Under the pieces are notes generated by a model, which searched no databases, had not been told where the DNA came from, and saw nothing but the letters and a program-made list of their open reading frames with translations. From positions 744,001 through 808,000 of the forward strand of contig NZ_AP022614.1 in assembly GCF_010730575.1 (NCBI RefSeq): 64,000 nucleotides of DNA, written 5' to 3'. Position 1 is the first letter of the stretch; the number at the start of each line of letters is the position of its first letter. Shown in pieces: positions 1 to 64,000 of the stretch. A program made the translations under genes and the position numbers. The stretch comes from Mycobacterium parmense (lineage in GTDB: Bacteria > Actinomycetota > Actinomycetes > Mycobacteriales > Mycobacteriaceae).

Positions 1-35
1 ATCACTCCTGTCCTCCCGGCTGAACCGCGCCGACC

Positions 36-74
36 AGCTGTAGCAGGTCACCAACGTGGTGACCTCCTACAGCT
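36..74. repeat. Hairpin built on an IS481-type terminus (remnant)
   Basis: Bases 36-53 pair with 57-74 with one mismatch (C44/C66), leaving a 3-nt loop. Bases 47-77 are identical, 31 of 31, to 34651-34681, which is the right end of the complete IS481-family element plus its GCTAGC target site. Upstream of base 47 the similarity to that IS stops, so this is not simply the tail of a full copy. The left arm resembles an outward-facing copy of the same terminal repeat, so two termini may have collapsed together (inference). In the frame of the IS stop codon, bases 2-43 read as the tail of an unidentified open frame ending in TAG. Confidence 0.6.
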
Positions 75-185
75 AGCTACCGGCGGTGCCAGTCCGGGGG
101 AGGTGGGAACATGACCGCTGCTGATGGGGCTGATGGTGGGCGCGCTCGACGCGGTCACGTCGAGGGATTCGGGTAGCGTTCGGCC

Positions 186-1217
186 ATGGCGCGCCGCCCC
201 AGACAGCACCTTGATGATGTTGACCACCAGCTGTGCCGAGCGCTGATGGCCGAGCCTCGCAGCAGTGTGCGCGATCTTGCGGCCCAGGCAGGTGTCACCA
301 ACGAGACGGTGACCTCGCGACTGCGGCGATTGCGTGAATCCAACGTGTTGGCCCTGACGGTGGTGGTCGATTCGGAGACCGCGGGGTATAGGGCGGGCGC
401 GGTGGTGCGCATCAAAGCCCCGCAGCCGGCCGCGGCGTTACTCAAGGAGCGGTTCGCCGCGTGCGGGGTTGCCCAGTTTGTTGCCGCGGCGATGGGTGTG
501 TGCGATCTCGTGGTGTCGATTTTGGGCGTCGACCTCGCCGACCTGCGTACCACGCTGCGCTCGGCCACACGCGGTGTCGACAATGCGCGGGTTGTTGGGG
601 TCGACGTCGTGACCGGCGTCTTGGCCTACGACGTCAACGCCTTGACTCTGCCGATTCGGCCCTGGTCGCCGCGCGCGCTGCCAGCGCCGGATCCACCACT
701 CGACGAGCTCGACTGTGCACTGATCGAACAGCTCGCCATGGCCGGGCATGAATCGAATCGAGAAATTGCGCGGCGGTTGGAGGTCAGTGACGCTACGGTG
801 CGGTCCCGAATCCGGCGGCTGGAAGACGGTGGACTGGTGCGGCTTGTCGCCGGGGTCGATCCGGTTGCTGCCGGGGAGCGGCGGCTATTCGCCATGGTGT
901 TTGTCTCGCTGGACGACGAATCGGCGATCGCGGCGCTAATGCAGCGTGCGACGGTAATGACCGGCGTCACCACTATCGGAGCCGCCGATCTGGTGTTGCA
1001 GATCGGCGGCCGCTCGGTGCACGAGGTCAGCGGCTTCGTCGCGGAGCTGGCCGGTGTCGCCGGGATCCGCGACATCGCAGTCGCCTACCTGACCGACGTC
1101 GTGCTGCACCACAACCACCTGGCCCGGTTCGCGTCGTCACATCGGCCCGCGCGGCAGCGCGACCAGTTCTGTTACACACCGGCTGCCGCGACGAACAAAC
1201 GACGCGCCGCGCCGTAA
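186..1217 (+). CDS. Lrp/AsnC family regulator, two fused modules
   Basis: This 343-aa protein contains two complete Lrp/AsnC units in tandem. The first winged helix covers about residues 8-65, with the recognition helix near 38-50 (TVTSRLRRLR), followed by a ligand-sensing RAM-like domain. The second starts near 171 (PLDELDCALIEQL), with recognition helix 200-213. Family members are usually about 150 aa with one unit, so this is a genuine double. No Shine-Dalgarno is visible, but TAGCGT at 174-179 is a plausible -10 box 6 bp before the ATG, which fits a leaderless message (inference). The 3' end overlaps the convergent acyl-CoA synthetase gene by 46 nt. It probably responds to an amino acid or acyl metabolite and controls the adjacent catabolic genes. 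Two similar double proteins occur at 7591-8673 and 14090-15166. Confidence 0.88.
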   Translation: MARRPRQHLDDVDHQLCRALMAEPRSSVRDLAAQAGVTNETVTSRLRRLRESNVLALTVVVDSETAGYRAGAVVRIKAPQPAAALLKERFAACGVAQFVAAAMGVCDLVVSILGVDLADLRTTLRSATRGVDNARVVGVDVVTGVLAYDVNALTLPIRPWSPRALPAPDPPLDELDCALIEQLAMAGHESNREIARRLEVSDATVRSRIRRLEDGGLVRLVAGVDPVAAGERRLFAMVFVSLDDESAIAALMQRATVMTGVTTIGAADLVLQIGGRSVHEVSGFVAELAGVAGIRDIAVAYLTDVVLHHNHLARFASSHRPARQRDQFCYTPAAATNKRRAAP

Positions 1218-2830
1218 TCGGCTTTGCCGGATGGGCTGCGTGGGACCACGTCAACCCGGCAGATTTTGCGGGGTGCCTTAAACCCCGACAGGCGCTGGCG
1301 CACCGCCGCGACGATGTCTTCGTCGGATACTTCGCCTGCGTGGGGAGCCAATTGGACGAGGGCGACCACCCGTTGGCCCAGTGTTTCGTCGTCGACACCG
1401 AAAACGAGACTGTCGGCCACGCCGGGGTGGGTCTTGAGTGCCTGTTCGACTTCTTCGGGGTAGACCTTCTCGCCGCCGGTGTTGATGCAATGGTTGCCTC
1501 GGCCGAGTAGTCGCACGGATCCGTCCGGTTCGACGGTGGCCATATCGCCGGGAAATGAGTATCGGGCACCATCAATCACGCGGAAGGTGCGTTGGCTGCG
1601 TTCAGGATCCTTGTAGTAGCCGCGCGGGACCATAATTCCGGTGAGGGCCACGGTGCCGATCTCGCCAGAACCGGGCATCACTTCAGTGCCATCGTCACGC
1701 AATACTTTGACCCCTGGGCTGGGGTTGAATCGTGCTGTCGTTGGATTCTGGCCTCTGCGGACGTATTTGGCACCCATCGCACCCTCGCTTGACCCGAGCA
1801 GGTCGGCCAGCGTCACGCGTGGCATGTGTTGCAGCAGTCGACTTTTGAGGTGGTCGGACAGCATTGCTCCACTTGAGGCAAGGATTTCCAGACTGCTGAG
1901 ATCGGCCTGCAAGCCACGGGAGGCGCCGCGGTCTAGTGCCTCGACGATGGGGCGGGCAAACGCATCGCCGACAATGACGGCTACCGCTACTGCGTGGCGG
2001 GTCACGGTGCGCACGAAGGCATCGCCGTCGAAGCTGCGGTTGGTGGCCAGGACGACCGGGGCCCCAAACAAGTGCGGGGTGATCGCGCCAATCCACATGC
2101 CTGCGCCGTGCATGAGTGGCGGGCAAGCGAAAGTGGCTAACGCCTGGCGCTGCTCGTGGGTCGCGACGGCGCCAGCAACGGCCTGGGCGGGATCGGTGAC
2201 CGGCTCGCCGTGAGTCCTTCGCCGGTAGATGTTGGATCCGGAGTACAAGAAGGCCCGCGTGACATCGCCGATGTCGTACATCACTCCTTTGGGCAGGCCG
2301 GTCGTGCCGCCGGTGTAGAGCATGTAGAGATCATCTTCACCGCGGTCGATGACGGGTTGAGCTGCGGCGTCGGCGAGTGCCACGGTGTAGCCCAGCGCGC
2401 CCTGCACGACCGGGGCGACACGTTGGTGCGCATTGTCATCGACTTCGAGGAGCAGACGCAGTTTAGGGAGGCGACCGAGCACCTGTTGGACCCGGTCGGC
2501 CAGGCTGGCATGGTAGACCAGCGCTTGCGCGTCGGCGTTGTCGAGCACGTGCGCCAACTCATCGCCCAAGTAGCGGTAGTTGACATTAATCGGCACCGCA
2601 CGGGCCTTGAATGCCCCGAACTGGGCCTCCAGGTACTCCGGGCAGTTATACAGCAAGAGCCCGACCTTGGCGTCGCGACCTAGTCCATACGCAGACAGCA
2701 GCCCCGCGAATTGCGCAGCGTGCTGCTCGTACTCTTTCCAGCTGAGCCTGCGGTCGCCGTGGATTACCGCGGTCGCGTTCGGCAGCGCCTGCGCCATCGA
2801 CTCCCAGATGTCGGCGAGATGCATCCGCAC
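1172..2830 (-). CDS. Acyl-CoA synthetase (AMP-binding, FadD-type)
   Basis: The 552-aa ANL-superfamily adenylating enzyme would convert a carboxylic acid, ATP and CoA to acyl-CoA, AMP and PPi. The P-loop-like A3 motif YTGGTTGLPKG lies at about residues 172-182. The hinge region reads GRGNHCINTGGEKVYPEEVE, and the C-terminal catalytic lysine is in SPSGKAD, near residue 536. Length is normal for the family and the ATG start gives a full N-terminal domain. It is transcribed toward the Lrp gene and overlaps its 3' end. The A/T-rich stretch around 2905-2940 could hold its promoter. Chain length or aromatic preference cannot be read from the sequence, so no FadD number is assigned. Confidence 0.93.
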   Translation of the reverse strand: MRMHLADIWESMAQALPNATAVIHGDRRLSWKEYEQHAAQFAGLLSAYGLGRDAKVGLLLYNCPEYLEAQFGAFKARAVPINVNYRYLGDELAHVLDNADAQALVYHASLADRVQQVLGRLPKLRLLLEVDDNAHQRVAPVVQGALGYTVALADAAAQPVIDRGEDDLYMLYTGGTTGLPKGVMYDIGDVTRAFLYSGSNIYRRRTHGEPVTDPAQAVAGAVATHEQRQALATFACPPLMHGAGMWIGAITPHLFGAPVVLATNRSFDGDAFVRTVTRHAVAVAVIVGDAFARPIVEALDRGASRGLQADLSSLEILASSGAMLSDHLKSRLLQHMPRVTLADLLGSSEGAMGAKYVRRGQNPTTARFNPSPGVKVLRDDGTEVMPGSGEIGTVALTGIMVPRGYYKDPERSQRTFRVIDGARYSFPGDMATVEPDGSVRLLGRGNHCINTGGEKVYPEEVEQALKTHPGVADSLVFGVDDETLGQRVVALVQLAPHAGEVSDEDIVAAVRQRLSGFKAPRKICRVDVVPRSPSGKADYGAARRLFVAAAGV

Positions 2831-3157
2831 AGCGTCCTCCAGTCGTGGTCATCGGGGGCTGGCGGCTCCATGGCAACACAAACCCGCCGCGAGTGTGCAA
2901 AGTCGTGTTTTATACTAGATAAATCCGCTAAATGCGTCTACTGTGGCGCCAATGCGTCGCGATATATGCCAAACGACGGCTGATTGTTGGCCGCTTTTTC
3001 GCGCTCCCGAAAGCGTTCGTGCCGCGGGGGTCGCGGCGTGTCGCACGTCGTGACGGGCGCGGCGGGCGGTTCGGGCTCGCTCGACGCGCAGCCTCCCCGG
3101 ATTGGCTCGGTCCCGTCGGTCGCCGATGGCTTACGCCTGGCGGTCCGTTTGGCTCCC
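2831..3157. promoter_or_regulatory. Divergent intergenic region
   Basis: This stretch separates the acyl-CoA synthetase (minus strand) from the phosphotransferase (plus strand). It contains the only strongly A/T-rich patch nearby, around 2908-2945, including TATACT at 2912-2917 and TAAATCC just after it, which suits a mycobacterial -10 region. The downstream half could encode an N-terminal extension of the phosphotransferase, because its frame stays open back to 2984. I see no other gene here. Confidence 0.35.
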
Positions 3158-4303
3158 ATGGTTGCCGCCACGATGTTCGATCGCGTGCAGTGGTGGCCGG
3201 TGAGCAGGACGTCGCAGGTTCCTGGGCGCCTCGAGCACATCACGCCGAGATGGGTTTCTGGGGTGCTTCGGCCGCACTTGGCTGGTGCCAGGGTCGTGCT
3301 GGTGTCGGTGGAGCGCCATTCGGCGGGAACGTCGGTGCGCGCCCGACTTCGCCTGCGGTACAGCTCCATCAACAACACCGGGCACCTGCCCGCCACCGTG
3401 TTTGTCAAGAGCACCCCGACCCTGGTGACCAGGATCGGCAACGGGCTAACGGGAACCGCGCCGGCCGAAGCGGGGTTCTACAACGAGCTGCGCCACCTCT
3501 TTGACCTTGAAGCACCGTACGGTTATTACAGTGCTAGCGAGCCGCGTTCGGGCCGCGCGGTCCATCTGCTTGAAGATTTGGTGGCGACCCGCCAGGCGAC
3601 GTTTTGTGAACCGACCACGGTAATCTCGCGCCAGCAGGCGGAACTGGTCGTCGACCAGCTGGCCCGCCTTCACGCGCGGGCCGTCACGCTCGATCTCTCC
3701 GACGCGTGCAAGCCGCGGTGGCTTCGCAGCTATCCGCATTGGTGGGCCGTCACCGGTTCGATCTCGTCCATCCGTCGCTACCATCTGCGCGGCCAGCGCC
3801 GCGCCGACGACGAAGGCCTGACACCGCCGAGCCTCGTCGGGCGCGGTGAGCAGTTGTGGCGCAGTTTCGAAGCCTCAGTCCACGCTCACCGCGGGTTGCC
3901 TCGCACCCTCATCCACGGTGACCCTCATCTAGGGAACTGGTACGTCACGGGGGCGGGTCGGATGGGATTGTGTGACTGGCAGTGCATTTCGGCCGGGCAT
4001 TGGTCGCGCGATCTGTCCTACGCATTAGCCTCGGCGCTGAGCATCGATCAGCGGCGGGACTGGGAGCATGCGTTGCTGGATCGCTATCTCGATCGGCTGG
4101 CCAGCGAAGGTGGACTGGCCCTGCCTCGCGCGCAGGCCTGGACTCTGTACCGCCAGCAGCTAGTCGGCGCGTTGGCCATGTGGACGACGACGCTCTACCC
4201 GCCGCGCTTCTTACCCGCGATGCAGCCGAAATCGACCTCCGCGGAGATGCTGCGTCGCATTCTGACCGCCATCGATGATCACGACGCACTCGACGTGCCC
4301 TGA
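3158..4303 (+). CDS. Aminoglycoside/ecdysteroid-kinase-like phosphotransferase
   Basis: This protein belongs to the APH/choline-kinase-like fold. The catalytic loop LIHGDPHLGNW is encoded near 3907-3940 and the metal-binding aspartate follows in GLCDWQ, near 3966-3984. An N-lobe lysine is plausible in ATVFVKSTP. Mycobacteria carry many such genes next to lipid and steroid catabolism genes, and their substrates are mostly unknown. The frame is open back to 2984, but the first 45 or so residues read as Arg/Gly-rich non-family sequence. I therefore place the start at ATG 3158 (381 aa), with ATG 3173 as an alternative. Its neighbours suggest a small hydroxylated or lipid-like substrate rather than an antibiotic (inference). 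Confidence 0.72.
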   Translation: MVAATMFDRVQWWPVSRTSQVPGRLEHITPRWVSGVLRPHLAGARVVLVSVERHSAGTSVRARLRLRYSSINNTGHLPATVFVKSTPTLVTRIGNGLTGTAPAEAGFYNELRHLFDLEAPYGYYSASEPRSGRAVHLLEDLVATRQATFCEPTTVISRQQAELVVDQLARLHARAVTLDLSDACKPRWLRSYPHWWAVTGSISSIRRYHLRGQRRADDEGLTPPSLVGRGEQLWRSFEASVHAHRGLPRTLIHGDPHLGNWYVTGAGRMGLCDWQCISAGHWSRDLSYALASALSIDQRRDWEHALLDRYLDRLASEGGLALPRAQAWTLYRQQLVGALAMWTTTLYPPRFLPAMQPKSTSAEMLRRILTAIDDHDALDVP

Positions 4304-4560
4304 AAGAGAACCGGCCGACAGCCCACCTGAGCGCCAGCCGGTACGGCCCCAGTCCAACCTTGATGTCTTCGCATAATCCCGTCTTTCTGGCACCAAGAAC
4401 GGGCTCTGCGTAGCAATATCAGCTTGTTGCTAATCAAAATGCGCTCTATGCTGCCGGTGGGCGGCAAGATTCACGATTCTGTAGACGAGTGAGTCGGTGT
4501 TGCTGCGGTGATGCAGCCGGACCAGTCAGCGCCCGGCAACTCGATGAGGAGTGCACGCTC

Positions 4561-5654
4561 ATGTGGATTACGGCGGCGGTGCTGCGGGCCCGCGACGCTC
4601 CCTACCGCATCGAGGACGTCCAGCTGCGAGACCCGGGCCCAGATGAGGTCCGAGTACGGGTAGTGGCCGTGGGCATGTGCCACACCGACGTGTTACCGCG
4701 GATGAGCGGTTTCCTGGCGTCACCTCCGATCATCACTGGTCACGAGGCCTCCGGCGTCATCGCCGCGGTCGGCGAGACTGTTACCAACCTCATCGCGGGT
4801 GACCACGTGGTGATTTCCTTCGATGCGTGCCGAGCCTGTTCGAACTGCCAGGCGGGGGCATCCGGCGTACTGCGAGTCGTTTGTCATCCGCAACCTCACC
4901 GGAGTCGGCGTCGAGGGCAGCGGCACTGTTCGCGACGCCGCCGGCACGCCCATCGCGTCGCGCTGGTTCGGTCAGTCGTCATTTGCCAGCCATGTGATCG
5001 CCGCGGCCCGCAACGTTGTCAAGGTGGATCCGACGATTCCGCTGGAGTTGCTCGGTCCGCTCGGGTGCGGCGTGCTGACCGGGGCCGGGTCGATTCTGGT
5101 CGCCCTGGGCGTTGACCGCGGTGACAGCGTGGTGGTGTTCGGCGCGGGAAGTGTGGGCCTGTCGGCGGTGATGGCGGCCCACGTCGCCGGTGCAGCGACG
5201 GTCGTGGCGGTGGACCGCAATCGCGCCCGGCTGCAACCTGCCGCCGAACTCGGCGCAACGCATACCTTCGACGCCAACGCGCCGGACCTGGAATCGCAGC
5301 TCATCAAAGTTACCGGTGGCGGCCCTCGGTACGCGTTGGACACCACCGGCGTGCCCTCGGTCATCGAGACCGCCATTCGTGTCCTGCTTCCCAGCGGCAC
5401 CTGTGGACTCGTCGGCGCCAAACAAGGCGATGTGGTGTTGGACCCCAACACATTGGCCTTCGGTCGCACCGATGACCGGGATCCTGGAGGGCGATGCGAC
5501 ACCCGAAGTGCTGATTTCCCAGCTGATCCAGCTGTGGCGTCAGGGTCGATTCCCTTTCGACAAATTGATCACGACCTTCCCGCTGCAAAACATCAACGAG
5601 GCCGAACGTGCCAGCATCGCCGGCGCGGTCGTCAAACCGGTTCTCGTTCTGTGA
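4561..5654 (+). pseudogene. Zn-dependent alcohol dehydrogenase, broken by two +1 insertions
   Basis: Three frames joined together give one medium-chain zinc alcohol dehydrogenase of about 363 aa. Frame 1 carries the catalytic-zinc Cys (GMCHTD) and GHEASG. Frame 2 starts in the structural-zinc loop (HPAYCESF) and carries the Rossmann motif GAGSVGLS. Frame 3 carries the C-terminus to 5654. The first shift is a run of five G at about 4853-4859, where four restore the frame. The second is one extra base after the ACC codon at about 5469-5471. Total length 1094 nt is two more than a multiple of three. GAGGAG near 4545 is the ribosome site. As read, the product stops within the zinc-loop region. 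Sequencing error in the G run is possible; two independent shifts favour decay. It sits directly before an aldehyde dehydrogenase, a natural partner. Confidence 0.82.
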
Positions 5655-5694
5655 ATCGTGGGGTATTTCCACCACATTCGAAAGGAAGACAACG

Positions 5695-7134
5695 ATGCAA
5701 TATCGGCACACCACGCTCTACATAGACGGGCAGTGGCGCAAACCGGTTGGGGGAGAAACGATTCCCGTTATCTCCCCAACCACGGAGCAGCAGATCGGCG
5801 TCGTCCCAAGAGCTGCCATCGCCGATGTTGACACCGCGGTCGGTGCGGCGCGGCGAGCACTGCGTTCGCCCGAGTGGTCGACGATCGGGGCCGAGGGCCG
5901 CTCCAAAATCTTGTTGCAGTTGGCGGATCAGTTGGAGACCAACACGACTGAACGTGCCGCGCTGACCAGCATCCAAAACGGTATGCCCATTACGCTCGCC
6001 GGGTTTGCCGAGGGCTACGCGCCCGTGGTGATGCTGCGTTACTACGCCGCGTTGGCCGCCGAGCTGCGAGCCGAAGAGCGGCGCCCGCGTATCGGAGGTG
6101 GCGGCCAGACGATCGTGCGGCGCGAACCAGTCGGCGTGGTGGCGGCCATCGTCCCGTGGAACTATCCCCAGGGGCTCACGATGTTCAAACTGGCGCCCGC
6201 CCTTGCCGCGGGATGCACGGTGGTCCTCAAACCGGCGCCAGAGACCACGTTGGACGCCTTGGAGCTGGCGGCGTGCGCCGAACGGGCCGGCCTGCCGTCC
6301 GGTGTCCTCAACGTGGTCACCGGAGGCGCCGACATCGGCAAATACCTGGTGTCGCATCCCGGTGTGCACAAGGTGGCGTTCACCGGCTCGACGGCCGCCG
6401 GTCGCTCCATCGGCGAAGTCTGCGGGCGGCTGTTGCGCCCGGTGACCCTAGAGCTTGGCGGCAAATCGGCGGCGATCGTGCTCGATGACGCTGATCTCGC
6501 ATCCACCGTCACCGGCCTGGCGACCGCTTCGCTGCTCAACAACGGTCAAACCTGTTACCTGTCAACCAGAATCCTGGTGCCACGATCGCGCCACGACGAG
6601 GTGCTCGAGGCCCTGGCCGCCATGGCATCGACGTTGGCGGTCGGTGATCCTCTTGACCCGAGCACCCATGTGGGGCCACTGGTCTCACACCGCCAGCGGG
6701 AGCGTGTGGAGTCCTACATCGAGATGGGCAAAACCAGCGGGGCGACCCTGGCCGCCGGCGGAAGCCGATCCGATCGGGAAACGGGCTGGTTTGTGCAGCC
6801 GACCGTTTTCGGCGGTGTTGATAACGCGAACCGTGTCGCTCGCGAGGAAATCTTCGGCCCCGTGCTGGCCGTCATCCCCTACAACGACGTCGACGACGCC
6901 GTGTCCATCGCCAACGACTCCGAATACGGACTCGGCGGCACCATCTGGACCTCCGATACCGACAAGGGCCTCGACATCGCGCGCCGCGTCGAAACGGGCA
7001 GCGTCGGAGTCAACTTCTACGAGCTCGACCTCGGCGCACCCTTCGGAGGCGTCAAGGCCAGCGGTCTAGGGCGCGAACTGGGACCCGAAGGTCTCGCGGC
7101 CTACTACCAACTCAAATCGATCTACCTTCGGTGA
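5695..7134 (+). CDS. Aldehyde dehydrogenase (NAD(P)+-dependent)
   Basis: The 479-aa ALDH-superfamily enzyme oxidises an aldehyde to its acid. Family signatures are the cofactor stretch VPWNYPQG, the glycine-rich FTGSTAAG, the general base in LELGGKSAA, the catalytic cysteine in NNGQTCYLS, and EEIFGPVLAV. The ATG at 5695 is preceded by AAAGGAAG with good spacing. The longer open frame from 5608 overlaps the preceding gene and is not needed. It lies 40 bp after the alcohol dehydrogenase pseudogene, so the pair once formed an alcohol-to-acid module feeding the nearby acyl-CoA synthetase (inference). Confidence 0.95.
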   Translation: MQYRHTTLYIDGQWRKPVGGETIPVISPTTEQQIGVVPRAAIADVDTAVGAARRALRSPEWSTIGAEGRSKILLQLADQLETNTTERAALTSIQNGMPITLAGFAEGYAPVVMLRYYAALAAELRAEERRPRIGGGGQTIVRREPVGVVAAIVPWNYPQGLTMFKLAPALAAGCTVVLKPAPETTLDALELAACAERAGLPSGVLNVVTGGADIGKYLVSHPGVHKVAFTGSTAAGRSIGEVCGRLLRPVTLELGGKSAAIVLDDADLASTVTGLATASLLNNGQTCYLSTRILVPRSRHDEVLEALAAMASTLAVGDPLDPSTHVGPLVSHRQRERVESYIEMGKTSGATLAAGGSRSDRETGWFVQPTVFGGVDNANRVAREEIFGPVLAVIPYNDVDDAVSIANDSEYGLGGTIWTSDTDKGLDIARRVETGSVGVNFYELDLGAPFGGVKASGLGRELGPEGLAAYYQLKSIYLR

Positions 7135-7368
7135 ATGCCGCGACCGTCCAACGTGTATCAGTCAGAAAGTTCTCGACCCCGCCAAGGTTTGGCGTTTAGA
7201 GGCCCGCACGCACCGCGGCCTCGCTCGAGGAAGTTGGCCGAGATGTCGTGACTGCGACACTCTCGCCTCACCCCCGGGGCCAAGCTCACCGGTGAGCAGG
7301 CCGGTCCGGGGGGCTCTGCCGCCGGGCCCGCACAGCGGCTCGCAGTGCAACGAACAGAAAGGACGACC

Positions 7369-7620
7369 GTGGATTTCCCACTGCCCGAACACCTTCCAGG
7401 CTTGCTCGCGCAAATGGATGACTTCATCGAAACCCAGATCAAGCCGCTGGAACGCGAGGATATCCAATACTTTGACCGTCGTTGCCTCCAATCGTCACCA
7501 CGTGCACTGAGTGGGCTGGATCAACGTCGATCTCGGACAACCGGACTGCCGTGCTGGGACAACGGGATCCAGCTTTACCGCTCTCACGGATTAGGCAGCA
7601 TCCAGGCGTTTCATATATGA
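7369..7620 (+). pseudogene. Acyl-CoA dehydrogenase, N-terminal remnant
   Basis: From a GTG at 7369, preceded by GAAAGGACG, the reading frame gives VDFPLPEHLPGLLAQMDDFI and then IKPLEREDIQYFDRR. This is the typical first 40 residues of a mycobacterial acyl-CoA dehydrogenase (FadE). After about base 7485 the similarity dissolves; a later WDNG (near 7557) recalls the next conserved block. The frame then runs into the tail of the convergent Lrp gene and stops at 7620. No flavin-binding or catalytic part remains anywhere downstream. The gene has lost its 3' portion by deletion or replacement. Confidence 0.7.
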
Positions 7621-8673
7621 ACTCAGCCGGATCACGTCAGTCATGAGCATCGCGTCTGTGGCCGTTACCCCGTCGATCGCTTGTATTGTGCCCACAATCT
7701 GCATTAGCTGATATGCAGTTGTGGCCGTCACCGTCACATGCATATCCCAGCTACCCAGGCATATCGCCGAGAAAACAACGTTAGGGACCGCAGCGAGTTC
7801 CTTGTGGATGTAATGCAGTCGAGCGCGATCTGCCCGAATCGATATCGAAGCGATCACTCCTATTACGCCAAGGGCCACCGGCTCGACCATTGCCACCACC
7901 CGGACCAATCCTGACTGGATTAGGCGGTTAATGCGGGCCCGGACCGTGCCCTCTGAAACATGAAGTCTGCGCGCGATGTTGCGGCTCGATTGACGGCCGT
8001 CGTCGATGAGCTGCTGCATGATGGCGATGTCTATTTCGTCAAGGTCGATCTTGGGCGCGGGTAACCGGATCGGTGGCGCGTTCCTGGACAGAAAGAGCTG
8101 CCGACCGTATTGGGGAACGGTCGTCTCGATGGCAAGATCGACGTCAAGATCGGAGACGCCGTGAATGGTGGCCAACTCATTGATCACATCTCGAAGTTCG
8201 GCGAGGTCGGGCACCAAGAAATACGCCAGAACATCGTATGAACCCACCGACACTGCGACCGCATCACATTGCGGAAACACGCCGATGTCCTGTGCCACAT
8301 CGCGCGGTGAGCGCCCCCGCGTTTTGATGCGGCAGATGACAAACCAGTCGAAACCGGCTACCTCCCAATCAATTATTGCGGCAAAAACCAAGAGGCCGCT
8401 GGCCGTCATTTTGCGTAGACGCATACTGACCACCGACTCGCTGACACCAATTCGTTGGGCGAGTTCACGATTGGTGATCTTGCCGTCGGCGAGCAAATGA
8501 TCGATGAGGGCCTTGTCGACTTCATCAAGTGCCGCGTGCGATGACGACGGACTACGGCCGTCGACGAAAGTCAAGCCTGCCGAGGCGCGCTGAACGTCTG
8601 GCACCCGCAGGATCGCCCGGTCTGCCGTGATGTCGTCGTTCATCGCGAGCCGTCCGACGAAAGTCTCCGACAT
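7591..8673 (-). CDS. Lrp/AsnC family regulator, two fused modules
   Basis: This 360-aa protein again has two Lrp/AsnC units. The first winged helix is near residues 48-105, with recognition helix SESVVSMRLRKM. The second is near 210-265, with recognition helix SEGTVRARINRL. Each is followed by a beta-alpha-beta sensing domain. The start may be 8673 or the internal ATG at 8643 (MNDDIT). The long upstream gap, with a short perfect dyad at 9008-9022, is the likely control region for this gene and the divergent P450 operon. It is the second of three such double regulators in the first 15 kb. Confidence 0.88.
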   Translation of the reverse strand: MSETFVGRLAMNDDITADRAILRVPDVQRASAGLTFVDGRSPSSSHAALDEVDKALIDHLLADGKITNRELAQRIGVSESVVSMRLRKMTASGLLVFAAIIDWEVAGFDWFVICRIKTRGRSPRDVAQDIGVFPQCDAVAVSVGSYDVLAYFLVPDLAELRDVINELATIHGVSDLDVDLAIETTVPQYGRQLFLSRNAPPIRLPAPKIDLDEIDIAIMQQLIDDGRQSSRNIARRLHVSEGTVRARINRLIQSGLVRVVAMVEPVALGVIGVIASISIRADRARLHYIHKELAAVPNVVFSAICLGSWDMHVTVTATTAYQLMQIVGTIQAIDGVTATDAMLMTDVIRLSSYMKRLDAA

Positions 8674-9353
8674 CTGCGACCGTGCCGCGGGAGGCGCTCG
8701 GTTACCAGGTGTGGGGATCTCGCACGATATAGGCCAGCGGGCAGAAGCGGTACGTTGCCTGATACCGCGACGGCATCGGCGGCATTGGTGATGTCAGGGG
8801 CTGGCGCGCCATGGTGGCGCAGGTAGTCGCGAGAGTGCCCGGCACGTGCACGGGCAACGTCACGCATTATCGAACTCTAAATTCGTCGGTCCGTGCTGAA
8901 CCTGGCCGCCGACCGGTCCAGGGTTCGTCGGCGTGGTATCGCGAGGGCTTTCCCCGGCCGCCGCTCACAGCCGTCGGATTTCCACAGGAACCGTGATCGT
9001 CCAGACCATATGCTACGCATATCACGCTCAAGTGTGCAGTGGATAGCCGAGGACCCACAATATGTGAGCACTAGTCGTTCGCATCTTGTGCTTGCAGCTA
9101 CCCGCAGGGCCAAACGCCGCGGTATTCACACACCTGGGCCGCGAACGCCCGGATCGGGGAGAGGGCACCACCCAACAGCGCACGTTTGAGGACAAGATAG
9201 CGTAGCGATAGTAAGCGAGTGCTACGAAAACTCTGGTTCACAGCCTTGTATGAGCCAGATTTGCGTAATAGACTAGCAGTAACGCTGCTGTACCTACAGT
9301 TCACAACGAGGTGGTTGAGAGTTTTGGCGATTACGCAACGAACGGGTCAGCCA
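8674..9353. other. Long gene-free stretch before the P450 operon
   Basis: About 680 bases between the divergent Lrp gene and the P450 gene show no convincing coding potential; short open frames here do not resemble known proteins. It contains the dyad at 9008-9022 and a lower-GC patch around 9195-9310 (for example TAGACT near 9270) that may be the P450 promoter. The P450 frame is open upstream to 9219, so part of this stretch might encode an N-terminal extension. Confidence 0.4.
9008..9022. promoter_or_regulatory. Perfect dyad, possible operator
   Basis: ATATGC, a 3-base spacer TAC, then GCATAT form a perfect inverted repeat in the gap between the divergent Lrp gene and the P450 operon. Lrp/AsnC proteins bind A/T-rich imperfect dyads of about 15 bp, so this is a reasonable candidate site (inference). 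I did not see a second exact copy. Confidence 0.35.
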
Positions 9354-10736
9354 GTGTCGGCTGCTGCGGGCAATATCTCCCAGGCCAAGCCGGCAGATCG
9401 TGCGCCGGGGCCGGGGACGGGGCGGCTGGCTCTGATGTTCGCGCGGTCGCGAGATCCGTTTCAGCTGCTCGCCGATTGCGTGACGCGTTACGGCGATGTG
9501 TATTCGTTGCCGTTGGGGCCGGGTGGGACGACGGTGGTCAACGACCCGCGTTACGTCGGGGACTGGCTCATCGACTACTCCCGTTATCACAAAGGCATCA
9601 TGTCGCGGGCGTTGGTGCCGGCGTTGGGGGAGAGCATCCCGGTGGCCGACGGCGAGGCGTGGCAGCGTAACCGCAAGGCGCTCAACCCAGCCTTTTCACG
9701 ACGAAACCTCAACGGCATCGCCCAGATCTTGGAGAGTTCGGTCGAGGAGACGTTGGCGCGCTGGGATGCGATCGCCGACTGCGGTGAGGAAGTCGACATC
9801 TATCGGGAGTTGTCGATCCTGACGATGGCGGCCCTGCAGCGCTCAATGTTTTCCTCGTCGGTGTCGGCTGACAGCGTTCCGGAGTTGGTGGATCTGTTCC
9901 GGATCCAAACCACCTACATGGGTGGGCTCATGCTTACTTTCTGGGCGCCGTCCTGGGTGCCAACACCTGGTGGGCGGGCCGGTCGCCGCGCCGTATTGGC
10001 GATTCGGGGCCGCATCGAAGAAGCCATCGCCGACCGCCGCGCCAACCCGACCGATACCCCGGATGTCCTCAACACACTGCTGGATTTGGGCGCCGACGAC
10101 GGCGCTCCACTAGAACATGAGAATCTTGTTGATCAGTTGATGGGCTTGTGGTTTGGCGGGTTCGACACCACCGCCTCGGCGCTGGTGTGGACGGTGGCCA
10201 TGCTGGCGCAAAACCCCGATGCGATGGAGGCGCTGCGCGCTGAGGCCGATGCCTACACCGGCGATTTCGACTCGTATGGCGAGTTGGCCAAACTTCCCTA
10301 CGCCAAAGCGGCGTTCGATGAAGCCCAACGCTTTCAGGGAGCGCTGCTGTTGACCCGCCAAGCGTTGGAGGACGACGAAATCGCCGGATACTTTGTGCCC
10401 GCGGGCAGTCAGGTCGGGGTCAGCGCCTACACCATCAATCGGCACCCAGCACTGTGGGATCACCCCGACCGCTATGACCCGATGCGCTGGCTCGACGACC
10501 GCAAAAACAGCCACCACCGGTTCCAGTGGGTGCAGTTCGGGGGCGGCCCGCGCCACTGCATCGGCGTCGGGCTGGCGTATCTGGAGGCGCAGTTCGCGCT
10601 GACCAAGATCGCCCAACGCTTCTACATCCAGCCCCGACCCGGCTGGACGCCGCGCCACGAGTTCCACCTCAGCGTCGGACTCAAAGGCGGCCTACCCGGC
10701 CGGATCATCCACCGCCACCGCAAGGCCACCGAATGA
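9354..10736 (+). CDS. Cytochrome P450
   Basis: A heme-thiolate monooxygenase. The oxygen-activating I-helix motif is in FGGFDTTASA (about 10156-10185). The K-helix ExxR is EAQR (about 10320-10331), and the heme ligand Cys lies in FGGGPRHCIG (about 10534-10563). The frame is open to 9219, which would give 505 aa, long for a bacterial P450. GTG at 9354 gives 460 aa and keeps the proline-rich APGPGTG hinge, so I prefer it; the start is not certain. The stop overlaps the following ferredoxin start (ATGA), so both are translated together and the ferredoxin is its likely electron donor. The CYP subfamily is not assigned. Confidence 0.9.
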   Translation: MSAAAGNISQAKPADRAPGPGTGRLALMFARSRDPFQLLADCVTRYGDVYSLPLGPGGTTVVNDPRYVGDWLIDYSRYHKGIMSRALVPALGESIPVADGEAWQRNRKALNPAFSRRNLNGIAQILESSVEETLARWDAIADCGEEVDIYRELSILTMAALQRSMFSSSVSADSVPELVDLFRIQTTYMGGLMLTFWAPSWVPTPGGRAGRRAVLAIRGRIEEAIADRRANPTDTPDVLNTLLDLGADDGAPLEHENLVDQLMGLWFGGFDTTASALVWTVAMLAQNPDAMEALRAEADAYTGDFDSYGELAKLPYAKAAFDEAQRFQGALLLTRQALEDDEIAGYFVPAGSQVGVSAYTINRHPALWDHPDRYDPMRWLDDRKNSHHRFQWVQFGGGPRHCIGVGLAYLEAQFALTKIAQRFYIQPRPGWTPRHEFHLSVGLKGGLPGRIIHRHRKATE

Positions 10737-10948
10737 AACGCGTCACAATCGATGAAGACCTGTGCCAAGGCGCCAAAGAGTGCGCCGCCATCGCAGCCGA
10801 AGCCGTCGAATTCGACAATGACGGCATCGCGCATGCCACCGCCGCAGTCCTCGCCGACGACATCGCCAGCCGGATGGAAGCCGCATGTCCAAGCATGGCG
10901 ATCACTGCTACCGACGTCTTAGTAGATCCCGCCGACGGTAATAGTTAA
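10733..10948 (+). CDS. Ferredoxin, 3Fe-4S type, P450 partner
   Basis: A 71-aa acidic ferredoxin with cysteines at 11, 17 and 52 (DLCQGAKEC and ACPSM). It matches the C-x5-C...CP pattern of P450-linked single-cluster ferredoxins, in which the fourth cluster cysteine is missing. The start ATG overlaps the P450 stop by 4 nt, and the gene ends 10 bp before the amidohydrolase. It should pass electrons from a ferredoxin reductase, which is not encoded nearby, to the P450. Confidence 0.92.
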   Translation: MKRVTIDEDLCQGAKECAAIAAEAVEFDNDGIAHATAAVLADDIASRMEAACPSMAITATDVLVDPADGNS

Positions 10949-10958
10949 GGAGTGAAGC

Positions 10959-12692
10959 ATGGTCAGCAATGGCACCGATTATGAGGTGATCATCAAGGGC
11001 GGCACGTTGATTGATGGGACGAACACGCCGCGCAAGGTCACGGATATCGCGATACGTGAGGGCAAGATCGCCAAGATCGGTGGGCTGGGCAAGGCTACGG
11101 CGGCCCGCATCGTGGATGCCACGGGGCGCATCGTGGCCCCCGGCGTGATCGATGTGCACACCCATTACGACGCGGCGATTTTCTGGGATCCCTACTGCAC
11201 GCCGTCGGGCTATCACGGCATGACCACGGCTGTGGTGTCCAACTGTGGGTTTGGGTTTGCTCCGTGTAAGCAGGATCGGGCGGTGCAGGAACGCTACATG
11301 GGCATGATGGAGACCACCGAGCAGATCCCGACCGCGGCGTTGCGCGAAGCGTTGCCGTTTAACTGGGAGTCTTTCCCCGAATGGCTTGAGGTGGTCAAAG
11401 GCCTGGACAAGGGCCTCAACATCGGCAGCTACATTCCGCTGAATTCGTTGATGATGTTCGTAATGGGCTCTCCCGAGGATGCCCGTGATCGGCTGCCCAC
11501 CGATGCCGAGCTCGCCGAGATGAAGCGGTTGTTGCGCGAAGCGATGCAGGCCGGCGCGTTGGGCTTCGCGTTCTCCAAGCTCAATGAGTTCAATTCGCAT
11601 AAAGATCATGGCAAGCCGATGCCCACCGATGCCGCGGATGAGTCCACCGCCTACGCGTTGGCCGAGGTGCTGCGGGAGATGGATCAAGGAATCATCCAGG
11701 CGTTGGTGGATCTGCCGATGGCCATCGACAACAACCACATCGCCGAACAACTCGCCCGCATCTCCGGACGCCCGGTGGTGCAAAACATCATCGTTCCGTT
11801 CGACCACATACCCGGCGAAATCGATCGGGTGCTGAACTGGCTGGATCACTGCCAAGAACAGGGCTTGGACTGCTACTCACAGGCCCTGGCCTTCCGCACC
11901 TGGAACGAAAGCCGGCTGCTGGACTGGAACACCTGGGATGTGATTCCGGAGTTTGCGCACTTCTCCGAACAAGGCGACGACATCGACGCCCGGGTGCGCA
12001 TCGCCGCCGACCCCGCCTGGCGAAAGGCCATCAAGGACAAGTACTCCGCTGATCTGATGACCTCATCGGGCGGGCCACTCGAAACGCTTAAACTCATCTC
12101 ATTGCCGGACAAGACCGACGCTAGGATTGGCAAGCTGTTCGGCGACATTGCCGCTGAGGCCGGCCGGCACGTTGTCGATGCGTTCTTCGATGCGGTGGTC
12201 GAGTCGCGCTGCGACATGGAATTTCGCACCATGCAAGCGATGAGTCAAGATCCTGCCCTGTTCGAGAAGCTCTATAAGCATCCGCGGGTGATCGCCGGCA
12301 CCTCTGACGGCGGTGCCCACATCCGATTTTTCAGCGGCGGCAATTTTTCCACCGACTTGCTGCAATGGCTTGCGCTGCAGGAAAAGCGGTTCACCCTAGA
12401 GGAACTGCATCACAAGTTCAGCATGCTGCCCGCCCGCCTTCTAGGGTTTGGCGACCGTGGGGCGCTGCTGCCCGGGTTCGCCGCCGACCTGATGGTCTAT
12501 GACCCGACGGAACTCGGCTACCCCGACCAGTACGAGGTGCTGCACGACTTGCCTGGGGGCGAGTTCCGCCGCGTCATCCCCGCCTACGGCATCGACTTGA
12601 TCATGGTCAACGGCGAAGTCACCTTCGAAACCGGCATGAAATCCACCGGCGCCACACCCGGACGCGTGCTGGTCCCGTCCGGCACGCGTTAA
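10959..12692 (+). CDS. D-aminoacylase-like amidohydrolase
   Basis: The 577-aa protein belongs to the N-acyl-D-amino-acid deacylase branch of the amidohydrolase superfamily. The metal-site motif HTHYDA is near residues 66-71. The bridging cysteine is in VVSNCGFGF, and the conserved aspartate is in GTSDGGAH. The family usually hydrolyses amide bonds in N-acyl-D-amino acids or cyclic ureides and enamides. AAGGAG lies 8 bp before the ATG. It directly follows the P450-ferredoxin pair, so it probably acts on the oxidised product or prepares the substrate (inference). The true substrate cannot be read here. Confidence 0.9.
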   Translation: MVSNGTDYEVIIKGGTLIDGTNTPRKVTDIAIREGKIAKIGGLGKATAARIVDATGRIVAPGVIDVHTHYDAAIFWDPYCTPSGYHGMTTAVVSNCGFGFAPCKQDRAVQERYMGMMETTEQIPTAALREALPFNWESFPEWLEVVKGLDKGLNIGSYIPLNSLMMFVMGSPEDARDRLPTDAELAEMKRLLREAMQAGALGFAFSKLNEFNSHKDHGKPMPTDAADESTAYALAEVLREMDQGIIQALVDLPMAIDNNHIAEQLARISGRPVVQNIIVPFDHIPGEIDRVLNWLDHCQEQGLDCYSQALAFRTWNESRLLDWNTWDVIPEFAHFSEQGDDIDARVRIAADPAWRKAIKDKYSADLMTSSGGPLETLKLISLPDKTDARIGKLFGDIAAEAGRHVVDAFFDAVVESRCDMEFRTMQAMSQDPALFEKLYKHPRVIAGTSDGGAHIRFFSGGNFSTDLLQWLALQEKRFTLEELHHKFSMLPARLLGFGDRGALLPGFAADLMVYDPTELGYPDQYEVLHDLPGGEFRRVIPAYGIDLIMVNGEVTFETGMKSTGATPGRVLVPSGTR

Positions 12693-12823
12693 AACCACCT
12701 CACACCGCAACGGTATTCGTAACCATCGCCGCTGCCGTAGCTTGCCGCTTCGCCGGCAGCGGCGGAACTTCTCGTTCTGGCGATCAGGACTGAGGTGCAC
12801 TCGGTCTCGACGATGGAGTAGAG

Positions 12824-13675
12824 GTGATGTTCGAGTTGTGTGCGAACGCCGCTAGAGCTTGTGCGAGCGTGGCTGCCGGCGGTTTCCTGGATCCGTCAAA
12901 CACTCTGTCTGCCAATGCGGCTGCCTTCTGGGTATTCGGCATCGCGACCACTCTGATCGTTGCGGCCTCGATCGTGGTGGCAGTCGTTGAAACCTACAGG
13001 CTTCGCTCACCTCTGCCCCCCGTCGTCTTCGTCAGCGCAACGCTGTGGCTGCCGAACGAACCGCTTGTCGACGCCATTATCGGCTTTCACTACGCCGCCG
13101 ATTCCCCAATCATCTTATTTACGCTGTGGGACAGGGCGATTCCACTCGGTGCGCTCGGGATCGGGGCAATGTTTTTTCTATTCCCTTGGGCGATCTATCG
13201 GATGGCGACACATCGCGTTCCCATGACGCGGATCGTCGCTGTGTGCCTCATCGCCGGCGTCATCGACTGGTTCATGGAGTGGGCAGCGATCCACTGGAAG
13301 CTATTTGAATACTACGGCAACAACCCGTTGCGGATCCTCGGTCTTCCCACCACCAGCATGGCGCAGAACTCCTTCATCTACGCGCTGATGGCCGCGGCCA
13401 TTCTTCTCGCCGCCCCGCGCCTGCAGGGATGGCGCGTGCTGCTCTTCCTTCCCGTGATGCCAGGCCTATATCTCGGCGGCGCGGCCTTATGCACCTGGCC
13501 TGCCTACCTCGGCGTGCATACCCACTGGCCCACCCTGGTGGTCGTGGCGCTGGCTGCGGTATCGACCGCTATGAACGTGTACATACCGCTGTCCGCGCTC
13601 ACCATCGCCAAGCGCACCCCACCGCCGCACGACGAACCGGCCGCTGCCCGGTCGCTCGATACAGTTGCCGGCTGA
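12824..13675 (+). CDS. AveC-like (spirocyclase-family) membrane protein
   Basis: This 283-aa hydrophobic protein has about six to seven predicted membrane segments. They include about residues 33-55, 95-125 and 135-155, plus a C-terminal block rich in Ala, Leu and Val. The charged and aromatic loop DWFMEWAAIHWKLFEYYG lies between membrane segments. Its length and features resemble the AveC-like spirocyclase family that is widespread in mycobacteria; AveC of Streptomyces acts in spiroketal formation of avermectin. Assignment rests on overall pattern, not on a catalytic motif. GTG 12824 or the adjacent ATG 12827 may start it. It is 131 bp after the amidohydrolase and may be in the same operon. 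Confidence 0.6.
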   Translation: MMFELCANAARACASVAAGGFLDPSNTLSANAAAFWVFGIATTLIVAASIVVAVVETYRLRSPLPPVVFVSATLWLPNEPLVDAIIGFHYAADSPIILFTLWDRAIPLGALGIGAMFFLFPWAIYRMATHRVPMTRIVAVCLIAGVIDWFMEWAAIHWKLFEYYGNNPLRILGLPTTSMAQNSFIYALMAAAILLAAPRLQGWRVLLFLPVMPGLYLGGAALCTWPAYLGVHTHWPTLVVVALAAVSTAMNVYIPLSALTIAKRTPPPHDEPAAARSLDTVAG

Positions 13676-14089
13676 TGCTCCAACACACGTGCCTCGGCGC
13701 CCCAGCCCCGGTCCGCTATACGGCCGATGGCCGGCGAGGGGTGGTCGGAGCGACGCCATTGCAGAATTGCCATATTGTCCCCAACCCTGACCCGATCTTC
13801 CCGTTCACGCCCACCCCGCCGCGATCACCTGCGCACCCCAGAAATAGGACTCTCGTCAACTGAGCAGCGCGTGCCAATTACCGCCACTCACTAACCCAGG
13901 CCGATGATGTGTGCGAGCGAACACCGCGCGGCTGACGAATTGTTAACAAAGTGGCCTGTATTTTATAGTTTGTGAAGTCGAAATGCCTGTGCTGGAGCGA
14001 TCCCGCCGAATTTTCACCCGGACTGGCGCCAGTGCGCGAGATGGCGCAGCCGAACGGCGCAATTCAGCATCGGCGTCGGCGCCCACGAT
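13676..14089. other. Gene-free stretch with a promoter-like segment
   Basis: No convincing gene is seen between the AveC-like gene and the third Lrp gene. At 13940-13949 there is a perfect 10-base palindrome, TTGTTAACAA. Fifteen bases further on TATAGT (13964-13969) makes a good -10 box in an otherwise GC-rich region. The pair may form the promoter and operator of the Lrp gene (inference). Confidence 0.4.
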
Positions 14090-15166
14090 GTGAACTTGGC
14101 CGGGCGTGGCCTGACAGGTTCGCCGGCAGGACAGGACGGTGACGTGGCACGCAGTGCTGACTTGCCCCAAGGGAAGAAAGCACCGGCATCTCCCAAGAGA
14201 TTTGTCGCTGCCGAGGATCTCCACGTACCCCAGCTCAACGCCCTTGATCGGGCGCTTATCGACAGCCTGCGTTGTGACGGCCGCCAAGGCAGTCGGGCGC
14301 TGGCCAAGCAGCTCAATGTAAACGAGGTCACCGTCGCGGCGCGCCTGCGACGGCTAGAAGAAGCTGACGTGATGCGCGTCGTCGCGATCACGGATATCCG
14401 GCTGTTTGGCCACCGCGAGTTCGCGTTTGCGATGGTCCAGGTGAGCGGTCGGTCGGTTCACGATGTAGCCGCCGACTTCGCCAAGCTGCCCGAAACCGTC
14501 GCGGTGACCATCACCACCGGCAGGTTCGACATCATCATGCCGTTGCTGTGCCGAGACCGCGCACATGTGGCTGAATTGTTTGGAACCGTGCTGCCGGCGG
14601 TCGACGGGGTCGGCAGTGTTCGGGCCAGCATGGCACTGGATGTGCTGAAGTACGACTCCAAATGGGCACTGCTGAGCGCCGATCCGGGCACCACCCCTGA
14701 GGCGCAACCAAGTGAGACCGTCGATGAAACCGACCTGGAGATTATTGGCTTCCTGCAGCGCAACGCACGGCGCAGCAATCGCAGTATTGCCGCCGAGCTC
14801 GGCATCTCGGAGGGCACCGTGCGAAGCCGGATCAAGCGGATGCTGGCCGACCGGGTCTTTCGCATCCAGGCGGTGTCTGACATCGTCGCGTTTGGATACG
14901 GCGCCCACGCCTACATATGCATCAAGACCGTCCCCGGTGCGGTCGACGCAGTGGCCGCAGCCCTCGTACGACGCGACGACGTTTCACAGCTCACGCGTGT
15001 TCTCAACGGGTTCGACTTAGTCGGCGTGATCAAGGCAGCCGATCACGCTTCGCTGGTGTCGGCGGTCTTCGATGAGATCGCGCTGTTGCCCGGCATTCGA
15101 CGGGCCGAAACGTTCTACGGCTGTGCCAGCCTCAAACACACCTACGCCTGGACCTGGATCGTGTGA
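14090..15166 (+). CDS. Lrp/AsnC family regulator, two fused modules
   Basis: This is a 358-aa protein, the third double Lrp/AsnC regulator of the window. The first winged helix begins near residue 48 (LNALDRALIDSLRC), with recognition helix NEVTVAARLRRL. The second begins near 215, with recognition helix SEGTVRSRIKRM. Both are followed by sensor domains. The first 18 residues are not needed for the fold, so GTG 14144 is an equally likely start. The GMC oxidoreductase gene starts 122 bp downstream on the same strand, with its own promoter. Confidence 0.87.
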   Translation: MNLAGRGLTGSPAGQDGDVARSADLPQGKKAPASPKRFVAAEDLHVPQLNALDRALIDSLRCDGRQGSRALAKQLNVNEVTVAARLRRLEEADVMRVVAITDIRLFGHREFAFAMVQVSGRSVHDVAADFAKLPETVAVTITTGRFDIIMPLLCRDRAHVAELFGTVLPAVDGVGSVRASMALDVLKYDSKWALLSADPGTTPEAQPSETVDETDLEIIGFLQRNARRSNRSIAAELGISEGTVRSRIKRMLADRVFRIQAVSDIVAFGYGAHAYICIKTVPGAVDAVAAALVRRDDVSQLTRVLNGFDLVGVIKAADHASLVSAVFDEIALLPGIRRAETFYGCASLKHTYAWTWIV

Positions 15167-15276
15167 CCCGCATCGGCCAGCGCACCGATGCCTATCCACC
15201 ACTGTCGAGTTAGCACCGCATCGGTTGGGCAACTACGCATATCCGAGATGTAGGTACCAATCAGCCGATTTTTCAC

Positions 15277-15282
15277 TATAAT
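15277..15282 (+). promoter_or_regulatory. -10 box of a leaderless-type promoter
   Basis: TATAAT, a perfect consensus -10, ends 6 bases before the GTG at 15289. Transcription would therefore begin at or next to the start codon, giving a leaderless mRNA, which is common in mycobacteria. No Shine-Dalgarno is present, which agrees. The upstream TACCAA at 15255-15260 is only a weak -35 candidate. Confidence 0.65.
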
Positions 15283-15288
15283 CTTCGC

Positions 15289-16857
15289 GTGGTCTTCGAA
15301 CAGAATCTGGATTTAAAGACGTCAAATTCCTCTTATGTAGTGGCGGGACGGACGGTGGACTCAAAGCGGCCGCATGTCATCGTTATCGGTGCGGGCACCG
15401 CAGGATCCGTGCTCGCGGCACGGCTCAGCGAGGACCCTGAACTATTAGTGACATTGCTGGAGGCCGGCCCCACCGACGACTACGGTGCCGCAGTACTCGA
15501 TCCGAGCCGGGCGCCCGAAGTGTGGTCGACCCTGGCGAACGCGACTATGACCACCATGAGCAGTTCCGCCGGTCCGATCCCCATGGTGCAGGGCCACATC
15601 ATCGGGGGCACCTCCGCCATCAACTACATGGCCACGGTCCGCGGCCAGCCCGAAGACTATGACGCCTGGGAGGCGTCCGGGCTGCCCGGATGGGGATGGT
15701 CTGCGGTGCTCAAAGATTTCATCGCCGCTGAGAAAGATCTCGACTTCGGTCCCTCGCCGATCCACGGCGACGCTGGACCACTGACCGTGAGCCGGTGGAA
15801 ACCCGCCGAACACACCCCCTTCCAGTTGGCGTTCGCCGAGGGCTTGCGCCAGGTTGGCGCGCCGGTCGTCGAGGATGTCAACGACCCGGATCAACTGCCC
15901 GGAATCGGTGTCTTTCCCGCCACACTCGACGCTGCGCGACGCCGTATGACCACGAGCACCGCCTACCTGACTTCCGATGTGCGGGCTCGGCCAAATCTCG
16001 ACATCCGCTCGATGACGTCGGTCTCGGTGATCGTGATCAGCGAGGGTAGGGCAGTGGGAGTCGTTCTCGATACCGGTCAGGAGATCACCGCCGAGGACAT
16101 CGTCGTGGCCTGCGGTGCGCTAGGTTCCCCTACGCTGCTGCTGCGTTCCGGCATCGGACCAGCCGACCAACTCACAGCTCACGGCATAACAGTCCATGCC
16201 GACCTGCCCGTCGGATCAACAATGAGCGATCACCTCGGTGCGGCCCTTGCTTACCATCACGACGCGCCACGCAATGCCACCGGAGGGCCCGCGCAGCCGG
16301 TACTCATCGGTGCATCAGACGGCAAACACATTGACTACCATGTCTTTCCAACCGTTTCACCGATACCCGGTGACACTGCGACCAGCCTGCTGCTCGCCTT
16401 ACTCTTGAGGTCAACAGGCCGCGGAAGCGTGACGCTCGCCGATAACCCCGACGATGCACCGGTGATCACCGCGCCACCATTTCCCGATGATGTCGAGATC
16501 CGACTCGGCCACGCGTTTCGCCAGATCGCAGCCTGGGAACGGTCCCCCGCGGCACGCGAGATCGACTGCCAGCCCGTCGACCCGCACGACCTGACCGCCC
16601 CCGGGGCAGTCGCAGAAGCGTTGGCACGCATGACCATCAGTTACGGACATATGGTCGGCACGTGTCCCATGGGCAGCGTATTGGACGCAGACTGCCGGGT
16701 ACGCGGAATTGAGGGGCTGCGCGTTGTCGACGCATCCTCGATGCCGATCATCCCGGCCGGCAACACCTACCTCGGGTGCGTGATGGTCGCCGAGCGAGTC
16801 GCCCAATCGATGCTCAGCGGTCTCACCGCATCCGGTGAAACCGCGCGAGATCAGTGA
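15289..16857 (+). CDS. GMC-family FAD oxidoreductase
   Basis: This 522-aa glucose-methanol-choline family flavoenzyme oxidises an alcohol, typically to an aldehyde or ketone. The FAD Rossmann motif is in VIVIGAGTAGSVLAARLS, near residues 27-44. The GMC signature is GHIIGGTSAINYM, and the C-terminal nucleotide block is GLRVVDASSMPIIPAGN. The His-rich active-site region lies in YGHMVGTCPMG, near residue 450. The GTG start is supported by the leaderless-type -10 box; the next start, GTG 15355, would remove 22 residues without harming the fold. The closest textbook relatives are choline and alcohol dehydrogenases; the substrate is unknown. Confidence 0.92.
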   Translation: MVFEQNLDLKTSNSSYVVAGRTVDSKRPHVIVIGAGTAGSVLAARLSEDPELLVTLLEAGPTDDYGAAVLDPSRAPEVWSTLANATMTTMSSSAGPIPMVQGHIIGGTSAINYMATVRGQPEDYDAWEASGLPGWGWSAVLKDFIAAEKDLDFGPSPIHGDAGPLTVSRWKPAEHTPFQLAFAEGLRQVGAPVVEDVNDPDQLPGIGVFPATLDAARRRMTTSTAYLTSDVRARPNLDIRSMTSVSVIVISEGRAVGVVLDTGQEITAEDIVVACGALGSPTLLLRSGIGPADQLTAHGITVHADLPVGSTMSDHLGAALAYHHDAPRNATGGPAQPVLIGASDGKHIDYHVFPTVSPIPGDTATSLLLALLLRSTGRGSVTLADNPDDAPVITAPPFPDDVEIRLGHAFRQIAAWERSPAAREIDCQPVDPHDLTAPGAVAEALARMTISYGHMVGTCPMGSVLDADCRVRGIEGLRVVDASSMPIIPAGNTYLGCVMVAERVAQSMLSGLTASGETARDQ

Positions 16858-17498
16858 CACACAAGGCCACACTGCTCAAGCCCTAAGCACCTAACGCCTC
16901 GGCTGCCTCGCTCGATCAACACTTCGTCGCGGTGAGAAGCTATGCGGCGACGCCGCGTAGTCAGTTATCCCCACGGCTGGGGCCACCACGGCGGATGTCA
17001 CACGGCCAACAGCAGGGGAGGAGCTAACATCAACGCACTGCTGACCACGGATCTGACTGTCAAGGACGTCTTGTCGGGCTCGTCCCACCTTGATGGCGTC
17101 ACTGTCACCATGAAAAGGGTTATCCCGCCGAATCAAGACACATCGGCGATCGCAATGCCCGGTCCGCGCCAGGACACGCCGTTCGTTAACTCAACGCAGC
17201 GTAGTGGATCTACTCGCCCGCTGAACCCATGATTTCTGCTCCGCCCGGCGGGCGGCTCTGCAAAAGCAAAATTCCTAATGCTTTGAGCGCCGTGATTTTG
17301 GGATCTATCCGGATTTTGCGAGATCGGCCTTTTGGGAATCCGTTGGCCGACCCGGGCCATCCAGTCGACTGAATCGTCTACGGTCGGAGAGCCCGCTCAC
17401 CACCGCCTAATGTGTGCTAGTTCTGTACGATCCGCGGCATCGACGGTCGACTGCTCTGGGCGACCCCGCTGGCTCAACCTCTTGGTTCCAGCCCAAAG
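16858..17498. other. Gene-free stretch
   Basis: About 640 bases between the GMC gene (plus) and the Ddn-like gene (minus, converging). I see no protein-like frame, RNA gene or clear repeat. It marks the boundary between the Lrp-rich cluster and the TetR-controlled cluster. Confidence 0.4.
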
Positions 17499-17894
17499 TC
17501 ACTGCGAGGAGTTGACTTCGGTCAACACCAGTGCCGCCTCGTTGTACGGAAACAGGCGGTAGAACACGCCAGATGGTCCCGCAACGAGCGCTGCGCCCTC
17601 AGCCTTGGTCAGGAGGCGGGGATTGGCAAGCGCGATGCTCTTGCCCCGCTTGTGCAGCACCGCCCGTCCTCCGGCGAATACATTCTTCAGCCAGTCCGAA
17701 TTCAGCCCGTACCCGACGAGAACGACGAAGCCGTCGCGGGTGGGAAAAACCAGCAGCGGCGTTCGGTAGCGCTTGCCTGATTTGCGTCCGACATGTTCGA
17801 GGGTCCCTTGGCCTGGAAGCCATGGCGTGATCGACCGAGCCGCTGGATTGGTGACTCGACGATTGAAGTTTGCGACGGCCCTCGGCACCCGCAT
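17499..17894 (-). CDS. F420-dependent Ddn-type nitroreductase-family protein
   Basis: A 131-aa split-barrel protein of the deazaflavin-dependent family. The F420-binding signature LEHVGRKSGKRYRTPLLVF is near residues 32-50, followed by GYGLNSDWLKNV. Known members use reduced F420 to reduce quinones, enones and nitro drugs. It is the last gene of a minus-strand run that includes the epoxide-hydrolase-like protein, the alcohol dehydrogenase, the ferredoxin and the CoA-transferase. Mycofactocin- and F420-dependent enzymes occurring side by side are typical of mycobacterial terpenoid or steroid metabolism (established for the families; the role here is inferred). Confidence 0.85.
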   Translation of the reverse strand: MRVPRAVANFNRRVTNPAARSITPWLPGQGTLEHVGRKSGKRYRTPLLVFPTRDGFVVLVGYGLNSDWLKNVFAGGRAVLHKRGKSIALANPRLLTKAEGAALVAGPSGVFYRLFPYNEAALVLTEVNSSQ

Positions 17895-17939
17895 GGCTCC
17901 CTCATTCCCAACGAAGCTCGAAATGAACGGTTTCTGAAC

Positions 17940-18353
17940 TCATGCGGTCGACGGCACCAGGGCGCTGATGTCCTCGCCTTGGAGAAGCTTTATTGTCAGG
18001 TTCAGGTCGAAATAGTCGGTCCAGCGAGTGATCCTTCCCTCGTCATTGACGACAAAGGTCCCCATGACCGGGATGGCCGGCTTGCTTCCGTCCGGTGCCT
18101 GGATGTAGTCCAGGCGTTCGGTGAGCACCACGGGACCCTCGCTGGCGAGGTTGACGATTTCGAAGGCGTAGGCGTCCGGGAACATCGCGAACTGGGCAGC
18201 CATGTTCTCCACGATGGCGTCTGGCCCGGTGAAGGTGGGCATTCCCACATTCTGATAAGTGGCCCCTTCGGCGAGCAGAGGGCGCAACGCTTCGGCGTCC
18301 CGCTGCTCCATCAAGGCGCAGAACCGGCGGACGACATCGGCTGGCGAAGACAT
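17940..18353 (-). CDS. Limonene-1,2-epoxide-hydrolase-like protein
   Basis: This is a 137-aa NTF2-like protein. The Arg-x-Asp pair at R80/D82 (ERLDY) and the aspartate D116 in WTDYFDLN match the Asp-Arg-Asp catalytic arrangement of limonene-epoxide hydrolase and of mycobacterial EphG. Such enzymes add water to a strained epoxide in one step. The length is close to the family minimum. Its position beside P450, alcohol dehydrogenase and CoA-transferase genes fits opening an epoxide made by the P450 (inference). A general SnoaL-like role cannot be excluded, because the fold is shared. Confidence 0.75.
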   Translation of the reverse strand: MSSPADVVRRFCALMEQRDAEALRPLLAEGATYQNVGMPTFTGPDAIVENMAAQFAMFPDAYAFEIVNLASEGPVVLTERLDYIQAPDGSKPAIPVMGTFVVNDEGRITRWTDYFDLNLTIKLLQGEDISALVPSTA

Positions 18354-18429
18354 GAATGAAATCCCTTCACGAGGGTAGGTGAATTAACCTGCGCGGGCGG
18401 AAATTCGGGCGGATTTGCCTTTTTAGGAC

Positions 18430-19545
18430 TCAATGCTCGTGGATGATCACCCCGCGGATGTTGCGGCCGGCGAGCATGTCGTCGTAGGCCTCATTGATGT
18501 CGTCGAGCTTGTACTCGGTAGTGACCGTTTCGTCGAGCAACAGCCTGCCGCTTCGATACAGGCTTATAAGTCGAGGGATGTCGGCCCGCGGGTTGGCTTC
18601 GCCGTACAGGCTGCCCAGGAGGCGTTTTTGGAAGAGTGTGAACAACGTCAGCGGCAGCGTCGGCGTCACGTCGGACATCGACGCCAGCGCGGTGACCACC
18701 ACGGCGCCGCCCTTGCGCACCGCATTGAGCGCGTCGTTGATCATCGCGCCTTCGAGCAGGCCTGGCGTGAGGATGGCCGAGTCGGCCATGACCCCACGTG
18801 TAATCTCGCCAACCAACTGAGTGGCTTCCTCCATCGAGGTGGCGAAATGAGTGGCTCCAAACTGAAACGCTTTGTCCCGCTTGCTCGGCTCGATATCGAC
18901 TACGACGATTTGCTCCGCTCCCGCCAGCCTGGCGCCCTGGATGGCGCCGCTGCCGATCCCTCCGCAGCCGAGCACGAGTACTACGTCGCCGGGACTGACG
19001 TTTGCGGTATTGACTGCCGAACCCCAGCCGGTGGTTACGCCGCAGCCGAGCAGACATGCGCGCGAGAGCGGCACATCGTTGTCGATCTTGACCACTGAGG
19101 CTTCCGACAAAACGCCCCATTGCGCGAAACTGCCGACGCCTGAGAGGGCTCCGATGCCCCGACCTCTGGCCCGGCGCCGGAAGGTGCCGTCGGCTTGGAC
19201 TCCCGCGAGGATGATCGCCCCGTAATCGCAGAGGTTTTGACGACCCGTGGCGCACCAGCGGCAGCGACCGCACGCCGGCAGAAAGGAGGTGACCACGTGG
19301 TCTCCCACCGCTATATCGCGCACTCCCGGACCGACCTCGTGGACGACGCCCGCCCCTTCGTGTCCACCGATCAAGGGAAAACTCACCCCTAACATGTCGC
19401 CCGTACGGATGTGGTGGTCGGAATGGCAGAGGCCGGTGGCTTCGAACTCGACGAGTAGCTCGCCTTCCTGCGGCGGGTCGAGTTCGATCTCCTCAACGGA
19501 CCACTTCTCATTCAGCCCCCACAGGACTGCTCCCTTGGTCTTCAT
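18430..19545 (-). CDS. NDMA-dependent (mycofactocin-linked) alcohol dehydrogenase
   Basis: A 371-aa zinc alcohol dehydrogenase. Catalytic zinc ligands are in GLCHSDHH and GHEGAG. The structural zinc cysteines are in CGRCRWCATGRQNLC, and the Rossmann motif is GCGGIGSGAIQG. The N-terminal MKTKGAVLWG and C-terminal RNIRGVI blocks are characteristic of the nicotinoprotein family. That family holds NAD tightly and passes electrons to NDMA in vitro, and to mycofactocin in the cell. The ATG at 19545 follows GGAG and overlaps the ferredoxin stop by 4 nt. The longer frame to 19617 is not used. A paralogue lies at 59053-60183. Confidence 0.92.
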   Translation of the reverse strand: MKTKGAVLWGLNEKWSVEEIELDPPQEGELLVEFEATGLCHSDHHIRTGDMLGVSFPLIGGHEGAGVVHEVGPGVRDIAVGDHVVTSFLPACGRCRWCATGRQNLCDYGAIILAGVQADGTFRRRARGRGIGALSGVGSFAQWGVLSEASVVKIDNDVPLSRACLLGCGVTTGWGSAVNTANVSPGDVVLVLGCGGIGSGAIQGARLAGAEQIVVVDIEPSKRDKAFQFGATHFATSMEEATQLVGEITRGVMADSAILTPGLLEGAMINDALNAVRKGGAVVVTALASMSDVTPTLPLTLFTLFQKRLLGSLYGEANPRADIPRLISLYRSGRLLLDETVTTEYKLDDINEAYDDMLAGRNIRGVIIHEH

Positions 19546-19742
19546 GGCGACTCCTTGACAATGTGTATGGCACGCTCGGGGCAGTTGGCGATTGCGTTGA
19601 GTGCCCGGTCTTCCCATCCGGGAGGAATATCTTCTACGGTGACGAAGGCGGTCCCTTCGTCGTCGATGTCGAACAGTTCGGGATACGCCGCGTAACAGCG
19701 GCTATGGCCCTGACACATTTCCCTCTCGACATCAAGTTTCAC
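19542..19742 (-). CDS. Ferredoxin, 3Fe-4S type
   Basis: A 66-aa acidic ferredoxin with cysteines at 10, 16 and 54 (EMCQGHSRC and NCPERA), the C-x5-C...CP pattern of P450 redox partners. It overlaps the alcohol dehydrogenase start by 4 nt and begins 5 bp after the CoA-transferase stop, so the three are one operon. The P450 at 23298-24524 is its likely client, although it lies on the other strand. Confidence 0.92.
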   Translation of the reverse strand: MKLDVEREMCQGHSRCYAAYPELFDIDDEGTAFVTVEDIPPGWEDRALNAIANCPERAIHIVKESP

Positions 19743-19747
19743 GCTGT

Positions 19748-22096
19748 CTAGTCCAATCCGCCCGGTCTGGTCCCGATGACTCTGTTTTGTGTGAGCGCTG
19801 CAATCGATGCTGCGTCGAGGCCGAGTAGGTCGCCGAGGATGTTTGCGCTGTGCTGCCCCAAGGTCGGCGCCGCTGACCGATACCAGGTGTCAACGCTGCG
19901 GTACTTGAAGGGAATCGCCGGCACGTGATGTGTTCCCACGATGGGATGGTCGACACATTCGAAAAAGCCTCGCGCGGCCAGCTGAGGGTGCATCGAACCC
20001 GCCCTGGCGTCAGCCAAATCCGCAGCCGGAACGCCATGTTGAATGAGTAACTCTGCGGCGGCCGAGGAATCGTGCTGGGCAGCCCATTGCTCGAGGTGCT
20101 TATCGATCACATCGTGTGCCCGGACGCGCCCTTCGTGGGTGTCCAGTGCGGGGTCATTCGCCCAATCCGGTTCACACAGAGCCGACTTCAGCAGACGCCA
20201 TTGCTCGTCCGTTGCGACCGAGATCGCCAGCCACCGCTCGGTCCCCGCGCACGGATAGAGCCCCTGCGGGGCGGCGTCGCGGCTGCGATTTCCCAACCGC
20301 GATATCAGGTTCCCGGAGGCGGTGAACTCGACAACCTGCTCGGCGGCCGCGTTGAGGGCGGACTCGACCATCGATACTTCGATGAGTGCCCCCTGGCCGG
20401 TCTCGTCGCGGCGTCGGAGTGCGGCGAGCATGACGAATGCGGAATGCATTCCTGCCAGTGGGTCACAGGGACCCCGGGGGATGCGGGGCTGGTCGTATTC
20501 GTGGCCGGTCACCCACGCCATCCCGGTCATCTGTTCCATCGTTTGCGCGAAACCCACATTATTGCGCCATGGTCCGTCGAGCCCGAACGCAGGCATGCGG
20601 ACCATGACGATTCGAGAGTTCTGCTCACTGAGGGCCTCCCACGTGATGGCGAAGTTGTCGAAGACGCGTGGCGAGAAGTTCTCGACCAGAATGTCCGAGC
20701 ATTTCACGAGGCCCAACAACAACTCTCGCCCTTCGGGCGAGGACAGGTCGAGGGTGAGACCTCGCTTGTTGGCGTTGGTCGCCAGGTACATCCCCGACCG
20801 CTCCCACCACTGAGGCTGAGCGGCGAACGCCGCGGCCGCCATCCGTGCGCCGTCAGGGTGGTCCGTCGACTCCAGGTGGATGACCTCAGCGCCGAGTGCC
20901 GCGAGGATGTGGGTGGAGGAGGGTCCGGCCCACCACGCTGTCGCGTCGAGAATTCGTATGCCCTCCAGAGGAAGTCGCGGTGCATGGTCGGCGGCGGTCG
21001 CAATCCTGCTGTGGGCGGGCACTTCTGTCATCTCGCCGAGCGGGGGAGCGCCGGCGGTGGCGGAGGGTCGTCGGCCATCGATTCGGTAGGGCGCCAACGG
21101 GTGGGTGAACCTTCCGTCGAAATACGTCCCCCACACGCCGCGCGCCGCGAACTGGGGGTGGCCCAACACTGTCTGGCCATTGTTGACCGGTGAGACGGGG
21201 ATCCGCAGATCGGAGGCCAACGCGACAATCTCGTCCGTGCGACGTTGCGTCGTCCACTCTCGCACAATCTGATTCCAATCCTCCCGGCGTTCCCAGCGCG
21301 TCGTGGCGAGTGCCCACGCCGGGTCCTCGTCGAGCAGGTCCAGCCGGCCGATCATCGCCAGGAAAGATTCGAATTGTTGGCGGGTATTGGTGTTGAAGCC
21401 CACCCACCCGTCCGCGGTCGGTTCGATGGAAGGGATTTCGACCTGCCGGGCCGGCAGGGTCAAAGGGGGACGACCGGCCAGCTCGTGATAGAGGTCGGCG
21501 AATCCGCTGGCGCTGAGGTGACACGTTTCCAACAGCGAGCAGTCGACGATTTCGCCTTGGCCGCCGAGTTGGGCCCGACGCAGCGCGCCAAGCGCGCCGA
21601 CGGCGGCATAACTGGCCATGACCCATTCGAAGACTCGACCACCCGCTTGAATGGGCGGTTGGTCCGGACGGCCACGCAACGCCAGGGTTCCGCTCTCGGC
21701 CTGGATCGTGAACTCCGTCGAGGGTCGGTCCCGGTACGGTCCGGTCAACCCGTACGGAGACAACGCCACGATCACCAGGTGTGGCGCACGCCGTAGAAGC
21801 GCCTCGCGGTCGAGCGCCTCGGGGCCGAGAGAATCGACGAACACATCGGCGGAAACGATCAATGGCTCGAGAGCGGTCAGCGAAGTGCCAACGATTGAAC
21901 GCTTGCCGGCGTTCAAGAATTTGAACAGCGCGCCGTCTTCGCTTCGATCGCCGAACGTTCTGCGGCGGAACGGATCCCCGTCGGGGTCCTCTATTTTTAT
22001 GACCTCCGCTCCGAGGTCGGCGAACAACTTGGTGCAGTACGGACCGGCGATTTCCGTCGCCCACTCGACGACACGAACCCCACGCAGAGCGTTCAT
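19748..22096 (-). CDS. Tandem class III (CaiB/BaiF) CoA-transferase
   Basis: This 782-aa protein holds two complete class III CoA-transferase modules. The first begins MNALRGVRVVEWATEIAGPY, and the second begins near residue 370 (PLEGIRILDATAWWAGPS). Family members act as interlocked dimers of about 400-aa chains and use a catalytic Asp. In the second module that Asp is present (PCDPLAGMHSAF). At the aligned position of the first module a Glu stands instead (RVFEWVMASYAA). A fused dimer with one altered site is therefore likely. It would move CoA from an acyl-CoA donor to a carboxylic acid made by this pathway. Its promoter region contains the TetR-type palindrome at 22264-22278. Confidence 0.9.
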   Translation of the reverse strand: MNALRGVRVVEWATEIAGPYCTKLFADLGAEVIKIEDPDGDPFRRRTFGDRSEDGALFKFLNAGKRSIVGTSLTALEPLIVSADVFVDSLGPEALDREALLRRAPHLVIVALSPYGLTGPYRDRPSTEFTIQAESGTLALRGRPDQPPIQAGGRVFEWVMASYAAVGALGALRRAQLGGQGEIVDCSLLETCHLSASGFADLYHELAGRPPLTLPARQVEIPSIEPTADGWVGFNTNTRQQFESFLAMIGRLDLLDEDPAWALATTRWERREDWNQIVREWTTQRRTDEIVALASDLRIPVSPVNNGQTVLGHPQFAARGVWGTYFDGRFTHPLAPYRIDGRRPSATAGAPPLGEMTEVPAHSRIATAADHAPRLPLEGIRILDATAWWAGPSSTHILAALGAEVIHLESTDHPDGARMAAAAFAAQPQWWERSGMYLATNANKRGLTLDLSSPEGRELLLGLVKCSDILVENFSPRVFDNFAITWEALSEQNSRIVMVRMPAFGLDGPWRNNVGFAQTMEQMTGMAWVTGHEYDQPRIPRGPCDPLAGMHSAFVMLAALRRRDETGQGALIEVSMVESALNAAAEQVVEFTASGNLISRLGNRSRDAAPQGLYPCAGTERWLAISVATDEQWRLLKSALCEPDWANDPALDTHEGRVRAHDVIDKHLEQWAAQHDSSAAAELLIQHGVPAADLADARAGSMHPQLAARGFFECVDHPIVGTHHVPAIPFKYRSVDTWYRSAAPTLGQHSANILGDLLGLDAASIAALTQNRVIGTRPGGLD

Positions 22097-22263
22097 CGCT
22101 TCGCGACTTTCCGCGTCAAGGTCGTCGGAAGTGAGTTACTCGCGACGATGAGTGCACACACGCCACTTCTGTCCTCACGCTCGTGCCGATCGAGCAGGGT
22201 GTCTTGCATCCGCATGGTTGCGGCTTGGCTGGGATCGACGCTAGCGACGGGAAAGCCAGAGTG

Positions 22264-22278
22264 TCAAGTGCGACTCGA
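22264..22278. promoter_or_regulatory. Putative TetR operator, copy 1
   Basis: TCAAGTGCGACTCGA reads, on the other strand, as TCGAGTCGCACTTGA. It shares the frame TCRAGT-N3-ACTYGA with the sites at 23139 and 24601, and is followed by ATAAC on the outside as they are. It lies about 170 bp before the CoA-transferase start and just after the TetR stop codon. Confidence 0.7.
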
Positions 22279-22311
22279 TAACCCTGGCCGCGGTGGAGTT
22301 CGTCGGTGCTT

Positions 22312-22998
22312 CTAGTCGGCCGCACGCACCTTCGAGGCCCGCTGAACCCGCCCGCCTCGCTTGGCCGGCGGCTCGGTCGATGTGCTTACGCCTTTGGCGA
22401 GGATCTGCGAACCAAGTTCGATCTGCGCGCGGATGTCTGACTCGCCCGTACCGAACCAGCGTGGTCCGAGGCTCGTTGTGAAGATGATGAAATTCGCCAG
22501 CAGCTCGGCGAACAGGTCGGCGTCGACGTCGGCGCTGATCTGCCCCGCGGCTTGGTAGTGGCGGACGCCCTCGGCGATAACAGCCGTACGGCGTGCGTGA
22601 TTGGGTTGCAGCACCCGCAGCGAGAAGTCCGGATCTGATAACGCCCGACCGGAAATGTCCCAACCGGGAACGCCGCTGTCCCGGTCATCGAGCCTTAACC
22701 TCGCAAAGAAAAGCTGCTCGACATAGTCCTCGAAGCGCGCAGGCAGGGCCGCCACGACTTGCTCCTCGGCCTCACTGACGAGGTCGGCGATCTGTCGAGA
22801 AACGACCTGCTCGAAGATGCCTTGCTTGTCCCCGAAGTAGTGAAACAGCATTGCCTCCGAGCAGTCGGCGCGACGGGCGATCTCCTTCGTCGCCGCGGCC
22901 GCGTATCCCGCTTCGGCAAAGACCTCAGCAGCCGCTTCAAGGAGGGCCCGTTGTTTGCCATCCTTGTCGCGAACTCGCCGCCGCGCGCCTGTGGTCAT
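22312..22998 (-). CDS. TetR family regulator, candidate master regulator of the cluster
   Basis: A 228-aa TetR protein counted from ATG 22998 (MTTGARRR). The N-terminal HTH is ATKEIARRADCSEAMLFHYF at about residues 35-54, followed by a typical all-helical ligand domain. The longer frame to 23019 adds seven residues. It sits between the CoA-transferase operon (same strand, downstream) and the divergent P450 gene. The palindrome at 23139-23153 lies in the divergent promoter region and copy 1 just beyond its 3' end, so it probably represses itself and the neighbouring operons until a pathway intermediate, often an acyl-CoA, binds (inference). Confidence 0.9.
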   Translation of the reverse strand: MTTGARRRVRDKDGKQRALLEAAAEVFAEAGYAAAATKEIARRADCSEAMLFHYFGDKQGIFEQVVSRQIADLVSEAEEQVVAALPARFEDYVEQLFFARLRLDDRDSGVPGWDISGRALSDPDFSLRVLQPNHARRTAVIAEGVRHYQAAGQISADVDADLFAELLANFIIFTTSLGPRWFGTGESDIRAQIELGSQILAKGVSTSTEPPAKRGGRVQRASKVRAAD

Positions 22999-23138
22999 CA
23001 CACATACTTTAGCGAGCACTCGTCGAATGAGGGAAAGCTCGCACGCGTGCGTCCTTCGCCAACCCGCGGCGTTTCGGCCTCATCCTCCGTGTTCGCGTGC
23101 AAGCCGGCGCGTTGAACGAGGGTGGACCCATGATGTTA

Positions 23139-23153
23139 TCGAGTGCGACTTGA
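23139..23153. promoter_or_regulatory. Putative TetR operator, copy 2
   Basis: TCGAGTGCGACTTGA lies between the divergent TetR and P450 genes. Preceded by GTTA, it matches copies 1 and 3 across about 19 positions. The 6-base arms TCGAGT and ACTTGA differ by one symmetric change. Confidence 0.72.
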
Positions 23154-23297
23154 CTCCACGTAGCCGACGATTTACTGTGCTGCCAAAGGAAATTTCGGCG
23201 TGTGCGAGAAATCCGAGGGCCGGCGCAGATGGCGCGCTGACCGCTGGCGTTGTCCCGAGCTCGGCATGGCCGCGTGCGGGCGCGGAAAGGACTACCC

Positions 23298-24524
23298 ATG
23301 GTGAGTAAATCACCGGAGGAACACGCCCGGAACCTCGACCTTCGCCACGAGGATTTCAACGATCAAGAATTCCTCTATGAGGTTTATGCGGTGATGCGGG
23401 AGAACGGATCGTTCAGTCACCAGGAAGTCCCGTTCCTGGGTCCTACTCCCGGGGGCGCGTGGGTCGCCACCCGCTACGGCGACTGTTACGAGATCCTGCG
23501 TGACTGGCGCAGCTTCTCCAGCAAGCCACTGGGGCTGGGGGGCAACCCGATGTCATTTGGAGACATCGTGATTACCTTGGATCCTCCACGGCAGCAACAG
23601 CTTCGCAAAGTTCTCAACCCCTATTTTTCCCCGGGCCGGATGAAGGAGCTGGAGCCCCACGTGCGCGGGGTCACCGATGGGTTGATCGACAACTTCATCG
23701 AGTTGGGCCGCGGCGATCTCGCCGACGTCGCATGGCAGCAACCTGGGATCGTATTCTTCCGCCATCTACTCGGCATGCCCGTCGAGGACGTGCCGCTCTA
23801 CATCCAGACAGCCGACCTGGCGATCAACGGTGAAAGCGAAGAGGTCCGAAACGGTTCGATGACGAATCTGTACCTCCGCGTGCGCGACGAGATCGACAAA
23901 CGTCGAGGTGAACCGCCGCGTGACGATCTCATCGATGTTTTGCTCGCCGCCGAGATCGAAGGCGAGAAATTGAGCTTCGACGACGTTGTCGCGAATGTGA
24001 TGCTGCTGGTGCAAGCGGGACTCGAAACGACCTCCAGTGCAATGTCGTTCGCCTTCTTCTATCTGGGCACCCATGCTTCGGAGCGCGACCGACTGGTGCG
24101 CGAATCCGCGTTGATGCCCACGGCAATAGAGGAATTCATCCGGTTCGCCGGTTCGGTGCACGGACTGCATCGCTCAGTCGCGGAGGAGGTTGAGCTAAGC
24201 GGCCACAAGTTCTGCCCCGGCGAGACGGTCGTCGTGAACTATGCGGCCGCCAACCGCGACGCACGCGAATTCGACGAACCCGACAAGTGCATTCTCGACC
24301 GGCAGACAAACCGCCACCTCGGGTTCGGGGCCGGCGTCCATCGCTGTCTGGGCTCCAATCTGGCCCGACTCGAGTTCCGGGTGGGTGTCGAACAAACCCT
24401 GAAGCGGATACCCGATTACGCCATCCCGCCCGGTTCGAAAGTTGATTTTCATGGTAACTCGGTCACTCGCGGGTACCGCGCCCTGCCCGTCGTCTTCACG
24501 CCTGGTGCCCGCGTCGGCCAGTGA
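23298..24524 (+). CDS. Cytochrome P450
   Basis: A 408-aa soluble bacterial P450. The I-helix motif is QAGLETTSSA (about 24012-24041), ExxR is in EEFIRF (about 24130-24147), and the heme Cys is in FGAGVHRCLG (about 24322-24351). The I-helix has Glu (LETT) where Asp is more usual (xDTT), a common variant. ATG 23298 is preceded by GGAAAGGA; the longer frame to 23250 is not needed. It is divergent from TetR, with operator copy 2 between them. It probably starts the pathway by hydroxylating or epoxidising the substrate, with electrons from the ferredoxin at 19542. Confidence 0.93.
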   Translation: MVSKSPEEHARNLDLRHEDFNDQEFLYEVYAVMRENGSFSHQEVPFLGPTPGGAWVATRYGDCYEILRDWRSFSSKPLGLGGNPMSFGDIVITLDPPRQQQLRKVLNPYFSPGRMKELEPHVRGVTDGLIDNFIELGRGDLADVAWQQPGIVFFRHLLGMPVEDVPLYIQTADLAINGESEEVRNGSMTNLYLRVRDEIDKRRGEPPRDDLIDVLLAAEIEGEKLSFDDVVANVMLLVQAGLETTSSAMSFAFFYLGTHASERDRLVRESALMPTAIEEFIRFAGSVHGLHRSVAEEVELSGHKFCPGETVVVNYAAANRDAREFDEPDKCILDRQTNRHLGFGAGVHRCLGSNLARLEFRVGVEQTLKRIPDYAIPPGSKVDFHGNSVTRGYRALPVVFTPGARVGQ

Positions 24525-24578
24525 GGGGGCGGCAGACAACCGCCCATATCAACTCGCAGCCAGTGCAATAGCGGATCT

Positions 24579-24615
24579 CCAAGTGCGGCTCGAGAAGTTA
24601 TCAAGTGCTACTTGA
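24579..24615. promoter_or_regulatory. Putative TetR operator, copy 3 with degenerate copy 4
   Basis: TCAAGTGCTACTTGA at 24601-24615 is a perfect palindrome (TCAAGT-gct-ACTTGA). A second, weaker copy at 24579-24593 (CCAAGTGCGGCTCGA) matches copy 1 at 13 of 15 positions. The centres are 22 bp apart, two turns of helix, as expected for cooperative binding on one DNA face. They lie upstream of the amidohydrolase-aldehyde dehydrogenase-CoA-transferase operon. Confidence 0.7.
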
Positions 24616-24752
24616 CAGCGCGCCGGAGCCGCTCCTAGCATCAGGTCAGCCGGTAATCGGTATCCGTCTTGCGCGACGACGCCCCCATTGCTGCGCCCGT
24701 TGCCCGCTCGCCCAGCCCGACGAACCGGTTCGGTGAAATCAGGGAGGAACCC

Positions 24753-25958
24753 GTGGACAAGCAAGATCTTCAATGGATGATCTCCGTCGATGACCACATC
24801 ATCGAGCCACCGAACCTATGGGTCGACCGCGCGTCGGCGGCCGACCGAGATCGAGTGCCACACGTCGAGCGCATCGACGGCGTCGATACGTGGGTCTACG
24901 ACCGAGCGCGGGCGTCGGTGCTGGGCATCTTGGTGGCGGCTCACCAGAGGCCGGCCGAGTACTCCCCGTTGCCAGTGAATTACGACGAGATGCCTCGCGC
25001 GTACTTCGACCCGATAGCCCGCATCCCTGACATGGACGAGGATCATGTGATCGCGGGATTGAACTTTCCGTTCTTCCCCCGGTTCTGTGGTCAGATGTTC
25101 GCCCACCTCGGTGACCGCGACCTAGGTCTCAAGTGCGTGCGGGCCTACAACGACTTCGTCATCGACGAGTGGTGTGCGGCGGCGCCCGGTCGCTACATCC
25201 CGATGGTCATCATTCCGTTGTGGGATACCCGTTTGGCGGTCGAGGAGACGCAACGTTGCGCCGGCAAGGGCGCCAAAGCCATTGCCTTCTCGGAGAATTT
25301 GCACCCGTTGGGATTTCCGTCCATCCACTCGGGGGCTTGGGACGACTTCTTCGCGGCGGTGAACGAGACGAAGATGCCGCTGTGCACGCACATCGGGTCG
25401 TCGTCGGTCAGTCCCACCACGTCGCCCGACGCACCTTTCGGGGTTCAGGCGGTCAACATCAACCTCAATCTGGCGAATTCAACCACGGATTGGCTGTTCT
25501 CGGGCAAGCTGCAGAAGTACCCCGACCTGAAGATCGTGCTGGCCGAGGGCGGCATCGGCTGGATCCCCTACCTCATCGAGCGTGCAGAACATGTCGCCGC
25601 CGACTACCAATACCTGCGCGCCAACAACTGGGCCGTTGATCCGGCCACGATGCGCTTGACCCCCGTACCCACCGACCCCGACATTTTCCCGGAGTCTCCG
25701 CGTCAGCTCTTCCGCGATCACATGTACGGCTGCTTCATCGAGGACGACTTCGGGGCGGCCAATCTGGACTCCATCGGTGTCGACAATGTGATGATCGAGA
25801 CGGATTATCCGCATACCGACAGCCTCTGGCCGAACTCCCTTCAAGCCGCTCACAAGGCACTCGACGGCCGGTCCGACCTTGACAAGTACAAAGTGCTGCA
25901 GGGTAATGCTCGCCGGGTCTTCGACTTTGAGCCCGCCCCATATCCGACGCCGACGTAG
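24753..25958 (+). CDS. Amidohydrolase family 2 protein (ACMSD-like fold)
   Basis: The 401-aa metal-dependent hydrolase belongs to the amidohydrolase-2 group. The N-terminal metal motif is degenerate (SVDDHIIEPPNLW), as usual in the actinobacterial branch. The histidine in CTHIGSSS and the aspartate in METDYPHTD-like IETDYPHTDS complete the site. The family includes decarboxylases and hydratases as well as hydrolases. GTG 24753 is preceded by AGGGAGGAA and is preferred over the open frame from 24669. It is first in an operon with aldehyde dehydrogenase (18 bp later) and CoA-transferase. The reaction is not known; hydration or C-C bond cleavage of a CoA-bound ring is plausible (inference). Confidence 0.9.
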   Translation: MDKQDLQWMISVDDHIIEPPNLWVDRASAADRDRVPHVERIDGVDTWVYDRARASVLGILVAAHQRPAEYSPLPVNYDEMPRAYFDPIARIPDMDEDHVIAGLNFPFFPRFCGQMFAHLGDRDLGLKCVRAYNDFVIDEWCAAAPGRYIPMVIIPLWDTRLAVEETQRCAGKGAKAIAFSENLHPLGFPSIHSGAWDDFFAAVNETKMPLCTHIGSSSVSPTTSPDAPFGVQAVNINLNLANSTTDWLFSGKLQKYPDLKIVLAEGGIGWIPYLIERAEHVAADYQYLRANNWAVDPATMRLTPVPTDPDIFPESPRQLFRDHMYGCFIEDDFGAANLDSIGVDNVMIETDYPHTDSLWPNSLQAAHKALDGRSDLDKYKVLQGNARRVFDFEPAPYPTPT

Positions 25959-25976
25959 TCAGCGGCGATTCATCTG

Positions 25977-27500
25977 ATGCGGGAGTACCAGAGCTTCATC
26001 GACGGTAAGTGGTTGAGCGACAACGCCGTCGGCACCATCGACGTCATCGATCCGGCGACCGAGGAGGTGATCGGCCGAGTCGTCGACGGTGGACCGAAGC
26101 AGGCGGCCATGGCGATCGAGGCTGCCAGGCGGGCTTTCGACGAAGGGCCGTGGCCGTGGATGTCGGTCCGGCAGCGGGCGAAGATCATCAAGCGGTTCGC
26201 CGACATCCTCGATGACCGCAAAGCGGAACTTCGAGAGCTGATCGTCGCCGAGATCGGCTCGACCGCCTTCATCACTGACCTGATTCAGGTTGGGGGCGCT
26301 ATCGAGGCGGCCCACTACTACGGCGAGTTCGTCGAACACGATGTGACGTGGGTGGAGACACCGGGCGGGCCCGTGGTTTCGCCGACCGGCCTGGGTGGCG
26401 TGACGGTGGTCCGCGAGCCGGTCGGGGTGGTCGGAGTCATCACGCCGTTCAACTTTCCCTTCTCGATCAACATTCAAAAGTGCCTGGCCGCCTTGGCCGT
26501 CGGCTGCACTGTGGTGCTCAAACCCCACCCGTGGACCCCGATGAACGCCCTGGAGCTGGCCAAGGTTGCTGAGGAAGCGGGCCTTCCGCCCGGTGTGTTC
26601 AACGTCGTTGTGGGCGGTGCCGACGTGGGAGAGGAGCTATGTACGCACCGCGGCGTCGACATGATCGGATTCACCGGTTCGACCGCGACCGGTCGACGCA
26701 TTCGTGAACTATCTGCTGCCACGATGAAACGTACGCAGCTGGAACTCGGCGGCAAAAGCGCGCACATCGTGCTCGACGATGCCACCGAAAGTGATGTCGC
26801 CGGAATAGGGTTCGGACAGGTGCTGATGCATGCCGGACAGGCGTGCACGGTCACATCGCGACTTCTCCTGCCCGAGCACCTGCTCGAGGCGTATGTCGAT
26901 GGCGTGAAAGCCATGGCTCCGATGATCACCGTCGGGGATCCGCGTGATCCCGCCACTGTGGTCGGGCCGCTCATCAGGGATCAGCAGCGACAACGAGTTG
27001 AGTCCTTCGTGCAGTCGGGCCTACAGGAAGGCGCGCGCCTATTGGTTGGTGGCAAACGTCCCGGACATCTCGAACGCGGCTTCTACTACGAGCCGACGGC
27101 ATTCGTCGACTGCCGCAGCGACATGCGCTTATGCCAGGACGAGGTGTTCGGGCCTGTGCTGGCAGTGCTGACCTATCGTTCCGAAGAGGAAGCGATCCGC
27201 GTCGCGAACGACTCCGTCTATGGTCTGGCAGGTCTGGTGATGACCCGCAACGCCGCAAAGGGTTTCAACGTCGCCAGGCAGATCCGAACCGGCACCATCA
27301 TGGTGCAGACTCTCGGGCCCGCCGCCGACCTCGGCGCCAATCCGGGTGGGGGGCAGGGTCCCGGCTGGTCCTTGCCGGCGCGCGGCATGTTCAACGGCGG
27401 GGGACCGTTCGGCGGATTCAAACAAAGTGGACTCGGCCGTGAGCAGGGGCGCTGGGGCTTTGAGGAATACACCGAGCTGAAATCAATCACCGTGATGTAG
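25977..27500 (+). CDS. Aldehyde dehydrogenase (NAD(P)+-dependent)
   Basis: A 507-aa ALDH. Signatures are VITPFNFPFS, the glycine motif FTGSTATG, the general-base glutamate in LELGGKSA, the catalytic cysteine in HAGQACTVTS, and EVFGPVLAV. A glycine-rich stretch near residues 460-475 (GANPGGGQGPGW) is longer than in most relatives. It lies 18 bp after the amidohydrolase. It would oxidise the aldehyde made by the NDMA-dependent alcohol dehydrogenase to the acid used by the CoA-transferases. Confidence 0.94.
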   Translation: MREYQSFIDGKWLSDNAVGTIDVIDPATEEVIGRVVDGGPKQAAMAIEAARRAFDEGPWPWMSVRQRAKIIKRFADILDDRKAELRELIVAEIGSTAFITDLIQVGGAIEAAHYYGEFVEHDVTWVETPGGPVVSPTGLGGVTVVREPVGVVGVITPFNFPFSINIQKCLAALAVGCTVVLKPHPWTPMNALELAKVAEEAGLPPGVFNVVVGGADVGEELCTHRGVDMIGFTGSTATGRRIRELSAATMKRTQLELGGKSAHIVLDDATESDVAGIGFGQVLMHAGQACTVTSRLLLPEHLLEAYVDGVKAMAPMITVGDPRDPATVVGPLIRDQQRQRVESFVQSGLQEGARLLVGGKRPGHLERGFYYEPTAFVDCRSDMRLCQDEVFGPVLAVLTYRSEEEAIRVANDSVYGLAGLVMTRNAAKGFNVARQIRTGTIMVQTLGPAADLGANPGGGQGPGWSLPARGMFNGGGPFGGFKQSGLGREQGRWGFEEYTELKSITVM

Positions 27501-27574
27501 CGGCAGCACTGCGCCTTCGACGACTTGGCGCGGGGCGGGTCGGTCAAGGGACTTGGGGCTGGAAGGGTCGCGTT

Positions 27575-28747
27575 ATGGAACTGCTCAGGGACGTCCGGGT
27601 CCTCGAGGTGTCACTGTTCTCCACGGATGCACTGGGCGGGCATCTGGCCGACCTCGGCGCAGAGGTGATCAAGGTGGAGCCGCCTGGCGGCGGTGGTTTC
27701 CGCGGTTCGGCGGTTTCAGGCGGCGAGTTGCAGGACTCTCACTGGAACCGTGGCAAGAAGAGTGTGGCAATCAACCTGAAAACCACTGAGGGTCAAGATG
27801 CTTTTCGCCGCCTGGCCGCGACGTCGGCAGTGGTGATCGACGGACTGCGGTACGGAACCGCGCACCGGCTCGGGTTCAGCTACGACGACATCGTCGCGGT
27901 CAACCCGACGGTCGTCTACTGCGTGCTCAACGGCATGGGCAGCTATGGGCCTTACACCCGATTGCCCACCCACGGGCTGTCCTTCGATTGTTTTGCCGGC
28001 TTGAGTCCGCCGATAATCGATGCCGATGGAACGCCACGCCTTTCGGGGGCGGCCACAGGGACGACGGGTGTTCTGGCGGGACCGCTGTACGCAGCGATGG
28101 GCGTACTCGCCGCACTGCACGCCGCCGGGCGCGACGGCAAGCCGCAGTACGTCGAAGTAGCGCAGGTCGATGCGGCGATCAACTGGAACTTTCAGCACCT
28201 CACGGCCTTGGCGAACGGTCACCCGGCCTACGGTGAGGGAATCCGCGCTTCGCTTCGCTACCAGTACTACCGAACCGGCGAGGGCAATTACGTGGTGTTC
28301 AACGCTTTGGAGGACAAGTTCTGGCTGAGATTCTGCGAGTCACTCGACAGGATGGATCTTTACGAACCGGGACGCCAGAAGCCGGGGACGGATCTCGAGG
28401 CAGAGGCATGGCTGCGCGAGGAGTTAACGGCCATTTTTGCAAGCCGCACACGCAAGCAATGGACCGACTTCTTCATCGCGACCGATATCGCAGGGGCCCC
28501 GGCATTTTTGGAAGCAGACCTGTTCGACGACGACCACGCGAAGGCTCGCCGACTCGTCTACGAGCAGGCCCAGCCGGATGGACCGCCGCAGCGATTGATC
28601 GGAACGTGCATCAAGACCAAACCTGACGAAAGATTCGCACCGCCGGCAGCGCCACACGTTGGGCAGCATACGGAGGAGTTACTCGGCGCCCTGGCGGGCT
28701 ACGACGTGGCCGGAATGGAGCGCCTTCGTTCGGCGGGGGCAATCTGA
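27575..28747 (+). CDS. Class III (CaiB/BaiF) CoA-transferase
   Basis: A 390-aa single-module class III CoA-transferase. Family features are the N-terminal LADLGAEVIKVEPPGGGGFR, NRGKKSVAINLKT, and the C-terminal PPAAPHVGQHTEELL. At the place of the catalytic Asp, aligned on the following GPLYAAMGVLAAL, a Gly appears (TTGVLAG). It may therefore lack normal transferase activity or be paired with another subunit. It starts 74 bp after the aldehyde dehydrogenase in the same operon. Confidence 0.88.
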   Translation: MELLRDVRVLEVSLFSTDALGGHLADLGAEVIKVEPPGGGGFRGSAVSGGELQDSHWNRGKKSVAINLKTTEGQDAFRRLAATSAVVIDGLRYGTAHRLGFSYDDIVAVNPTVVYCVLNGMGSYGPYTRLPTHGLSFDCFAGLSPPIIDADGTPRLSGAATGTTGVLAGPLYAAMGVLAALHAAGRDGKPQYVEVAQVDAAINWNFQHLTALANGHPAYGEGIRASLRYQYYRTGEGNYVVFNALEDKFWLRFCESLDRMDLYEPGRQKPGTDLEAEAWLREELTAIFASRTRKQWTDFFIATDIAGAPAFLEADLFDDDHAKARRLVYEQAQPDGPPQRLIGTCIKTKPDERFAPPAAPHVGQHTEELLGALAGYDVAGMERLRSAGAI

Positions 28748-29002
28748 ACACCGGTGCATGCCAGTTGATCGGTCGCATCGGCCGGTGGCGTGTCCGAGCT
28801 GTTCAATTCTCGGACTCCTTCCGTCGAGACGATCGTCGCCTCGACCCTCGGTATCCGGCAAAGCGGGAACCGGTCAGCGGCGATGTCGCGCCGGTCGAAC
28901 TCGAGGCTGCCGCTTAGGCTCAACGTCGGAGACCAGCCGCCGGCGGAGTTCTCACACCGGAAAGTCTTGCCCGCCGGTGATTCAGACAGTAGAAGACCTT
29001 GT

Positions 29003-30157
29003 ATGGGCGGTGCCGCTGTATTTCCGGTCGGGTACTACGAGCTTCATCCGGATGTGACGCTGAATTTTCAGCTCAACCGCTTCTGGAACTGGGTAGGCGA
29101 ACCACAGATGCTCGACGAGCTGCGACGGGTCGCGCCCAGCCTGACCAACTACGACGAGTGGGTTCGGCAGCTGTTCGCTCTCGGTGAGAGTGCGCTCGGG
29201 GAGGGCCGCATGCTGGCGGGCGCCTATTTGATCCGCGCCGCTGAGTTCTTCATGTCGGCGGATGACCCGCGCCGCCGTCGCGCGCGCCAAACCTTTCTGG
29301 ACACCGTGCTGACACAGTGTGGCGTAAGCGCCGACCAGCATCACGACGTGGCCTACGGCGGGACAAACCTATCCGCTTACCGCTTCACCCCGGCGTCGCC
29401 GCGCGGGGTGATCGTGGTCTTCGGCGGCTTCGATAGCTACATCGAGGAATGGCTGCCGATGTTGTTGGCGTTGCGCGACGCGGGACTAGACGTCGTGGCG
29501 TTCGACGGACCCGGCCAGGGAGCGGCGTTGGAAGCAGGATTGCCGATGACGGCCGAGTGGCACAAGCCCGTTGGCGCTGTGCTTGACCATTTCCGTGTCG
29601 ATGATGTGACTCTGATGGGGTTTTCGCTCGGTGGGTGCCTGGTCATGCGTGCCGCGGCTTACGAGCCGCGGGTGAGCCGAGTCGTCGCCGACGACATTCT
29701 CACCGACTTCACCGCCTGCTTTGCGTACCGGTTGGCCGGGCCGCAAAAAGCGCTGGTGGTTAACGCCGGCCGACTGCCCGCGGCCGTCGTGGACAGGTTG
29801 ATAAATCGGGCCCGCAGCAGGAACTTGCTGGCTGACTGGGGCATCGGAAACGCCGAAACGGTGTTTGGAGTCAACACGCCCGCCGAGGCACTGGCCGCGG
29901 TGCGCGCCATGCGCACCGATGACGTCTCTTCCCGGATCACCCAAGACGTGTTGCTGATGGCCGGAGCCGAAGATCACTACGTGCCCCTCGCCCAGCTCGG
30001 TGGACAAATCCAGACCTTGACGAATGCGCGATCGGTGACCGCACGTGTGTTCACCCGTACCGAGAGCGCTCAAAACCACTGCCAGATAGGGAACTTGGGG
30101 CTGTCCTTGCAAGTCATTCTGGGCTGGCTCGACGACCATACCGGCACGCCAGGCTGA
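29003..30157 (+). CDS. Alpha/beta hydrolase
   Basis: The serine nucleophile elbow MGFSLGG lies near residue 205 and the oxyanion-forming FGGFDSY near residue 142. DGPGQG and a late acid/His region (AGAEDHY and NHCQIG) complete a typical triad. The N-terminal 130 residues form a helical cap, as in the 2,6-dihydropseudooxynicotine-hydrolase-like and FrsA-like group. The frame is open back to 28790, but the first 70 residues are Arg/Ser-rich and unlike the family, so ATG 29003 (384 aa) is chosen. It may cleave an ester or a C-C bond in the pathway. Confidence 0.82.
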   Translation: MGGAAVFPVGYYELHPDVTLNFQLNRFWNWVGEPQMLDELRRVAPSLTNYDEWVRQLFALGESALGEGRMLAGAYLIRAAEFFMSADDPRRRRARQTFLDTVLTQCGVSADQHHDVAYGGTNLSAYRFTPASPRGVIVVFGGFDSYIEEWLPMLLALRDAGLDVVAFDGPGQGAALEAGLPMTAEWHKPVGAVLDHFRVDDVTLMGFSLGGCLVMRAAAYEPRVSRVVADDILTDFTACFAYRLAGPQKALVVNAGRLPAAVVDRLINRARSRNLLADWGIGNAETVFGVNTPAEALAAVRAMRTDDVSSRITQDVLLMAGAEDHYVPLAQLGGQIQTLTNARSVTARVFTRTESAQNHCQIGNLGLSLQVILGWLDDHTGTPG

Positions 30158-30250
30158 ACGTTGGATAGCCGCCGGTCGCAGCTACCTGCATGTAGTTACT
30201 TGCCTGCGGAAAGCGCCCTATCACGCCGGCGATGCGGACGTCGTCTGAAT

Positions 30251-30338
30251 AAGCGTATGACCAGCGCCGTCAGCAGGCGTGTTTACCTGCGCGTATGCCG
30301 TCTCTCCTTGACGGCCACCAAGCTATGGTCATACGCTT
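30251..30338. repeat. 13-bp inverted repeat, possible paired operator
   Basis: AAGCGTATGACCA at 30251-30263 and its exact reverse complement TGGTCATACGCTT at 30326-30338 flank 62 bases. A third half-site GCGTATG lies between them near 30291-30297. The repeat sits in the promoter region of the P450-TetR pair that follows, so it may bind the TetR protein encoded at 31642 as two spaced half-operators (inference). Confidence 0.5.
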
Positions 30339-30395
30339 TGGTCGTAAATGTCCGTATCATCGCCCATCGGGGCGCCGACGGAAGTTGAGACATCG

Positions 30396-31649
30396 ATGAA
30401 CGTGAAAAGCTCCGCTCCCAACGTCTTCGACGCTGGGCTCCCCACGTTCGATTACGGCCTCACCGCCACTCCGTACGACATCCTCGAGGATGTCCGGAAG
30501 GCGCAATCGTGCGCACCCATCGCCATTGGGCCGCTCGGCCCGGAGATCCTGTCCTACGAGATGGCTCGGGAAATCCTGCGCGACGACAGGTTCCGCATGC
30601 CGCCCGGCATCACGCTGGCGGCGCAGGGCATCACCTCGGGCCCGTTGTACGACAAAATGATGAGCAGCCTCCTGGGCCTCGAGGGCGCGCCACACACTCG
30701 CTTACGCAAACTGGTGTCAAGAGCGTTTACTCCCCGCGCAACGTCGTGCCTTCAAGACACGATTCATGAGGTGGTGAACGAGCTGATCGATCAGGTGGTG
30801 GAAGCCGGTCGGTGCGACGTCGTGACCGACATCGCACGGCCCTATCCCACCCCCATCATGTGCGCGCTGATAGGCGCGCCTCGGGAAGACTGGCAGCACT
30901 TCGCACAATGGACCGACGAAATCTTCAAAGCTTTCAATTTCCAGACCGACGTCACCTTCGATGAAGCCGAGATCATGCGGTCGTGGAGCGAACTGGACGC
31001 CTACGTCGACGACATGGTCGCCGCACGCCGAAAGAATTTGACCGATGACCTGCTGTCTGAGCTCATACGCGCCGAAAGCGACGGCGACCGACTGAACCTC
31101 GACGAACTCCGCATGCTGGTGGCGGGCTTTCTGATGGCGGGAACGGACACGACGCGAAATCAGCTCGCCGCGTCGGTACAGGTGCTTTGCGAGCATCCGG
31201 ATCAATGGGCGAGGCTGGGCGAGCAACCAGAGCTTGCGATGCAGGCGGTTGAGGAGAGCATGCGCCACTCACCTGCGGTCTGCATCGCACCGCGCGCCGC
31301 CACCGAAGATGCCGAATTCGGCGGCTACATGTTTCCGGCAGGGACCTTCGTAGTGGTGAATACCTTTGCAGCCAACCGTGATCCAGCGATCTATGACGAT
31401 GCGGATCGCTTCGACATCGCGCGCAAGAACTTGCCCGCCATTCTGACCTTCGGCGGTGGTGCCCACTACTGCCTGGGGGCCAACCTCGCGCGCCGGGAAT
31501 TGGCGGAAGCACTCACAATCCTCACCAGACGTCTCCGTGCAACCCATCGCGTCGGTCCGGCCCCGTGGAAATCCCTGCTGGGAATGACCGGCCCAACAAC
31601 ACTAGAGATCGGGTTCGAGGCCCAACGGCTCGTGACGGCGGATGCGTAG
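30396..31649 (+). CDS. Cytochrome P450
   Basis: A 417-aa soluble P450. The I-helix is MAGTDTTRNQ (about 31135-31164), ExxR is EESMR, and the heme Cys is in FGGGAHYCLGAN (about 31449-31484). ATG 30396 is preferred; ATG 30348 would add 16 residues. The stop overlaps the downstream TetR gene by 8 nt, so the two form one unit under the inverted-repeat promoter region. Its relationship to the P450 at 23298 is not close enough by eye to call a recent duplicate. Confidence 0.92.
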   Translation: MNVKSSAPNVFDAGLPTFDYGLTATPYDILEDVRKAQSCAPIAIGPLGPEILSYEMAREILRDDRFRMPPGITLAAQGITSGPLYDKMMSSLLGLEGAPHTRLRKLVSRAFTPRATSCLQDTIHEVVNELIDQVVEAGRCDVVTDIARPYPTPIMCALIGAPREDWQHFAQWTDEIFKAFNFQTDVTFDEAEIMRSWSELDAYVDDMVAARRKNLTDDLLSELIRAESDGDRLNLDELRMLVAGFLMAGTDTTRNQLAASVQVLCEHPDQWARLGEQPELAMQAVEESMRHSPAVCIAPRAATEDAEFGGYMFPAGTFVVVNTFAANRDPAIYDDADRFDIARKNLPAILTFGGGAHYCLGANLARRELAEALTILTRRLRATHRVGPAPWKSLLGMTGPTTLEIGFEAQRLVTADA

Positions 31650-32340
31650 TCGCGGCTGGGCGGGATCAACGCCCGGCTCCGACGAAGAGGCAATCGCCCG
31701 CATTCTGAATGCGGTAGACGAAGTCGTAGCCGAACACGGACCAGCGATACGCCTTGCCGACGTCGCCCGGAAACTCGGCGTCACTCGCCAGACTGTATAC
31801 CGCTACTTCCCCAACGCTGACGCGCTGCTCATCGCCAGCGCAATGCGTGCGGTCGACGGGTTCATCGACCAGGCCGCAGAACACGTCAGTGGACACAACG
31901 ACCCAGTCACCGCAATCGTCGAAAGCGTGTCGTTTGGAATCGAGAATCTCGCCGGTGATCCACAGCTGGAAAAGCTGCTGACCCGGGGGCACGAGGGCGA
32001 AGCCGTCACCTCGCTGACGTCCGACACGGCCGTCACAATCTGTTTGTCTGTCTTTCACCGCTTCAATGTGGATTGGAGGCTGCACGGTTACGACAGCGCT
32101 GCGCTCAGTGAACTCGCCGAAATGACCCTGCGCACAGTACAGTCCATCCTGACCGATCCCGCACAGCCACCCCGCGAGGGAATCGAACTACGCCGGTTCA
32201 TAACTCGATGGCTCGGTCCTGCGATCCTCTATCCGCGGATGGCGTCGCTATCGACCCACGAACGACACGCGTCGTCGGACGGGCACGTCGAAGCAGAAAG
32301 ACGTACCTCGCTGTCCCACAGTGGTCCCCACGAAGGTTGA
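31642..32340 (+). CDS. TetR family regulator
   Basis: A 232-aa TetR protein. The HTH is LADVARKLGVTRQTVYRYFP near residues 38-57, followed by a helical ligand domain. The start overlaps the P450 stop by 8 nt, an arrangement often seen for a locally acting repressor. The 13-bp inverted repeat upstream of the P450 is its most likely target. No operator resembling the 22-24 kb palindromes is seen here. Confidence 0.88.
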   Translation: MRSRGWAGSTPGSDEEAIARILNAVDEVVAEHGPAIRLADVARKLGVTRQTVYRYFPNADALLIASAMRAVDGFIDQAAEHVSGHNDPVTAIVESVSFGIENLAGDPQLEKLLTRGHEGEAVTSLTSDTAVTICLSVFHRFNVDWRLHGYDSAALSELAEMTLRTVQSILTDPAQPPREGIELRRFITRWLGPAILYPRMASLSTHERHASSDGHVEAERRTSLSHSGPHEG

Positions 32341-32406
32341 GGCTTCCCCGCACCCGCCGTACAGTCCGGACAAGGTAACTACGACCGCAGGCCGACGACT
32401 AAGCTC

Positions 32407-32715
32407 GTGGCGGTGAGCAGTGACCCCGATTTCGACGCCATCCTCGCGCAGGAGATCAAGCGGGGCGACAACATCGAATTCCCGCCCAACGATCCCGGTG
32501 TGACATGGCGCATCGACGAGACCAGGGCAACGAAACCGCCGTGCGATCAGCCTGGCGTGCTGTGGTACGTGGAGGAGCAGGCGGAACCGATGCTCGGCAG
32601 CCCGCTGGGTGATCTGTACATATTCACCGTCAAAGAGGTCGGGGCGGGAGCCGAGGTCGAAGTCCGGGTCAGGGGCCACGTGACCGTCCGACGCTCCAAG
32701 CGAGATCGCGGGTAA
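32407..32715 (+). CDS. Hypothetical protein
   Basis: A 102-aa acidic soluble protein from GTG 32407 (GTG 32413 is also possible). It contains one Cys (KPPCDQPG), several Trp residues and a predicted beta-rich C-terminus, with no signal peptide or membrane segment. I do not recognise a family. It stands alone between the TetR gene and the secreted CHAP protein. Confidence 0.6.
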   Translation: MAVSSDPDFDAILAQEIKRGDNIEFPPNDPGVTWRIDETRATKPPCDQPGVLWYVEEQAEPMLGSPLGDLYIFTVKEVGAGAEVEVRVRGHVTVRRSKRDRG

Positions 32716-32840
32716 ACCGGTCCGCGTCGCCAAATCCGCGTGGTGTGACGGCTCGGATGATCCGGCGTCCGACATTGTGAAACGCACGCGGACCGCCCTG
32801 CGATATAGAGCAGATCAGGGCGGCTCGCGGAGGGACATCA

Positions 32841-33341
32841 ATGAAGACCAACGGGATCCTGGCCGCCGTCGCGGTGGGCGGCGCACTGTCGATGGCGGCA
32901 TCGTCGGCTCCGGCGCCTGCCGGCGCGGACGGGGCGGCGGGCCCGACGAAGAATCCCTCGGCCGACCGCAACCCGCTCAGCGGCTACGAGGGTTACTGCA
33001 CGTGGGGCGCCCAAGAGCAGATACACGACCACACCGGCCACTACATCAAAGCGCTGACCGGCAACGCCGACGACTGGGCTGATCAGGCCGCGGCGGCCGG
33101 CTTGACAGTCGTGGGCGAAGCGCAGCCCCACTCGATCGCCGTCTTCAGCAGTGCGCTCGTCGGGGGCGTCGGACACGTGGCCTGGGTCGAGGCCGTCAAC
33201 GGCAGGAAGATCACCATCATCGAGATGAACTTCGGTCCCGGGGCCAGCGCGGGCAACGGGTACCACACCACCGGTTTCGACGTGTTCGACACACGCACCG
33301 TCGACGACGTTCCGGGAATGAGCTACATCCTGATCCCGTGA
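32841..33341 (+). CDS. Secreted CHAP-domain protein, putative peptidoglycan amidase
   Basis: A 166-aa protein with a Sec signal peptide of about 29 residues, ending around ASSAPAPAGA. The mature part is a CHAP (NlpC/P60-like) domain with nucleophile Cys in YEGYCTWGAQ (near residue 54), histidine in VGHVAWVEAVNG and a polar residue in EMNFG. Such enzymes cut peptidoglycan peptides or amides. GGAGGGA precedes the ATG. No substrate-binding repeats are attached. Confidence 0.85.
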   Translation: MKTNGILAAVAVGGALSMAASSAPAPAGADGAAGPTKNPSADRNPLSGYEGYCTWGAQEQIHDHTGHYIKALTGNADDWADQAAAAGLTVVGEAQPHSIAVFSSALVGGVGHVAWVEAVNGRKITIIEMNFGPGASAGNGYHTTGFDVFDTRTVDDVPGMSYILIP

Positions 33342-33400
33342 CCTGTCGCGCGGGTTACCCGCCGATCGAACCATTCGCCGGGTTCCGACGTCAGATCTAT

Positions 33401-33553
33401 ATGGGTGGGATGGAGCAGGCTACGCTGCGCGAAGCCGACTACGAAGCGGAAGACGAAGCTCAGGTCTGGGTGCTGGACCGGGTCCACAGGGTGCTGGCCG
33501 CGCTCACTGAGGCGGAGCGGGCCGCCGCCGAACGTTGGGTCGAGGGTCGCTAG
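33401..33553 (+). CDS. Small hypothetical protein next to the IS
   Basis: A 50-aa acidic helical peptide (EADYEAEDEAQVWVLDRVHR near the middle) starting at ATG 33401; ATG 33410 or GTG 33338 are alternatives. Its TAG stop at 33551-33553 abuts the target site of the IS481 element, so the insertion lies immediately after the coding sequence and does not alter the protein. Function is not recognised. Confidence 0.5.
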   Translation: MGGMEQATLREADYEAEDEAQVWVLDRVHRVLAALTEAERAAAERWVEGR

Positions 33554-34681
33554 CTAGCTGTTGCGGGTCGTGACGTTGTAGGCGCCGACACGGGTTGAGG
33601 TGTCCTGGGGGACGGGTTCCTGGGCGGCAGGATGAGAAATCGCCAAACCCCTCGTCCTTACACCGAAGGAACCCGTCCATGACCCACGGTAATGCCCCGT
33701 TGTCCGTTGAAGGCCGTCGTCGCCTCGTGGCCCGCTGTGCTGACCGCCCGATTGCCCACGTGGCTGCTGAGATGGGGATTTCGCGGGCGTGTGCGTCCAA
33801 GTGGGTCAACCGGTTCCGCCAGTTCGGTGAGCTCGGGCTGCACGACCGCTCGTCAGCTCCGACACGTCAGCCCAGCGCCACTACGAGCTCGGTGATCGAG
33901 GTCATCGAGACGTTGCGCCGGGTCCGCAAGTGGTCGGCAGCGCGGATCGCCTTCGAACTCAATGCACGCGGGATCGTGATCAGCCGGCGCACCGTGAGTC
34001 GCCAGCTGGTCGCGTTGGGGCTCAACCGGCGCAGGTTCCTCGATCCCAGCGGGGACCTCAACCGGGTGCCGCAACGCATCATCGCGCGCCGCCCCGGACA
34101 CATGATTCACGTCGACGTCAAGAAGGTCGGCCGCATCCCCGACGGCGGGGGGTGGCGAGTGCACGGCAAGGGCAGCGCCCAGGCCAAGGCCGTGGCGGTG
34201 GCCACCGCGGCAGGCACGCGGGCAGGCTATGTGTATTTGCATTCCGCGGTCGACGGCTACTCGCGATTGACCTACACCGAGGCACTTGTCGATGAAAAAG
34301 CCATCACCGCAATCGGCTTCATGCACCGCGCCCGGGTCTTTTTCGCCGCGCACGGGATCGATCGCATCCAACGCATCGTCACCGACAACGGCTCGTGTTA
34401 CCGCGCCCGTGACTTCGCCCACGTCCTGCACGGCGCCCGCCATCAACGCATCACGCCCTACACCCCGCGCCACAACGGCAAGGTGGAAAGATACCACCGC
34501 ATCCTGGCCGAAGAGTTCCTCTACGCCCGGACCTGGACTTCAGAGACCCAACGCAACGAAGCACTCAAGATCTGGAACATCCACTTCAACTACCATCGAC
34601 CACACTCTGCCGCCGGCGGCCAGCCACCAGCATCACGACTCACCACCGGCGTCACCAACGTGGTGACCTCCTACAGCTAGC
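33553..34681 (+). mobile_element. Complete IS481-family insertion sequence with 6-bp target duplication
   Basis: The element is 1117 bp (33559-34675). GCTAGC at 33553-33558 and again at 34676-34681 is the target duplication, matching the NCTAGN target known for IS481. The terminal repeats start TGTTGC on the left and end CCTACA on the right; over 28 bp they agree at 19 positions. Subterminal GTCACCA-acg-TGGTGAC forms a hairpin at the right end. One transposase gene fills the element. It inserted between a small hypothetical gene and the GH6 gene and breaks neither. Confidence 0.9.
33679..34680 (+). CDS. IS481-family transposase
   Basis: The 333-aa DDE transposase has an N-terminal HTH (ISRACASKWVNRF, near residues 37-49). 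The catalytic residues are the first Asp in HMIHVDVKK, the second in IVTDNGS, and the Glu in HNGKVERYHR. ATG 33679 follows AAGGAA. The last sense codons use the IS terminus, and the TAG stop codon is provided by the CTAG of the duplicated target site, just outside the element. The frame is intact, so the element may be active. Confidence 0.95.
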   Translation: MTHGNAPLSVEGRRRLVARCADRPIAHVAAEMGISRACASKWVNRFRQFGELGLHDRSSAPTRQPSATTSSVIEVIETLRRVRKWSAARIAFELNARGIVISRRTVSRQLVALGLNRRRFLDPSGDLNRVPQRIIARRPGHMIHVDVKKVGRIPDGGGWRVHGKGSAQAKAVAVATAAGTRAGYVYLHSAVDGYSRLTYTEALVDEKAITAIGFMHRARVFFAAHGIDRIQRIVTDNGSCYRARDFAHVLHGARHQRITPYTPRHNGKVERYHRILAEEFLYARTWTSETQRNEALKIWNIHFNYHRPHSAAGGQPPASRLTTGVTNVVTSYS

Positions 34682-34710
34682 CGGCAACGGCGCGTACCGC
34701 GGCGGCGCCG

Positions 34711-35718
34711 TCACTGCCTTGCGTTCTGGGCCAGCTCGATGGCGTACTGATTGACGAAGGTGCCCGCGGGCGGATCGCCTTTTCCGCACGTTCCGTCGGA
34801 CTCGCCCGGACGTTTGATCCACAAGTAGGCGTCGGCGTGCGCACCGGAGGTGGACGCGGTGGGCGGAGTGCCCAGTGCCCGGCCGCTGGGGTTGCACCAG
34901 TTGAGCTCGGAGTCGGGAGCCGGCCCCGCGCCGTTGCGCGAAGTGTCGACCACGTAGTGCGAGCCGTTGGTGAGCCCGGAAATCGCTTCGCCGTAACCGA
35001 TTTCGTCACCGGTGCTGAAGAAGTTCGCCGTGTTGAGGCTGAATCCGCGGGCGTGGGCGACGTCGACCTTGTTGAGCCGGTCGGCCATGTCCTCGGCGCT
35101 GTGCCAGCGCAAGTGACCACCGTCGACGTACACGGCCGTGGCCGGATTGCGTGTCAGCGTGTCGACGGCATAGCGAATCAGGTCGTAGCGTTCCTGGCGC
35201 TGGTCGGCCGACAGGCAGTCGGCCATGGCGAGCGCGTCGGGCTCGACGATGATCGCCGTCCGCGTTGCGCCCACGCCGGATGCGATGCCGTCGATCCACG
35301 AGCGGTAGTCGTCTGCCGTCGCCATGCCACCCGCAGCGAAGCTGCCGCAGTCGCGGTGCGGGATCCCGTACAGGGTCAGCACCGGGAGCGCGCCGGCGGC
35401 CTGCGCGTCGCCGGTGTACTTCGCGACCGTTGACGCAGACGAGCCCGGCACGATCCAGTACGCCTGCGGAGTGTTGGCGACGGCGGTGAGCTCCGGATTC
35501 GGCGGATCGGCGTGCTGCGCGGCGCGCATGGCCGCCGAGTTGGGGTTGACGTAGAAGGGGATGCCCGCCAGCGGGTCGGCGTCATCGGCCAGGCGGACCG
35601 CCGGCGCGGGTACGGGGGGAACGGCGTGCGCCGCATCGACGATCAGACCGGCGACGGTGGCGAGCGTGAGGAGGGAGGCGATCCGCCGAGCGACCGCACC
35701 AGCAGCAGAGAACGTCAC
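34711..35718 (-). CDS. Secreted GH6 cellulase (CelA1-like)
   Basis: A 335-aa glycoside hydrolase family 6 protein. From GTG 35718 it has a signal peptide of about 30 residues, ending ...VDAAHA. The catalytic acid lies in IIVEPDALA and the second conserved Asp in YGIPHRDCGS. Further family blocks are GFSLNTANF and NPSGRALGTPPT, with FVNQYA at the end. The family cleaves beta-1,4-glucan; the mycobacterial homologue CelA1 acts on cellulose, including in biofilms. There is no carbohydrate-binding module. The frame is open to 35790, but the extra residues precede the signal peptide and are unlikely. The IS481 element ends 36 bp beyond its stop. Confidence 0.9.
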   Translation of the reverse strand: MTFSAAGAVARRIASLLTLATVAGLIVDAAHAVPPVPAPAVRLADDADPLAGIPFYVNPNSAAMRAAQHADPPNPELTAVANTPQAYWIVPGSSASTVAKYTGDAQAAGALPVLTLYGIPHRDCGSFAAGGMATADDYRSWIDGIASGVGATRTAIIVEPDALAMADCLSADQRQERYDLIRYAVDTLTRNPATAVYVDGGHLRWHSAEDMADRLNKVDVAHARGFSLNTANFFSTGDEIGYGEAISGLTNGSHYVVDTSRNGAGPAPDSELNWCNPSGRALGTPPTASTSGAHADAYLWIKRPGESDGTCGKGDPPAGTFVNQYAIELAQNARQ

Positions 35719-35802
35719 CTGAGGAAAATTAGTGCTCCAAAGGATCGAGCGCCAATCGCCGCCCGCGCTCGAGGCCACCGCGGTCGGCACGGCCGTGTGC
35801 GT

Positions 35803-36201
35803 TCATCGCTGCCGCGCCTTGCGCGGCGTGCCGGCCGTGATGCCCCGGACCCCGGGAAGGTCCCGGTGGTGGGAGGGCACGCCGGGTCCGGCGTGTTCGG
35901 CATTGAACACCGCGTCGACCACCAGCTGGCGGACGTGGTCGTTCTCCAGGCTGTAGAAGATCGTGGTGCCCGACCGGCGGGTGCGCACCAGCCTCGCCAT
36001 TCGCAGCTTGGCCAGATGCTGCGACACCGACGGGGCGGGCTTGCCGACCCGCTCGGCCAGGTCGGTCACCGACAACTCGTCGTCAGCCAACGACCACAGC
36101 AGCCGAACGCGGGTGGCATCGGCGAGCATCCGGAAAACCTCGACGATCAGACCTACCTGATCCTCGTCCAGCGACACCGGAGGCTCATTACCTGCATTCA
36201 T
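35803..36201 (-). CDS. kmtR: ArsR/SmtB-type Ni/Co sensor repressor KmtR
   Basis: This is a 132-aa winged-helix repressor. The HTH region is GKPAPSVSQHLAKLRMARLV, residues 53-72. Residues H89, E102, H103, H111 and H112 (DHV, NAEH and SHH) match the five metal ligands reported for M. tuberculosis KmtR (88, 101, 102, 110, 111) with constant spacing. KmtR loses DNA binding when Ni(II) or Co(II) is bound and controls itself and a cation-diffusion exporter. No CDF exporter is in this window, so the target must be elsewhere. Confidence 0.85.
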   Translation of the reverse strand: MNAGNEPPVSLDEDQVGLIVEVFRMLADATRVRLLWSLADDELSVTDLAERVGKPAPSVSQHLAKLRMARLVRTRRSGTTIFYSLENDHVRQLVVDAVFNAEHAGPGVPSHHRDLPGVRGITAGTPRKARQR

Positions 36202-36371
36202 GCGCAGATACTATCGGGCGCTGCGGCGCGCTTCCAAGCGCAGTCGGATTGCATTGTCGCGCAGGGCATCGGAGATCATGCTTGTGCAGCGAGGCGGCAT
36301 GCCAATGGCCTGGTCGGCAGCGGATTCGAGGCTTGTCCGTCCGACCACAATTCGGCGGCTAAGTTACCCCT

Positions 36372-37265
36372 ATGCGCATTGTTCGCCTGTTCGGTGTAGT
36401 CCTGGCGATGCTCACCGCGGGGGTCCTGCTCGCCACACCCGCCGGCGCGCAACCGCCGGGCAGGCTCACCGATCACATCACCGACAGCGGCGGGGTGTTG
36501 TCGAGTTCGGACCGGGCGGCGGTCAGCTCGGCGATCGACCGGCTCTACCGGCAACGCCATATTCAACTGTGGGTCGTCTATGTCGACAACTTCTCGAGGT
36601 TCAAACCGGATAATTGGGCCGACCGGACCCGCAGTGCCAGCGGGATGGGCGACCACGATGTGCTGCTGGCCGTCGCCACCAACACCAAGCTGTACTCGTT
36701 CGCCGTGCCGCCGGCGGCCCAGGGCCTCACGGCTTCCGAATTGAACAGCCTGCAAAGCAACAAGATCGAACCGGCGGTGGCCGCCAAGGACTGGAGCGGT
36801 GCTGCGGTCGCCGCGGCCGACGGGCTGGACAAGTCGCAGGTGTCGGCGAGCTCGTCGAAGCGGATCTGGCTGCTGATCGCGATCGGCGTGGCAGCGGCCG
36901 TTGTCCTGCTCGTCGTGCTTCTCCTGCTGCTTCGCGCGCGCCGCCGCCGGCGCGCCGCGCAGCGGGCCGACGCCGGCAATGCACCGGTCGGCGCCGACCA
37001 ATCCCTAGGTCAGGCGCTGTCCACCGCGGACGCCCGAGTGCGCCAGATCTCCGATTACGTCGCGAGGCACCGCGACAGCATCGGCGCCGAGGCCCAGGGC
37101 CGACTCGAAGAGGCGAAGCGGCATCTGGCGGCGGCGCACGGCACGGAAACGAGCAACGAGCACGACTCCATCGCCTACGCCAACAGCGCATCGACGCTGG
37201 CCGCCCATGCTCAGACGCTGGCGAACGCCGACGTGCTCGCGGCGCACCGCACGCGGCGGCGGTGA
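36372..37265 (+). CDS. Secreted/membrane TPM-domain protein
   Basis: The 297-aa protein has a signal peptide (residues 1-26, ending ATPAGA) and an extracytoplasmic TPM domain (about 30-150; ITDSGGVLSSSDR, then LWVVYVDNFS). One membrane helix lies at about 168-188, followed by Arg-rich RARRRRRAAQR. The Ala-rich C-terminal part of about 100 residues is predicted helical and cytoplasmic. TPM proteins have been linked to phosphatase activity and to respiratory or photosystem assembly; the role in mycobacteria is unclear. Confidence 0.8.
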   Translation: MRIVRLFGVVLAMLTAGVLLATPAGAQPPGRLTDHITDSGGVLSSSDRAAVSSAIDRLYRQRHIQLWVVYVDNFSRFKPDNWADRTRSASGMGDHDVLLAVATNTKLYSFAVPPAAQGLTASELNSLQSNKIEPAVAAKDWSGAAVAAADGLDKSQVSASSSKRIWLLIAIGVAAAVVLLVVLLLLLRARRRRRAAQRADAGNAPVGADQSLGQALSTADARVRQISDYVARHRDSIGAEAQGRLEEAKRHLAAAHGTETSNEHDSIAYANSASTLAAHAQTLANADVLAAHRTRRR

Positions 37266-37275
37266 GAGACCGCCG

Positions 37276-37629
37276 TCAGGTGCAAAGCGTCGGCGCGTCG
37301 CACACATTGCCCGGGCAGTAGACGTTGTGTGCCGCATTGACCAGGGTTCCGACGTCCAGCAACGTGACGCCCCGCGCGTTCAGGTGGGCGTGAATGTCGT
37401 CGGCGATCTGCTGCGGCTGCCAACCCCAGGTGAGGTCGTAGCAGACCAGGTGCGCCTCCCCGATCAGGGCCTCTTCGGTATTGGGCGGCCACGTGAGGCC
37501 GACGGCGCGCAGCTGCGCGAGGTACGCGTCGTCAGCGGCGTTAGCCGTGGCGACCGCAGAGCTACCGAGCAACGCGGCGCCGGCCATCACGGGAATGAAC
37601 AGTCCGGCCAGCCGGCGAGGTGAGGGCAT
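37276..37629 (-). CDS. Secreted DUF732 protein
   Basis: A 117-aa protein with a signal peptide of about 31 residues (ATANA) and a DUF732 domain. Features are DDAYLAQLRAVGLTWP, HLVCYDLTWGW and a cysteine-rich end (NVYCPGNVCDAPTLCT). This family is large and nearly restricted to mycobacteria, with unknown function. GGAGGGG precedes ATG 37629; the long open frame beyond it is not coding. It converges with the TPM gene, 10 bp apart. Confidence 0.85.
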   Translation of the reverse strand: MPSPRRLAGLFIPVMAGAALLGSSAVATANAADDAYLAQLRAVGLTWPPNTEEALIGEAHLVCYDLTWGWQPQQIADDIHAHLNARGVTLLDVGTLVNAAHNVYCPGNVCDAPTLCT

Positions 37630-37746
37630 TCGATCCCCTCCATTCTTTTGCGTTTGCCGGGCCGCCAGTAGTGTGCGGTTCCGAAGCAGGGAATATGAAG
37701 AATAGCGAAAGCCGGCAAAATTGGCTCCCCCGAAAGGACCCCGGAC

Positions 37747-38739
37747 ATGGCGGGTAATCCGATTCGCGTCGGCGTGCTGGGTGCCGCCACCATCGCACCG
37801 TTGGCGCTGACCAATCCCGCCAAGGAAACGGCCGAAGTCGAGGTTGCCGCAATCGCGGCCCGCGACCCGGCGCGCGCGCGGACGTTCGCCACCAAGCACG
37901 GGGTGGGCCGGGTGCACGAAAGCTACGAAGCGCTGATCGGCGACCCCGACATCGACGCCGTCTACAACCCGCTGCCCAACGGCTTGCACGGCCGGTGGAC
38001 GAAAGCGGCGCTGCTGGCGGGCAAACACGTGCTGTGCGAAAAGCCGTTCACCGCCAACGCCGCCGAAGCCCGCGAGGTAGCCGAACTGGCCGCCCAATCC
38101 GATCGGGTCGTGATGGAGGCCTTCCACTACCGCTATCACCCCTTGGCCCTGCGCATCGAAGAGATCATCGCCTCGGGAGAATTGGGAGAGTTGCGGCGCG
38201 TCGAGGCGGCCTTCTGTTTTCCGCTGCCGAAGTTCTCCGACATTCGCTACAACTATTCCCTGGGCGGCGGTGCGACCATGGACGCCGGGTGCTATGCGGT
38301 GCACATGACCCGCACCTTTGGCGGCGCGACACCCGAAGTCGTTTCGGCGCAGGCGAAGTTGCGCAACGCGCGCATCGACCGCGCCATGACCGCCGAGTTG
38401 CAGTTTCCCGGCGGGCACACCGGCGGGCTGCGTACGTCGATGTGGTCCTCGGACCTGTTGCGAATCAGCGCCCGCGTCGTCGGGGAGCGCGGTGAGCTTC
38501 GCGCGCTCAATCCCGTGATGCCGCACCTGTTTCACCGCCTCACGGTCCGGGCCGCCGGAGGCAAACGGGTGGAACGCTTCTCCCGGCGGACCTCCTACGC
38601 TTACCAGCTCGACGCGTTCGCCGACGCCGTGCTGCGCGGCGCCGAGGTGAAAACGTCTCCGCGGGATGCGATAGAGAACATGACCGTCATCGACGCGATC
38701 TACCGTGCGGCGGGGCTACCGCTCCGCGAACCGAGCTGA
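37747..38739 (+). CDS. Gfo/Idh/MocA family oxidoreductase
   Basis: A 330-aa NAD(P)-dependent oxidoreductase. The Rossmann motif is VGVLGAATIA near residues 8-17, the conserved EKPF (HVLCEKPFTAN) near 100, and the substrate-domain block DAGCYAVHMTRTF near 180. The family acts on sugars and cyclitols, or on dihydrodiols. AAAGGA precedes the ATG. It stands alone, divergent from the DUF732 gene, so its substrate cannot be inferred from context. Confidence 0.92.
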   Translation: MAGNPIRVGVLGAATIAPLALTNPAKETAEVEVAAIAARDPARARTFATKHGVGRVHESYEALIGDPDIDAVYNPLPNGLHGRWTKAALLAGKHVLCEKPFTANAAEAREVAELAAQSDRVVMEAFHYRYHPLALRIEEIIASGELGELRRVEAAFCFPLPKFSDIRYNYSLGGGATMDAGCYAVHMTRTFGGATPEVVSAQAKLRNARIDRAMTAELQFPGGHTGGLRTSMWSSDLLRISARVVGERGELRALNPVMPHLFHRLTVRAAGGKRVERFSRRTSYAYQLDAFADAVLRGAEVKTSPRDAIENMTVIDAIYRAAGLPLREPS

Positions 38740-38748
38740 GCGGCTTTC

Positions 38749-39033
38749 CTAGAAGCAGCCGCTGACATGGACCCGCCGGCCGGCTCCGACGCAGACGTTC
38801 ACCGGCGGCGGCGGAGGCGGATAGTCTTGCGGCAGTGGGGCATAGGCGTTCGGCGGCGGAACGTAGGTGTTGACCGTGTCGGCGACGTTGGTGCATCCGC
38901 TCACGGACACCCGGGTGCCTACGCTTGCGCAGACATCGGCGTTGGCCACACCCGTGGGCTGCACGATGGCGCACATGTCGGCGATCGTCGTAAGGGCCAA
39001 CGCGGCCACCCCCGCGGCAATCCGGCGCCTCAT
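38749..39033 (-). CDS. Small secreted protein with duplicated Cys motif
   Basis: A 94-aa protein with a signal peptide (to about residue 32, GVANA). The mature part contains two copies of a V-C-x-x-G-x-R-V-x-V-S-G-C unit (DVCASVGTRVSVSGC and NVCVGAGRRVHVSGC). They are separated by a tyrosine-proline linker with PPPPP. Each unit could form one disulphide loop. GAGGAG precedes the ATG. I do not recognise a named family. Confidence 0.75.
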   Translation of the reverse strand: MRRRIAAGVAALALTTIADMCAIVQPTGVANADVCASVGTRVSVSGCTNVADTVNTYVPPPNAYAPLPQDYPPPPPPVNVCVGAGRRVHVSGCF

Positions 39034-39052
39034 CGAATCTCCTCAACGACCA

Positions 39053-39433
39053 CTATTGCGTCGCGCCGCCCGAGTCGACCAACGGCGTCCACTGGCAACG
39101 CTGCCTGATGTCGACCAGCGGCTGGCGGATGCTCTCGAGGTCGGCCTGCTCGGCGGGGTTGGCGTCGAAGTAGTCGCGCACCGCAGTACGGATCTGGTCC
39201 TTCGGCTGGTCTTGCAGACCGGTGTAGAACCCGTTGAGGTCGGGGTGGGTGAACAGGTAACTCGAGAGCGCCGCCGCGACGCCGGTCGCGACGCCCGCGA
39301 TGTCCGCCGCCGTGCAGTTGGGCGGTCGGGACGTCGGATCGGCGGCCGCCGACGCATCGAGGCACAACAAGGCGCCGACGGCCGCGCCGGCGACCGTGAC
39401 AGCCCGGCGAGCGATCAGATTCGGAAGGATCAT
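39053..39433 (-). CDS. Secreted haemophore-like haem-binding protein
   Basis: A 126-aa protein with a signal peptide of about 32 residues (ASAAA). Its helical domain has one Cys near each end (PPNCTAAD and RQRCQWTP), as in the mycobacterial haemophore family (Rv0203-like). DLNGFYTGL and DYFDANPAEQADLESIRQPL are typical of the group. ATG 39433 follows GAGGAG; the open frame to 39541 is not needed. It lies 19 bp downstream of the start of the previous secreted gene, on the same strand, so they may be co-expressed. Confidence 0.8.
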   Translation of the reverse strand: MILPNLIARRAVTVAGAAVGALLCLDASAAADPTSRPPNCTAADIAGVATGVAAALSSYLFTHPDLNGFYTGLQDQPKDQIRTAVRDYFDANPAEQADLESIRQPLVDIRQRCQWTPLVDSGGATQ

Positions 39434-39568
39434 CGACGGACTCCTCGGTCGGTGGGCGCAGCCATCCTGGGCGTGTTGGTCGACTCTGCGCGCAGGCCTG
39501 GCCTTGCGACTCGGGCCTAAAGTCACCAATGCCACGGCCAACTGTCACAGCCACGGCGGGGGGAGAGT

Positions 39569-40333
39569 TCAGACCTGGTTGAACCCGCCGTCGGCGGTCA
39601 CGGTCGACCCGGTGGTGAAACTCGACAGGTCACTGGCCAGGAACACGATCGCGTTCGCGATCTCGACAGGGTCGGCGAAGCGCCCGAGCGGAATGGTCGC
39701 GATGCGGCCTGCACGAAACTCCTCGACCGTGGCGTTCGGATTGGTCTGGGCCGCCAGGTTGTCGCTGCCGGGTGTGGCGGTGGAACCGGCGACGACGACG
39801 TTGACGCGGATGTTGCGGCCGGCGAGTTCGTTGGCCCAGGCGCGGGCCAGCGAGCGCACGGCCGCCTTGGTGGCGGCGTAGATGCTCAGTCCTGGCCGGC
39901 CCCGGTCGGCGGTGGTCGAGCCGGTGAGGATGATCGAGGCGCCGCCGTTGAGGTGTGGCAGCGCCTTTTGCACCGTGTGGACGACTCCTTTGACGTTGGT
40001 GCTCAGCAGCGCGTCGAGGTCGTCGTCGCTGATCTCACCCAGGAGCGCGACGCGGGTGGACCCGGCGTTGGCGACGACGACGTCGAGTCCATGACCCGCC
40101 GCGGCCACCTCGGCGTAGAGCCGATCGAGATCGCCGGGGTCGCCGACGTCGCCGCGCACCGGCACCGCACGTGGACCCAAGCTGGTTGCGGCAGAATCGA
40201 GTTCGCGCTCGCGGCGGCCTGTGATGAACACCCGCTCAACGCCCTCGGCGAGGAAACGCCGGGCGGTGGCCAATCCGATCCCGGAGTTGGCGCCGGTGAT
40301 GACCGCGGTCTTGTGTTCCAGTAGTCCCATCAA
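39569..40333 (-). CDS. Short-chain dehydrogenase/reductase
   Basis: A 254-aa classical SDR. The cofactor motif is TGANSGIG near residue 14, NAG is near 88, and the catalytic Ser (LTGSTT), Tyr and Lys (YAATK) are near 138-155. The arginine pair in TGRRERE suggests preference for NADP(H). The protein starts with two Met, so ATG 40330 is also possible. It is monocistronic; the substrate is unknown. Confidence 0.93.
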   Translation of the reverse strand: MMGLLEHKTAVITGANSGIGLATARRFLAEGVERVFITGRRERELDSAATSLGPRAVPVRGDVGDPGDLDRLYAEVAAAGHGLDVVVANAGSTRVALLGEISDDDLDALLSTNVKGVVHTVQKALPHLNGGASIILTGSTTADRGRPGLSIYAATKAAVRSLARAWANELAGRNIRVNVVVAGSTATPGSDNLAAQTNPNATVEEFRAGRIATIPLGRFADPVEIANAIVFLASDLSSFTTGSTVTADGGFNQV

Positions 40334-40494
40334 GTCTCCCGGGTTGGCGGATTCTCACGGGTGGTCATGAGGCGGTATGCCTTTCGGTGCGGTAGCCGGC
40401 GTCAACGTCCGGCGGCGGCGAGTGATTCCGCGCCGGCCGCGAGCCCGCGATGACGGTATCGAACGGCGCCGGGCCGCGCAGCGACCGGTAGTCG

Positions 40495-41496
40495 TCAGCC
40501 GACGGCCGGCGGGGTCGGCGTGCGCACGGGCGGCGCCTTGCGCGTGAGGTCGGAGAACCGCACGCTGACGCGCTGAAAGCCCTTGACGCGTTCGGCTTTG
40601 GCCTTTTTCGTGTAGGTCCTGCGGTCGGCCGCGGTGAGGTCCGCGTCGTCGACGAAGGGCGTGAGCAGGGCGCGCGGGTAGAGCCGCTCCACCAGCACCA
40701 CGTTGAACTCCGCGCACACCACCAGGGTCGAGGACACCAAGAACAGGAACGCCAGCATTCCGAGCACCAACGCGAAGACGCTGTTGGTTGCGCTCGCCGT
40801 CTTAACCGTGTGCCCGATGTAGCCGGCACCGAACCACTGCAGTATCTGCCAGATGAACGCCGCCGCAAGCGCTCCCGGCCACACCTGGCGGTATGTCAGG
40901 CCTCGCGCCGTGGTCACGCGGAAGGCGACCAGGCAGATCAGCGCGTTGATCGCCACCGCGGCGAGGGCTACGCCGATCTTCCCGAACAGGCCCAGTGCCC
41001 CGGTCGCCTGGCCGACCGCGGAGAGCACGGTGGCCGCGATGGCCGCCGAACCGAGCACCATCAGCAGGAGCAGGCTGCGCAGGCGTGAGCGGATGGGATC
41101 CGGGCGGTTGTTTCGCGGGACCGCCCACACCGAGTCCATCGCGTTCTGGACGGCCTGACCGACACCCAGGCCGCCGTAGAGCGCGCCCGCGATGCCGATG
41201 ATGACGGCCGCCGTCCCGCCGCTGAGCCCTTGCGGTTGGTGCAGCTGGCTGCCGATCACGGGGAACTGGCTCAACGTGCTGTGCAGCACCTGCGCCTGCA
41301 GGTCGGGCCGGCCGGCGAGCACCACTCCAAGGCCCGTGGTCATCAGCAGCAACAGGGGGAACAGCGACACGAAACCGTAGTAGGTGATCAGGGCGGCCAG
41401 ATAGCCGCCCTGATCGTCGAGGTACTTGTAGAGCACAGCGATGAGCACCCCGACGGCGCGGTTGCGTCGCTGCAGCGTGTCCAGCCACCTGACCAT
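40495..41496 (-). CDS. YihY/BrkB family membrane protein
   Basis: A 333-aa inner-membrane protein with six predicted transmembrane helices (first about residues 30-55) and the family motifs YLDDQGGYLAALITYYGFVS and WGALYGGLGVGQAVQNAMDSV-like GALYGGLGVGQAVQNAMDSV. The long soluble C-terminus after residue 275 is basic. The family was once annotated as RNase BN by mistake; its true function is not settled. GAAGAGAAG precedes the ATG. Confidence 0.9.
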   Translation of the reverse strand: MVRWLDTLQRRNRAVGVLIAVLYKYLDDQGGYLAALITYYGFVSLFPLLLLMTTGLGVVLAGRPDLQAQVLHSTLSQFPVIGSQLHQPQGLSGGTAAVIIGIAGALYGGLGVGQAVQNAMDSVWAVPRNNRPDPIRSRLRSLLLLMVLGSAAIAATVLSAVGQATGALGLFGKIGVALAAVAINALICLVAFRVTTARGLTYRQVWPGALAAAFIWQILQWFGAGYIGHTVKTASATNSVFALVLGMLAFLFLVSSTLVVCAEFNVVLVERLYPRALLTPFVDDADLTAADRRTYTKKAKAERVKGFQRVSVRFSDLTRKAPPVRTPTPPAVG

Positions 41497-41583
41497 CCGC
41501 GATCACTTCTCTTCTCAGAAGCAACACCCAAACGATGGGATGGGCGGGTCATACCCAAATCCGCGGGCCGTCAACCGCGCGGG

Positions 41584-42825
41584 TCAGCGGGGGTTGCGTA
41601 CCCGTGCGAACTCCCAGTCTTCGAGGCGGTCCTCGGCTTCCGGTCCGCTGAAGGCGCGCCCGCGCTCCTCGGCCCCGGGGCTCCCGTTGAACAGGGCGGA
41701 ATCGGCGCGCGGCTCCGCGGCGGCGTCTGGCCGCGTATCCGGATGGTCGGCTGCGCGCTGCGGCTCGGCCCGCTCGATGCGCTGCCGCGGCAGGGCGGCC
41801 GGCTTCGTGCGTTGCAGCCACGTCACCATGCCCTCGCGAACGTTGCAGCGCAGGTCGAACAGATCGCCCGCGTTGGGCGCGCTGACCAGCATCCGCACCC
41901 GCACATAGCCGTCCACCGCATCGGTCACCTGCAGCACGCCGACGCGGCCGTCCCACAGGCCGTCGGACCGCAGCAGCCGGTCCAGCTCGCTGCGCATGGC
42001 GTTCAGCGCCACGGTGAAGTCGACGTCGAGCTCGACGGTGCCGAGCAGGGCCGTCGCGTTGCGGGTCCAGTTCTGGTACGGCGTCTTGGTGAAGTAGGTG
42101 CACGGGAGCACCAGCCGCCGCTCGTCCCACAGATGCACCACCACGTAGGTCAACGTGATCTCCTCGATGCGGCCCCACTCGTTCTCGACGACCACGACGT
42201 CGCCCACCCGGATGGCGTCCGAGAAGGCGATCTGAATGCCCGCGAACACCGCGCCGAGGGACGTCTGGGCGGCCAGGCCGGCCACCACCGACAACACACC
42301 AGCCGAGGCGAACAAGGTCTTTCCGATGCTGTTGAAGGCCGGGAAGGTCTCGAGCACAGCGGCCAGGCCGAAGACGACGACGACGGCGACCACCAGCCGG
42401 CGCAGCATGGTGATCTGCGTGCGGATTTTGCGCCGGTGCCGGTCGGCGTCGGCGATGTCCGTGTCGCCCCGGGCGAACCGCGCGATCGCGCGTCGTTCGG
42501 CGACGAATACCAGGCTGGCGACCAGCCAGGTGTTCGTCGCCATCACCGCGATCAGCAGCGCGTGGTCGAGCCAGCCGCGAAACTGCGAGCTCGAAGCCGT
42601 CGTGTGATGCACCGCCGTGGTGGTCGCGATCACCACCAGCGTCGCCCGTACCGGCCGCCGCGTGAGCACGTCGAGGTCGTCGATGACGGGACTGCGGCCC
42701 TTGACCCGCTGCAGCACCCACGACAGCGCCAGGCCTGCCGCGTAGGCGACGACCGCGGCCGCGGCCACCCAGGCGAGGTTGAGCGCGACGTGTGTCGCGT
42801 GGTCCAGCGAAAACGCTCTGAGCAT
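41584..42825 (-). CDS. MscS-family mechanosensitive channel
   Basis: A 413-aa membrane protein with about four N-terminal helices, then the pore-lining helix rich in Gly and Ala (GVLSVVAGLAAQTSLGAVFA). The MscS beta-domain follows (FSDAIRVGDVVVVENEWGRI; the VENEWG block is typical), then the alpha-beta domain (NWTRNATALLGTVELDV). The C-terminus is long and Arg/Pro-rich. The function is opening under membrane tension. It lies just upstream of the BrkB gene on the same strand, 87 bp apart. Confidence 0.92.
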   Translation of the reverse strand: MLRAFSLDHATHVALNLAWVAAAAVVAYAAGLALSWVLQRVKGRSPVIDDLDVLTRRPVRATLVVIATTTAVHHTTASSSQFRGWLDHALLIAVMATNTWLVASLVFVAERRAIARFARGDTDIADADRHRRKIRTQITMLRRLVVAVVVVFGLAAVLETFPAFNSIGKTLFASAGVLSVVAGLAAQTSLGAVFAGIQIAFSDAIRVGDVVVVENEWGRIEEITLTYVVVHLWDERRLVLPCTYFTKTPYQNWTRNATALLGTVELDVDFTVALNAMRSELDRLLRSDGLWDGRVGVLQVTDAVDGYVRVRMLVSAPNAGDLFDLRCNVREGMVTWLQRTKPAALPRQRIERAEPQRAADHPDTRPDAAAEPRADSALFNGSPGAEERGRAFSGPEAEDRLEDWEFARVRNPR

Positions 42826-43034
42826 GAAGGAATGCGCTCCTTAATCGGGGCTGGGATCGGGGGCTGGGCATCTGGGACGAGTCGGGGACGAATCTCGGAC
42901 AAGGAAACGGTCGTATAGGCCTTCCCCGGACCCGCGACCGAAAAAACCTTCAGCCGAGCACAATTCGCATTGAGACCGAGCTCACAAACCGCTCGGGCAT
43001 TTCGGGGCTGATACCGCCGTGCCAGGATGGGGTG

Positions 43035-43466
43035 ATGGTCGACGACGAGATGCGTTCGGAACGGGAGTTCAACCAGCACAACATCGAGGAGTTCCGCCGC
43101 AACGGGGGCAAGGTCGGCGGACAGTTCGACGGCTTTCCGCTGCTCTTGCTGACCTCCACGGGCGCACGAAGCGGCGCGCGGCGCGTCAACCCCGTCGCCT
43201 ACTTCGACGTCGACGGCAAGATCTACGTCGTCGGCTCGGCGGCGGGGCGGGACAGCAATCCGGCATGGGTCCATAACATTCGCGCCAACCCGCGCGTCAC
43301 GGTCGAAATCGGTTCGCGGGGACCGAAGCCGGCGACGGCTCGGGAATTGCCGCGCGCAGAGCGCGACCCGATCTATCGCATCGTCGTCGAACGGGCCCCG
43401 GGGTTCGGTGAGTACCAGGAACGCACCGACCGGTTGATCCCGGTGTTCGAGTTGGTTCCCGAATAG
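43035..43466 (+). CDS. F420-dependent Ddn-type nitroreductase-family protein
   Basis: A 143-aa deazaflavin-dependent split-barrel protein. The signature is LLTSTGARSGARRVNPVAYF near residues 42-60. Conserved downstream features are SNPAWVHNIRANPRVTVEI and the late EYQERTDRLIPVFEL. ATG 43035 is used; three bases upstream a GTG is also in frame. This is a second, distant relative of the protein at 17499-17894; the two share the fold rather than close sequence. Confidence 0.9.
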   Translation: MVDDEMRSEREFNQHNIEEFRRNGGKVGGQFDGFPLLLLTSTGARSGARRVNPVAYFDVDGKIYVVGSAAGRDSNPAWVHNIRANPRVTVEIGSRGPKPATARELPRAERDPIYRIVVERAPGFGEYQERTDRLIPVFELVPE

Positions 43467-43557
43467 GCAGCACGCTGGGCGATTCAGGCCGGGCGGGTGC
43501 CGGGCTGGAGCACAATGGTGGGCGCCGGCAAAGCGGCCGGCCGAGAGGAGAACCTGC

Positions 43558-43824
43558 ATGACGACGCGCCTGCTCCGCCGATGTGCGATCGCCGCGTTCG
43601 CGCTCGTCTCACCGCTGGTGGTCGCTATCGGCGTCCCGGCGATCAGCCGGGCCGACGACTGCGCCCCCGGATGGGTGTGGAGCGCCCAGATGAATCAGTG
43701 CGTGTTCTGGCTTCCGACCGCGAACGGTCCGGGTGGGCCCGGTGGCCCGGGTGGGCCCGGTGGCCCGGGTGGCCCCGGAGGTCCCGGTGGGCCCGCTGGA
43801 CCGGGCGGTCCCGGCCCTCGGTAG
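43558..43824 (+). CDS. Small secreted Gly-Pro-Gly repeat protein
   Basis: An 88-aa protein. It has a signal peptide (to about residue 32, SRA) and a short domain with two Cys (DDCAPGWVWSAQMNQCVFW). A collagen-like tail of ten or more G-G-P repeats ends PGPR. GAGAGGAG precedes the ATG. The repeat is encoded by near-identical GGNCCCGGN units and is prone to slippage in replication. A larger relative lies at 45567-46295. Confidence 0.85.
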   Translation: MTTRLLRRCAIAAFALVSPLVVAIGVPAISRADDCAPGWVWSAQMNQCVFWLPTANGPGGPGGPGGPGGPGGPGGPGGPAGPGGPGPR

Positions 43825-43919
43825 TGGTAGTCCGACCCCGTTGAGCTGGGCGGCTGCGCCCCCTCCAACATTCGTTACACTGGCTAAGTAAAGCTTTGGG
43901 CGAGGGAGAAATCAGTCAC

Positions 43920-44852
43920 ATGCCACGGACAGACAACGACTCTTGGGATTTGGCCACCAGTGTGGGCGCGACGGCGACGATGGTCGCCGCCGCGCGGGCG
44001 ATCGCATCCAAGGCCGACAACCCGGTTATTCAGGACCGCTTCGCCGAACCGCTGGTGCGCGCCGTCGGCGTCGACTTCTTCACCCGCTGGGTGAGTGGCG
44101 AACTCAACGCCGACGACGTCGACGACCACGAGTCCGGCTGGAAACTGGGGCAGATGCCCGACGCGATGGCGGCGCGAACCCGGTTCTTCGACGCCTTCTT
44201 CGCCGAGGCCGCGCAGGCGGGGATCCGCCAGGCCGTGATTCTGGCGTCCGGTCTGGACGCGCGCGCCTACCGGCTGGCGTGGCCCGACGGCATGACGGTG
44301 TTCGAGATCGATCAGCCGCAGGTGCTCCAATTCAAGGCCGCCACGCTGGACGGGTTGGGCGCCACCCCCCGCGCCGACCTGCGCGCCGTCCCCGTCGACC
44401 TGCGGCAGGACTGGCCGAAGGTACTGCAGGAGAACGGCTTTGACAAAGCGCGGCCGACGGCGTGGATCGCCGAAGGTCTCTTCGGGTATCTGCCACCGCA
44501 AGCGCAGGATCGGCTGCTGGACAACATCACCGCGTTGAGCGCCCCGGGCAGCCGACTCGCGGTCGAAGCCATCCCGGACAAGCCGGAGCGGGACACCGAG
44601 AAGGCCCGCGAGATGATGCGCAGGGCCACCGCCAAGTGGCGCGACCACGGCTTCGAGTTGGACTGGGAGGAACTCGGTTTCGAAGGCGAGCGCAACGACG
44701 TCGCCGGGTACCTGGACGGCCTGGGCTGGCGCTCAGAGGGGATTGAGATGAGCGAGTTGTTGGCCGACAACGGTTTGGCGGCCATCGCGCGGACCAACGA
44801 CACGGTGTCGGTTGCGGACACCGTCTACTACCGTTCGGTGTTGAGCGCATGA
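43920..44852 (+). CDS. SAM-dependent methyltransferase, mycobacterial LCM type
   Basis: This 310-aa protein has the signature start [19 protein letters not shown] and the blocks [27 protein letters not shown] and [16 protein letters not shown] of the mycobacterial TIGR00027/LCM methyltransferase family. Many copies occur in each mycobacterial genome and their substrates are mostly unknown. GAGGGAGAA lies before ATG 43920. The stop overlaps the next methyltransferase start by 4 nt. Confidence 0.94.
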
Positions 44853-45481
44853 CGGCGCCGCGACGTCGAGGGCTCAACGACTCCATCACCCAGATCTGGG
44901 GTTTCCTCGCGCCGGCTTACGATCTGCCGTTCCTGCAGCGGTGGATCTACCGCCCGCCCCACGACGAGGTCATAGCGCAGCTGCGCTGGCACAAGTCGCG
45001 CAAGATTGCCGACATTGCCTGTGGCACAGGGATATTAAGCGAGCGAATCGCGCGGGAAGTGCAACCCGAGGAACTCTACGGTGTCGACATGTCCGACGGC
45101 ATGCTCAACCAGGCCCGCGCCAGAACCGATCGCGTCCAGTGGTTGCGGGGCCCGGCCGAACAGCTGCCCTTCGACGACGGGGCGCTCGACGCCGTGGTCA
45201 CCACCTCGGCGTTCCACTTCTTCGACCAGCCCGCGGCGTTGCGCGAATTCCATCGTGTGCTCGCCCCCGGCGGCCTGGTCGCCGTCTCGGCGCTCAGTGC
45301 CCGGGGCCCGCAGCTGCAGGCGTCGTCGGCCAGGTGGAAGCCGCAGCACAACGCGTCGCCCTCGGAGACGCGCAGGCTGTTCGAGGACGCCGGCTTCGTG
45401 ATCAGCGATCAGCACCGCATCCGGCGGCCGATCTGGACCCGCATCGTGTCCGACCTTCTCACCGTCGGCACCAAGGGCTGA
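44849..45481 (+). CDS. Class I SAM-dependent methyltransferase
   Basis: A 210-aa Methyltransf_11-type enzyme. The SAM-binding motif I is [16 protein letters not shown] near residues 51-66; GVDMSDGML follows, and the post-motif is [15 protein letters not shown]. The ATGA overlap with the preceding gene indicates translational coupling. The two methyltransferases may act on related lipid substrates (inference). Confidence 0.93.
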
Positions 45482-45566
45482 CCCCAGGCTTGCCCGAAGG
45501 TGTTGCGGCTCAACGCAGGACGCCCGCCCCGCCGGGCGGCGGAGCGGGCGTGGTGCCGAGCAATCT

Positions 45567-46295
45567 TTACAGCGGGATCCAGACCCCGAAGAAGTCAAAG
45601 CCCCACTGGTTGAATCCGGGATTCCAATACGGAGTCTCCTGGTAGCCCCAGTAATTGATGGGACCGTAACCCCACTGGCCGCCGGGAGGCGGAAGCGGTC
45701 GATCCCACGCGGGGTGCGGCGGCGCACCGGGTCCCCACGGCGCGGGGCCATCGCCCCACGGGGCGCCGCGGAAGTAGCCGCGCTGCGCGTCCCCATGCCA
45801 CGGGCCGCCAGGTCCGCCCGGACCGCCGGGGCCACCGTGATCGGGTCCGCCGGGTCCGCCCGGACCGCCCGGACCGCCGGGGCCACCGTGATCGGGTCCG
45901 CCGGGTCCGCCCGGTCCGCCGGGGTGGTCGGGTCCGCCGGGGCCGCCCGGTCCGCCTGGTCCGCCCGGTCCGCCTGGGCCACCGTGATCGGGTCCGCCGG
46001 GGCCGCCAGGTCCGCCTTGGTGGCCGGGTCCGCCGGGTCCGCCCTGACCGGGGCCGCCGGGGCCCCCCGGTCCGCCGGGACCACCCGGCCCGCCGGGGTC
46101 ACCGGGCGCGTTCGGCGGATGGAACCCTCCACCGGCCGGTCCGCCCGGGGCGCCCGCGGGCGGGGCGCCGTGGCCGCCCGCCGGAGCCGGCGGCGGCCCG
46201 GGGGCGGCGCTTGCCGAACCCGCGCCCACGCCCAGCGCTGCCGCGCTGAGGGCACCGGCGATGGTGATCCCCCCCACTAGTTGCTTAAGTCTCAT
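45567..46295 (-). CDS. Secreted Gly/Pro-rich repeat protein
   Basis: A 242-aa protein with a signal peptide (about residues 1-31, SASA). It has a long low-complexity core of G-G-P repeats with regular HGG, DHG and DHPG insertions, and a Trp/Tyr/Pro-rich end ([20 protein letters not shown]). It resembles secreted Gly/Pro-rich proteins of mycobacteria. It shares the collagen-like G-G-P pattern with the protein at 43558, on the far side of the methyltransferase pair. Histidines in the repeat could bind metal (speculative). Confidence 0.8.
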
Positions 46296-46550
46296 AGTCC
46301 TTCACCTGTCTTGTGTGAATGCTCGTGAACCCCCTGACCATCCACACGCTAGATAGCTTTCCTATGAACCTGCTTTGTCTGCGCCCAGCAAAACTTCTGG
46401 GCGCCGCAAGCGGCCGGCCGAGCGGGCCGTTCACCTCGAGACGCCGCCGCGCACGGCAGGCACGGCCACCGCGAGAGGTGACGAGGCGGCGTCGCGACCC
46501 CGGCGTTTGGCAAGGCTATGTTTCCTAGTCAGGCCCGATATCGGACCGAT

Positions 46551-47276
46551 ATGGTGGCGCCCGTGTCCAACGCCTCCCACCCCGCCGAGCCCCACGAGGG
46601 ATCCGTCTCCGCGAAGCTGAATTGGCTGCGCGCGGGAGTACTTGGCGCCAACGACGGCATCGTCTCCACCGCGGGCATCGTTGTCGGGGTCGCCGCCGCG
46701 ACAGTGCAACGAGCGCCGATCCTGACCGCCGGCAGCGCCGGCCTGGTGGCCGGGGCGGTGTCGATGGCGCTCGGGGAGTACGTGTCCGTGAGCACCCAGC
46801 GCGACACCGAGAAGGCCCTGTTACGCAAGGAACGTCAGGAGCTGCGTGACGATCCGGCCGCCGAACTGGACGAGCTCGCCGCGCTGTACGAGGCCAAGGG
46901 CCTCACCGCGGCGACCGCGCGGACCGTGGCGGAGGAGCTCACCGACCACAACCCCCTGCTCGCCCACGCAGAGGTCGAGTTGGGAATCAATCCCGAGGAA
47001 CTGACCAACCCGTGGCAGGCGGCCATGTCGTCGGCGTTGTCCTTCGCCGTCGGAGCCCTGCTGCCGTTGATCGCCATCCTGGCGCCGCCGACGGAGTGGC
47101 GGGTCCCCGTCACCGTCGTCGCGGTGCTGGCGGCGCTGGTGATGACCGGGGCGGTGTCGGCCCGCCTGGGTGGCGCCCCGCAGGGGGGCGCGGTCGCCCG
47201 CAACGTCGTCGGAGGCGGACTGGCGCTGGGGATCACCTACGTGATCGGCCACCTGGTGGGCGCCGCGATCGGCTGA
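46551..47276 (+). CDS. VIT1/CCC1 family Fe/Mn transporter
   Basis: A 241-aa membrane protein of the vacuolar-iron-transporter family. The family signature LGANDGIVSTAGIVVGVAAA is near residues 33-52, GEYVSVSTQRDTEKALL follows TM2, and an acidic cytoplasmic helix region (LDELAALYEAKGL, then EVELGINPEEL) forms the metal-binding part. Three C-terminal membrane helices complete the five-helix fold. ATG 46551 or GTG 46563 can start it. It probably exports or stores Fe(II)/Mn(II). Confidence 0.93.
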   Translation: MVAPVSNASHPAEPHEGSVSAKLNWLRAGVLGANDGIVSTAGIVVGVAAATVQRAPILTAGSAGLVAGAVSMALGEYVSVSTQRDTEKALLRKERQELRDDPAAELDELAALYEAKGLTAATARTVAEELTDHNPLLAHAEVELGINPEELTNPWQAAMSSALSFAVGALLPLIAILAPPTEWRVPVTVVAVLAALVMTGAVSARLGGAPQGGAVARNVVGGGLALGITYVIGHLVGAAIG

Positions 47277-47360
47277 CGGCGACTGGAAGCTCGCAACTGT
47301 AATATCCACTGTTGCGGTCCTCGGCAGAGCGGCCAACACCACCTCGCGGAGAGGCCAGCA

Positions 47361-48191
47361 GTGGCAGAGCCCAGCACCGTGCCGGACGAAGCTCGTTCGG
47401 TGGATCCGGCGCCGTATTTCGTTCGGGACCAAACACGCTTCGTGCCAACGGCAGTCGGGCGCGGGGGCTGGGGCCCCTCGATGAGCGGCCATGTCGTCGG
47501 CGGCCTCCTGGGCTGGGCCGTCGAGTGCGCCGCCGGCGACCCCGACCTGCAACCGGCGCGGCTGACGGTGGACCTGCCCCGGCCGACGGCCCTGGAGCCG
47601 ATCGAGGTGCATACCCGCGTGCGACACGACCGGCGGCGGCTGCGCCTGATCGAGGCGACCCTCACCCAGGACGGTGTGCCCGTGGCCGAGGCCAGCGCAC
47701 TGTTCCTGCGGCGCGGCACGCAGCCCGAGGGGCACATCTGGTCCCCACCCGTGCAGATGCCGCCGCTTCCGGACCCCAGCGACGGCGGCCATTCGACGGT
47801 GTTCATGCGTACCTACGGCTGGGGGGCCGAGTTGCAGAATCCCGATTCCGAATGGCCAACGGGCGGAACGAAATACACGTGGCTGCAGGAAACACGCTCG
47901 TTGATCGACGACGAACCGCTCACCGCGTTCGTGCGGGCGGCGATGGCCGGGGACATCACGGCCTCGATCGCCAACTGGGGCACCAATGGGCTGCAATTCA
48001 TCAACGCCGACTACACGCTCACTCTCAGCCGGCTACCCGAGGGGGCCCACATCGGGCTCGCGTCGCTGACGCAGCACAGCCACGACGGGGTGGCCACCGG
48101 CTCGGCCGTGCTCGTCGACCGCGACGGCCCGATCGGCAGCGGGGTCTCGGTGGCCGTCGCCCATCCCGGATTCCGGCCGCTGTCGCCCTAG
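47361..48191 (+). CDS. Acyl-CoA thioesterase-like (double hot-dog) protein
   Basis: A 276-aa protein of the double hot-dog thioesterase group. N-terminal features are GPSMSGHVVGGLLGWAVE and PARLTVDLPRPTALEPIEV; the second half ends with HSHDGVATGSAVLVDRDG-like sequence. It probably hydrolyses acyl-CoA. The gene stands alone, 84 bp after the VIT gene. The catalytic residues of this subgroup are not obvious by eye. Confidence 0.85.
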   Translation: MAEPSTVPDEARSVDPAPYFVRDQTRFVPTAVGRGGWGPSMSGHVVGGLLGWAVECAAGDPDLQPARLTVDLPRPTALEPIEVHTRVRHDRRRLRLIEATLTQDGVPVAEASALFLRRGTQPEGHIWSPPVQMPPLPDPSDGGHSTVFMRTYGWGAELQNPDSEWPTGGTKYTWLQETRSLIDDEPLTAFVRAAMAGDITASIANWGTNGLQFINADYTLTLSRLPEGAHIGLASLTQHSHDGVATGSAVLVDRDGPIGSGVSVAVAHPGFRPLSP

Positions 48192-48230
48192 TGCGTAGCG
48201 TCGGCCGGGCCGCGGCGCCGTTGCTCGGAT

Positions 48231-48851
48231 CTACAAACCTTTCGGCGCGTCGCGCACGGCCTGCACCGCCGCCGGATCGCCCTCGAACTCCACGTGGGCC
48301 TCTCGCCCGACCGCGAACAGCAGCAGCTCTTCGGGCGCGCCGGTCACCGTGACCGCCGGGCCGCGACCCACGGTCAGCACCGTCTTGCCGTCCGCGGTGC
48401 GCAACGCCACCCGGCCGGGCGCCTTCCCCAGCGTCATCCGGCCCATCAGGGCCGCGGTGCGGCGCAGCGACTTGGCCAGCCCGGGCTCCAGCGCGCGCGG
48501 CGCCCACCCGGGCTGCGCGCGGCGAACGTCCTCGTGGTGGATGAACATCTCGGCGACGTTGGCCACCGGGTCGAGCAATTTGAGCGGTGAGTAGAGCGGG
48601 GGACCGGCTGCGACTTTCTCCAGCAGCCGCTCCCAGTCGGTCCGCTCGGCCACCTCGTTCTGCACCTTTTCGGTATGGGCCGCGAACGCCGAGATCAGGA
48701 TGCCCGGGGCGGCGTCGGGGCGGTACTCGCGGATCACCAGGTGAGCGGCGAGGTCCCGAGTCTTCCACCCTTCGCACAGGGTGGGCGCGTCGGGCCCGGC
48801 GCCGCGCATGGTCTCGACGAGGGCGGCGCGTTCGCGTTGCGCAACAGACAT
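48231..48851 (-). CDS. Mycothiol-dependent maleylpyruvate-isomerase-like protein (TIGR03085)
   Basis: A 206-aa DinB/MDMPI-fold protein with the N-terminal metal-site pattern CEGWKTRDLAAHLVIREY and the second histidine motif AEMFIHHEDVRRAQPGW. Family members bind a divalent metal through these His and Asp residues and may use mycothiol. ATG 48851 is preferred to the longer frame from 48899. It diverges from htpG. Confidence 0.87.
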   Translation of the reverse strand: MSVAQRERAALVETMRGAGPDAPTLCEGWKTRDLAAHLVIREYRPDAAPGILISAFAAHTEKVQNEVAERTDWERLLEKVAAGPPLYSPLKLLDPVANVAEMFIHHEDVRRAQPGWAPRALEPGLAKSLRRTAALMGRMTLGKAPGRVALRTADGKTVLTVGRGPAVTVTGAPEELLLFAVGREAHVEFEGDPAAVQAVRDAPKGL

Positions 48852-48964
48852 GTGTCCAGGGTAGAGCCCGCCGCGGCCGGCTTCGCGGGCCCTGTGCAAA
48901 GCACATCGTCCGGTCGTCGGTAAATTTAAAACGTCCTGTCCTTGAGACGAATGTAGGAAGTGTC

Positions 48965-50890
48965 ATGAACGCGCGCGTCGAGCAGCTGGAATTTCAGGCG
49001 GAGGCCCGGCAACTGCTGGATCTGATGATCCATTCGGTGTACTCCAACAAGGATTCGTTTCTGCGGGAGTTGATTTCGAACGCCTCGGATGCGCTGGACA
49101 AGTTGCGCCTCGAGGCGTTCCGCAACAAGGATCTCGATGTCGACACCTCCGACCTGCACATCGAGGTCGACGTCGACACCAACGCGCGCACCCTGACCAT
49201 CCGCGACAACGGGATCGGCATGACGCGGGCCGAGGTGGTGGACCTGATCGGCACGCTGGCCAAGTCGGGCACCGCCGAGTTGCGTCAGCAATTGCGCGAA
49301 GCGAAAAACGACGCCGCCTCCGAGGAGCTGATCGGCCAGTTCGGCATCGGCTTCTACTCGAGCTTCATGGTCGCCGACAAGGTCGAACTGCTCACCCGCA
49401 AGGCGGGCGAGAGCGAGGCCACGCGGTGGGAATCCAGCGGCGAGGGCACCTACACCATCGAGTCCGTCGACGAGGCGCCGCAGGGGACGTCGGTCACCCT
49501 GCACCTGAAGCCCGAAGACACCGAGAACGAACTTCACGACTACACCTCGGAGTTCAAGATCAGGAGCCTGGTCAAGAAGTACTCCGACTTCATCGCCTGG
49601 CCCATCCGGATGGAGGTGGTGCGGCGCATTCCTTCGGAGGACGACGGCGGCGAGGACACCGTCACCGTCGAGACCGAAACCCTCAACTCGATGAAGGCGC
49701 TGTGGGCCAGGCCCAAAGACGAGGTGTCCGCCGAGGAATACAACGAGTTCTACAGGCACATCACGCACGCGTGGGACGACCCGCTCGAGGTCATCGCGAT
49801 GAAGGCCGAAGGAACGTTCGAGTACCAGGCGTTGCTGTTCATCCCGTCGCATGCGCCGTTCGACCTGTTCGACCGCGACGCGCAGGTGGGCATCCAGCTC
49901 TACGTCAAGCGCGTGTTCATCATGGGGGACTGCGACCAGCTGCTGCCGAAATACCTGCGCTTCGTCAAGGGCGTCGTCGACGCACAGGACATGTCGCTGA
50001 ACGTATCCCGCGAGATCCTGCAGCAGGACCGGCAGATCAAGGCGATCCGTCGCCGGCTGGCCAAGAAGGTGCTCTCCACCATCAAGGATCTGCAGTCCGA
50101 GCGCCCGGAGGACTACCGCACCGTGTGGACCCAGTTCGGCAGGGCCATCAAGGAGGGCCTGCTGTCCGACGCCGACAACAGGGAGACGCTTCTGCAGGTG
50201 TCCTCCTTCGCCTCCACCCACAGCGAGGACGAGGCCACCACGCTGGCCGAGTACGTCGGGCGGATGAAGGAGGGCCAGACGCAGATCTTCTACGCGACCG
50301 GCGAGACGCGCCAGCAGCTCACCAAGTCACCGCACCTCGAGGCGTTCAAGGCCAAGGGTTACGAAGTGCTGCTGCTCACCGACCCCGTCGACGAAGTGTG
50401 GGTGGGGGTGGTCGACGAGTTCGACGGCAAGCCGCTGCAATCGGTGGCCAAGGGCGAGGTCGACCTCGACTCCGAGGAGCCCAAGAGCGAGGCCGAGCGC
50501 GAGGAGCAGGCCAAGGACTTCGCCGACCTGTTGACCTGGCTCAAAGAGACGTTGAGCGAGCACGTCAAGGACGTCCGGCTGTCGTCGCGGCTCACCGAGT
50601 CGCCCGCGTGCCTGATCACCGACGCGTTCGGCATCACCCCGACACTCGCGCGCCTCTACCGTGCCACGGGTCAGGACGTTCCGGCGGGCAAGCGGATCTT
50701 GGAACTCAACCCCAGCCATCCGCTCGTCACCGGGCTGCGTCAGGCGCACCGCGACCGCAGCGACGACCCGTCCGTGGCTGAGACCGCCGAATTGCTCTAC
50801 GGCACGGCTCTTCTCGCCGAGGGCGGCGCATTGGACGACCCTGCCAGGTTCGCCGAGCTGCTCGCGGGGCGGTTGGCTCGTACGGTCTAG
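48965..50890 (+). CDS. htpG: Hsp90-family molecular chaperone HtpG
   Basis: The 641-aa Hsp90 has the N-terminal ATPase with ELISNASDALDKLR, the Mg-ATP motif DNGIGM, the lid motif GTLAKSGT and GQFGIGFYSSFMVADK. The middle domain has the catalytic arginine region (NVSREILQQDRQIKAIR), and the C-terminal domain dimerises. Length and order match bacterial HtpG. ATG 48965 follows AGGAAG; the long upstream frame is not coding. It folds client proteins under stress. No clear HspR or HrcA operator is seen before it. Confidence 0.97.
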   Translation: MNARVEQLEFQAEARQLLDLMIHSVYSNKDSFLRELISNASDALDKLRLEAFRNKDLDVDTSDLHIEVDVDTNARTLTIRDNGIGMTRAEVVDLIGTLAKSGTAELRQQLREAKNDAASEELIGQFGIGFYSSFMVADKVELLTRKAGESEATRWESSGEGTYTIESVDEAPQGTSVTLHLKPEDTENELHDYTSEFKIRSLVKKYSDFIAWPIRMEVVRRIPSEDDGGEDTVTVETETLNSMKALWARPKDEVSAEEYNEFYRHITHAWDDPLEVIAMKAEGTFEYQALLFIPSHAPFDLFDRDAQVGIQLYVKRVFIMGDCDQLLPKYLRFVKGVVDAQDMSLNVSREILQQDRQIKAIRRRLAKKVLSTIKDLQSERPEDYRTVWTQFGRAIKEGLLSDADNRETLLQVSSFASTHSEDEATTLAEYVGRMKEGQTQIFYATGETRQQLTKSPHLEAFKAKGYEVLLLTDPVDEVWVGVVDEFDGKPLQSVAKGEVDLDSEEPKSEAEREEQAKDFADLLTWLKETLSEHVKDVRLSSRLTESPACLITDAFGITPTLARLYRATGQDVPAGKRILELNPSHPLVTGLRQAHRDRSDDPSVAETAELLYGTALLAEGGALDDPARFAELLAGRLARTV

Positions 50891-51027
50891 GAACCGCGCG
50901 CCGGCCGGCCTGGGGGCAACGCGTCAGCAAATGCCGGACCGGGAGCGTCCAAGGTGTTCACCCGCGCGAAACGCAAATCGACCGCTAACCGGGATTGGAA
51001 GTCGATTCGCGGGGATAATCACGTTCC

Positions 51028-51243
51028 ATGGCTGAGTTTCGAGTGATCGACCCCCACGGCGTGGTTGTGGCGGCAAAGAGATTCGATGACGCCGAGGCCG
51101 CCTACGCATGGTTCGTCGACTACGTCGCGGGCAAGTCCGAGCTTGGCTGGCGCATGGAGGTCAACGACGAAGGACAGTGGGCATTCTTCGACGACACCGA
51201 GGGTTTCACCGCGCCGGTGAGCCGCCACCGGAAACCCGACTGA
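51028..51243 (+). CDS. Small conserved hypothetical protein
   Basis: A 71-aa protein with a mixed alpha-beta pattern (MAEFRVIDPHGVVVAAKRF, then YAWFVDYVAGK, then MEVNDEGQWAFFDDT). No signal peptide or membrane segment is present. I recognise it only as the kind of short orphan often found near htpG in mycobacteria; the function is unknown. Confidence 0.65.
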   Translation: MAEFRVIDPHGVVVAAKRFDDAEAAYAWFVDYVAGKSELGWRMEVNDEGQWAFFDDTEGFTAPVSRHRKPD

Positions 51244-51399
51244 TCAACCCGGCCCGCCGCTACTGCGCCGGACGTCGGGTGCCGGGGTGACTGAGCCGGC
51301 TCGTCCTGCCAGGCGCTGACTCAGCTGACACGATCCGTGCTCGCCTCGATAAGCTGGTCGGCATTTGTTGATCCTCACCCAACCGGCAGAGCCGATCCA

Positions 51400-53727
51400 G
51401 TGAGCGGCCGCGAAAGGCGGACTCCGCCAGGCACTGCACAGGATCCGGCCGCGGACGACTTCGTCCCGGTCGGCACGCCGATCGACCTCGACAGCTGTGC
51501 CCGCGAACCGATCCACATCCCGGGCAGCGTCCAGCCGCGCGGCGTTCTCGCGGTGGTCCGCGAGCCCGGCTTCGAGGTCCGTCAGGTCAGTGCCAACGTC
51601 ACCGAGCTGCTCGGCCGCTCGGTCGACGACGTGCTGGGCCGCCACCTGTCGGCCTTGACGGGCGCCGAGCAGGGTGCCCGCCTCGAGCAGGCGGCGTCGA
51701 CCTTCGGTGATCTCAGCCAGCGCAACCCGGTGGAGTGCGTGATCGACGTCGCCGGCGAGCCGCGGGCGTTCGACGCGATATTGCACCGCGAGCCGGGCGG
51801 TGTCCTCCTGGTGGAGTTGGAGATCGCCTATGGCGAACGGCCGTACTCCTTCCCGAACACCTACCAGGCCGTGCGCAGCTCGGTGGAGGAACTGAACCGG
51901 GCGTCGACCCTCGAGGAGTTGTACGACACGGCCGCGCGCGCCGTCCGCGACCTCACCGGCTTCGACCGCGTCATGGTGTACCGCTACGACGAGGACTACA
52001 ACGGCGAGGTGGTCGCCGAGTCCAAGCGCGAGGACCTCAATTCCTTTCTGGGTCTGCATTATCCGTCGACCGACATCCCGGCGCAGGCGCGGGCGATGTA
52101 CGAGCAGAACTGGATCCGGCTCATCTCGGACGTCGGCTACACGCCCGCGCCGCTGGTGCCGGCGATCGACCCGGCGGTCGGCGCGCCGCAGGACCTCACC
52201 TTCGCCACGCTGCGCAGCGTCTCGCCCATCCACATCGAGTACCTGCACAACATGGGAGTTCAGGCGTCGATGTCGATCTCGTTGCTGCGGCACGGGCGGC
52301 TCTGGGGACTGATCGCCTGCCACCACTACGCCGGTCCGCATCTGCCGCCGTTCGGCACGCGGGCGGCGGCCGAATTCCTCGGCTCGACCCTGTCGCTGCG
52401 GCTCGTCGAGCGGTTCGAGGGCGACGAACTGCACAAGCGGCTGGCCGCACAGTCGGTGCTGGCCAAGCTGACCGCCGCGATCCTGGACGACGGCGAATCG
52501 GTCGCCGCGGCGCTGTTCGGTGCGCCCGACCTGTTAGACCTGGTGCCCGCCGACGGGATCGCCGTTTTCATCCAGGGCGAGGAGCAGACTCGCGGGTCGG
52601 CTCCGCCGCCACACGTCGTATCCGCCGTCGCGGCGTGGGCGCGCGGCGCGGGCGACCAGATCGCGAGCAGCGAATGCCTGCGCCGCGAGCTGCCCGGACT
52701 TGACCTCGACCCGCAGGTGGCCGCGGGAGCGCTGGCGCTCAATCTGCCCGACGGGCATTACGCCATCTGGTTCAGGCGCGAGGTGCTGCGCTCGGTCGAC
52801 TGGGGCGGCGACCCGCAGAACAAGGCCATCGCGGTCAGCGAGGACGGCCGCGAGATCCGGCTCAGCCCGCGTAAGTCGTTCGACCGGTGGCGCGAGATCG
52901 TCCGGGAGCGCAGCCAGTCGTGGACATCGAGCGAGACCGAGTCGGCGGAGGCGCTGCGGCGCCACCTTGTCGAGTCGCTGTACCGGCGCACCCGGGGTGC
53001 GCTGCGGGTGGCCGAGACGCTGCAGCGCAGCTTGCTGCCCGAGTCGATCCCGTCGCTGCGCAGCTGGCAGCTGTCCGCGCACTACGAGCCGTCCGCGGGG
53101 GGCAACGTGGGCGGTGACTGGTACGACGCGTTCGAGTTGCCCGACGGCCGCCTGATCGTGCTGATCGGCGACGTCGCCGGGCACGGGATCACCGCGGCCG
53201 GAACCATGGCGCAGCTCCGCAATGCCCTACGCGCCCAGCTGTTCTCGGGCGCCGAGCCGGCCAGGGCGCTGAGCCAGCTCAACGATTTCTGCGTGCACAT
53301 GATGTACCGGGCGTTCGCCACCGTCATCGCCGCGCGGGTGGATCTCAGCTCGGGGCGGGTCGAGGCGGCGTCCGCCGGCCACCTGTTGCCCTTCCTGACG
53401 AACCCGGCGGCCGGCGCCGTCCCGCGGGCGGCACCGATCCCCGTCTCTCGGCATCAGCGGCGTGGCGTACGCGCCGAGCACGTTCACCATCCGGCCCGGG
53501 GAGGGCATGGTCATGTTCTCCGACGGCCTGGTGGAACGTCGCGGCGAGCCTATCGACGACGGCCTCGACCGGCTGGCCGCACTCCTCGGCAGGGCGGGGG
53601 ACGTATCGGCGACGGGGATCGCCGAGGCGATGGCCGGGCCGTTGGGGGGCAACACCGACGACGACGTCACGATCGTCAGTCTGCGCCGGCCGTGATGTTC
53701 AGCCGTGGCCGAGTTGGACCGCCTTGA
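51400..53727 (+). CDS. Bacteriophytochrome-PP2C phosphatase fusion, frameshifted near the C-terminus
   Basis: The product, from GTG 51400, runs PAS (about 20-135), GAF (150-320), PHY (330-510) and SpoIIE/PP2C phosphatase (from about 545). Chromophore features are present: Cys33 in DSCAREPIHIPGSVQPRG, the PSTDIPAQAR motif, YLHNMGVQASMS and CHHY. The phosphatase has NVGGDWYDAF and GDVAGHGI. After about base 53440 the frame goes wrong. The true ending LGISGVAYAPSTFTIRPG and then FSDGLVE and NTDDDVTIVSL is in the next frame, up to 53695, so one extra base lies between about 53401 and 53446. As written the ORF reads on to 53727 and overlaps the NRAMP gene, with a lost metal-site end. GTG 51337 is an alternative start. 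Confidence 0.88.
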   Translation: MSGRERRTPPGTAQDPAADDFVPVGTPIDLDSCAREPIHIPGSVQPRGVLAVVREPGFEVRQVSANVTELLGRSVDDVLGRHLSALTGAEQGARLEQAASTFGDLSQRNPVECVIDVAGEPRAFDAILHREPGGVLLVELEIAYGERPYSFPNTYQAVRSSVEELNRASTLEELYDTAARAVRDLTGFDRVMVYRYDEDYNGEVVAESKREDLNSFLGLHYPSTDIPAQARAMYEQNWIRLISDVGYTPAPLVPAIDPAVGAPQDLTFATLRSVSPIHIEYLHNMGVQASMSISLLRHGRLWGLIACHHYAGPHLPPFGTRAAAEFLGSTLSLRLVERFEGDELHKRLAAQSVLAKLTAAILDDGESVAAALFGAPDLLDLVPADGIAVFIQGEEQTRGSAPPPHVVSAVAAWARGAGDQIASSECLRRELPGLDLDPQVAAGALALNLPDGHYAIWFRREVLRSVDWGGDPQNKAIAVSEDGREIRLSPRKSFDRWREIVRERSQSWTSSETESAEALRRHLVESLYRRTRGALRVAETLQRSLLPESIPSLRSWQLSAHYEPSAGGNVGGDWYDAFELPDGRLIVLIGDVAGHGITAAGTMAQLRNALRAQLFSGAEPARALSQLNDFCVHMMYRAFATVIAARVDLSSGRVEAASAGHLLPFLTNPAAGAVPRAAPIPVSRHQRRGVRAEHVHHPARGGHGHVLRRPGGTSRRAYRRRPRPAGRTPRQGGGRIGDGDRRGDGRAVGGQHRRRRHDRQSAPAVMFSRGRVGPP

Positions 53728-55375
53728 CCACCAGCAGCAGTGCGCCGGCCACCAGGTAACTGCGCAGCGCGATCATGGCGAGCCGGGTCCCGGGGGACCA
53801 CGTGACCGGTTCGAGCAGGGTCAGCGGCGGCATCCGCCAGGTGCTGCGGTCGACGGGCCGCGCCGGCGGTTGCGGTCTCGGTGCCGACGGCTGACGCCGG
53901 CTCATCCAGCGCAACGCCGGTCCAGCAGCCACGCCGCCGACGACCATGACCAGCGCCAGATAGCCCGCGACCGCGACAACGTCGATCTTGGGAAATAGCG
54001 TGGTGGCCATCAGGATTCCGGACAGCAACAGCAGGACACCCACGATCACGCCGGCCAGCCAGTTGAGCCAGGTTCGGTTGACCCAGGGGCCCAGCACCTC
54101 GCGGTCATTGCACAACAGCAGCAGAAACACGCTGGCGCTGGGCAACAGCAGGCCGGCCAGTGCCTGCACCGCGGTGGTGATCAACCCGAGCGGTGCGCCC
54201 GGAATCAACACGATCCCCGCCGCCAGCGCCACCATCGCCGTGTAGGACAGGTAGAACTGCTTGGCGTCGGCGAAGCCGCGGTGCAGCGAATGCTTGAGCC
54301 CGAAGACGTCGCCGAACGCATAACTGGTGGCCAGAGTCACCGCGGCGGCGCCGATGATCGAGGCGTCCATGAGCACGATCGCGAAGATGTTGCCCAGCGC
54401 CGCGCGGTTCTGGCCGAGCAGGTGGGCGACGGCGCCGGCGTCGGTGAAACCGCCCGTGGTGTTCGTGGAACGCGCCGCCCACTCGCCGGTCATCACCAGC
54501 GCCGCGGCGCCGACGACCACGACGAAGGCCCCCAGCACGGTGTCGGCGCGTTCGTAGGCCATGAACCGTGGGGTGATGCGCTTGTCGACGACGTTGGACT
54601 GCTGGAAAAACAGCTGCCAGGGCGCCACGGTGGTGCCGACGATGGCGATGATCAACAGCACCGCATCGGAGCTGATGCCGCCCGAAATGCTCGGTATCAC
54701 AAAGGATTTGACCGCTTGGCCCCATTGCGGGTGAGACATCAGCAGCATCGGGATCTGCAGCAGGGTGACGGCGATGAAGACGAACATCGCCCGCTCCCAC
54801 CGCCGGAAGCTGCCGCTCGCCATGATCGCGACGAGTGCCAGCGCAGAGATGGGCACCACGACGTATTTGGAGACCCCGATGTACTCGGCGGCCAGGCTGA
54901 TGCCGATGAACTCGGTGACGATGGTCAAGAAGTTGAGCAGGAAGAGGTCACCGACGGAGAACCATCCCCAGCCGCGGCCGAAACGTTCGTTGATCAACCG
55001 GGCATGGCCCACGCCCGTGACCGCGCCGAGCCGCACCACCATCTCCTGGTTGACGATCAGCACCGGGATGAGCAGCAGCAGCACCCACAGCAGTGAGTAA
55101 CCGTAGTTCTGACCGGCCTGCGCGTAGGTGGCCACGCCGCCGGCGTCGTTGTCGCCGACCATGACGATGATGCCGGGGCCGACGATGGCCAACAGGGTGA
55201 GCAGGCGCGTCTTCCAGGTGCGGCCGTGCTCGCTCTCGCCGACGCTGATGCGCCCGAACGCGCCCTCGATGTCGCCCAGGTGTGCGGTGTCGAGCACCGC
55301 GCTGCGCCGCTGCTTCGGGTCTGCCGGGGCTACGGGCCCGGCCGCCCGGGTGGTGGTGTCGTCGGCCGACGTCAC
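53699..55375 (-). CDS. NRAMP-related divalent metal transporter, atypical metal site
   Basis: A 558-aa membrane protein with eleven or twelve predicted helices, the LeuT/NRAMP fold and a soluble N-terminus of about 55 residues. The canonical TM1 motif DPGN is DAGG here (residues 77-80), and the TM6 MPH motif reads APW (VGTTVAPWQLFF). The metal-binding Asp is kept, but the Met that favours Mn/Fe over Mg is gone. NRAMP-related Mg transporters likewise lack that Met. Its start overlaps by 4 nt the stop of the upstream MgtE-N/CBS gene, so the two are coupled. Confidence 0.88.
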   Translation of the reverse strand: MTSADDTTTRAAGPVAPADPKQRRSAVLDTAHLGDIEGAFGRISVGESEHGRTWKTRLLTLLAIVGPGIIVMVGDNDAGGVATYAQAGQNYGYSLLWVLLLLIPVLIVNQEMVVRLGAVTGVGHARLINERFGRGWGWFSVGDLFLLNFLTIVTEFIGISLAAEYIGVSKYVVVPISALALVAIMASGSFRRWERAMFVFIAVTLLQIPMLLMSHPQWGQAVKSFVIPSISGGISSDAVLLIIAIVGTTVAPWQLFFQQSNVVDKRITPRFMAYERADTVLGAFVVVVGAAALVMTGEWAARSTNTTGGFTDAGAVAHLLGQNRAALGNIFAIVLMDASIIGAAAVTLATSYAFGDVFGLKHSLHRGFADAKQFYLSYTAMVALAAGIVLIPGAPLGLITTAVQALAGLLLPSASVFLLLLCNDREVLGPWVNRTWLNWLAGVIVGVLLLLSGILMATTLFPKIDVVAVAGYLALVMVVGGVAAGPALRWMSRRQPSAPRPQPPARPVDRSTWRMPPLTLLEPVTWSPGTRLAMIALRSYLVAGALLLVVKAVQLGHG

Positions 55376-56724
55376 GGCGTGATCCCGCCGGGCAGCGGCG
55401 TGCTGGGGTTGCCGTCGGTATGCGCTTCGGGTGCGGCGATTTCGCGGATGGGGCGCGGGGCGGGTTCGCGGCGGCGCCAGTCCTCGGGAATGGTGGCTTC
55501 CAGCACGTCGTCGACGGTGACCACGCCGAGCACGCGGTCCTCGTCGTCGACCACCGGGATCGAGTAGAGGTTGAAGTCGGCCATCAACAGCGCGATGTCG
55601 GTCAGGTCGGCCGTCGCGGTGACCCGGACGGGGTCGGAATCCATGAGCTCGCTGATGTTTTGGTGGGGGTCGGCCTGCAGCAGGGTGATGATCGACGCCA
55701 CCCCGTCGAGGCGCTTGTCGTCATCGACGATGTGCACTTTGATGAGCGCCTCGGGCTGGATGGCGCGGGCGCCCGCGACGAGGGCCAGCGCCGCGCCCGC
55801 CGTGGTGGTGGCGGTGCACGAGACGAAGTCGACGTTCATCAGACCGCCGGCGCTTTCGGGGTTGAAGCCCATCAGGGTGATGACCTTGGTGCGCTGCGGG
55901 GCCGGCATCAGCTCCAGCACGCGCCGGCGGCGTGACTGGCGCAGGTCCGCGATCGCGTCGGCGGCGTCGTCGGCGCGCATCCGGCCCAGCAGCGCGGCGA
56001 CCTCGTCGTCGGGCTTGCCGTCCAGGAGCCGGCTGGCCTTCTCGGGGTCGAGTTCCTCGAAGACGTCGGCTTCCAGCTCGGGGTCGCTGTGGACGCGGTC
56101 GAGGATCTCGCCGCCCTCGTCCTTGTCGGCTTCCTCGAGCAGGTCGGCGATTTCGGCGGCCTTGAATTCGCCGAAGCGGTCCGACAGGCGCCGCACGGCG
56201 TCGGATCGGGCATGGCCGATCAGCGGTTCGAAGGCCTTCCAGTCGCGCGCCGCGTGCCCGCCGGAGTGCTTGATCAGCCCGAACAAACGCGGGGGACGGC
56301 GCGTGTCGAGCCGCGCCACCACCCAGCCGGCGCCGGTCTTTTCGAGCTCGACGTCGTAGGCGCGCACCAACTCCATTGCGGCCACGTCGATCAGCCGGTG
56401 TCCCAGCACGTCGGCGCGCAGCAGCACCTCGCCGTCGCGGCGTTCGAAGCTGCGCAGGTTGACCTTGTTCCTGCCCAATACCACACGGTCCGTGCCGTAC
56501 TCGTCGATGGATTTGTCGCCGATGAATACCCGCCGACCGCCGACCCCGGCCACGATCCCGGTCACCACGGGGTACTCGTCGCCGCCGCTGAGGCGCACGA
56601 TCACGTCTTCCACGCGGCCCACCGTCTCGCCGGAGCGGGCCTGCACGGTCGCACGAAGCAGCTGTGAGAGGTGCATGACCGTCGACCGGCCCTTGGATCT
56701 GGCTGCCTTCTCCGATGTGCTCAC
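55372..56724 (-). CDS. PRC-barrel/MgtE-N/CBS-domain magnesium-sensor-like protein
   Basis: A 450-aa soluble protein. A PRC-barrel-like N-terminus (MHLSQLLRATVQARSGETVG region), a second beta domain, an MgtE N-domain (about 210-310, acidic; EILDRVHSDPELEADVFEEL) and two CBS domains (about 310-430) follow in order. It lacks the five MgtE pore helices. GTG 56724 follows GAGGAGG with 7-9 bp spacing and is the best start; ATG 56676 is an alternative. In MgtE channels this N-plus-CBS unit senses cytosolic Mg2+. It is the first gene of the operon that continues into the NRAMP-like transporter, so it may gate that transporter (inference). Confidence 0.9.
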   Translation of the reverse strand: MSTSEKAARSKGRSTVMHLSQLLRATVQARSGETVGRVEDVIVRLSGGDEYPVVTGIVAGVGGRRVFIGDKSIDEYGTDRVVLGRNKVNLRSFERRDGEVLLRADVLGHRLIDVAAMELVRAYDVELEKTGAGWVVARLDTRRPPRLFGLIKHSGGHAARDWKAFEPLIGHARSDAVRRLSDRFGEFKAAEIADLLEEADKDEGGEILDRVHSDPELEADVFEELDPEKASRLLDGKPDDEVAALLGRMRADDAADAIADLRQSRRRRVLELMPAPQRTKVITLMGFNPESAGGLMNVDFVSCTATTTAGAALALVAGARAIQPEALIKVHIVDDDKRLDGVASIITLLQADPHQNISELMDSDPVRVTATADLTDIALLMADFNLYSIPVVDDEDRVLGVVTVDDVLEATIPEDWRRREPAPRPIREIAAPEAHTDGNPSTPLPGGITP

Positions 56725-56956
56725 TCTTAACCTCCTCGCCCGCCGCGCAACCGCCCCCGCGAGCAGCCGCACGACGAATCATGCGCCCGGCGGGGCTTGG
56801 CCGCCAGAGCGTATGCCCGGCCCCCTCGGATACCTACAACCGCCAGGTGAACGGAACGCGGCCATAGGGAAGACAGTTGCGGATGCGACGGCCGACCCCG
56901 CCTCCGCCTCCGCCCTCGCGCAACAACCGCTCGAGGTGCTCGGTTGGCGCCCCGAG

Positions 56957-57865
56957 TCATTCCGCGGCCCCGGCCCGCTTCATGCCCGTCGCGGTGCTGT
57001 CGTCCGCGGGCACCGAACCGGCGGCCTGGCTGCGGGCCAGCGCCACCGTCGCCGCGACCATCACCGCCGCCGATACTCCCAGCGCCGCCATCCCGGCGCT
57101 GCCGGCGTTGAGCGTCTCGCCCAGTACGGCGACGCCGAGCGCTGATCCGACGGCAGGCTCGGCGATGGTGACCGCGGGCAGCGACGCGGTCAGCGGGCCC
57201 GCCCGGAACGCCGACTGCTCCCACGCCGTGGCGGCGATCGCCACGACCACCCATGCGTAAACCTCGGGCTCGCGCAGCAGCGCCGGCAGGCCATGGTCGA
57301 GTTGGTCGACCACGCTCTTGGTCAGCACCGAGAAGAGGCCCCACAACGAACCCGACACCAACCCCAGCAGGAGCGCGCCCACCCGCCCGGGGAACAGGCG
57401 GGCGCCGATCAGGCACAGGACCAGCGCCGGGCCCATGACCGCGAGCACGATGGCCCACGTCTTCGGCGTGCCCTGGGGGCGCCCGGCCCCGGGGTCGCCG
57501 ACGGTGACCACCACCGTGACGGCGGCGCCCAACAACGCCGCCCAAATCGCTTGCCCGCGAGTGATTTTGCGATGGTTAACCGCTGCGCTGATGACCAGGG
57601 CGAACAGCAACGAGGTCACCAGCAGCGCCTGCACGAGCACCACCGACCCCAACCCCAGCGCGGCGGCCTGCAGACCGAATCCGGCGCCGGCCACCAAGCT
57701 GCCGGTCCACCACCGCCGATCGCGCAGCAGGCGGCGGAACAGGGCGACGGTGCCGACCGGTTTGTCGGTGACCTGCTGGGCGGACCGCTGCTGGAGAACG
57801 TCTCCCACCCCGACCATCAGAGCGGCCGCCACCGCCAGGGCTGCCGCCGCGTCCGTCCTGCCCAC
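56957..57865 (-). CDS. DMT/EamA superfamily transporter
   Basis: A 302-aa protein with about nine to ten membrane helices in two repeated halves (ALAVAAALMVGVGDVLQQRS near the start; the second half starts near residue 150). It has a short basic loop between, and a hydrophilic tail from about 285. Members export amino acids, metabolites or drugs. It lies 231 bp after the upstream end of the MgtE-N gene, on the same strand. Confidence 0.88.
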   Translation of the reverse strand: MGRTDAAAALAVAAALMVGVGDVLQQRSAQQVTDKPVGTVALFRRLLRDRRWWTGSLVAGAGFGLQAAALGLGSVVLVQALLVTSLLFALVISAAVNHRKITRGQAIWAALLGAAVTVVVTVGDPGAGRPQGTPKTWAIVLAVMGPALVLCLIGARLFPGRVGALLLGLVSGSLWGLFSVLTKSVVDQLDHGLPALLREPEVYAWVVVAIAATAWEQSAFRAGPLTASLPAVTIAEPAVGSALGVAVLGETLNAGSAGMAALGVSAAVMVAATVALARSQAAGSVPADDSTATGMKRAGAAE

Positions 57866-57947
57866 GAGATCTCCTGTCCGGATTGGCGTGTTGTGCCGCG
57901 CAGATCGGTACCCCCGCTGCCGCGGCCCGGCGCCCTAGGATGCTCCC

Positions 57948-58529
57948 ATGAACGACGTGACCCCGCGAACGGACGCGTTGGCCGCCGAGGCGTTCGACCT
58001 GCTCGTCGACGCGGTGGACCGGGTCCCGGCGGGGACCTGGGAACAGCCGTCCAACCTCGAGGGCTGGACGATGCGCGACCTGGTGGGTCACGTCACCGGC
58101 AGCGCCGCGAAGATCGTCACGCTCGTTGAGGACGGCGAGGTGTGGCTGCGCCCCTCCGAGCCCGCGGAGTGGTTCTGCGACGACCCCGCGGGCCGCCTCC
58201 GCGAATTGGCCGCGCGGCTGCAGGACGCCCTGCCCGGCGCCGACCTCGACGGCATGCGGGTGTCGCCGGAGGGGCAGGTGCCGCTGCGCCGGGCGTTGGC
58301 CTATCCGGTGTCCGACCTGGCCCTGCACACCTGGGACATTCAACGCTCGCAGGGGCGGATGGTCGAGCTGCCCGGGAGCCTGCTGGCCCTGTGCCGTTCG
58401 CTGGTGGATTCGGTGCCGCAGGCCGCCTTGCGCCGGCCCGGCGGCTTCGGGCCGGAGCGCACCGCCCCCGACGACGCGACACCGACTGCGCGCCTGATGG
58501 CGTTCCTCGGGCGCTCGGTCACCGACTAG
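57948..58529 (+). CDS. Mycothiol-dependent maleylpyruvate-isomerase-like protein
   Basis: A 193-aa MDMPI/DinB-fold protein. The metal-site motifs are NLEGWTMRDLVGHVTG near residues 36-51 and YPVSDLALHTWDIQRSQG near 120-137, with the family's His/Asp pattern. It starts at ATG 57948. It is divergent from the DMT gene and is distinct from the TIGR03085-type protein at 48231. Confidence 0.87.
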   Translation: MNDVTPRTDALAAEAFDLLVDAVDRVPAGTWEQPSNLEGWTMRDLVGHVTGSAAKIVTLVEDGEVWLRPSEPAEWFCDDPAGRLRELAARLQDALPGADLDGMRVSPEGQVPLRRALAYPVSDLALHTWDIQRSQGRMVELPGSLLALCRSLVDSVPQAALRRPGGFGPERTAPDDATPTARLMAFLGRSVTD

Positions 58530-58553
58530 CTTGCCGGGCAACGGATTTGACTG

Positions 58554-58946
58554 CTAGCTGTTGCGCCTGATCTTGAGCGCGGTGGTGATCATCGGAATCT
58601 GCAGCGGCAACCGCGCCAGTGCGGCGATACGCATCGGCCACGGCTTGCCCCACCACAGCCGGCACATGTTGACATTGGCCGGGAAGACCCCGATGAACAG
58701 GGCGGCGGCCGCGAGCGCGGCCGATCGGCGGGTGCGTCGCGGCACCAGCAACGCCCCGGTGGCGATTTCGGCGACGCCCGAGGCGTAGGTGTAGAAGCGG
58801 GCGTCCCCGGGCAATTCGACCGGGACGATGGTGTCGAACGGCTTCGGCGCGGCGAAGTGCAGGGTGCCGATGCCGATCAGCATCGCGGCGACCCTCAGGG
58901 CCGCCGTGCGGGCGGCCTCGCGCTCGGCTACGGATGTGGTTGTCAT
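58554..58946 (-). CDS. DoxX-like membrane protein
   Basis: A 130-aa membrane protein with four predicted helices (VAAMLIGIGTLHFAAP, then ASGVAEIATGALLVPR, then SAALAAAALFIGVFPANVNM, then the C-terminal IPMITTALK). The pattern and length fit the DoxX/SURF4-like family. ATG 58946 is chosen over the longer frame to 59045, whose extra part is Arg/Ser-rich. It is convergent with the isomerase-like gene. The function is uncertain. Confidence 0.75.
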   Translation of the reverse strand: MTTTSVAEREAARTAALRVAAMLIGIGTLHFAAPKPFDTIVPVELPGDARFYTYASGVAEIATGALLVPRRTRRSAALAAAALFIGVFPANVNMCRLWWGKPWPMRIAALARLPLQIPMITTALKIRRNS

Positions 58947-59052
58947 GACGCCATTGTGTCTTGCGCTTCGCGCGGGCGTAACGCCGCGGCGACTTTCCGC
59001 ACGGCTTTCGCCGGAGGTCACCGTCGCGCGGGCGACGGGCCGCAAGGCGCGC

Positions 59053-60183
59053 TCAAGCCCGGTCGGCGTCGGTGTAGCGGATGATGCCGCGAATGTTGCG
59101 GCCCTCGAGCATGTCGCGGTAGCCGTCGTTGATCTGCTCGAGGGTGTACTCGCGCGTCACCATGTCGTCGAGGTTGATCTGGCCCAGCCGGTACAGCTCG
59201 AGGATCGCGGGAATGTCGTGCTGAGGATTTCCGCCGCCAAATAGGCTGCCCTGCAGGCTTTTCTGCAGCAGCGTGAGCCCCGCCAGGTTGAGGGTGACGT
59301 CGGTGGCCATGACGTTGCCCATGGCGGTCACCACGCACGTGCCGCCCTTGGCGGTCAGGCCCATCCACGCCTCGACGTCCCGGCCCTCGCAGTGGCCGAC
59401 CGTGACGATCACCTTGCGGCACATTGCGCCCCAGGTGATTTCGGCGATTGCCGCGGCGGCGCCGCCGACGTCCGCGAACGCCTCGGTGGCGCCGAACTTC
59501 AGGGCCTGCTCGCGTTTCCACTCGACCGGGTCGATGGCGAACACGCGGCGGGCGCCCGCGATCCGGGCGCCCTGCAGCGCCGCGACGCCGACGCCCCCGA
59601 TGCCGACGATCGCGACGTCTTCGCCGGGCGCGACGGCGGCGCTGCGCACCGCCGAGCCGTAGCCGGTGGTGACCCCGCAGCCCACCAGGCATGCGACGTC
59701 GAAGGGCAGCGCCGGGTCGACCTTGACCACCGAAGTGTGGTGCACCACCACGTAGGGCGCGAACGTCCCCAGCAACGACATCGGTATCACGTCGCGGCCC
59801 CTGGCCTTCACCCGGAACGACCCGTCACACACCGACGCACCCGAGAGCAGGCCCATGCCCAGGTCGCACAGGTTGCGCAGCCCGACCTGGCAGGGTTTGC
59901 AGGTGCCGCACGAGGGGATGAAGGACATGACGACGTGGTCGCCCACGGCCAGGTGCTCGACGCCCGGCCCGAGCTCGACGATGGTCCCCGCGCCCTCGTG
60001 CCCGCCCAGCACGGGGAAGCTCGGGATCGGGAAGTCGCCGGTCAGCAGGTGGTGATCGGAGTGGCAGAGCCCGGCGGTCTCGAGTTGGACCTTCACCTCA
60101 CCGCGGCGGGGATCGCCGATCTCGATCTCGTCGACGGTCCAAGGTTCGTTCACATCCCAGACCAGGGCGCCTTTGGTTTTCAA
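59053..60183 (-). CDS. NDMA-dependent (mycofactocin-linked) alcohol dehydrogenase
   Basis: A 376-aa zinc alcohol dehydrogenase. Features are GLCHSDHH, GHEGAG, structural-zinc cysteines in CGTCKPCQVGLRNLC, and the Rossmann motif GIGGVGVAALQG. The ends MKTKGALVWD and RNIRGIIRY mark the nicotinoprotein family. It starts with TTG at 60181-60183. It is the second such enzyme, similar in full length to the one at 18430-19545 but clearly different in sequence. It diverges from a thiolase gene. Confidence 0.92.
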   Translation of the reverse strand: MKTKGALVWDVNEPWTVDEIEIGDPRRGEVKVQLETAGLCHSDHHLLTGDFPIPSFPVLGGHEGAGTIVELGPGVEHLAVGDHVVMSFIPSCGTCKPCQVGLRNLCDLGMGLLSGASVCDGSFRVKARGRDVIPMSLLGTFAPYVVVHHTSVVKVDPALPFDVACLVGCGVTTGYGSAVRSAAVAPGEDVAIVGIGGVGVAALQGARIAGARRVFAIDPVEWKREQALKFGATEAFADVGGAAAAIAEITWGAMCRKVIVTVGHCEGRDVEAWMGLTAKGGTCVVTAMGNVMATDVTLNLAGLTLLQKSLQGSLFGGGNPQHDIPAILELYRLGQINLDDMVTREYTLEQINDGYRDMLEGRNIRGIIRYTDADRA

Positions 60184-60331
60184 CGGACGGCTCCGTTCTG
60201 TTCCGGTTCGAGACCCGCCAGCGGCTAACTTAGCTCATTACTATTGCCCATACGGTACTTGGTACGATTAACGGGATTCGACCGCTCGCATCCCGCCCGT
60301 GCTGCCGAGGGCAGCCAGACAATTCGAGGTT

Positions 60332-61513
60332 ATGAACATGGCTACACCCGTGATCGTCGGTGCCGTTCGGACGGCGATCGGCCGCTCCTTCAAGGGCACG
60401 CTGGTCAACACGCCGCCCGAGACCCTGATCACCGCGGTGCTCCCCGAGGTGGTGCGCAGGTCCGGCGTCGACCCGACGGCCATCGACGACATCATCTTCG
60501 CCGAATCACACTATGGTGGAGGTGATTTGGCGCGTTATGCCGCCACCGCGACGGGCATGGAGGACATTCCGGGCCAGTCGGTGAACCGGCACTGCGCGGG
60601 CAGCCTCACCGCCATCGGAAACGCCGCGGCGCAGATCGGCTCCGGCATGGAGCGCGTGCTCATCGCCGGTGGTGTGCAGTCGCTGTCGATGACGCCGCTG
60701 ACCAATTGGCGCATCCCCGGCCCTGAGCTGAAGTTCGAAGAGCGCTGGATGCCACCCACCCACGTCGAGACCCCCGACGCGCCCGCCAAGGACATGTCGA
60801 TCACGGTGGGCTGGAACACCGCCCGATCCGCGGGCATCACGCGCGAGGAGATGGACGCCTGGGCGGCGCGTTCACACCAGCGAGCCATCGCGGCCATGGA
60901 CGCCGGCAAGTTCGCCGAGGAGATCCTGCCGCTGAAGATCACCCAGCCCGACGGCTCGGTGACCGAGTTCTGCGTCGACGAGCACCCGCGTCGGGACACC
61001 ACCGCCGAGAAGCTCGCCGGGCTCAAGGTGCTGCACCCCGAGATCGAGGGGTTCTCGATCACAGCGGGCAACAGCAGCGGCACCAACGACGCCGCCGCGG
61101 CGGTCGCCCTGGTCGACCGTGACTATGCGGCCGCCGAGAACCTCAGCGTGATGGGCACGGTGCGGGCCTGGGCCGCGGCGGGCGTGCCGCCCCGGGACTG
61201 CGGGCTGGGCGCCCTCAAGGTGATCGGTAAGGTGCTGCAGCGGGCCGGCCTGTCCGTCGACGATGTGGCGCTGTGGGAGATCAACGAGGCGTTCGCCTCG
61301 GTGCCGATCGCGGCGTGCCGCGAGTACGGGATCGACGAGGAGAAGGTGAACTTCTCGGGCAGCGGCTGCAGCCTCGGTCACCCCATCGCCGCGTCGGGTG
61401 CGCGCATGGTCACCACATTGGCCTACGAGCTGGCCCGCCGCGGCGGCGGCATCGGCGTGGCGGCCATGTGTGCCGGCGGTGGCCAGGGCGGTGCCGTCGT
61501 CATCGAGGTCTGA
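60332..61513 (+). CDS. Thiolase (acetyl-CoA acyltransferase)
   Basis: A 393-aa thiolase. The nucleophile Cys is in VNRHCAGSL near residue 88; the His block EINEAFAS and GHPIAASGARM and the second Cys in AAMCAGGGQGGAV complete the active site. It would release acetyl-CoA or a short acyl-CoA from beta-ketoacyl-CoA. ATG 60332 or 60338 can start it. GTAC-ttg-GTAC (60255-60265) lies in the shared divergent region with the alcohol dehydrogenase and may be an operator. Substrate chain length is not inferable. Confidence 0.93.
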   Translation: MNMATPVIVGAVRTAIGRSFKGTLVNTPPETLITAVLPEVVRRSGVDPTAIDDIIFAESHYGGGDLARYAATATGMEDIPGQSVNRHCAGSLTAIGNAAAQIGSGMERVLIAGGVQSLSMTPLTNWRIPGPELKFEERWMPPTHVETPDAPAKDMSITVGWNTARSAGITREEMDAWAARSHQRAIAAMDAGKFAEEILPLKITQPDGSVTEFCVDEHPRRDTTAEKLAGLKVLHPEIEGFSITAGNSSGTNDAAAAVALVDRDYAAAENLSVMGTVRAWAAAGVPPRDCGLGALKVIGKVLQRAGLSVDDVALWEINEAFASVPIAACREYGIDEEKVNFSGSGCSLGHPIAASGARMVTTLAYELARRGGGIGVAAMCAGGGQGGAVVIEV

Positions 61514-61600
61514 CCCCCGGCCTGCCGCGCGGCGAGTGTGGGCGCTGCCCGTCGATTTCTGTTGCATGGCAACCACAATCGGCGCCGGGGGCGCGCTGCC

Positions 61601-62218
61601 CTAGTTGCAGAATGTGTAGCCGATGAACTGGGCGCCCGCGCCGCCCTGGTAGTTGGTGTAGTGCACCGCGGGCATCCCGTTGTACTGGGTGGTCATCTTC
61701 TGGGCGGTGGGCGGCGGGGCGCCTTTCGGGAAGGCCAGGATCATGTCGCCAAATATCTTAAGGCCGGGCTGACAGATGGCGTCGGGCCGCGGCGGCTGCG
61801 GGTTCCACGCGTGCACGACGACAGGGTCGGTCAACTGATAGCCGGTCGCGCAGTTGGGGTCGCAGATCTTGAAGACGGCGGTGCCGGTGCCGTCGGCGCC
61901 CTGCGGTGTCCACGCGGTCCAGGCCATGTCCTGCAGCGCAACCGCCACGCTTGCGCAGCCCAGCACGTTGAGTTTCTTTGGGCGCTCGACCGGCGGCACC
62001 GCGGGGTTGTAACAGCCCGGGATGGCGAGGCGTTCCGGCGGTGCCGGTGGGGCGCTGGTGGGCGCCGCGCCGTTGTGACCCGTAATCAGCTTCATGGCGC
62101 CCAGCACCCCGCCGGTCAGCACAACCGCCAGGACGATAGCGATCACTATCAGACGCCCCCGCGTGATGCGCTGCAGCCGGCTCGAGGATGGAACGTGGCC
62201 GTTGCCGCTCACGGTCAC
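61601..62218 (-). CDS. Hypothetical membrane-anchored secreted protein
   Basis: The 205-aa protein has a short cytoplasmic start and one membrane segment (about 22-43; LIVIAIVLAVVLTGGVLGAM). A Pro/Ala linker follows, then an extracytoplasmic domain with six Cys (IPGCYNP, LGCASVA, ICDPNCATG, ICQPGL, YTFCN). Disulphides are likely. I do not recognise a named family beyond similar mycobacterial secreted proteins. Confidence 0.7.
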   Translation of the reverse strand: MTVSGNGHVPSSSRLQRITRGRLIVIAIVLAVVLTGGVLGAMKLITGHNGAAPTSAPPAPPERLAIPGCYNPAVPPVERPKKLNVLGCASVAVALQDMAWTAWTPQGADGTGTAVFKICDPNCATGYQLTDPVVVHAWNPQPPRPDAICQPGLKIFGDMILAFPKGAPPPTAQKMTTQYNGMPAVHYTNYQGGAGAQFIGYTFCN

Positions 62219-62289
62219 CAGGTTTACATGTTTCCGGCCGATATTTCATTCTCGGGGTAGCGCTGGAGGCGGCATCATGGCACGGTAAA

Positions 62290-62308
62290 GTTGGTAAACG
62301 ATACCAAC
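62290..62308. promoter_or_regulatory. Perfect 7-bp inverted repeat before cysQ
   Basis: GTTGGTA, 5-base spacer AACGA, then TACCAAC form a perfect dyad 36 bp before the cysQ start. It is in the right place for a repressor or activator site. The regulator is not identified. Confidence 0.5.
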
Positions 62309-62343
62309 ATATTCGGGATTTGTGATGGTCTGGGGAGTCTTGG

Positions 62344-63072
62344 ATGAGTGACCACGAACTGGCCGCACGGTTGGCCACCGAGGCGGGGCGGCTCCTGCTG
62401 GGAGTGCGCGAGGAGTTTGCCGATGCCGACGCCGGCGAGCGGAAAGCGGCGGGGGACAAGCGTTCCCACGATTTCTTGATGGAGGCGCTCACCAGGGAGC
62501 GCCCGGGCGACGCGGTGCTGTCGGAGGAGGGCGCCGACGATCCGGTGCGCCTGCGTTCCGAGCGCGTGTGGATCGTCGACCCGCTGGACGGCACCAGGGA
62601 GTTCTCCGAGCTCGGGCGCGACGACTGGGCCGTGCACGTGGCGTTATGGCAGGCCGGCGAGCTGGTCGCGGGCGCGGTGGCGCTGCCCGCACAGGGCCGG
62701 ACGTTGGCGACCCCGCAGGTCGATGCGCCGCCCGCCGCCCCGGACCAGCCGCGCATCGTCGTCTCCCGGACCCGTCCGCCTGCGATCGCTCTGGCCGTTC
62801 GCGAGGCGCTGGACGGTGTCCTCGTCGAGATGGGGTCCGCGGGAGCCAAGGTGGCTTCCATCGTGCAGGGCCTGTCCGACGTCTACGTGCATGCCGGCGG
62901 TCAGTTCGAGTGGGACTCGGCCGCCCCGGTGGCCGTCGCCCGCGCCGCGGGCCTGCACACGTCGCGCATCGACGGGTCGGCGTTGGCCTACAACCAGCCG
63001 GACCCCAAGTTGCCGGATCTGGTGGTCTGCCGCCCGGAGCTGGCGCACGCCGTGCTCGCAGTCACCGGCTGA
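62344..63072 (+). CDS. cysQ: 3'(2'),5'-bisphosphate nucleotidase / inositol-phosphatase family CysQ
   Basis: A 242-aa member of the Li-sensitive phosphatase family. Metal ligands lie in LSEEGADD and in the signature VDPLDGTREFSELG (near residues 79-93); the C-terminal motif is FEWDSAAPVAVARAAG. Mycobacterial CysQ removes 3'-phosphate from PAP or PAPS and belongs to sulphate assimilation. The match to mycobacterial CysQ is good by motif; a general IMPase role remains possible. Confidence 0.88.
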   Translation: MSDHELAARLATEAGRLLLGVREEFADADAGERKAAGDKRSHDFLMEALTRERPGDAVLSEEGADDPVRLRSERVWIVDPLDGTREFSELGRDDWAVHVALWQAGELVAGAVALPAQGRTLATPQVDAPPAAPDQPRIVVSRTRPPAIALAVREALDGVLVEMGSAGAKVASIVQGLSDVYVHAGGQFEWDSAAPVAVARAAGLHTSRIDGSALAYNQPDPKLPDLVVCRPELAHAVLAVTG

Positions 63073-63117
63073 CCCGGTATCGCCCGCCGTCTCATCGGCG
63101 CGCCGACCGTCGGTTCT

Positions 63118-63744
63118 TCAGGGGGACGCGGCCATCCGCGCGGCACATTGATAAAGGGCGACCGCGTGCATCTCGAACAGCGCGGGCAGGTCGACGGAGT
63201 CACCGCCGATCTCTTTGGCCACGAACAGGCCGTCGGCGCCCGCGATCGCGTAGGTGGCCACCTGATGGACCTGCGCGGCGGTCAGGCCGGGCATCAGTTC
63301 GCCGATGGCGGTGGCGAGGGTTCCGAACGCCTGTTCGCGCACGCCGAGGAACATCTCGCGTGCCCGCGGTTCCACGGGCCGGCGCTCCAGGGCCAGCATC
63401 AGGCCGAGCCGCAGGAAATCGGGGGAGTCCAGCAGCGCCTTGGCGATCTGTAGGGCCACTGCGATCAGGCGGTCTTGCGGCGCGCCGTCCGGGGGCAGCT
63501 GCCATGCCGAAAGCCATTGCGCGAAGCTGCGTTCGATGACCGCGGCGATCAGGTCGTCCTTGTCCTTGAAGTGCCAGTAGATGGAACTGGCGGGCAGGCC
63601 GCACTTGGCGCTCACCAACGCGATGCTGGTGCCCTCGTAACCGCGTTCGCTGGCGATTTCGGTCGCGGCGTCCAGGATGCGGTTGCGGGAGGCCTCGCCG
63701 TCGACGCGGCGTCGCCTCTTGGGTGACTGCTCGATCTCGGGCAC
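63118..63744 (-). CDS. TetR family regulator, divergent from FAD monooxygenase
   Basis: A 208-aa TetR protein from GTG 63744. The HTH is VSAKCGLPASSIYWHFKDKD near residues 44-63. The ligand domain is helical and Ala/Leu-rich. Between this gene and the divergent monooxygenase lies the 40-bp dyad at 63778-63817, its probable binding site. It likely represses the monooxygenase until an aromatic inducer is present (inference). Confidence 0.9.
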   Translation of the reverse strand: MPEIEQSPKRRRRVDGEASRNRILDAATEIASERGYEGTSIALVSAKCGLPASSIYWHFKDKDDLIAAVIERSFAQWLSAWQLPPDGAPQDRLIAVALQIAKALLDSPDFLRLGLMLALERRPVEPRAREMFLGVREQAFGTLATAIGELMPGLTAAQVHQVATYAIAGADGLFVAKEIGGDSVDLPALFEMHAVALYQCAARMAASP

Positions 63745-63777
63745 GAATACCCCTTGACGCTGAATCGGACGAACCTT

Positions 63778-63817
63778 ACTGTAAGGATCGCTACATTACC
63801 GTAGTGATCATTACAGT
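63778..63817. promoter_or_regulatory. 40-bp dyad operator between TetR and FAD monooxygenase
   Basis: Arms ACTGTAA, GATC and CTAC on the left are mirrored as GTAG, GATC and TTACAGT on the right, with single mismatch positions between the blocks and a TA at the centre. The two arms are each about 17 bp and nearly perfectly symmetric. The site is 34 bp from the TetR start and 18 bp from the monooxygenase start. Confidence 0.8.
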
Positions 63818-63834
63818 TTCAAGTTGGGCGCGCA

Positions 63835-64000
63835 ATGGAAGATTCGAATCGGGTGCCGGTGTACGACGTCGCGGTGATCGGCTACGGTCCGACGGGCGCC
63901 ACCGCCGCCAATCTGCTTGGGCGCCTCGGACTCAACGTTGTCGTCGTCGAACGCGACCCCGATGTGTACGGGCGGGCGCGGGCCATCTCCACCGACGAGG
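63835..64000 (+). CDS. FAD-binding aromatic monooxygenase, N-terminal part only
   Basis: The reading frame starts at ATG 63835 and is open to the window end (55 residues). MEDSNRVPVYDVAVIGYGPT is followed by GATAANLLGRLGLNVVVVER and then DPDVYGRARAIS. The FAD Rossmann motif GYGPTGATAA and the ERD loop are typical of class A flavin monooxygenases such as MhpA-type hydroxylases. Only the beginning is visible, so substrate class is uncertain. The upstream dyad and divergent TetR indicate inducible expression. Confidence 0.8.
   Translation, partial: MEDSNRVPVYDVAVIGYGPTGATAANLLGRLGLNVVVVERDPDVYGRARAISTDE

Follow-up and report, generated by a model that had tools for sequence, protein, structure and literature searches.

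A predicted TetR-family repressor with a 19-bp operator at three promoters of an oxidative gene cluster in Mycobacterium

Within a 64,000-nucleotide stretch of Mycobacterium parmense DNA (the window), a TetR-family regulator of 228 aa (22312..22998, minus strand) is very likely to repress three operons locally by covering their -35 boxes. The palindromic sites are found at all three promoters, are conserved in sequence and in geometry, and are inherited together with TetR. A preliminary description of this DNA had proposed a small regulon in which TetR has an operator to itself, a proposal supported here by site conservation, promoter geometry and the phyletic pattern. About ten genes had been tied together in that proposal; the present count is 8-9 conserved genes, TetR included.

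The palindrome TCRAGT-N3-ACTYGA (TCRAGTNNNACTYGA) occurs exactly at three places in the window (22264-22278, 23139-23153 and 24601-24615), whereas 100 dinucleotide shuffles of the window contained a mean of 0.00 exact matches and 0/100 reached 3. The three palindromes, previously described as closely matching, are exact. Operator 1 (TTATCGAGTCGCACTTGAC; 22263..22281, minus strand) lies upstream of the CoA-transferase/ferredoxin/alcohol dehydrogenase operon, operator 2 (TTATCGAGTGCGACTTGAC; 23136..23154, plus strand) between TetR and the P450 gene, and operator 3 (TTATCAAGTGCTACTTGAC; 24598..24616, plus strand) upstream of the amidohydrolase-like gene. All three exact copies are within promoter regions. 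With two mismatches allowed, the window contained 13 matches against 4.87 expected, some of them intragenic (24011 in the P450 gene and 24851 in the amidohydrolase gene). A degenerate copy with two mismatches, 22 bp 5' of operator 3 (CCAAGTGCGGCTCGA; 24579..24593, plus strand), is doubtful, since by sequence alone it is indistinguishable from this background. The earlier statement that copies occur only at promoters therefore holds for the exact copies and fails for copies as poor as the fourth, some of which are intragenic.

Mycobacterial promoters have TANNNT as the -10 element and TTGACW as the -35 element, and a predicted promoter of this kind adjoins each operator. Promoter 1 (22238..22267, minus strand) has the -35 box TTGACA (22262-22267), an 18-bp spacer and the -10 box TAGCGT (22238-22243), and its -35 box has TTGA in common with operator 1. 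Promoter 2 (23150..23178, plus strand) has TTGACT (23150-23155), a 17-bp spacer and TACTGT (23173-23178), and promoter 3 (24612..24641, plus strand) has TTGACA (24612-24617), an 18-bp spacer and TAGCAT (24636-24641). Judged from these -10 boxes, transcription would start near 22231, 23185 and 24648. In all three the right half-site is the start of the -35 box, giving the arrangement TTATCRAGTNNNAC[TTGACW]-N17/18-TANNNT; read toward the operon, each of the three sites has the form TTATCRAGT-N3-AC-TTGACW, 17 or 18 bp, TANNNT.

A comparison with related genomes, which the preliminary description had suggested, found operators 1 and 2 conserved, and operator 3 wherever the gap is promoter-sized. 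Sixty clusters were in hand, 21 of which were removed as duplicates (same TetR DNA and 200-bp flank), leaving 39 non-redundant clusters, of which 34 (the window among them) share the gene order seen in the window and 5 have a different one. L080 was excluded as a match of 48 residues in a Coriobacteriales MAG, the 3.7-kb loci L081-L083 were left out and longer stretches or a named copy used instead, and G809, G863, G871, G874 and G979 were counted through the TetR search and the 19-mer scan, not as whole clusters. Site 1, on the CoA-transferase side, is exact in 32/34 clusters with the window's gene order and has at most one mismatch in 34/34. Site 2, between TetR and P450, is exact in 32 and has at most one mismatch in all of the 33 scorable clusters; it was not scored in L072, where it has one mismatch, because an insertion splits TetR and P450. 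Site 3 is present in every cluster with a P450-amidohydrolase gap of 215-254 bp (11/11) and in none with a gap of 16-89 bp (0/22), L036 being left unscored because its amidohydrolase block is located elsewhere. Two sites 22 bp apart had been described before the amidohydrolase gene: both are in the window, but the fourth is not conserved, and a general role for it as a second, cooperative operator was rejected because an exact counterpart at 22 bp occurs in 1/11 clusters.

Across the 34 non-redundant clusters, the intergenic DNA of the three regions (20,811 bp) contains 76 exact sites, and the coding sequence of the clusters (327,819 bp) contains 0; a scattering of the motif through coding regions had earlier been named as what would speak against the regulon. 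The promoter geometry is equally regular: TTGAC, followed by TANNNT 17 or 18 bp on in the direction of the operon, was found at 78 of the 79 scored sites, the only exception being an additional upstream copy in L045, and the background chance of TANNNT at the two spacings is 0.004. Over 78 sites, identity is 0.97-1.00 in the half-sites, a range conditioned on the match by which the sites were found, and 0.54-0.59 for 37 bp farther upstream. The TTA to the left of the half-sites (0.99-1.00) and the C to the right of the site (78/78) are free of that conditioning.

The five loci with another gene order (L076 from M. nebraskense, L079 and L114-L116; TetR identity 60-69%) have the alcohol dehydrogenase gene divergent from TetR, and the P450 and amidohydrolase genes divergent from each other. 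L076 and L114-L116 have all three promoters within the stretch, each with an operator (4/4), and in these four loci the operators for P450 and amidohydrolase are exact and point in opposite directions at a distance of 33-34 bp. The L079 stretch covers only the first part of the rearranged cluster. At the rearranged alcohol dehydrogenase promoter the operator is exact in L115 and has one mismatch in the other four of five, including L079; no TANNNT was found at 16-19 bp in the five loci, and TTAAAT stands at 17 in 5/5. The rearranged loci thus keep operators at their own promoters, and when genes move the operator goes with the promoters.

The regulator itself has the expected features of the family. 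The PF00440 match (E 1.2e-14) places an N-terminal TetR helix-turn-helix domain at residues 26-72 of the 235-aa open frame, and the AlphaFold2 model (pLDDT 85.2) has the all-helical, two-domain TetR fold; fold matches of the model included no informative closest ligand-bound relative. As a dimer or a pair of dimers, TetR would bind TTATCRAGT-N3-ACTTGAC directly and, with the right half of the operator forming the first bases of the -35 box in the three promoters, bound TetR would exclude RNA polymerase. A dimer on an operator that overlaps the -35 box and blocks polymerase is an ordinary mode of action for TetR repressors. Release would be brought about by a pathway compound, most likely a substrate, an acid or a CoA ester, whereupon the three operons would come on together. 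Whichever of the two gene orders is present, TetR diverges from a regulated promoter, and feedback on tetR itself is therefore possible; no separate tetR promoter was located.

It is improbable that TetR instead activates from the same operator, adjoining the -35 box and recruiting polymerase. The palindrome centre lies near -39 relative to the inferred promoters, a position open to an activator. However, activator-dependent promoters seldom have a near-perfect -35 box, and the boxes in the window are TTGACA or TTGACT. Repression is favoured over activation because the -35 boxes are near-consensus, and a repressor role is, according to the available text of PMC4482099, frequent among TetR-family regulators.

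The distribution of the repressor candidate and of its site was then compared among genomes. TetR orthologs were found in 17/198 Mycobacterium genomes and, with a related query, in 34/396, own genome included; outside Mycobacterium, none was found at E 1e-18 in 401 genomes of the family (31 genera) or 298 of the order (76 genera). The nearest named relative is the TetR of M. bohemicum (98% identity), own-genome records possibly having been omitted. The exact 19-mer TTATCRAGTNNNACTTGAC occurs at 75 places in 34/396 Mycobacterium genomes and at none in the other 362, and its backward control occurs in 0/396. The 34 genomes with the 19-mer are the same 34 that have TetR, the two draws of 396 genomes each being taken as identical from their size and the listed genomes (342 of the non-matching genomes of the TetR draw are unlisted); because the genomes are related, this match of sets cannot be read as a probability over independent trials. 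A close homolog of the amidohydrolase is present in 29/297 genomes, every one of which belongs to the 34 with TetR. Of the 19-mer places, 72/75 are within 4 kb of tetR; the distant one in G108 precedes a second P450 copy (81% identity to the window P450) 22 kb away, and the two in G080 precede the P450 and amidohydrolase of a block 35-37 kb away. These observations show that operator and cluster go together.

As TetR, enzymes and sites are co-inherited, their distribution among genomes does not by itself identify TetR as the protein that binds. Another regulator, encoded elsewhere, might read the palindrome while the adjacent TetR controls something else, and inheritance of the whole cluster could then give the co-occurrence of the linked sites and TetR. 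This reading is very improbable: a widespread regulator should have sites elsewhere, yet 0/362 sampled genomes without TetR carry the 19-mer, and the divergent placement of TetR beside a regulated promoter persists in both gene orders.

A scan of the whole M. parmense genome, also suggested earlier, was run as an exact and mismatch pattern search (5.95 Mb, single contig). The composite of palindrome and -35 box, TCRAGTNNNACTTGACW, has three perfect places genome-wide, which are the three cluster promoters; at one mismatch the single extra place in this genome is the opposite strand of operator 3, and at up to two mismatches there were 31 rows against 49 in the backward control. The exact 15-mer has 6 places genome-wide, 3 of them outside the cluster promoters and either within long open frames of high GC3 or at their edges. 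At one mismatch or fewer it is not enriched genome-wide (38 places against 32 for the backward control), and with mismatches it is therefore a poor probe. A genome-wide regulon was rejected on these results, and since the exact motif with its -35 box is absent elsewhere in the genome, the regulon appears to be local. The probability is negligible that no regulator is involved and that a conserved promoter and TCGA-rich sequence gave rise to the palindrome by chance: the palindrome does partly overlap the -35 box, and the lack of enrichment at one mismatch is in keeping with chance, but its left half lies outside the -35 and -10 boxes and is nevertheless almost invariant next to diverged upstream DNA, and the exact composite is confined to the cluster promoters.

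The genes under the predicted repressor encode an oxidative enzyme set. Operon 1 would comprise a tandem class III CoA-transferase of 782 aa (19748..22096, minus strand; PF02515), a small ferredoxin of 66 aa (19542..19742, minus strand), an NDMA-dependent (mycofactocin-type) alcohol dehydrogenase (18430..19545, minus strand; TIGR03989, 544.6 bits against a cut-off of 440) and a SnoaL/ketosteroid-isomerase-like protein of 137 aa (17940..18353, minus strand). The last has a weak TIGR02096 match, below cut-off; its gene adjoins that of the alcohol dehydrogenase on the same strand in 14/17 clusters and is probably a later gene of the operon. The halves of the tandem CoA-transferase are similar to chains A and B of 9fn0, the two subunits of benzylsuccinate CoA-transferase. 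The catalytic Asp of class III CoA-transferases, which we take to be the Asp of GDSNTGMH in YfdW, has its counterpart in CDPLAGMH of the C-terminal half, and in a three-sequence alignment no Asp of the N-terminal half falls at this position. The ferredoxin resembles those that accompany P450s, its matches being 4id8 and, as chains that combine a ferredoxin with a P450 or are named P450, 8amq and 6mcw.

The second operon would consist of the cytochrome P450 (23298..24524, plus strand; PF00067), in which the heme, I-helix and ExxR motifs are present (AGLETT, EFIR, FGAGVHRCLG). Because the operator is shared, the P450 and its possible ferredoxin, encoded in the other operon, would switch on together. 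The third operon would contain the oxygenase-like PF04909 protein of 401 aa (24753..25958, plus strand), an aldehyde dehydrogenase (25977..27500, plus strand; PF00171) and a class III CoA-transferase family protein of 390 aa (27575..28747, plus strand; PF02515). Judged by family assignments, the set would fit stepwise conversion of a methyl or hydrocarbon group, by way of alcohol, aldehyde and acid, into a CoA ester, and the PF04909 protein would carry out another oxygenation.

Three neighbours were weighed as members of the regulon and left out. For the hydrolase at 28790, the 16 other clusters, some of them covered by short stretches, gave no match at E 1e-20; the P450 (30348) and the second TetR (31642) form a pair that is at varying places or was not found. 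The MftG-like gene at 15289 scores 283.7 against an NCBIfam cut-off of 387.45, with no match in the 16 other stretches.

The label ‘amidohydrolase’, used in the preliminary description for the PF04909 protein, is probably misleading, and sequence and model together point to a dinuclear oxygenase of the DitZ/PtmU3 type as the more likely identity. Its closest relatives in sequence are DitZ of Rhodococcus rhodochrous (188 bits) and PtmU3 (91 bits), and its predicted fold has TM 0.86 to DitZ and 0.73 to PtmU3. In the available text of the sources, PtmU3, DitZ and AibH2 are amidohydrolase-related dinuclear oxygenases (Liu et al. 2024, PMC10811679), PtmU3 has a diiron site and hydroxylates diterpenoid-CoA intermediates (PMC10127204), and the metal ligands of AibH2 are D25, H27, H211, E265, D337 and H340 (PMC7782822). 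All six have equivalents in the PF04909 protein (D13, H15, H213, E265, D351 and H354), which are invariant in 30 aligned sequences including the query, and the nearly invariant D356 occupies the place of AibH2 D342. A dinuclear oxygenase is therefore expected, given the aligned ligands and the nearness to DitZ and PtmU3. Hydrolases and decarboxylases of related fold also occur among PF04909 proteins. No Rieske ferredoxin was found among the annotated cluster neighbours; the ferredoxin of the window's cluster is of the P450 type and not Rieske, a difference from the PtmU3, DitZ and AibH2 systems.

A terpenoid-like substrate is a guess by analogy, from PtmU3 and from DitZ's name. Tentatively, the regulon may run a two-oxygenase pathway in which the P450 and a DitZ/PtmU3-type oxygenase, the latter working on a CoA ester, would attack a cyclic hydrocarbon, terpenoid-like or otherwise, that these mycobacteria encounter, with TetR sensing a CoA intermediate; this would be one possible pathway and not the expected one.

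The nearest familiar system is that of KstR2, also a TetR-family repressor with a small CAAG/CTTG palindrome at three promoter regions near its own gene and with catabolic targets, according to the available text of Kendall et al. 2010 (PMC3068626). In the motif given there, AnCAAGnnCTTGnT, CAAG and CTTG are separated by 2 bases, whereas the window-type operator has 5 in 78 sites, its halves TCRAGT and ACTTGA being 3 bp apart; the earlier view that the motif is unlike that of KstR2 thus stands as regards spacing, the CAAG/CTTG halves being alike. In the fold matches to KstR2 (4w1u and 4w97) the window TetR shows 23-24% identity, and its orthologs, unlike KstR2, were found only within Mycobacterium. 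A divergent TetR gene, a palindrome in the shared intergenic region and enzyme targets are also features of the mycobacterial TetR regulators of Balhana et al. 2015 (PMC4482099), by that paper's text and not its logos; its table, as far as available, is of M. tuberculosis (Rv) TetR regulators with predicted motifs, and by record title M. tuberculosis is not among the 32 loci with the window TetR. The type of switch is familiar, and no account of this particular regulator, its operator or the cluster was found among open-licence papers searched by title.

In some mycobacteria, one repressor very probably switches a whole oxidation pathway on and off. One regulator, one 19-bp operator and three promoters make a clean, test-ready regulon. 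The operator supplies a reporter for a direct search for the inducer, and hence for the compound on which the P450 and the oxygenase-like ‘amidohydrolase’ act.

In the Mycobacterium genome G108, a second copy of the regulon P450, 81% identical (L160, 7914-9351), lies 22 kb from the cluster and retains the same putative operator and predicted promoter. A block comprising the P450, amidohydrolase, aldehyde dehydrogenase and CoA-transferase genes is located 35 kb from tetR in the genome G080 (L159, 4478-10128), with both putative operators retained; a more diverged P450 copy (82%) still adjoins tetR, unlike this distant block. The window holds another P450 gene, which overlaps another TetR gene by 8 bp (30348-32340); the two are also paired in relatives, upstream of the cluster at loci L050 and L053 and downstream of it at L057, L060 and L068.

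The tandem CoA-transferase (window 19748-22096) resembles a fusion of the two subunits of benzylsuccinate CoA-transferase. In a three-sequence alignment, the CoA-transferase family aspartate was present only in its C-terminal half and seemingly missing from the separate 390-residue CoA-transferase (27575-28747). The GMC oxidoreductase (window 15289-16857) is similar to the mycofactocin dehydrogenase MftG, scoring below the MftG family cut-off.

The PF04909 ‘amidohydrolase’ (window 24753-25958) is similar to DitZ and PtmU3, amidohydrolase-related dinuclear oxygenases, and has all six of the dinuclear-oxygenase ligands. As 5,566 of the 7,998 scored candidates matched this protein at an E-value of 1e-30, further genes annotated as amidohydrolases may likewise encode oxygenases.
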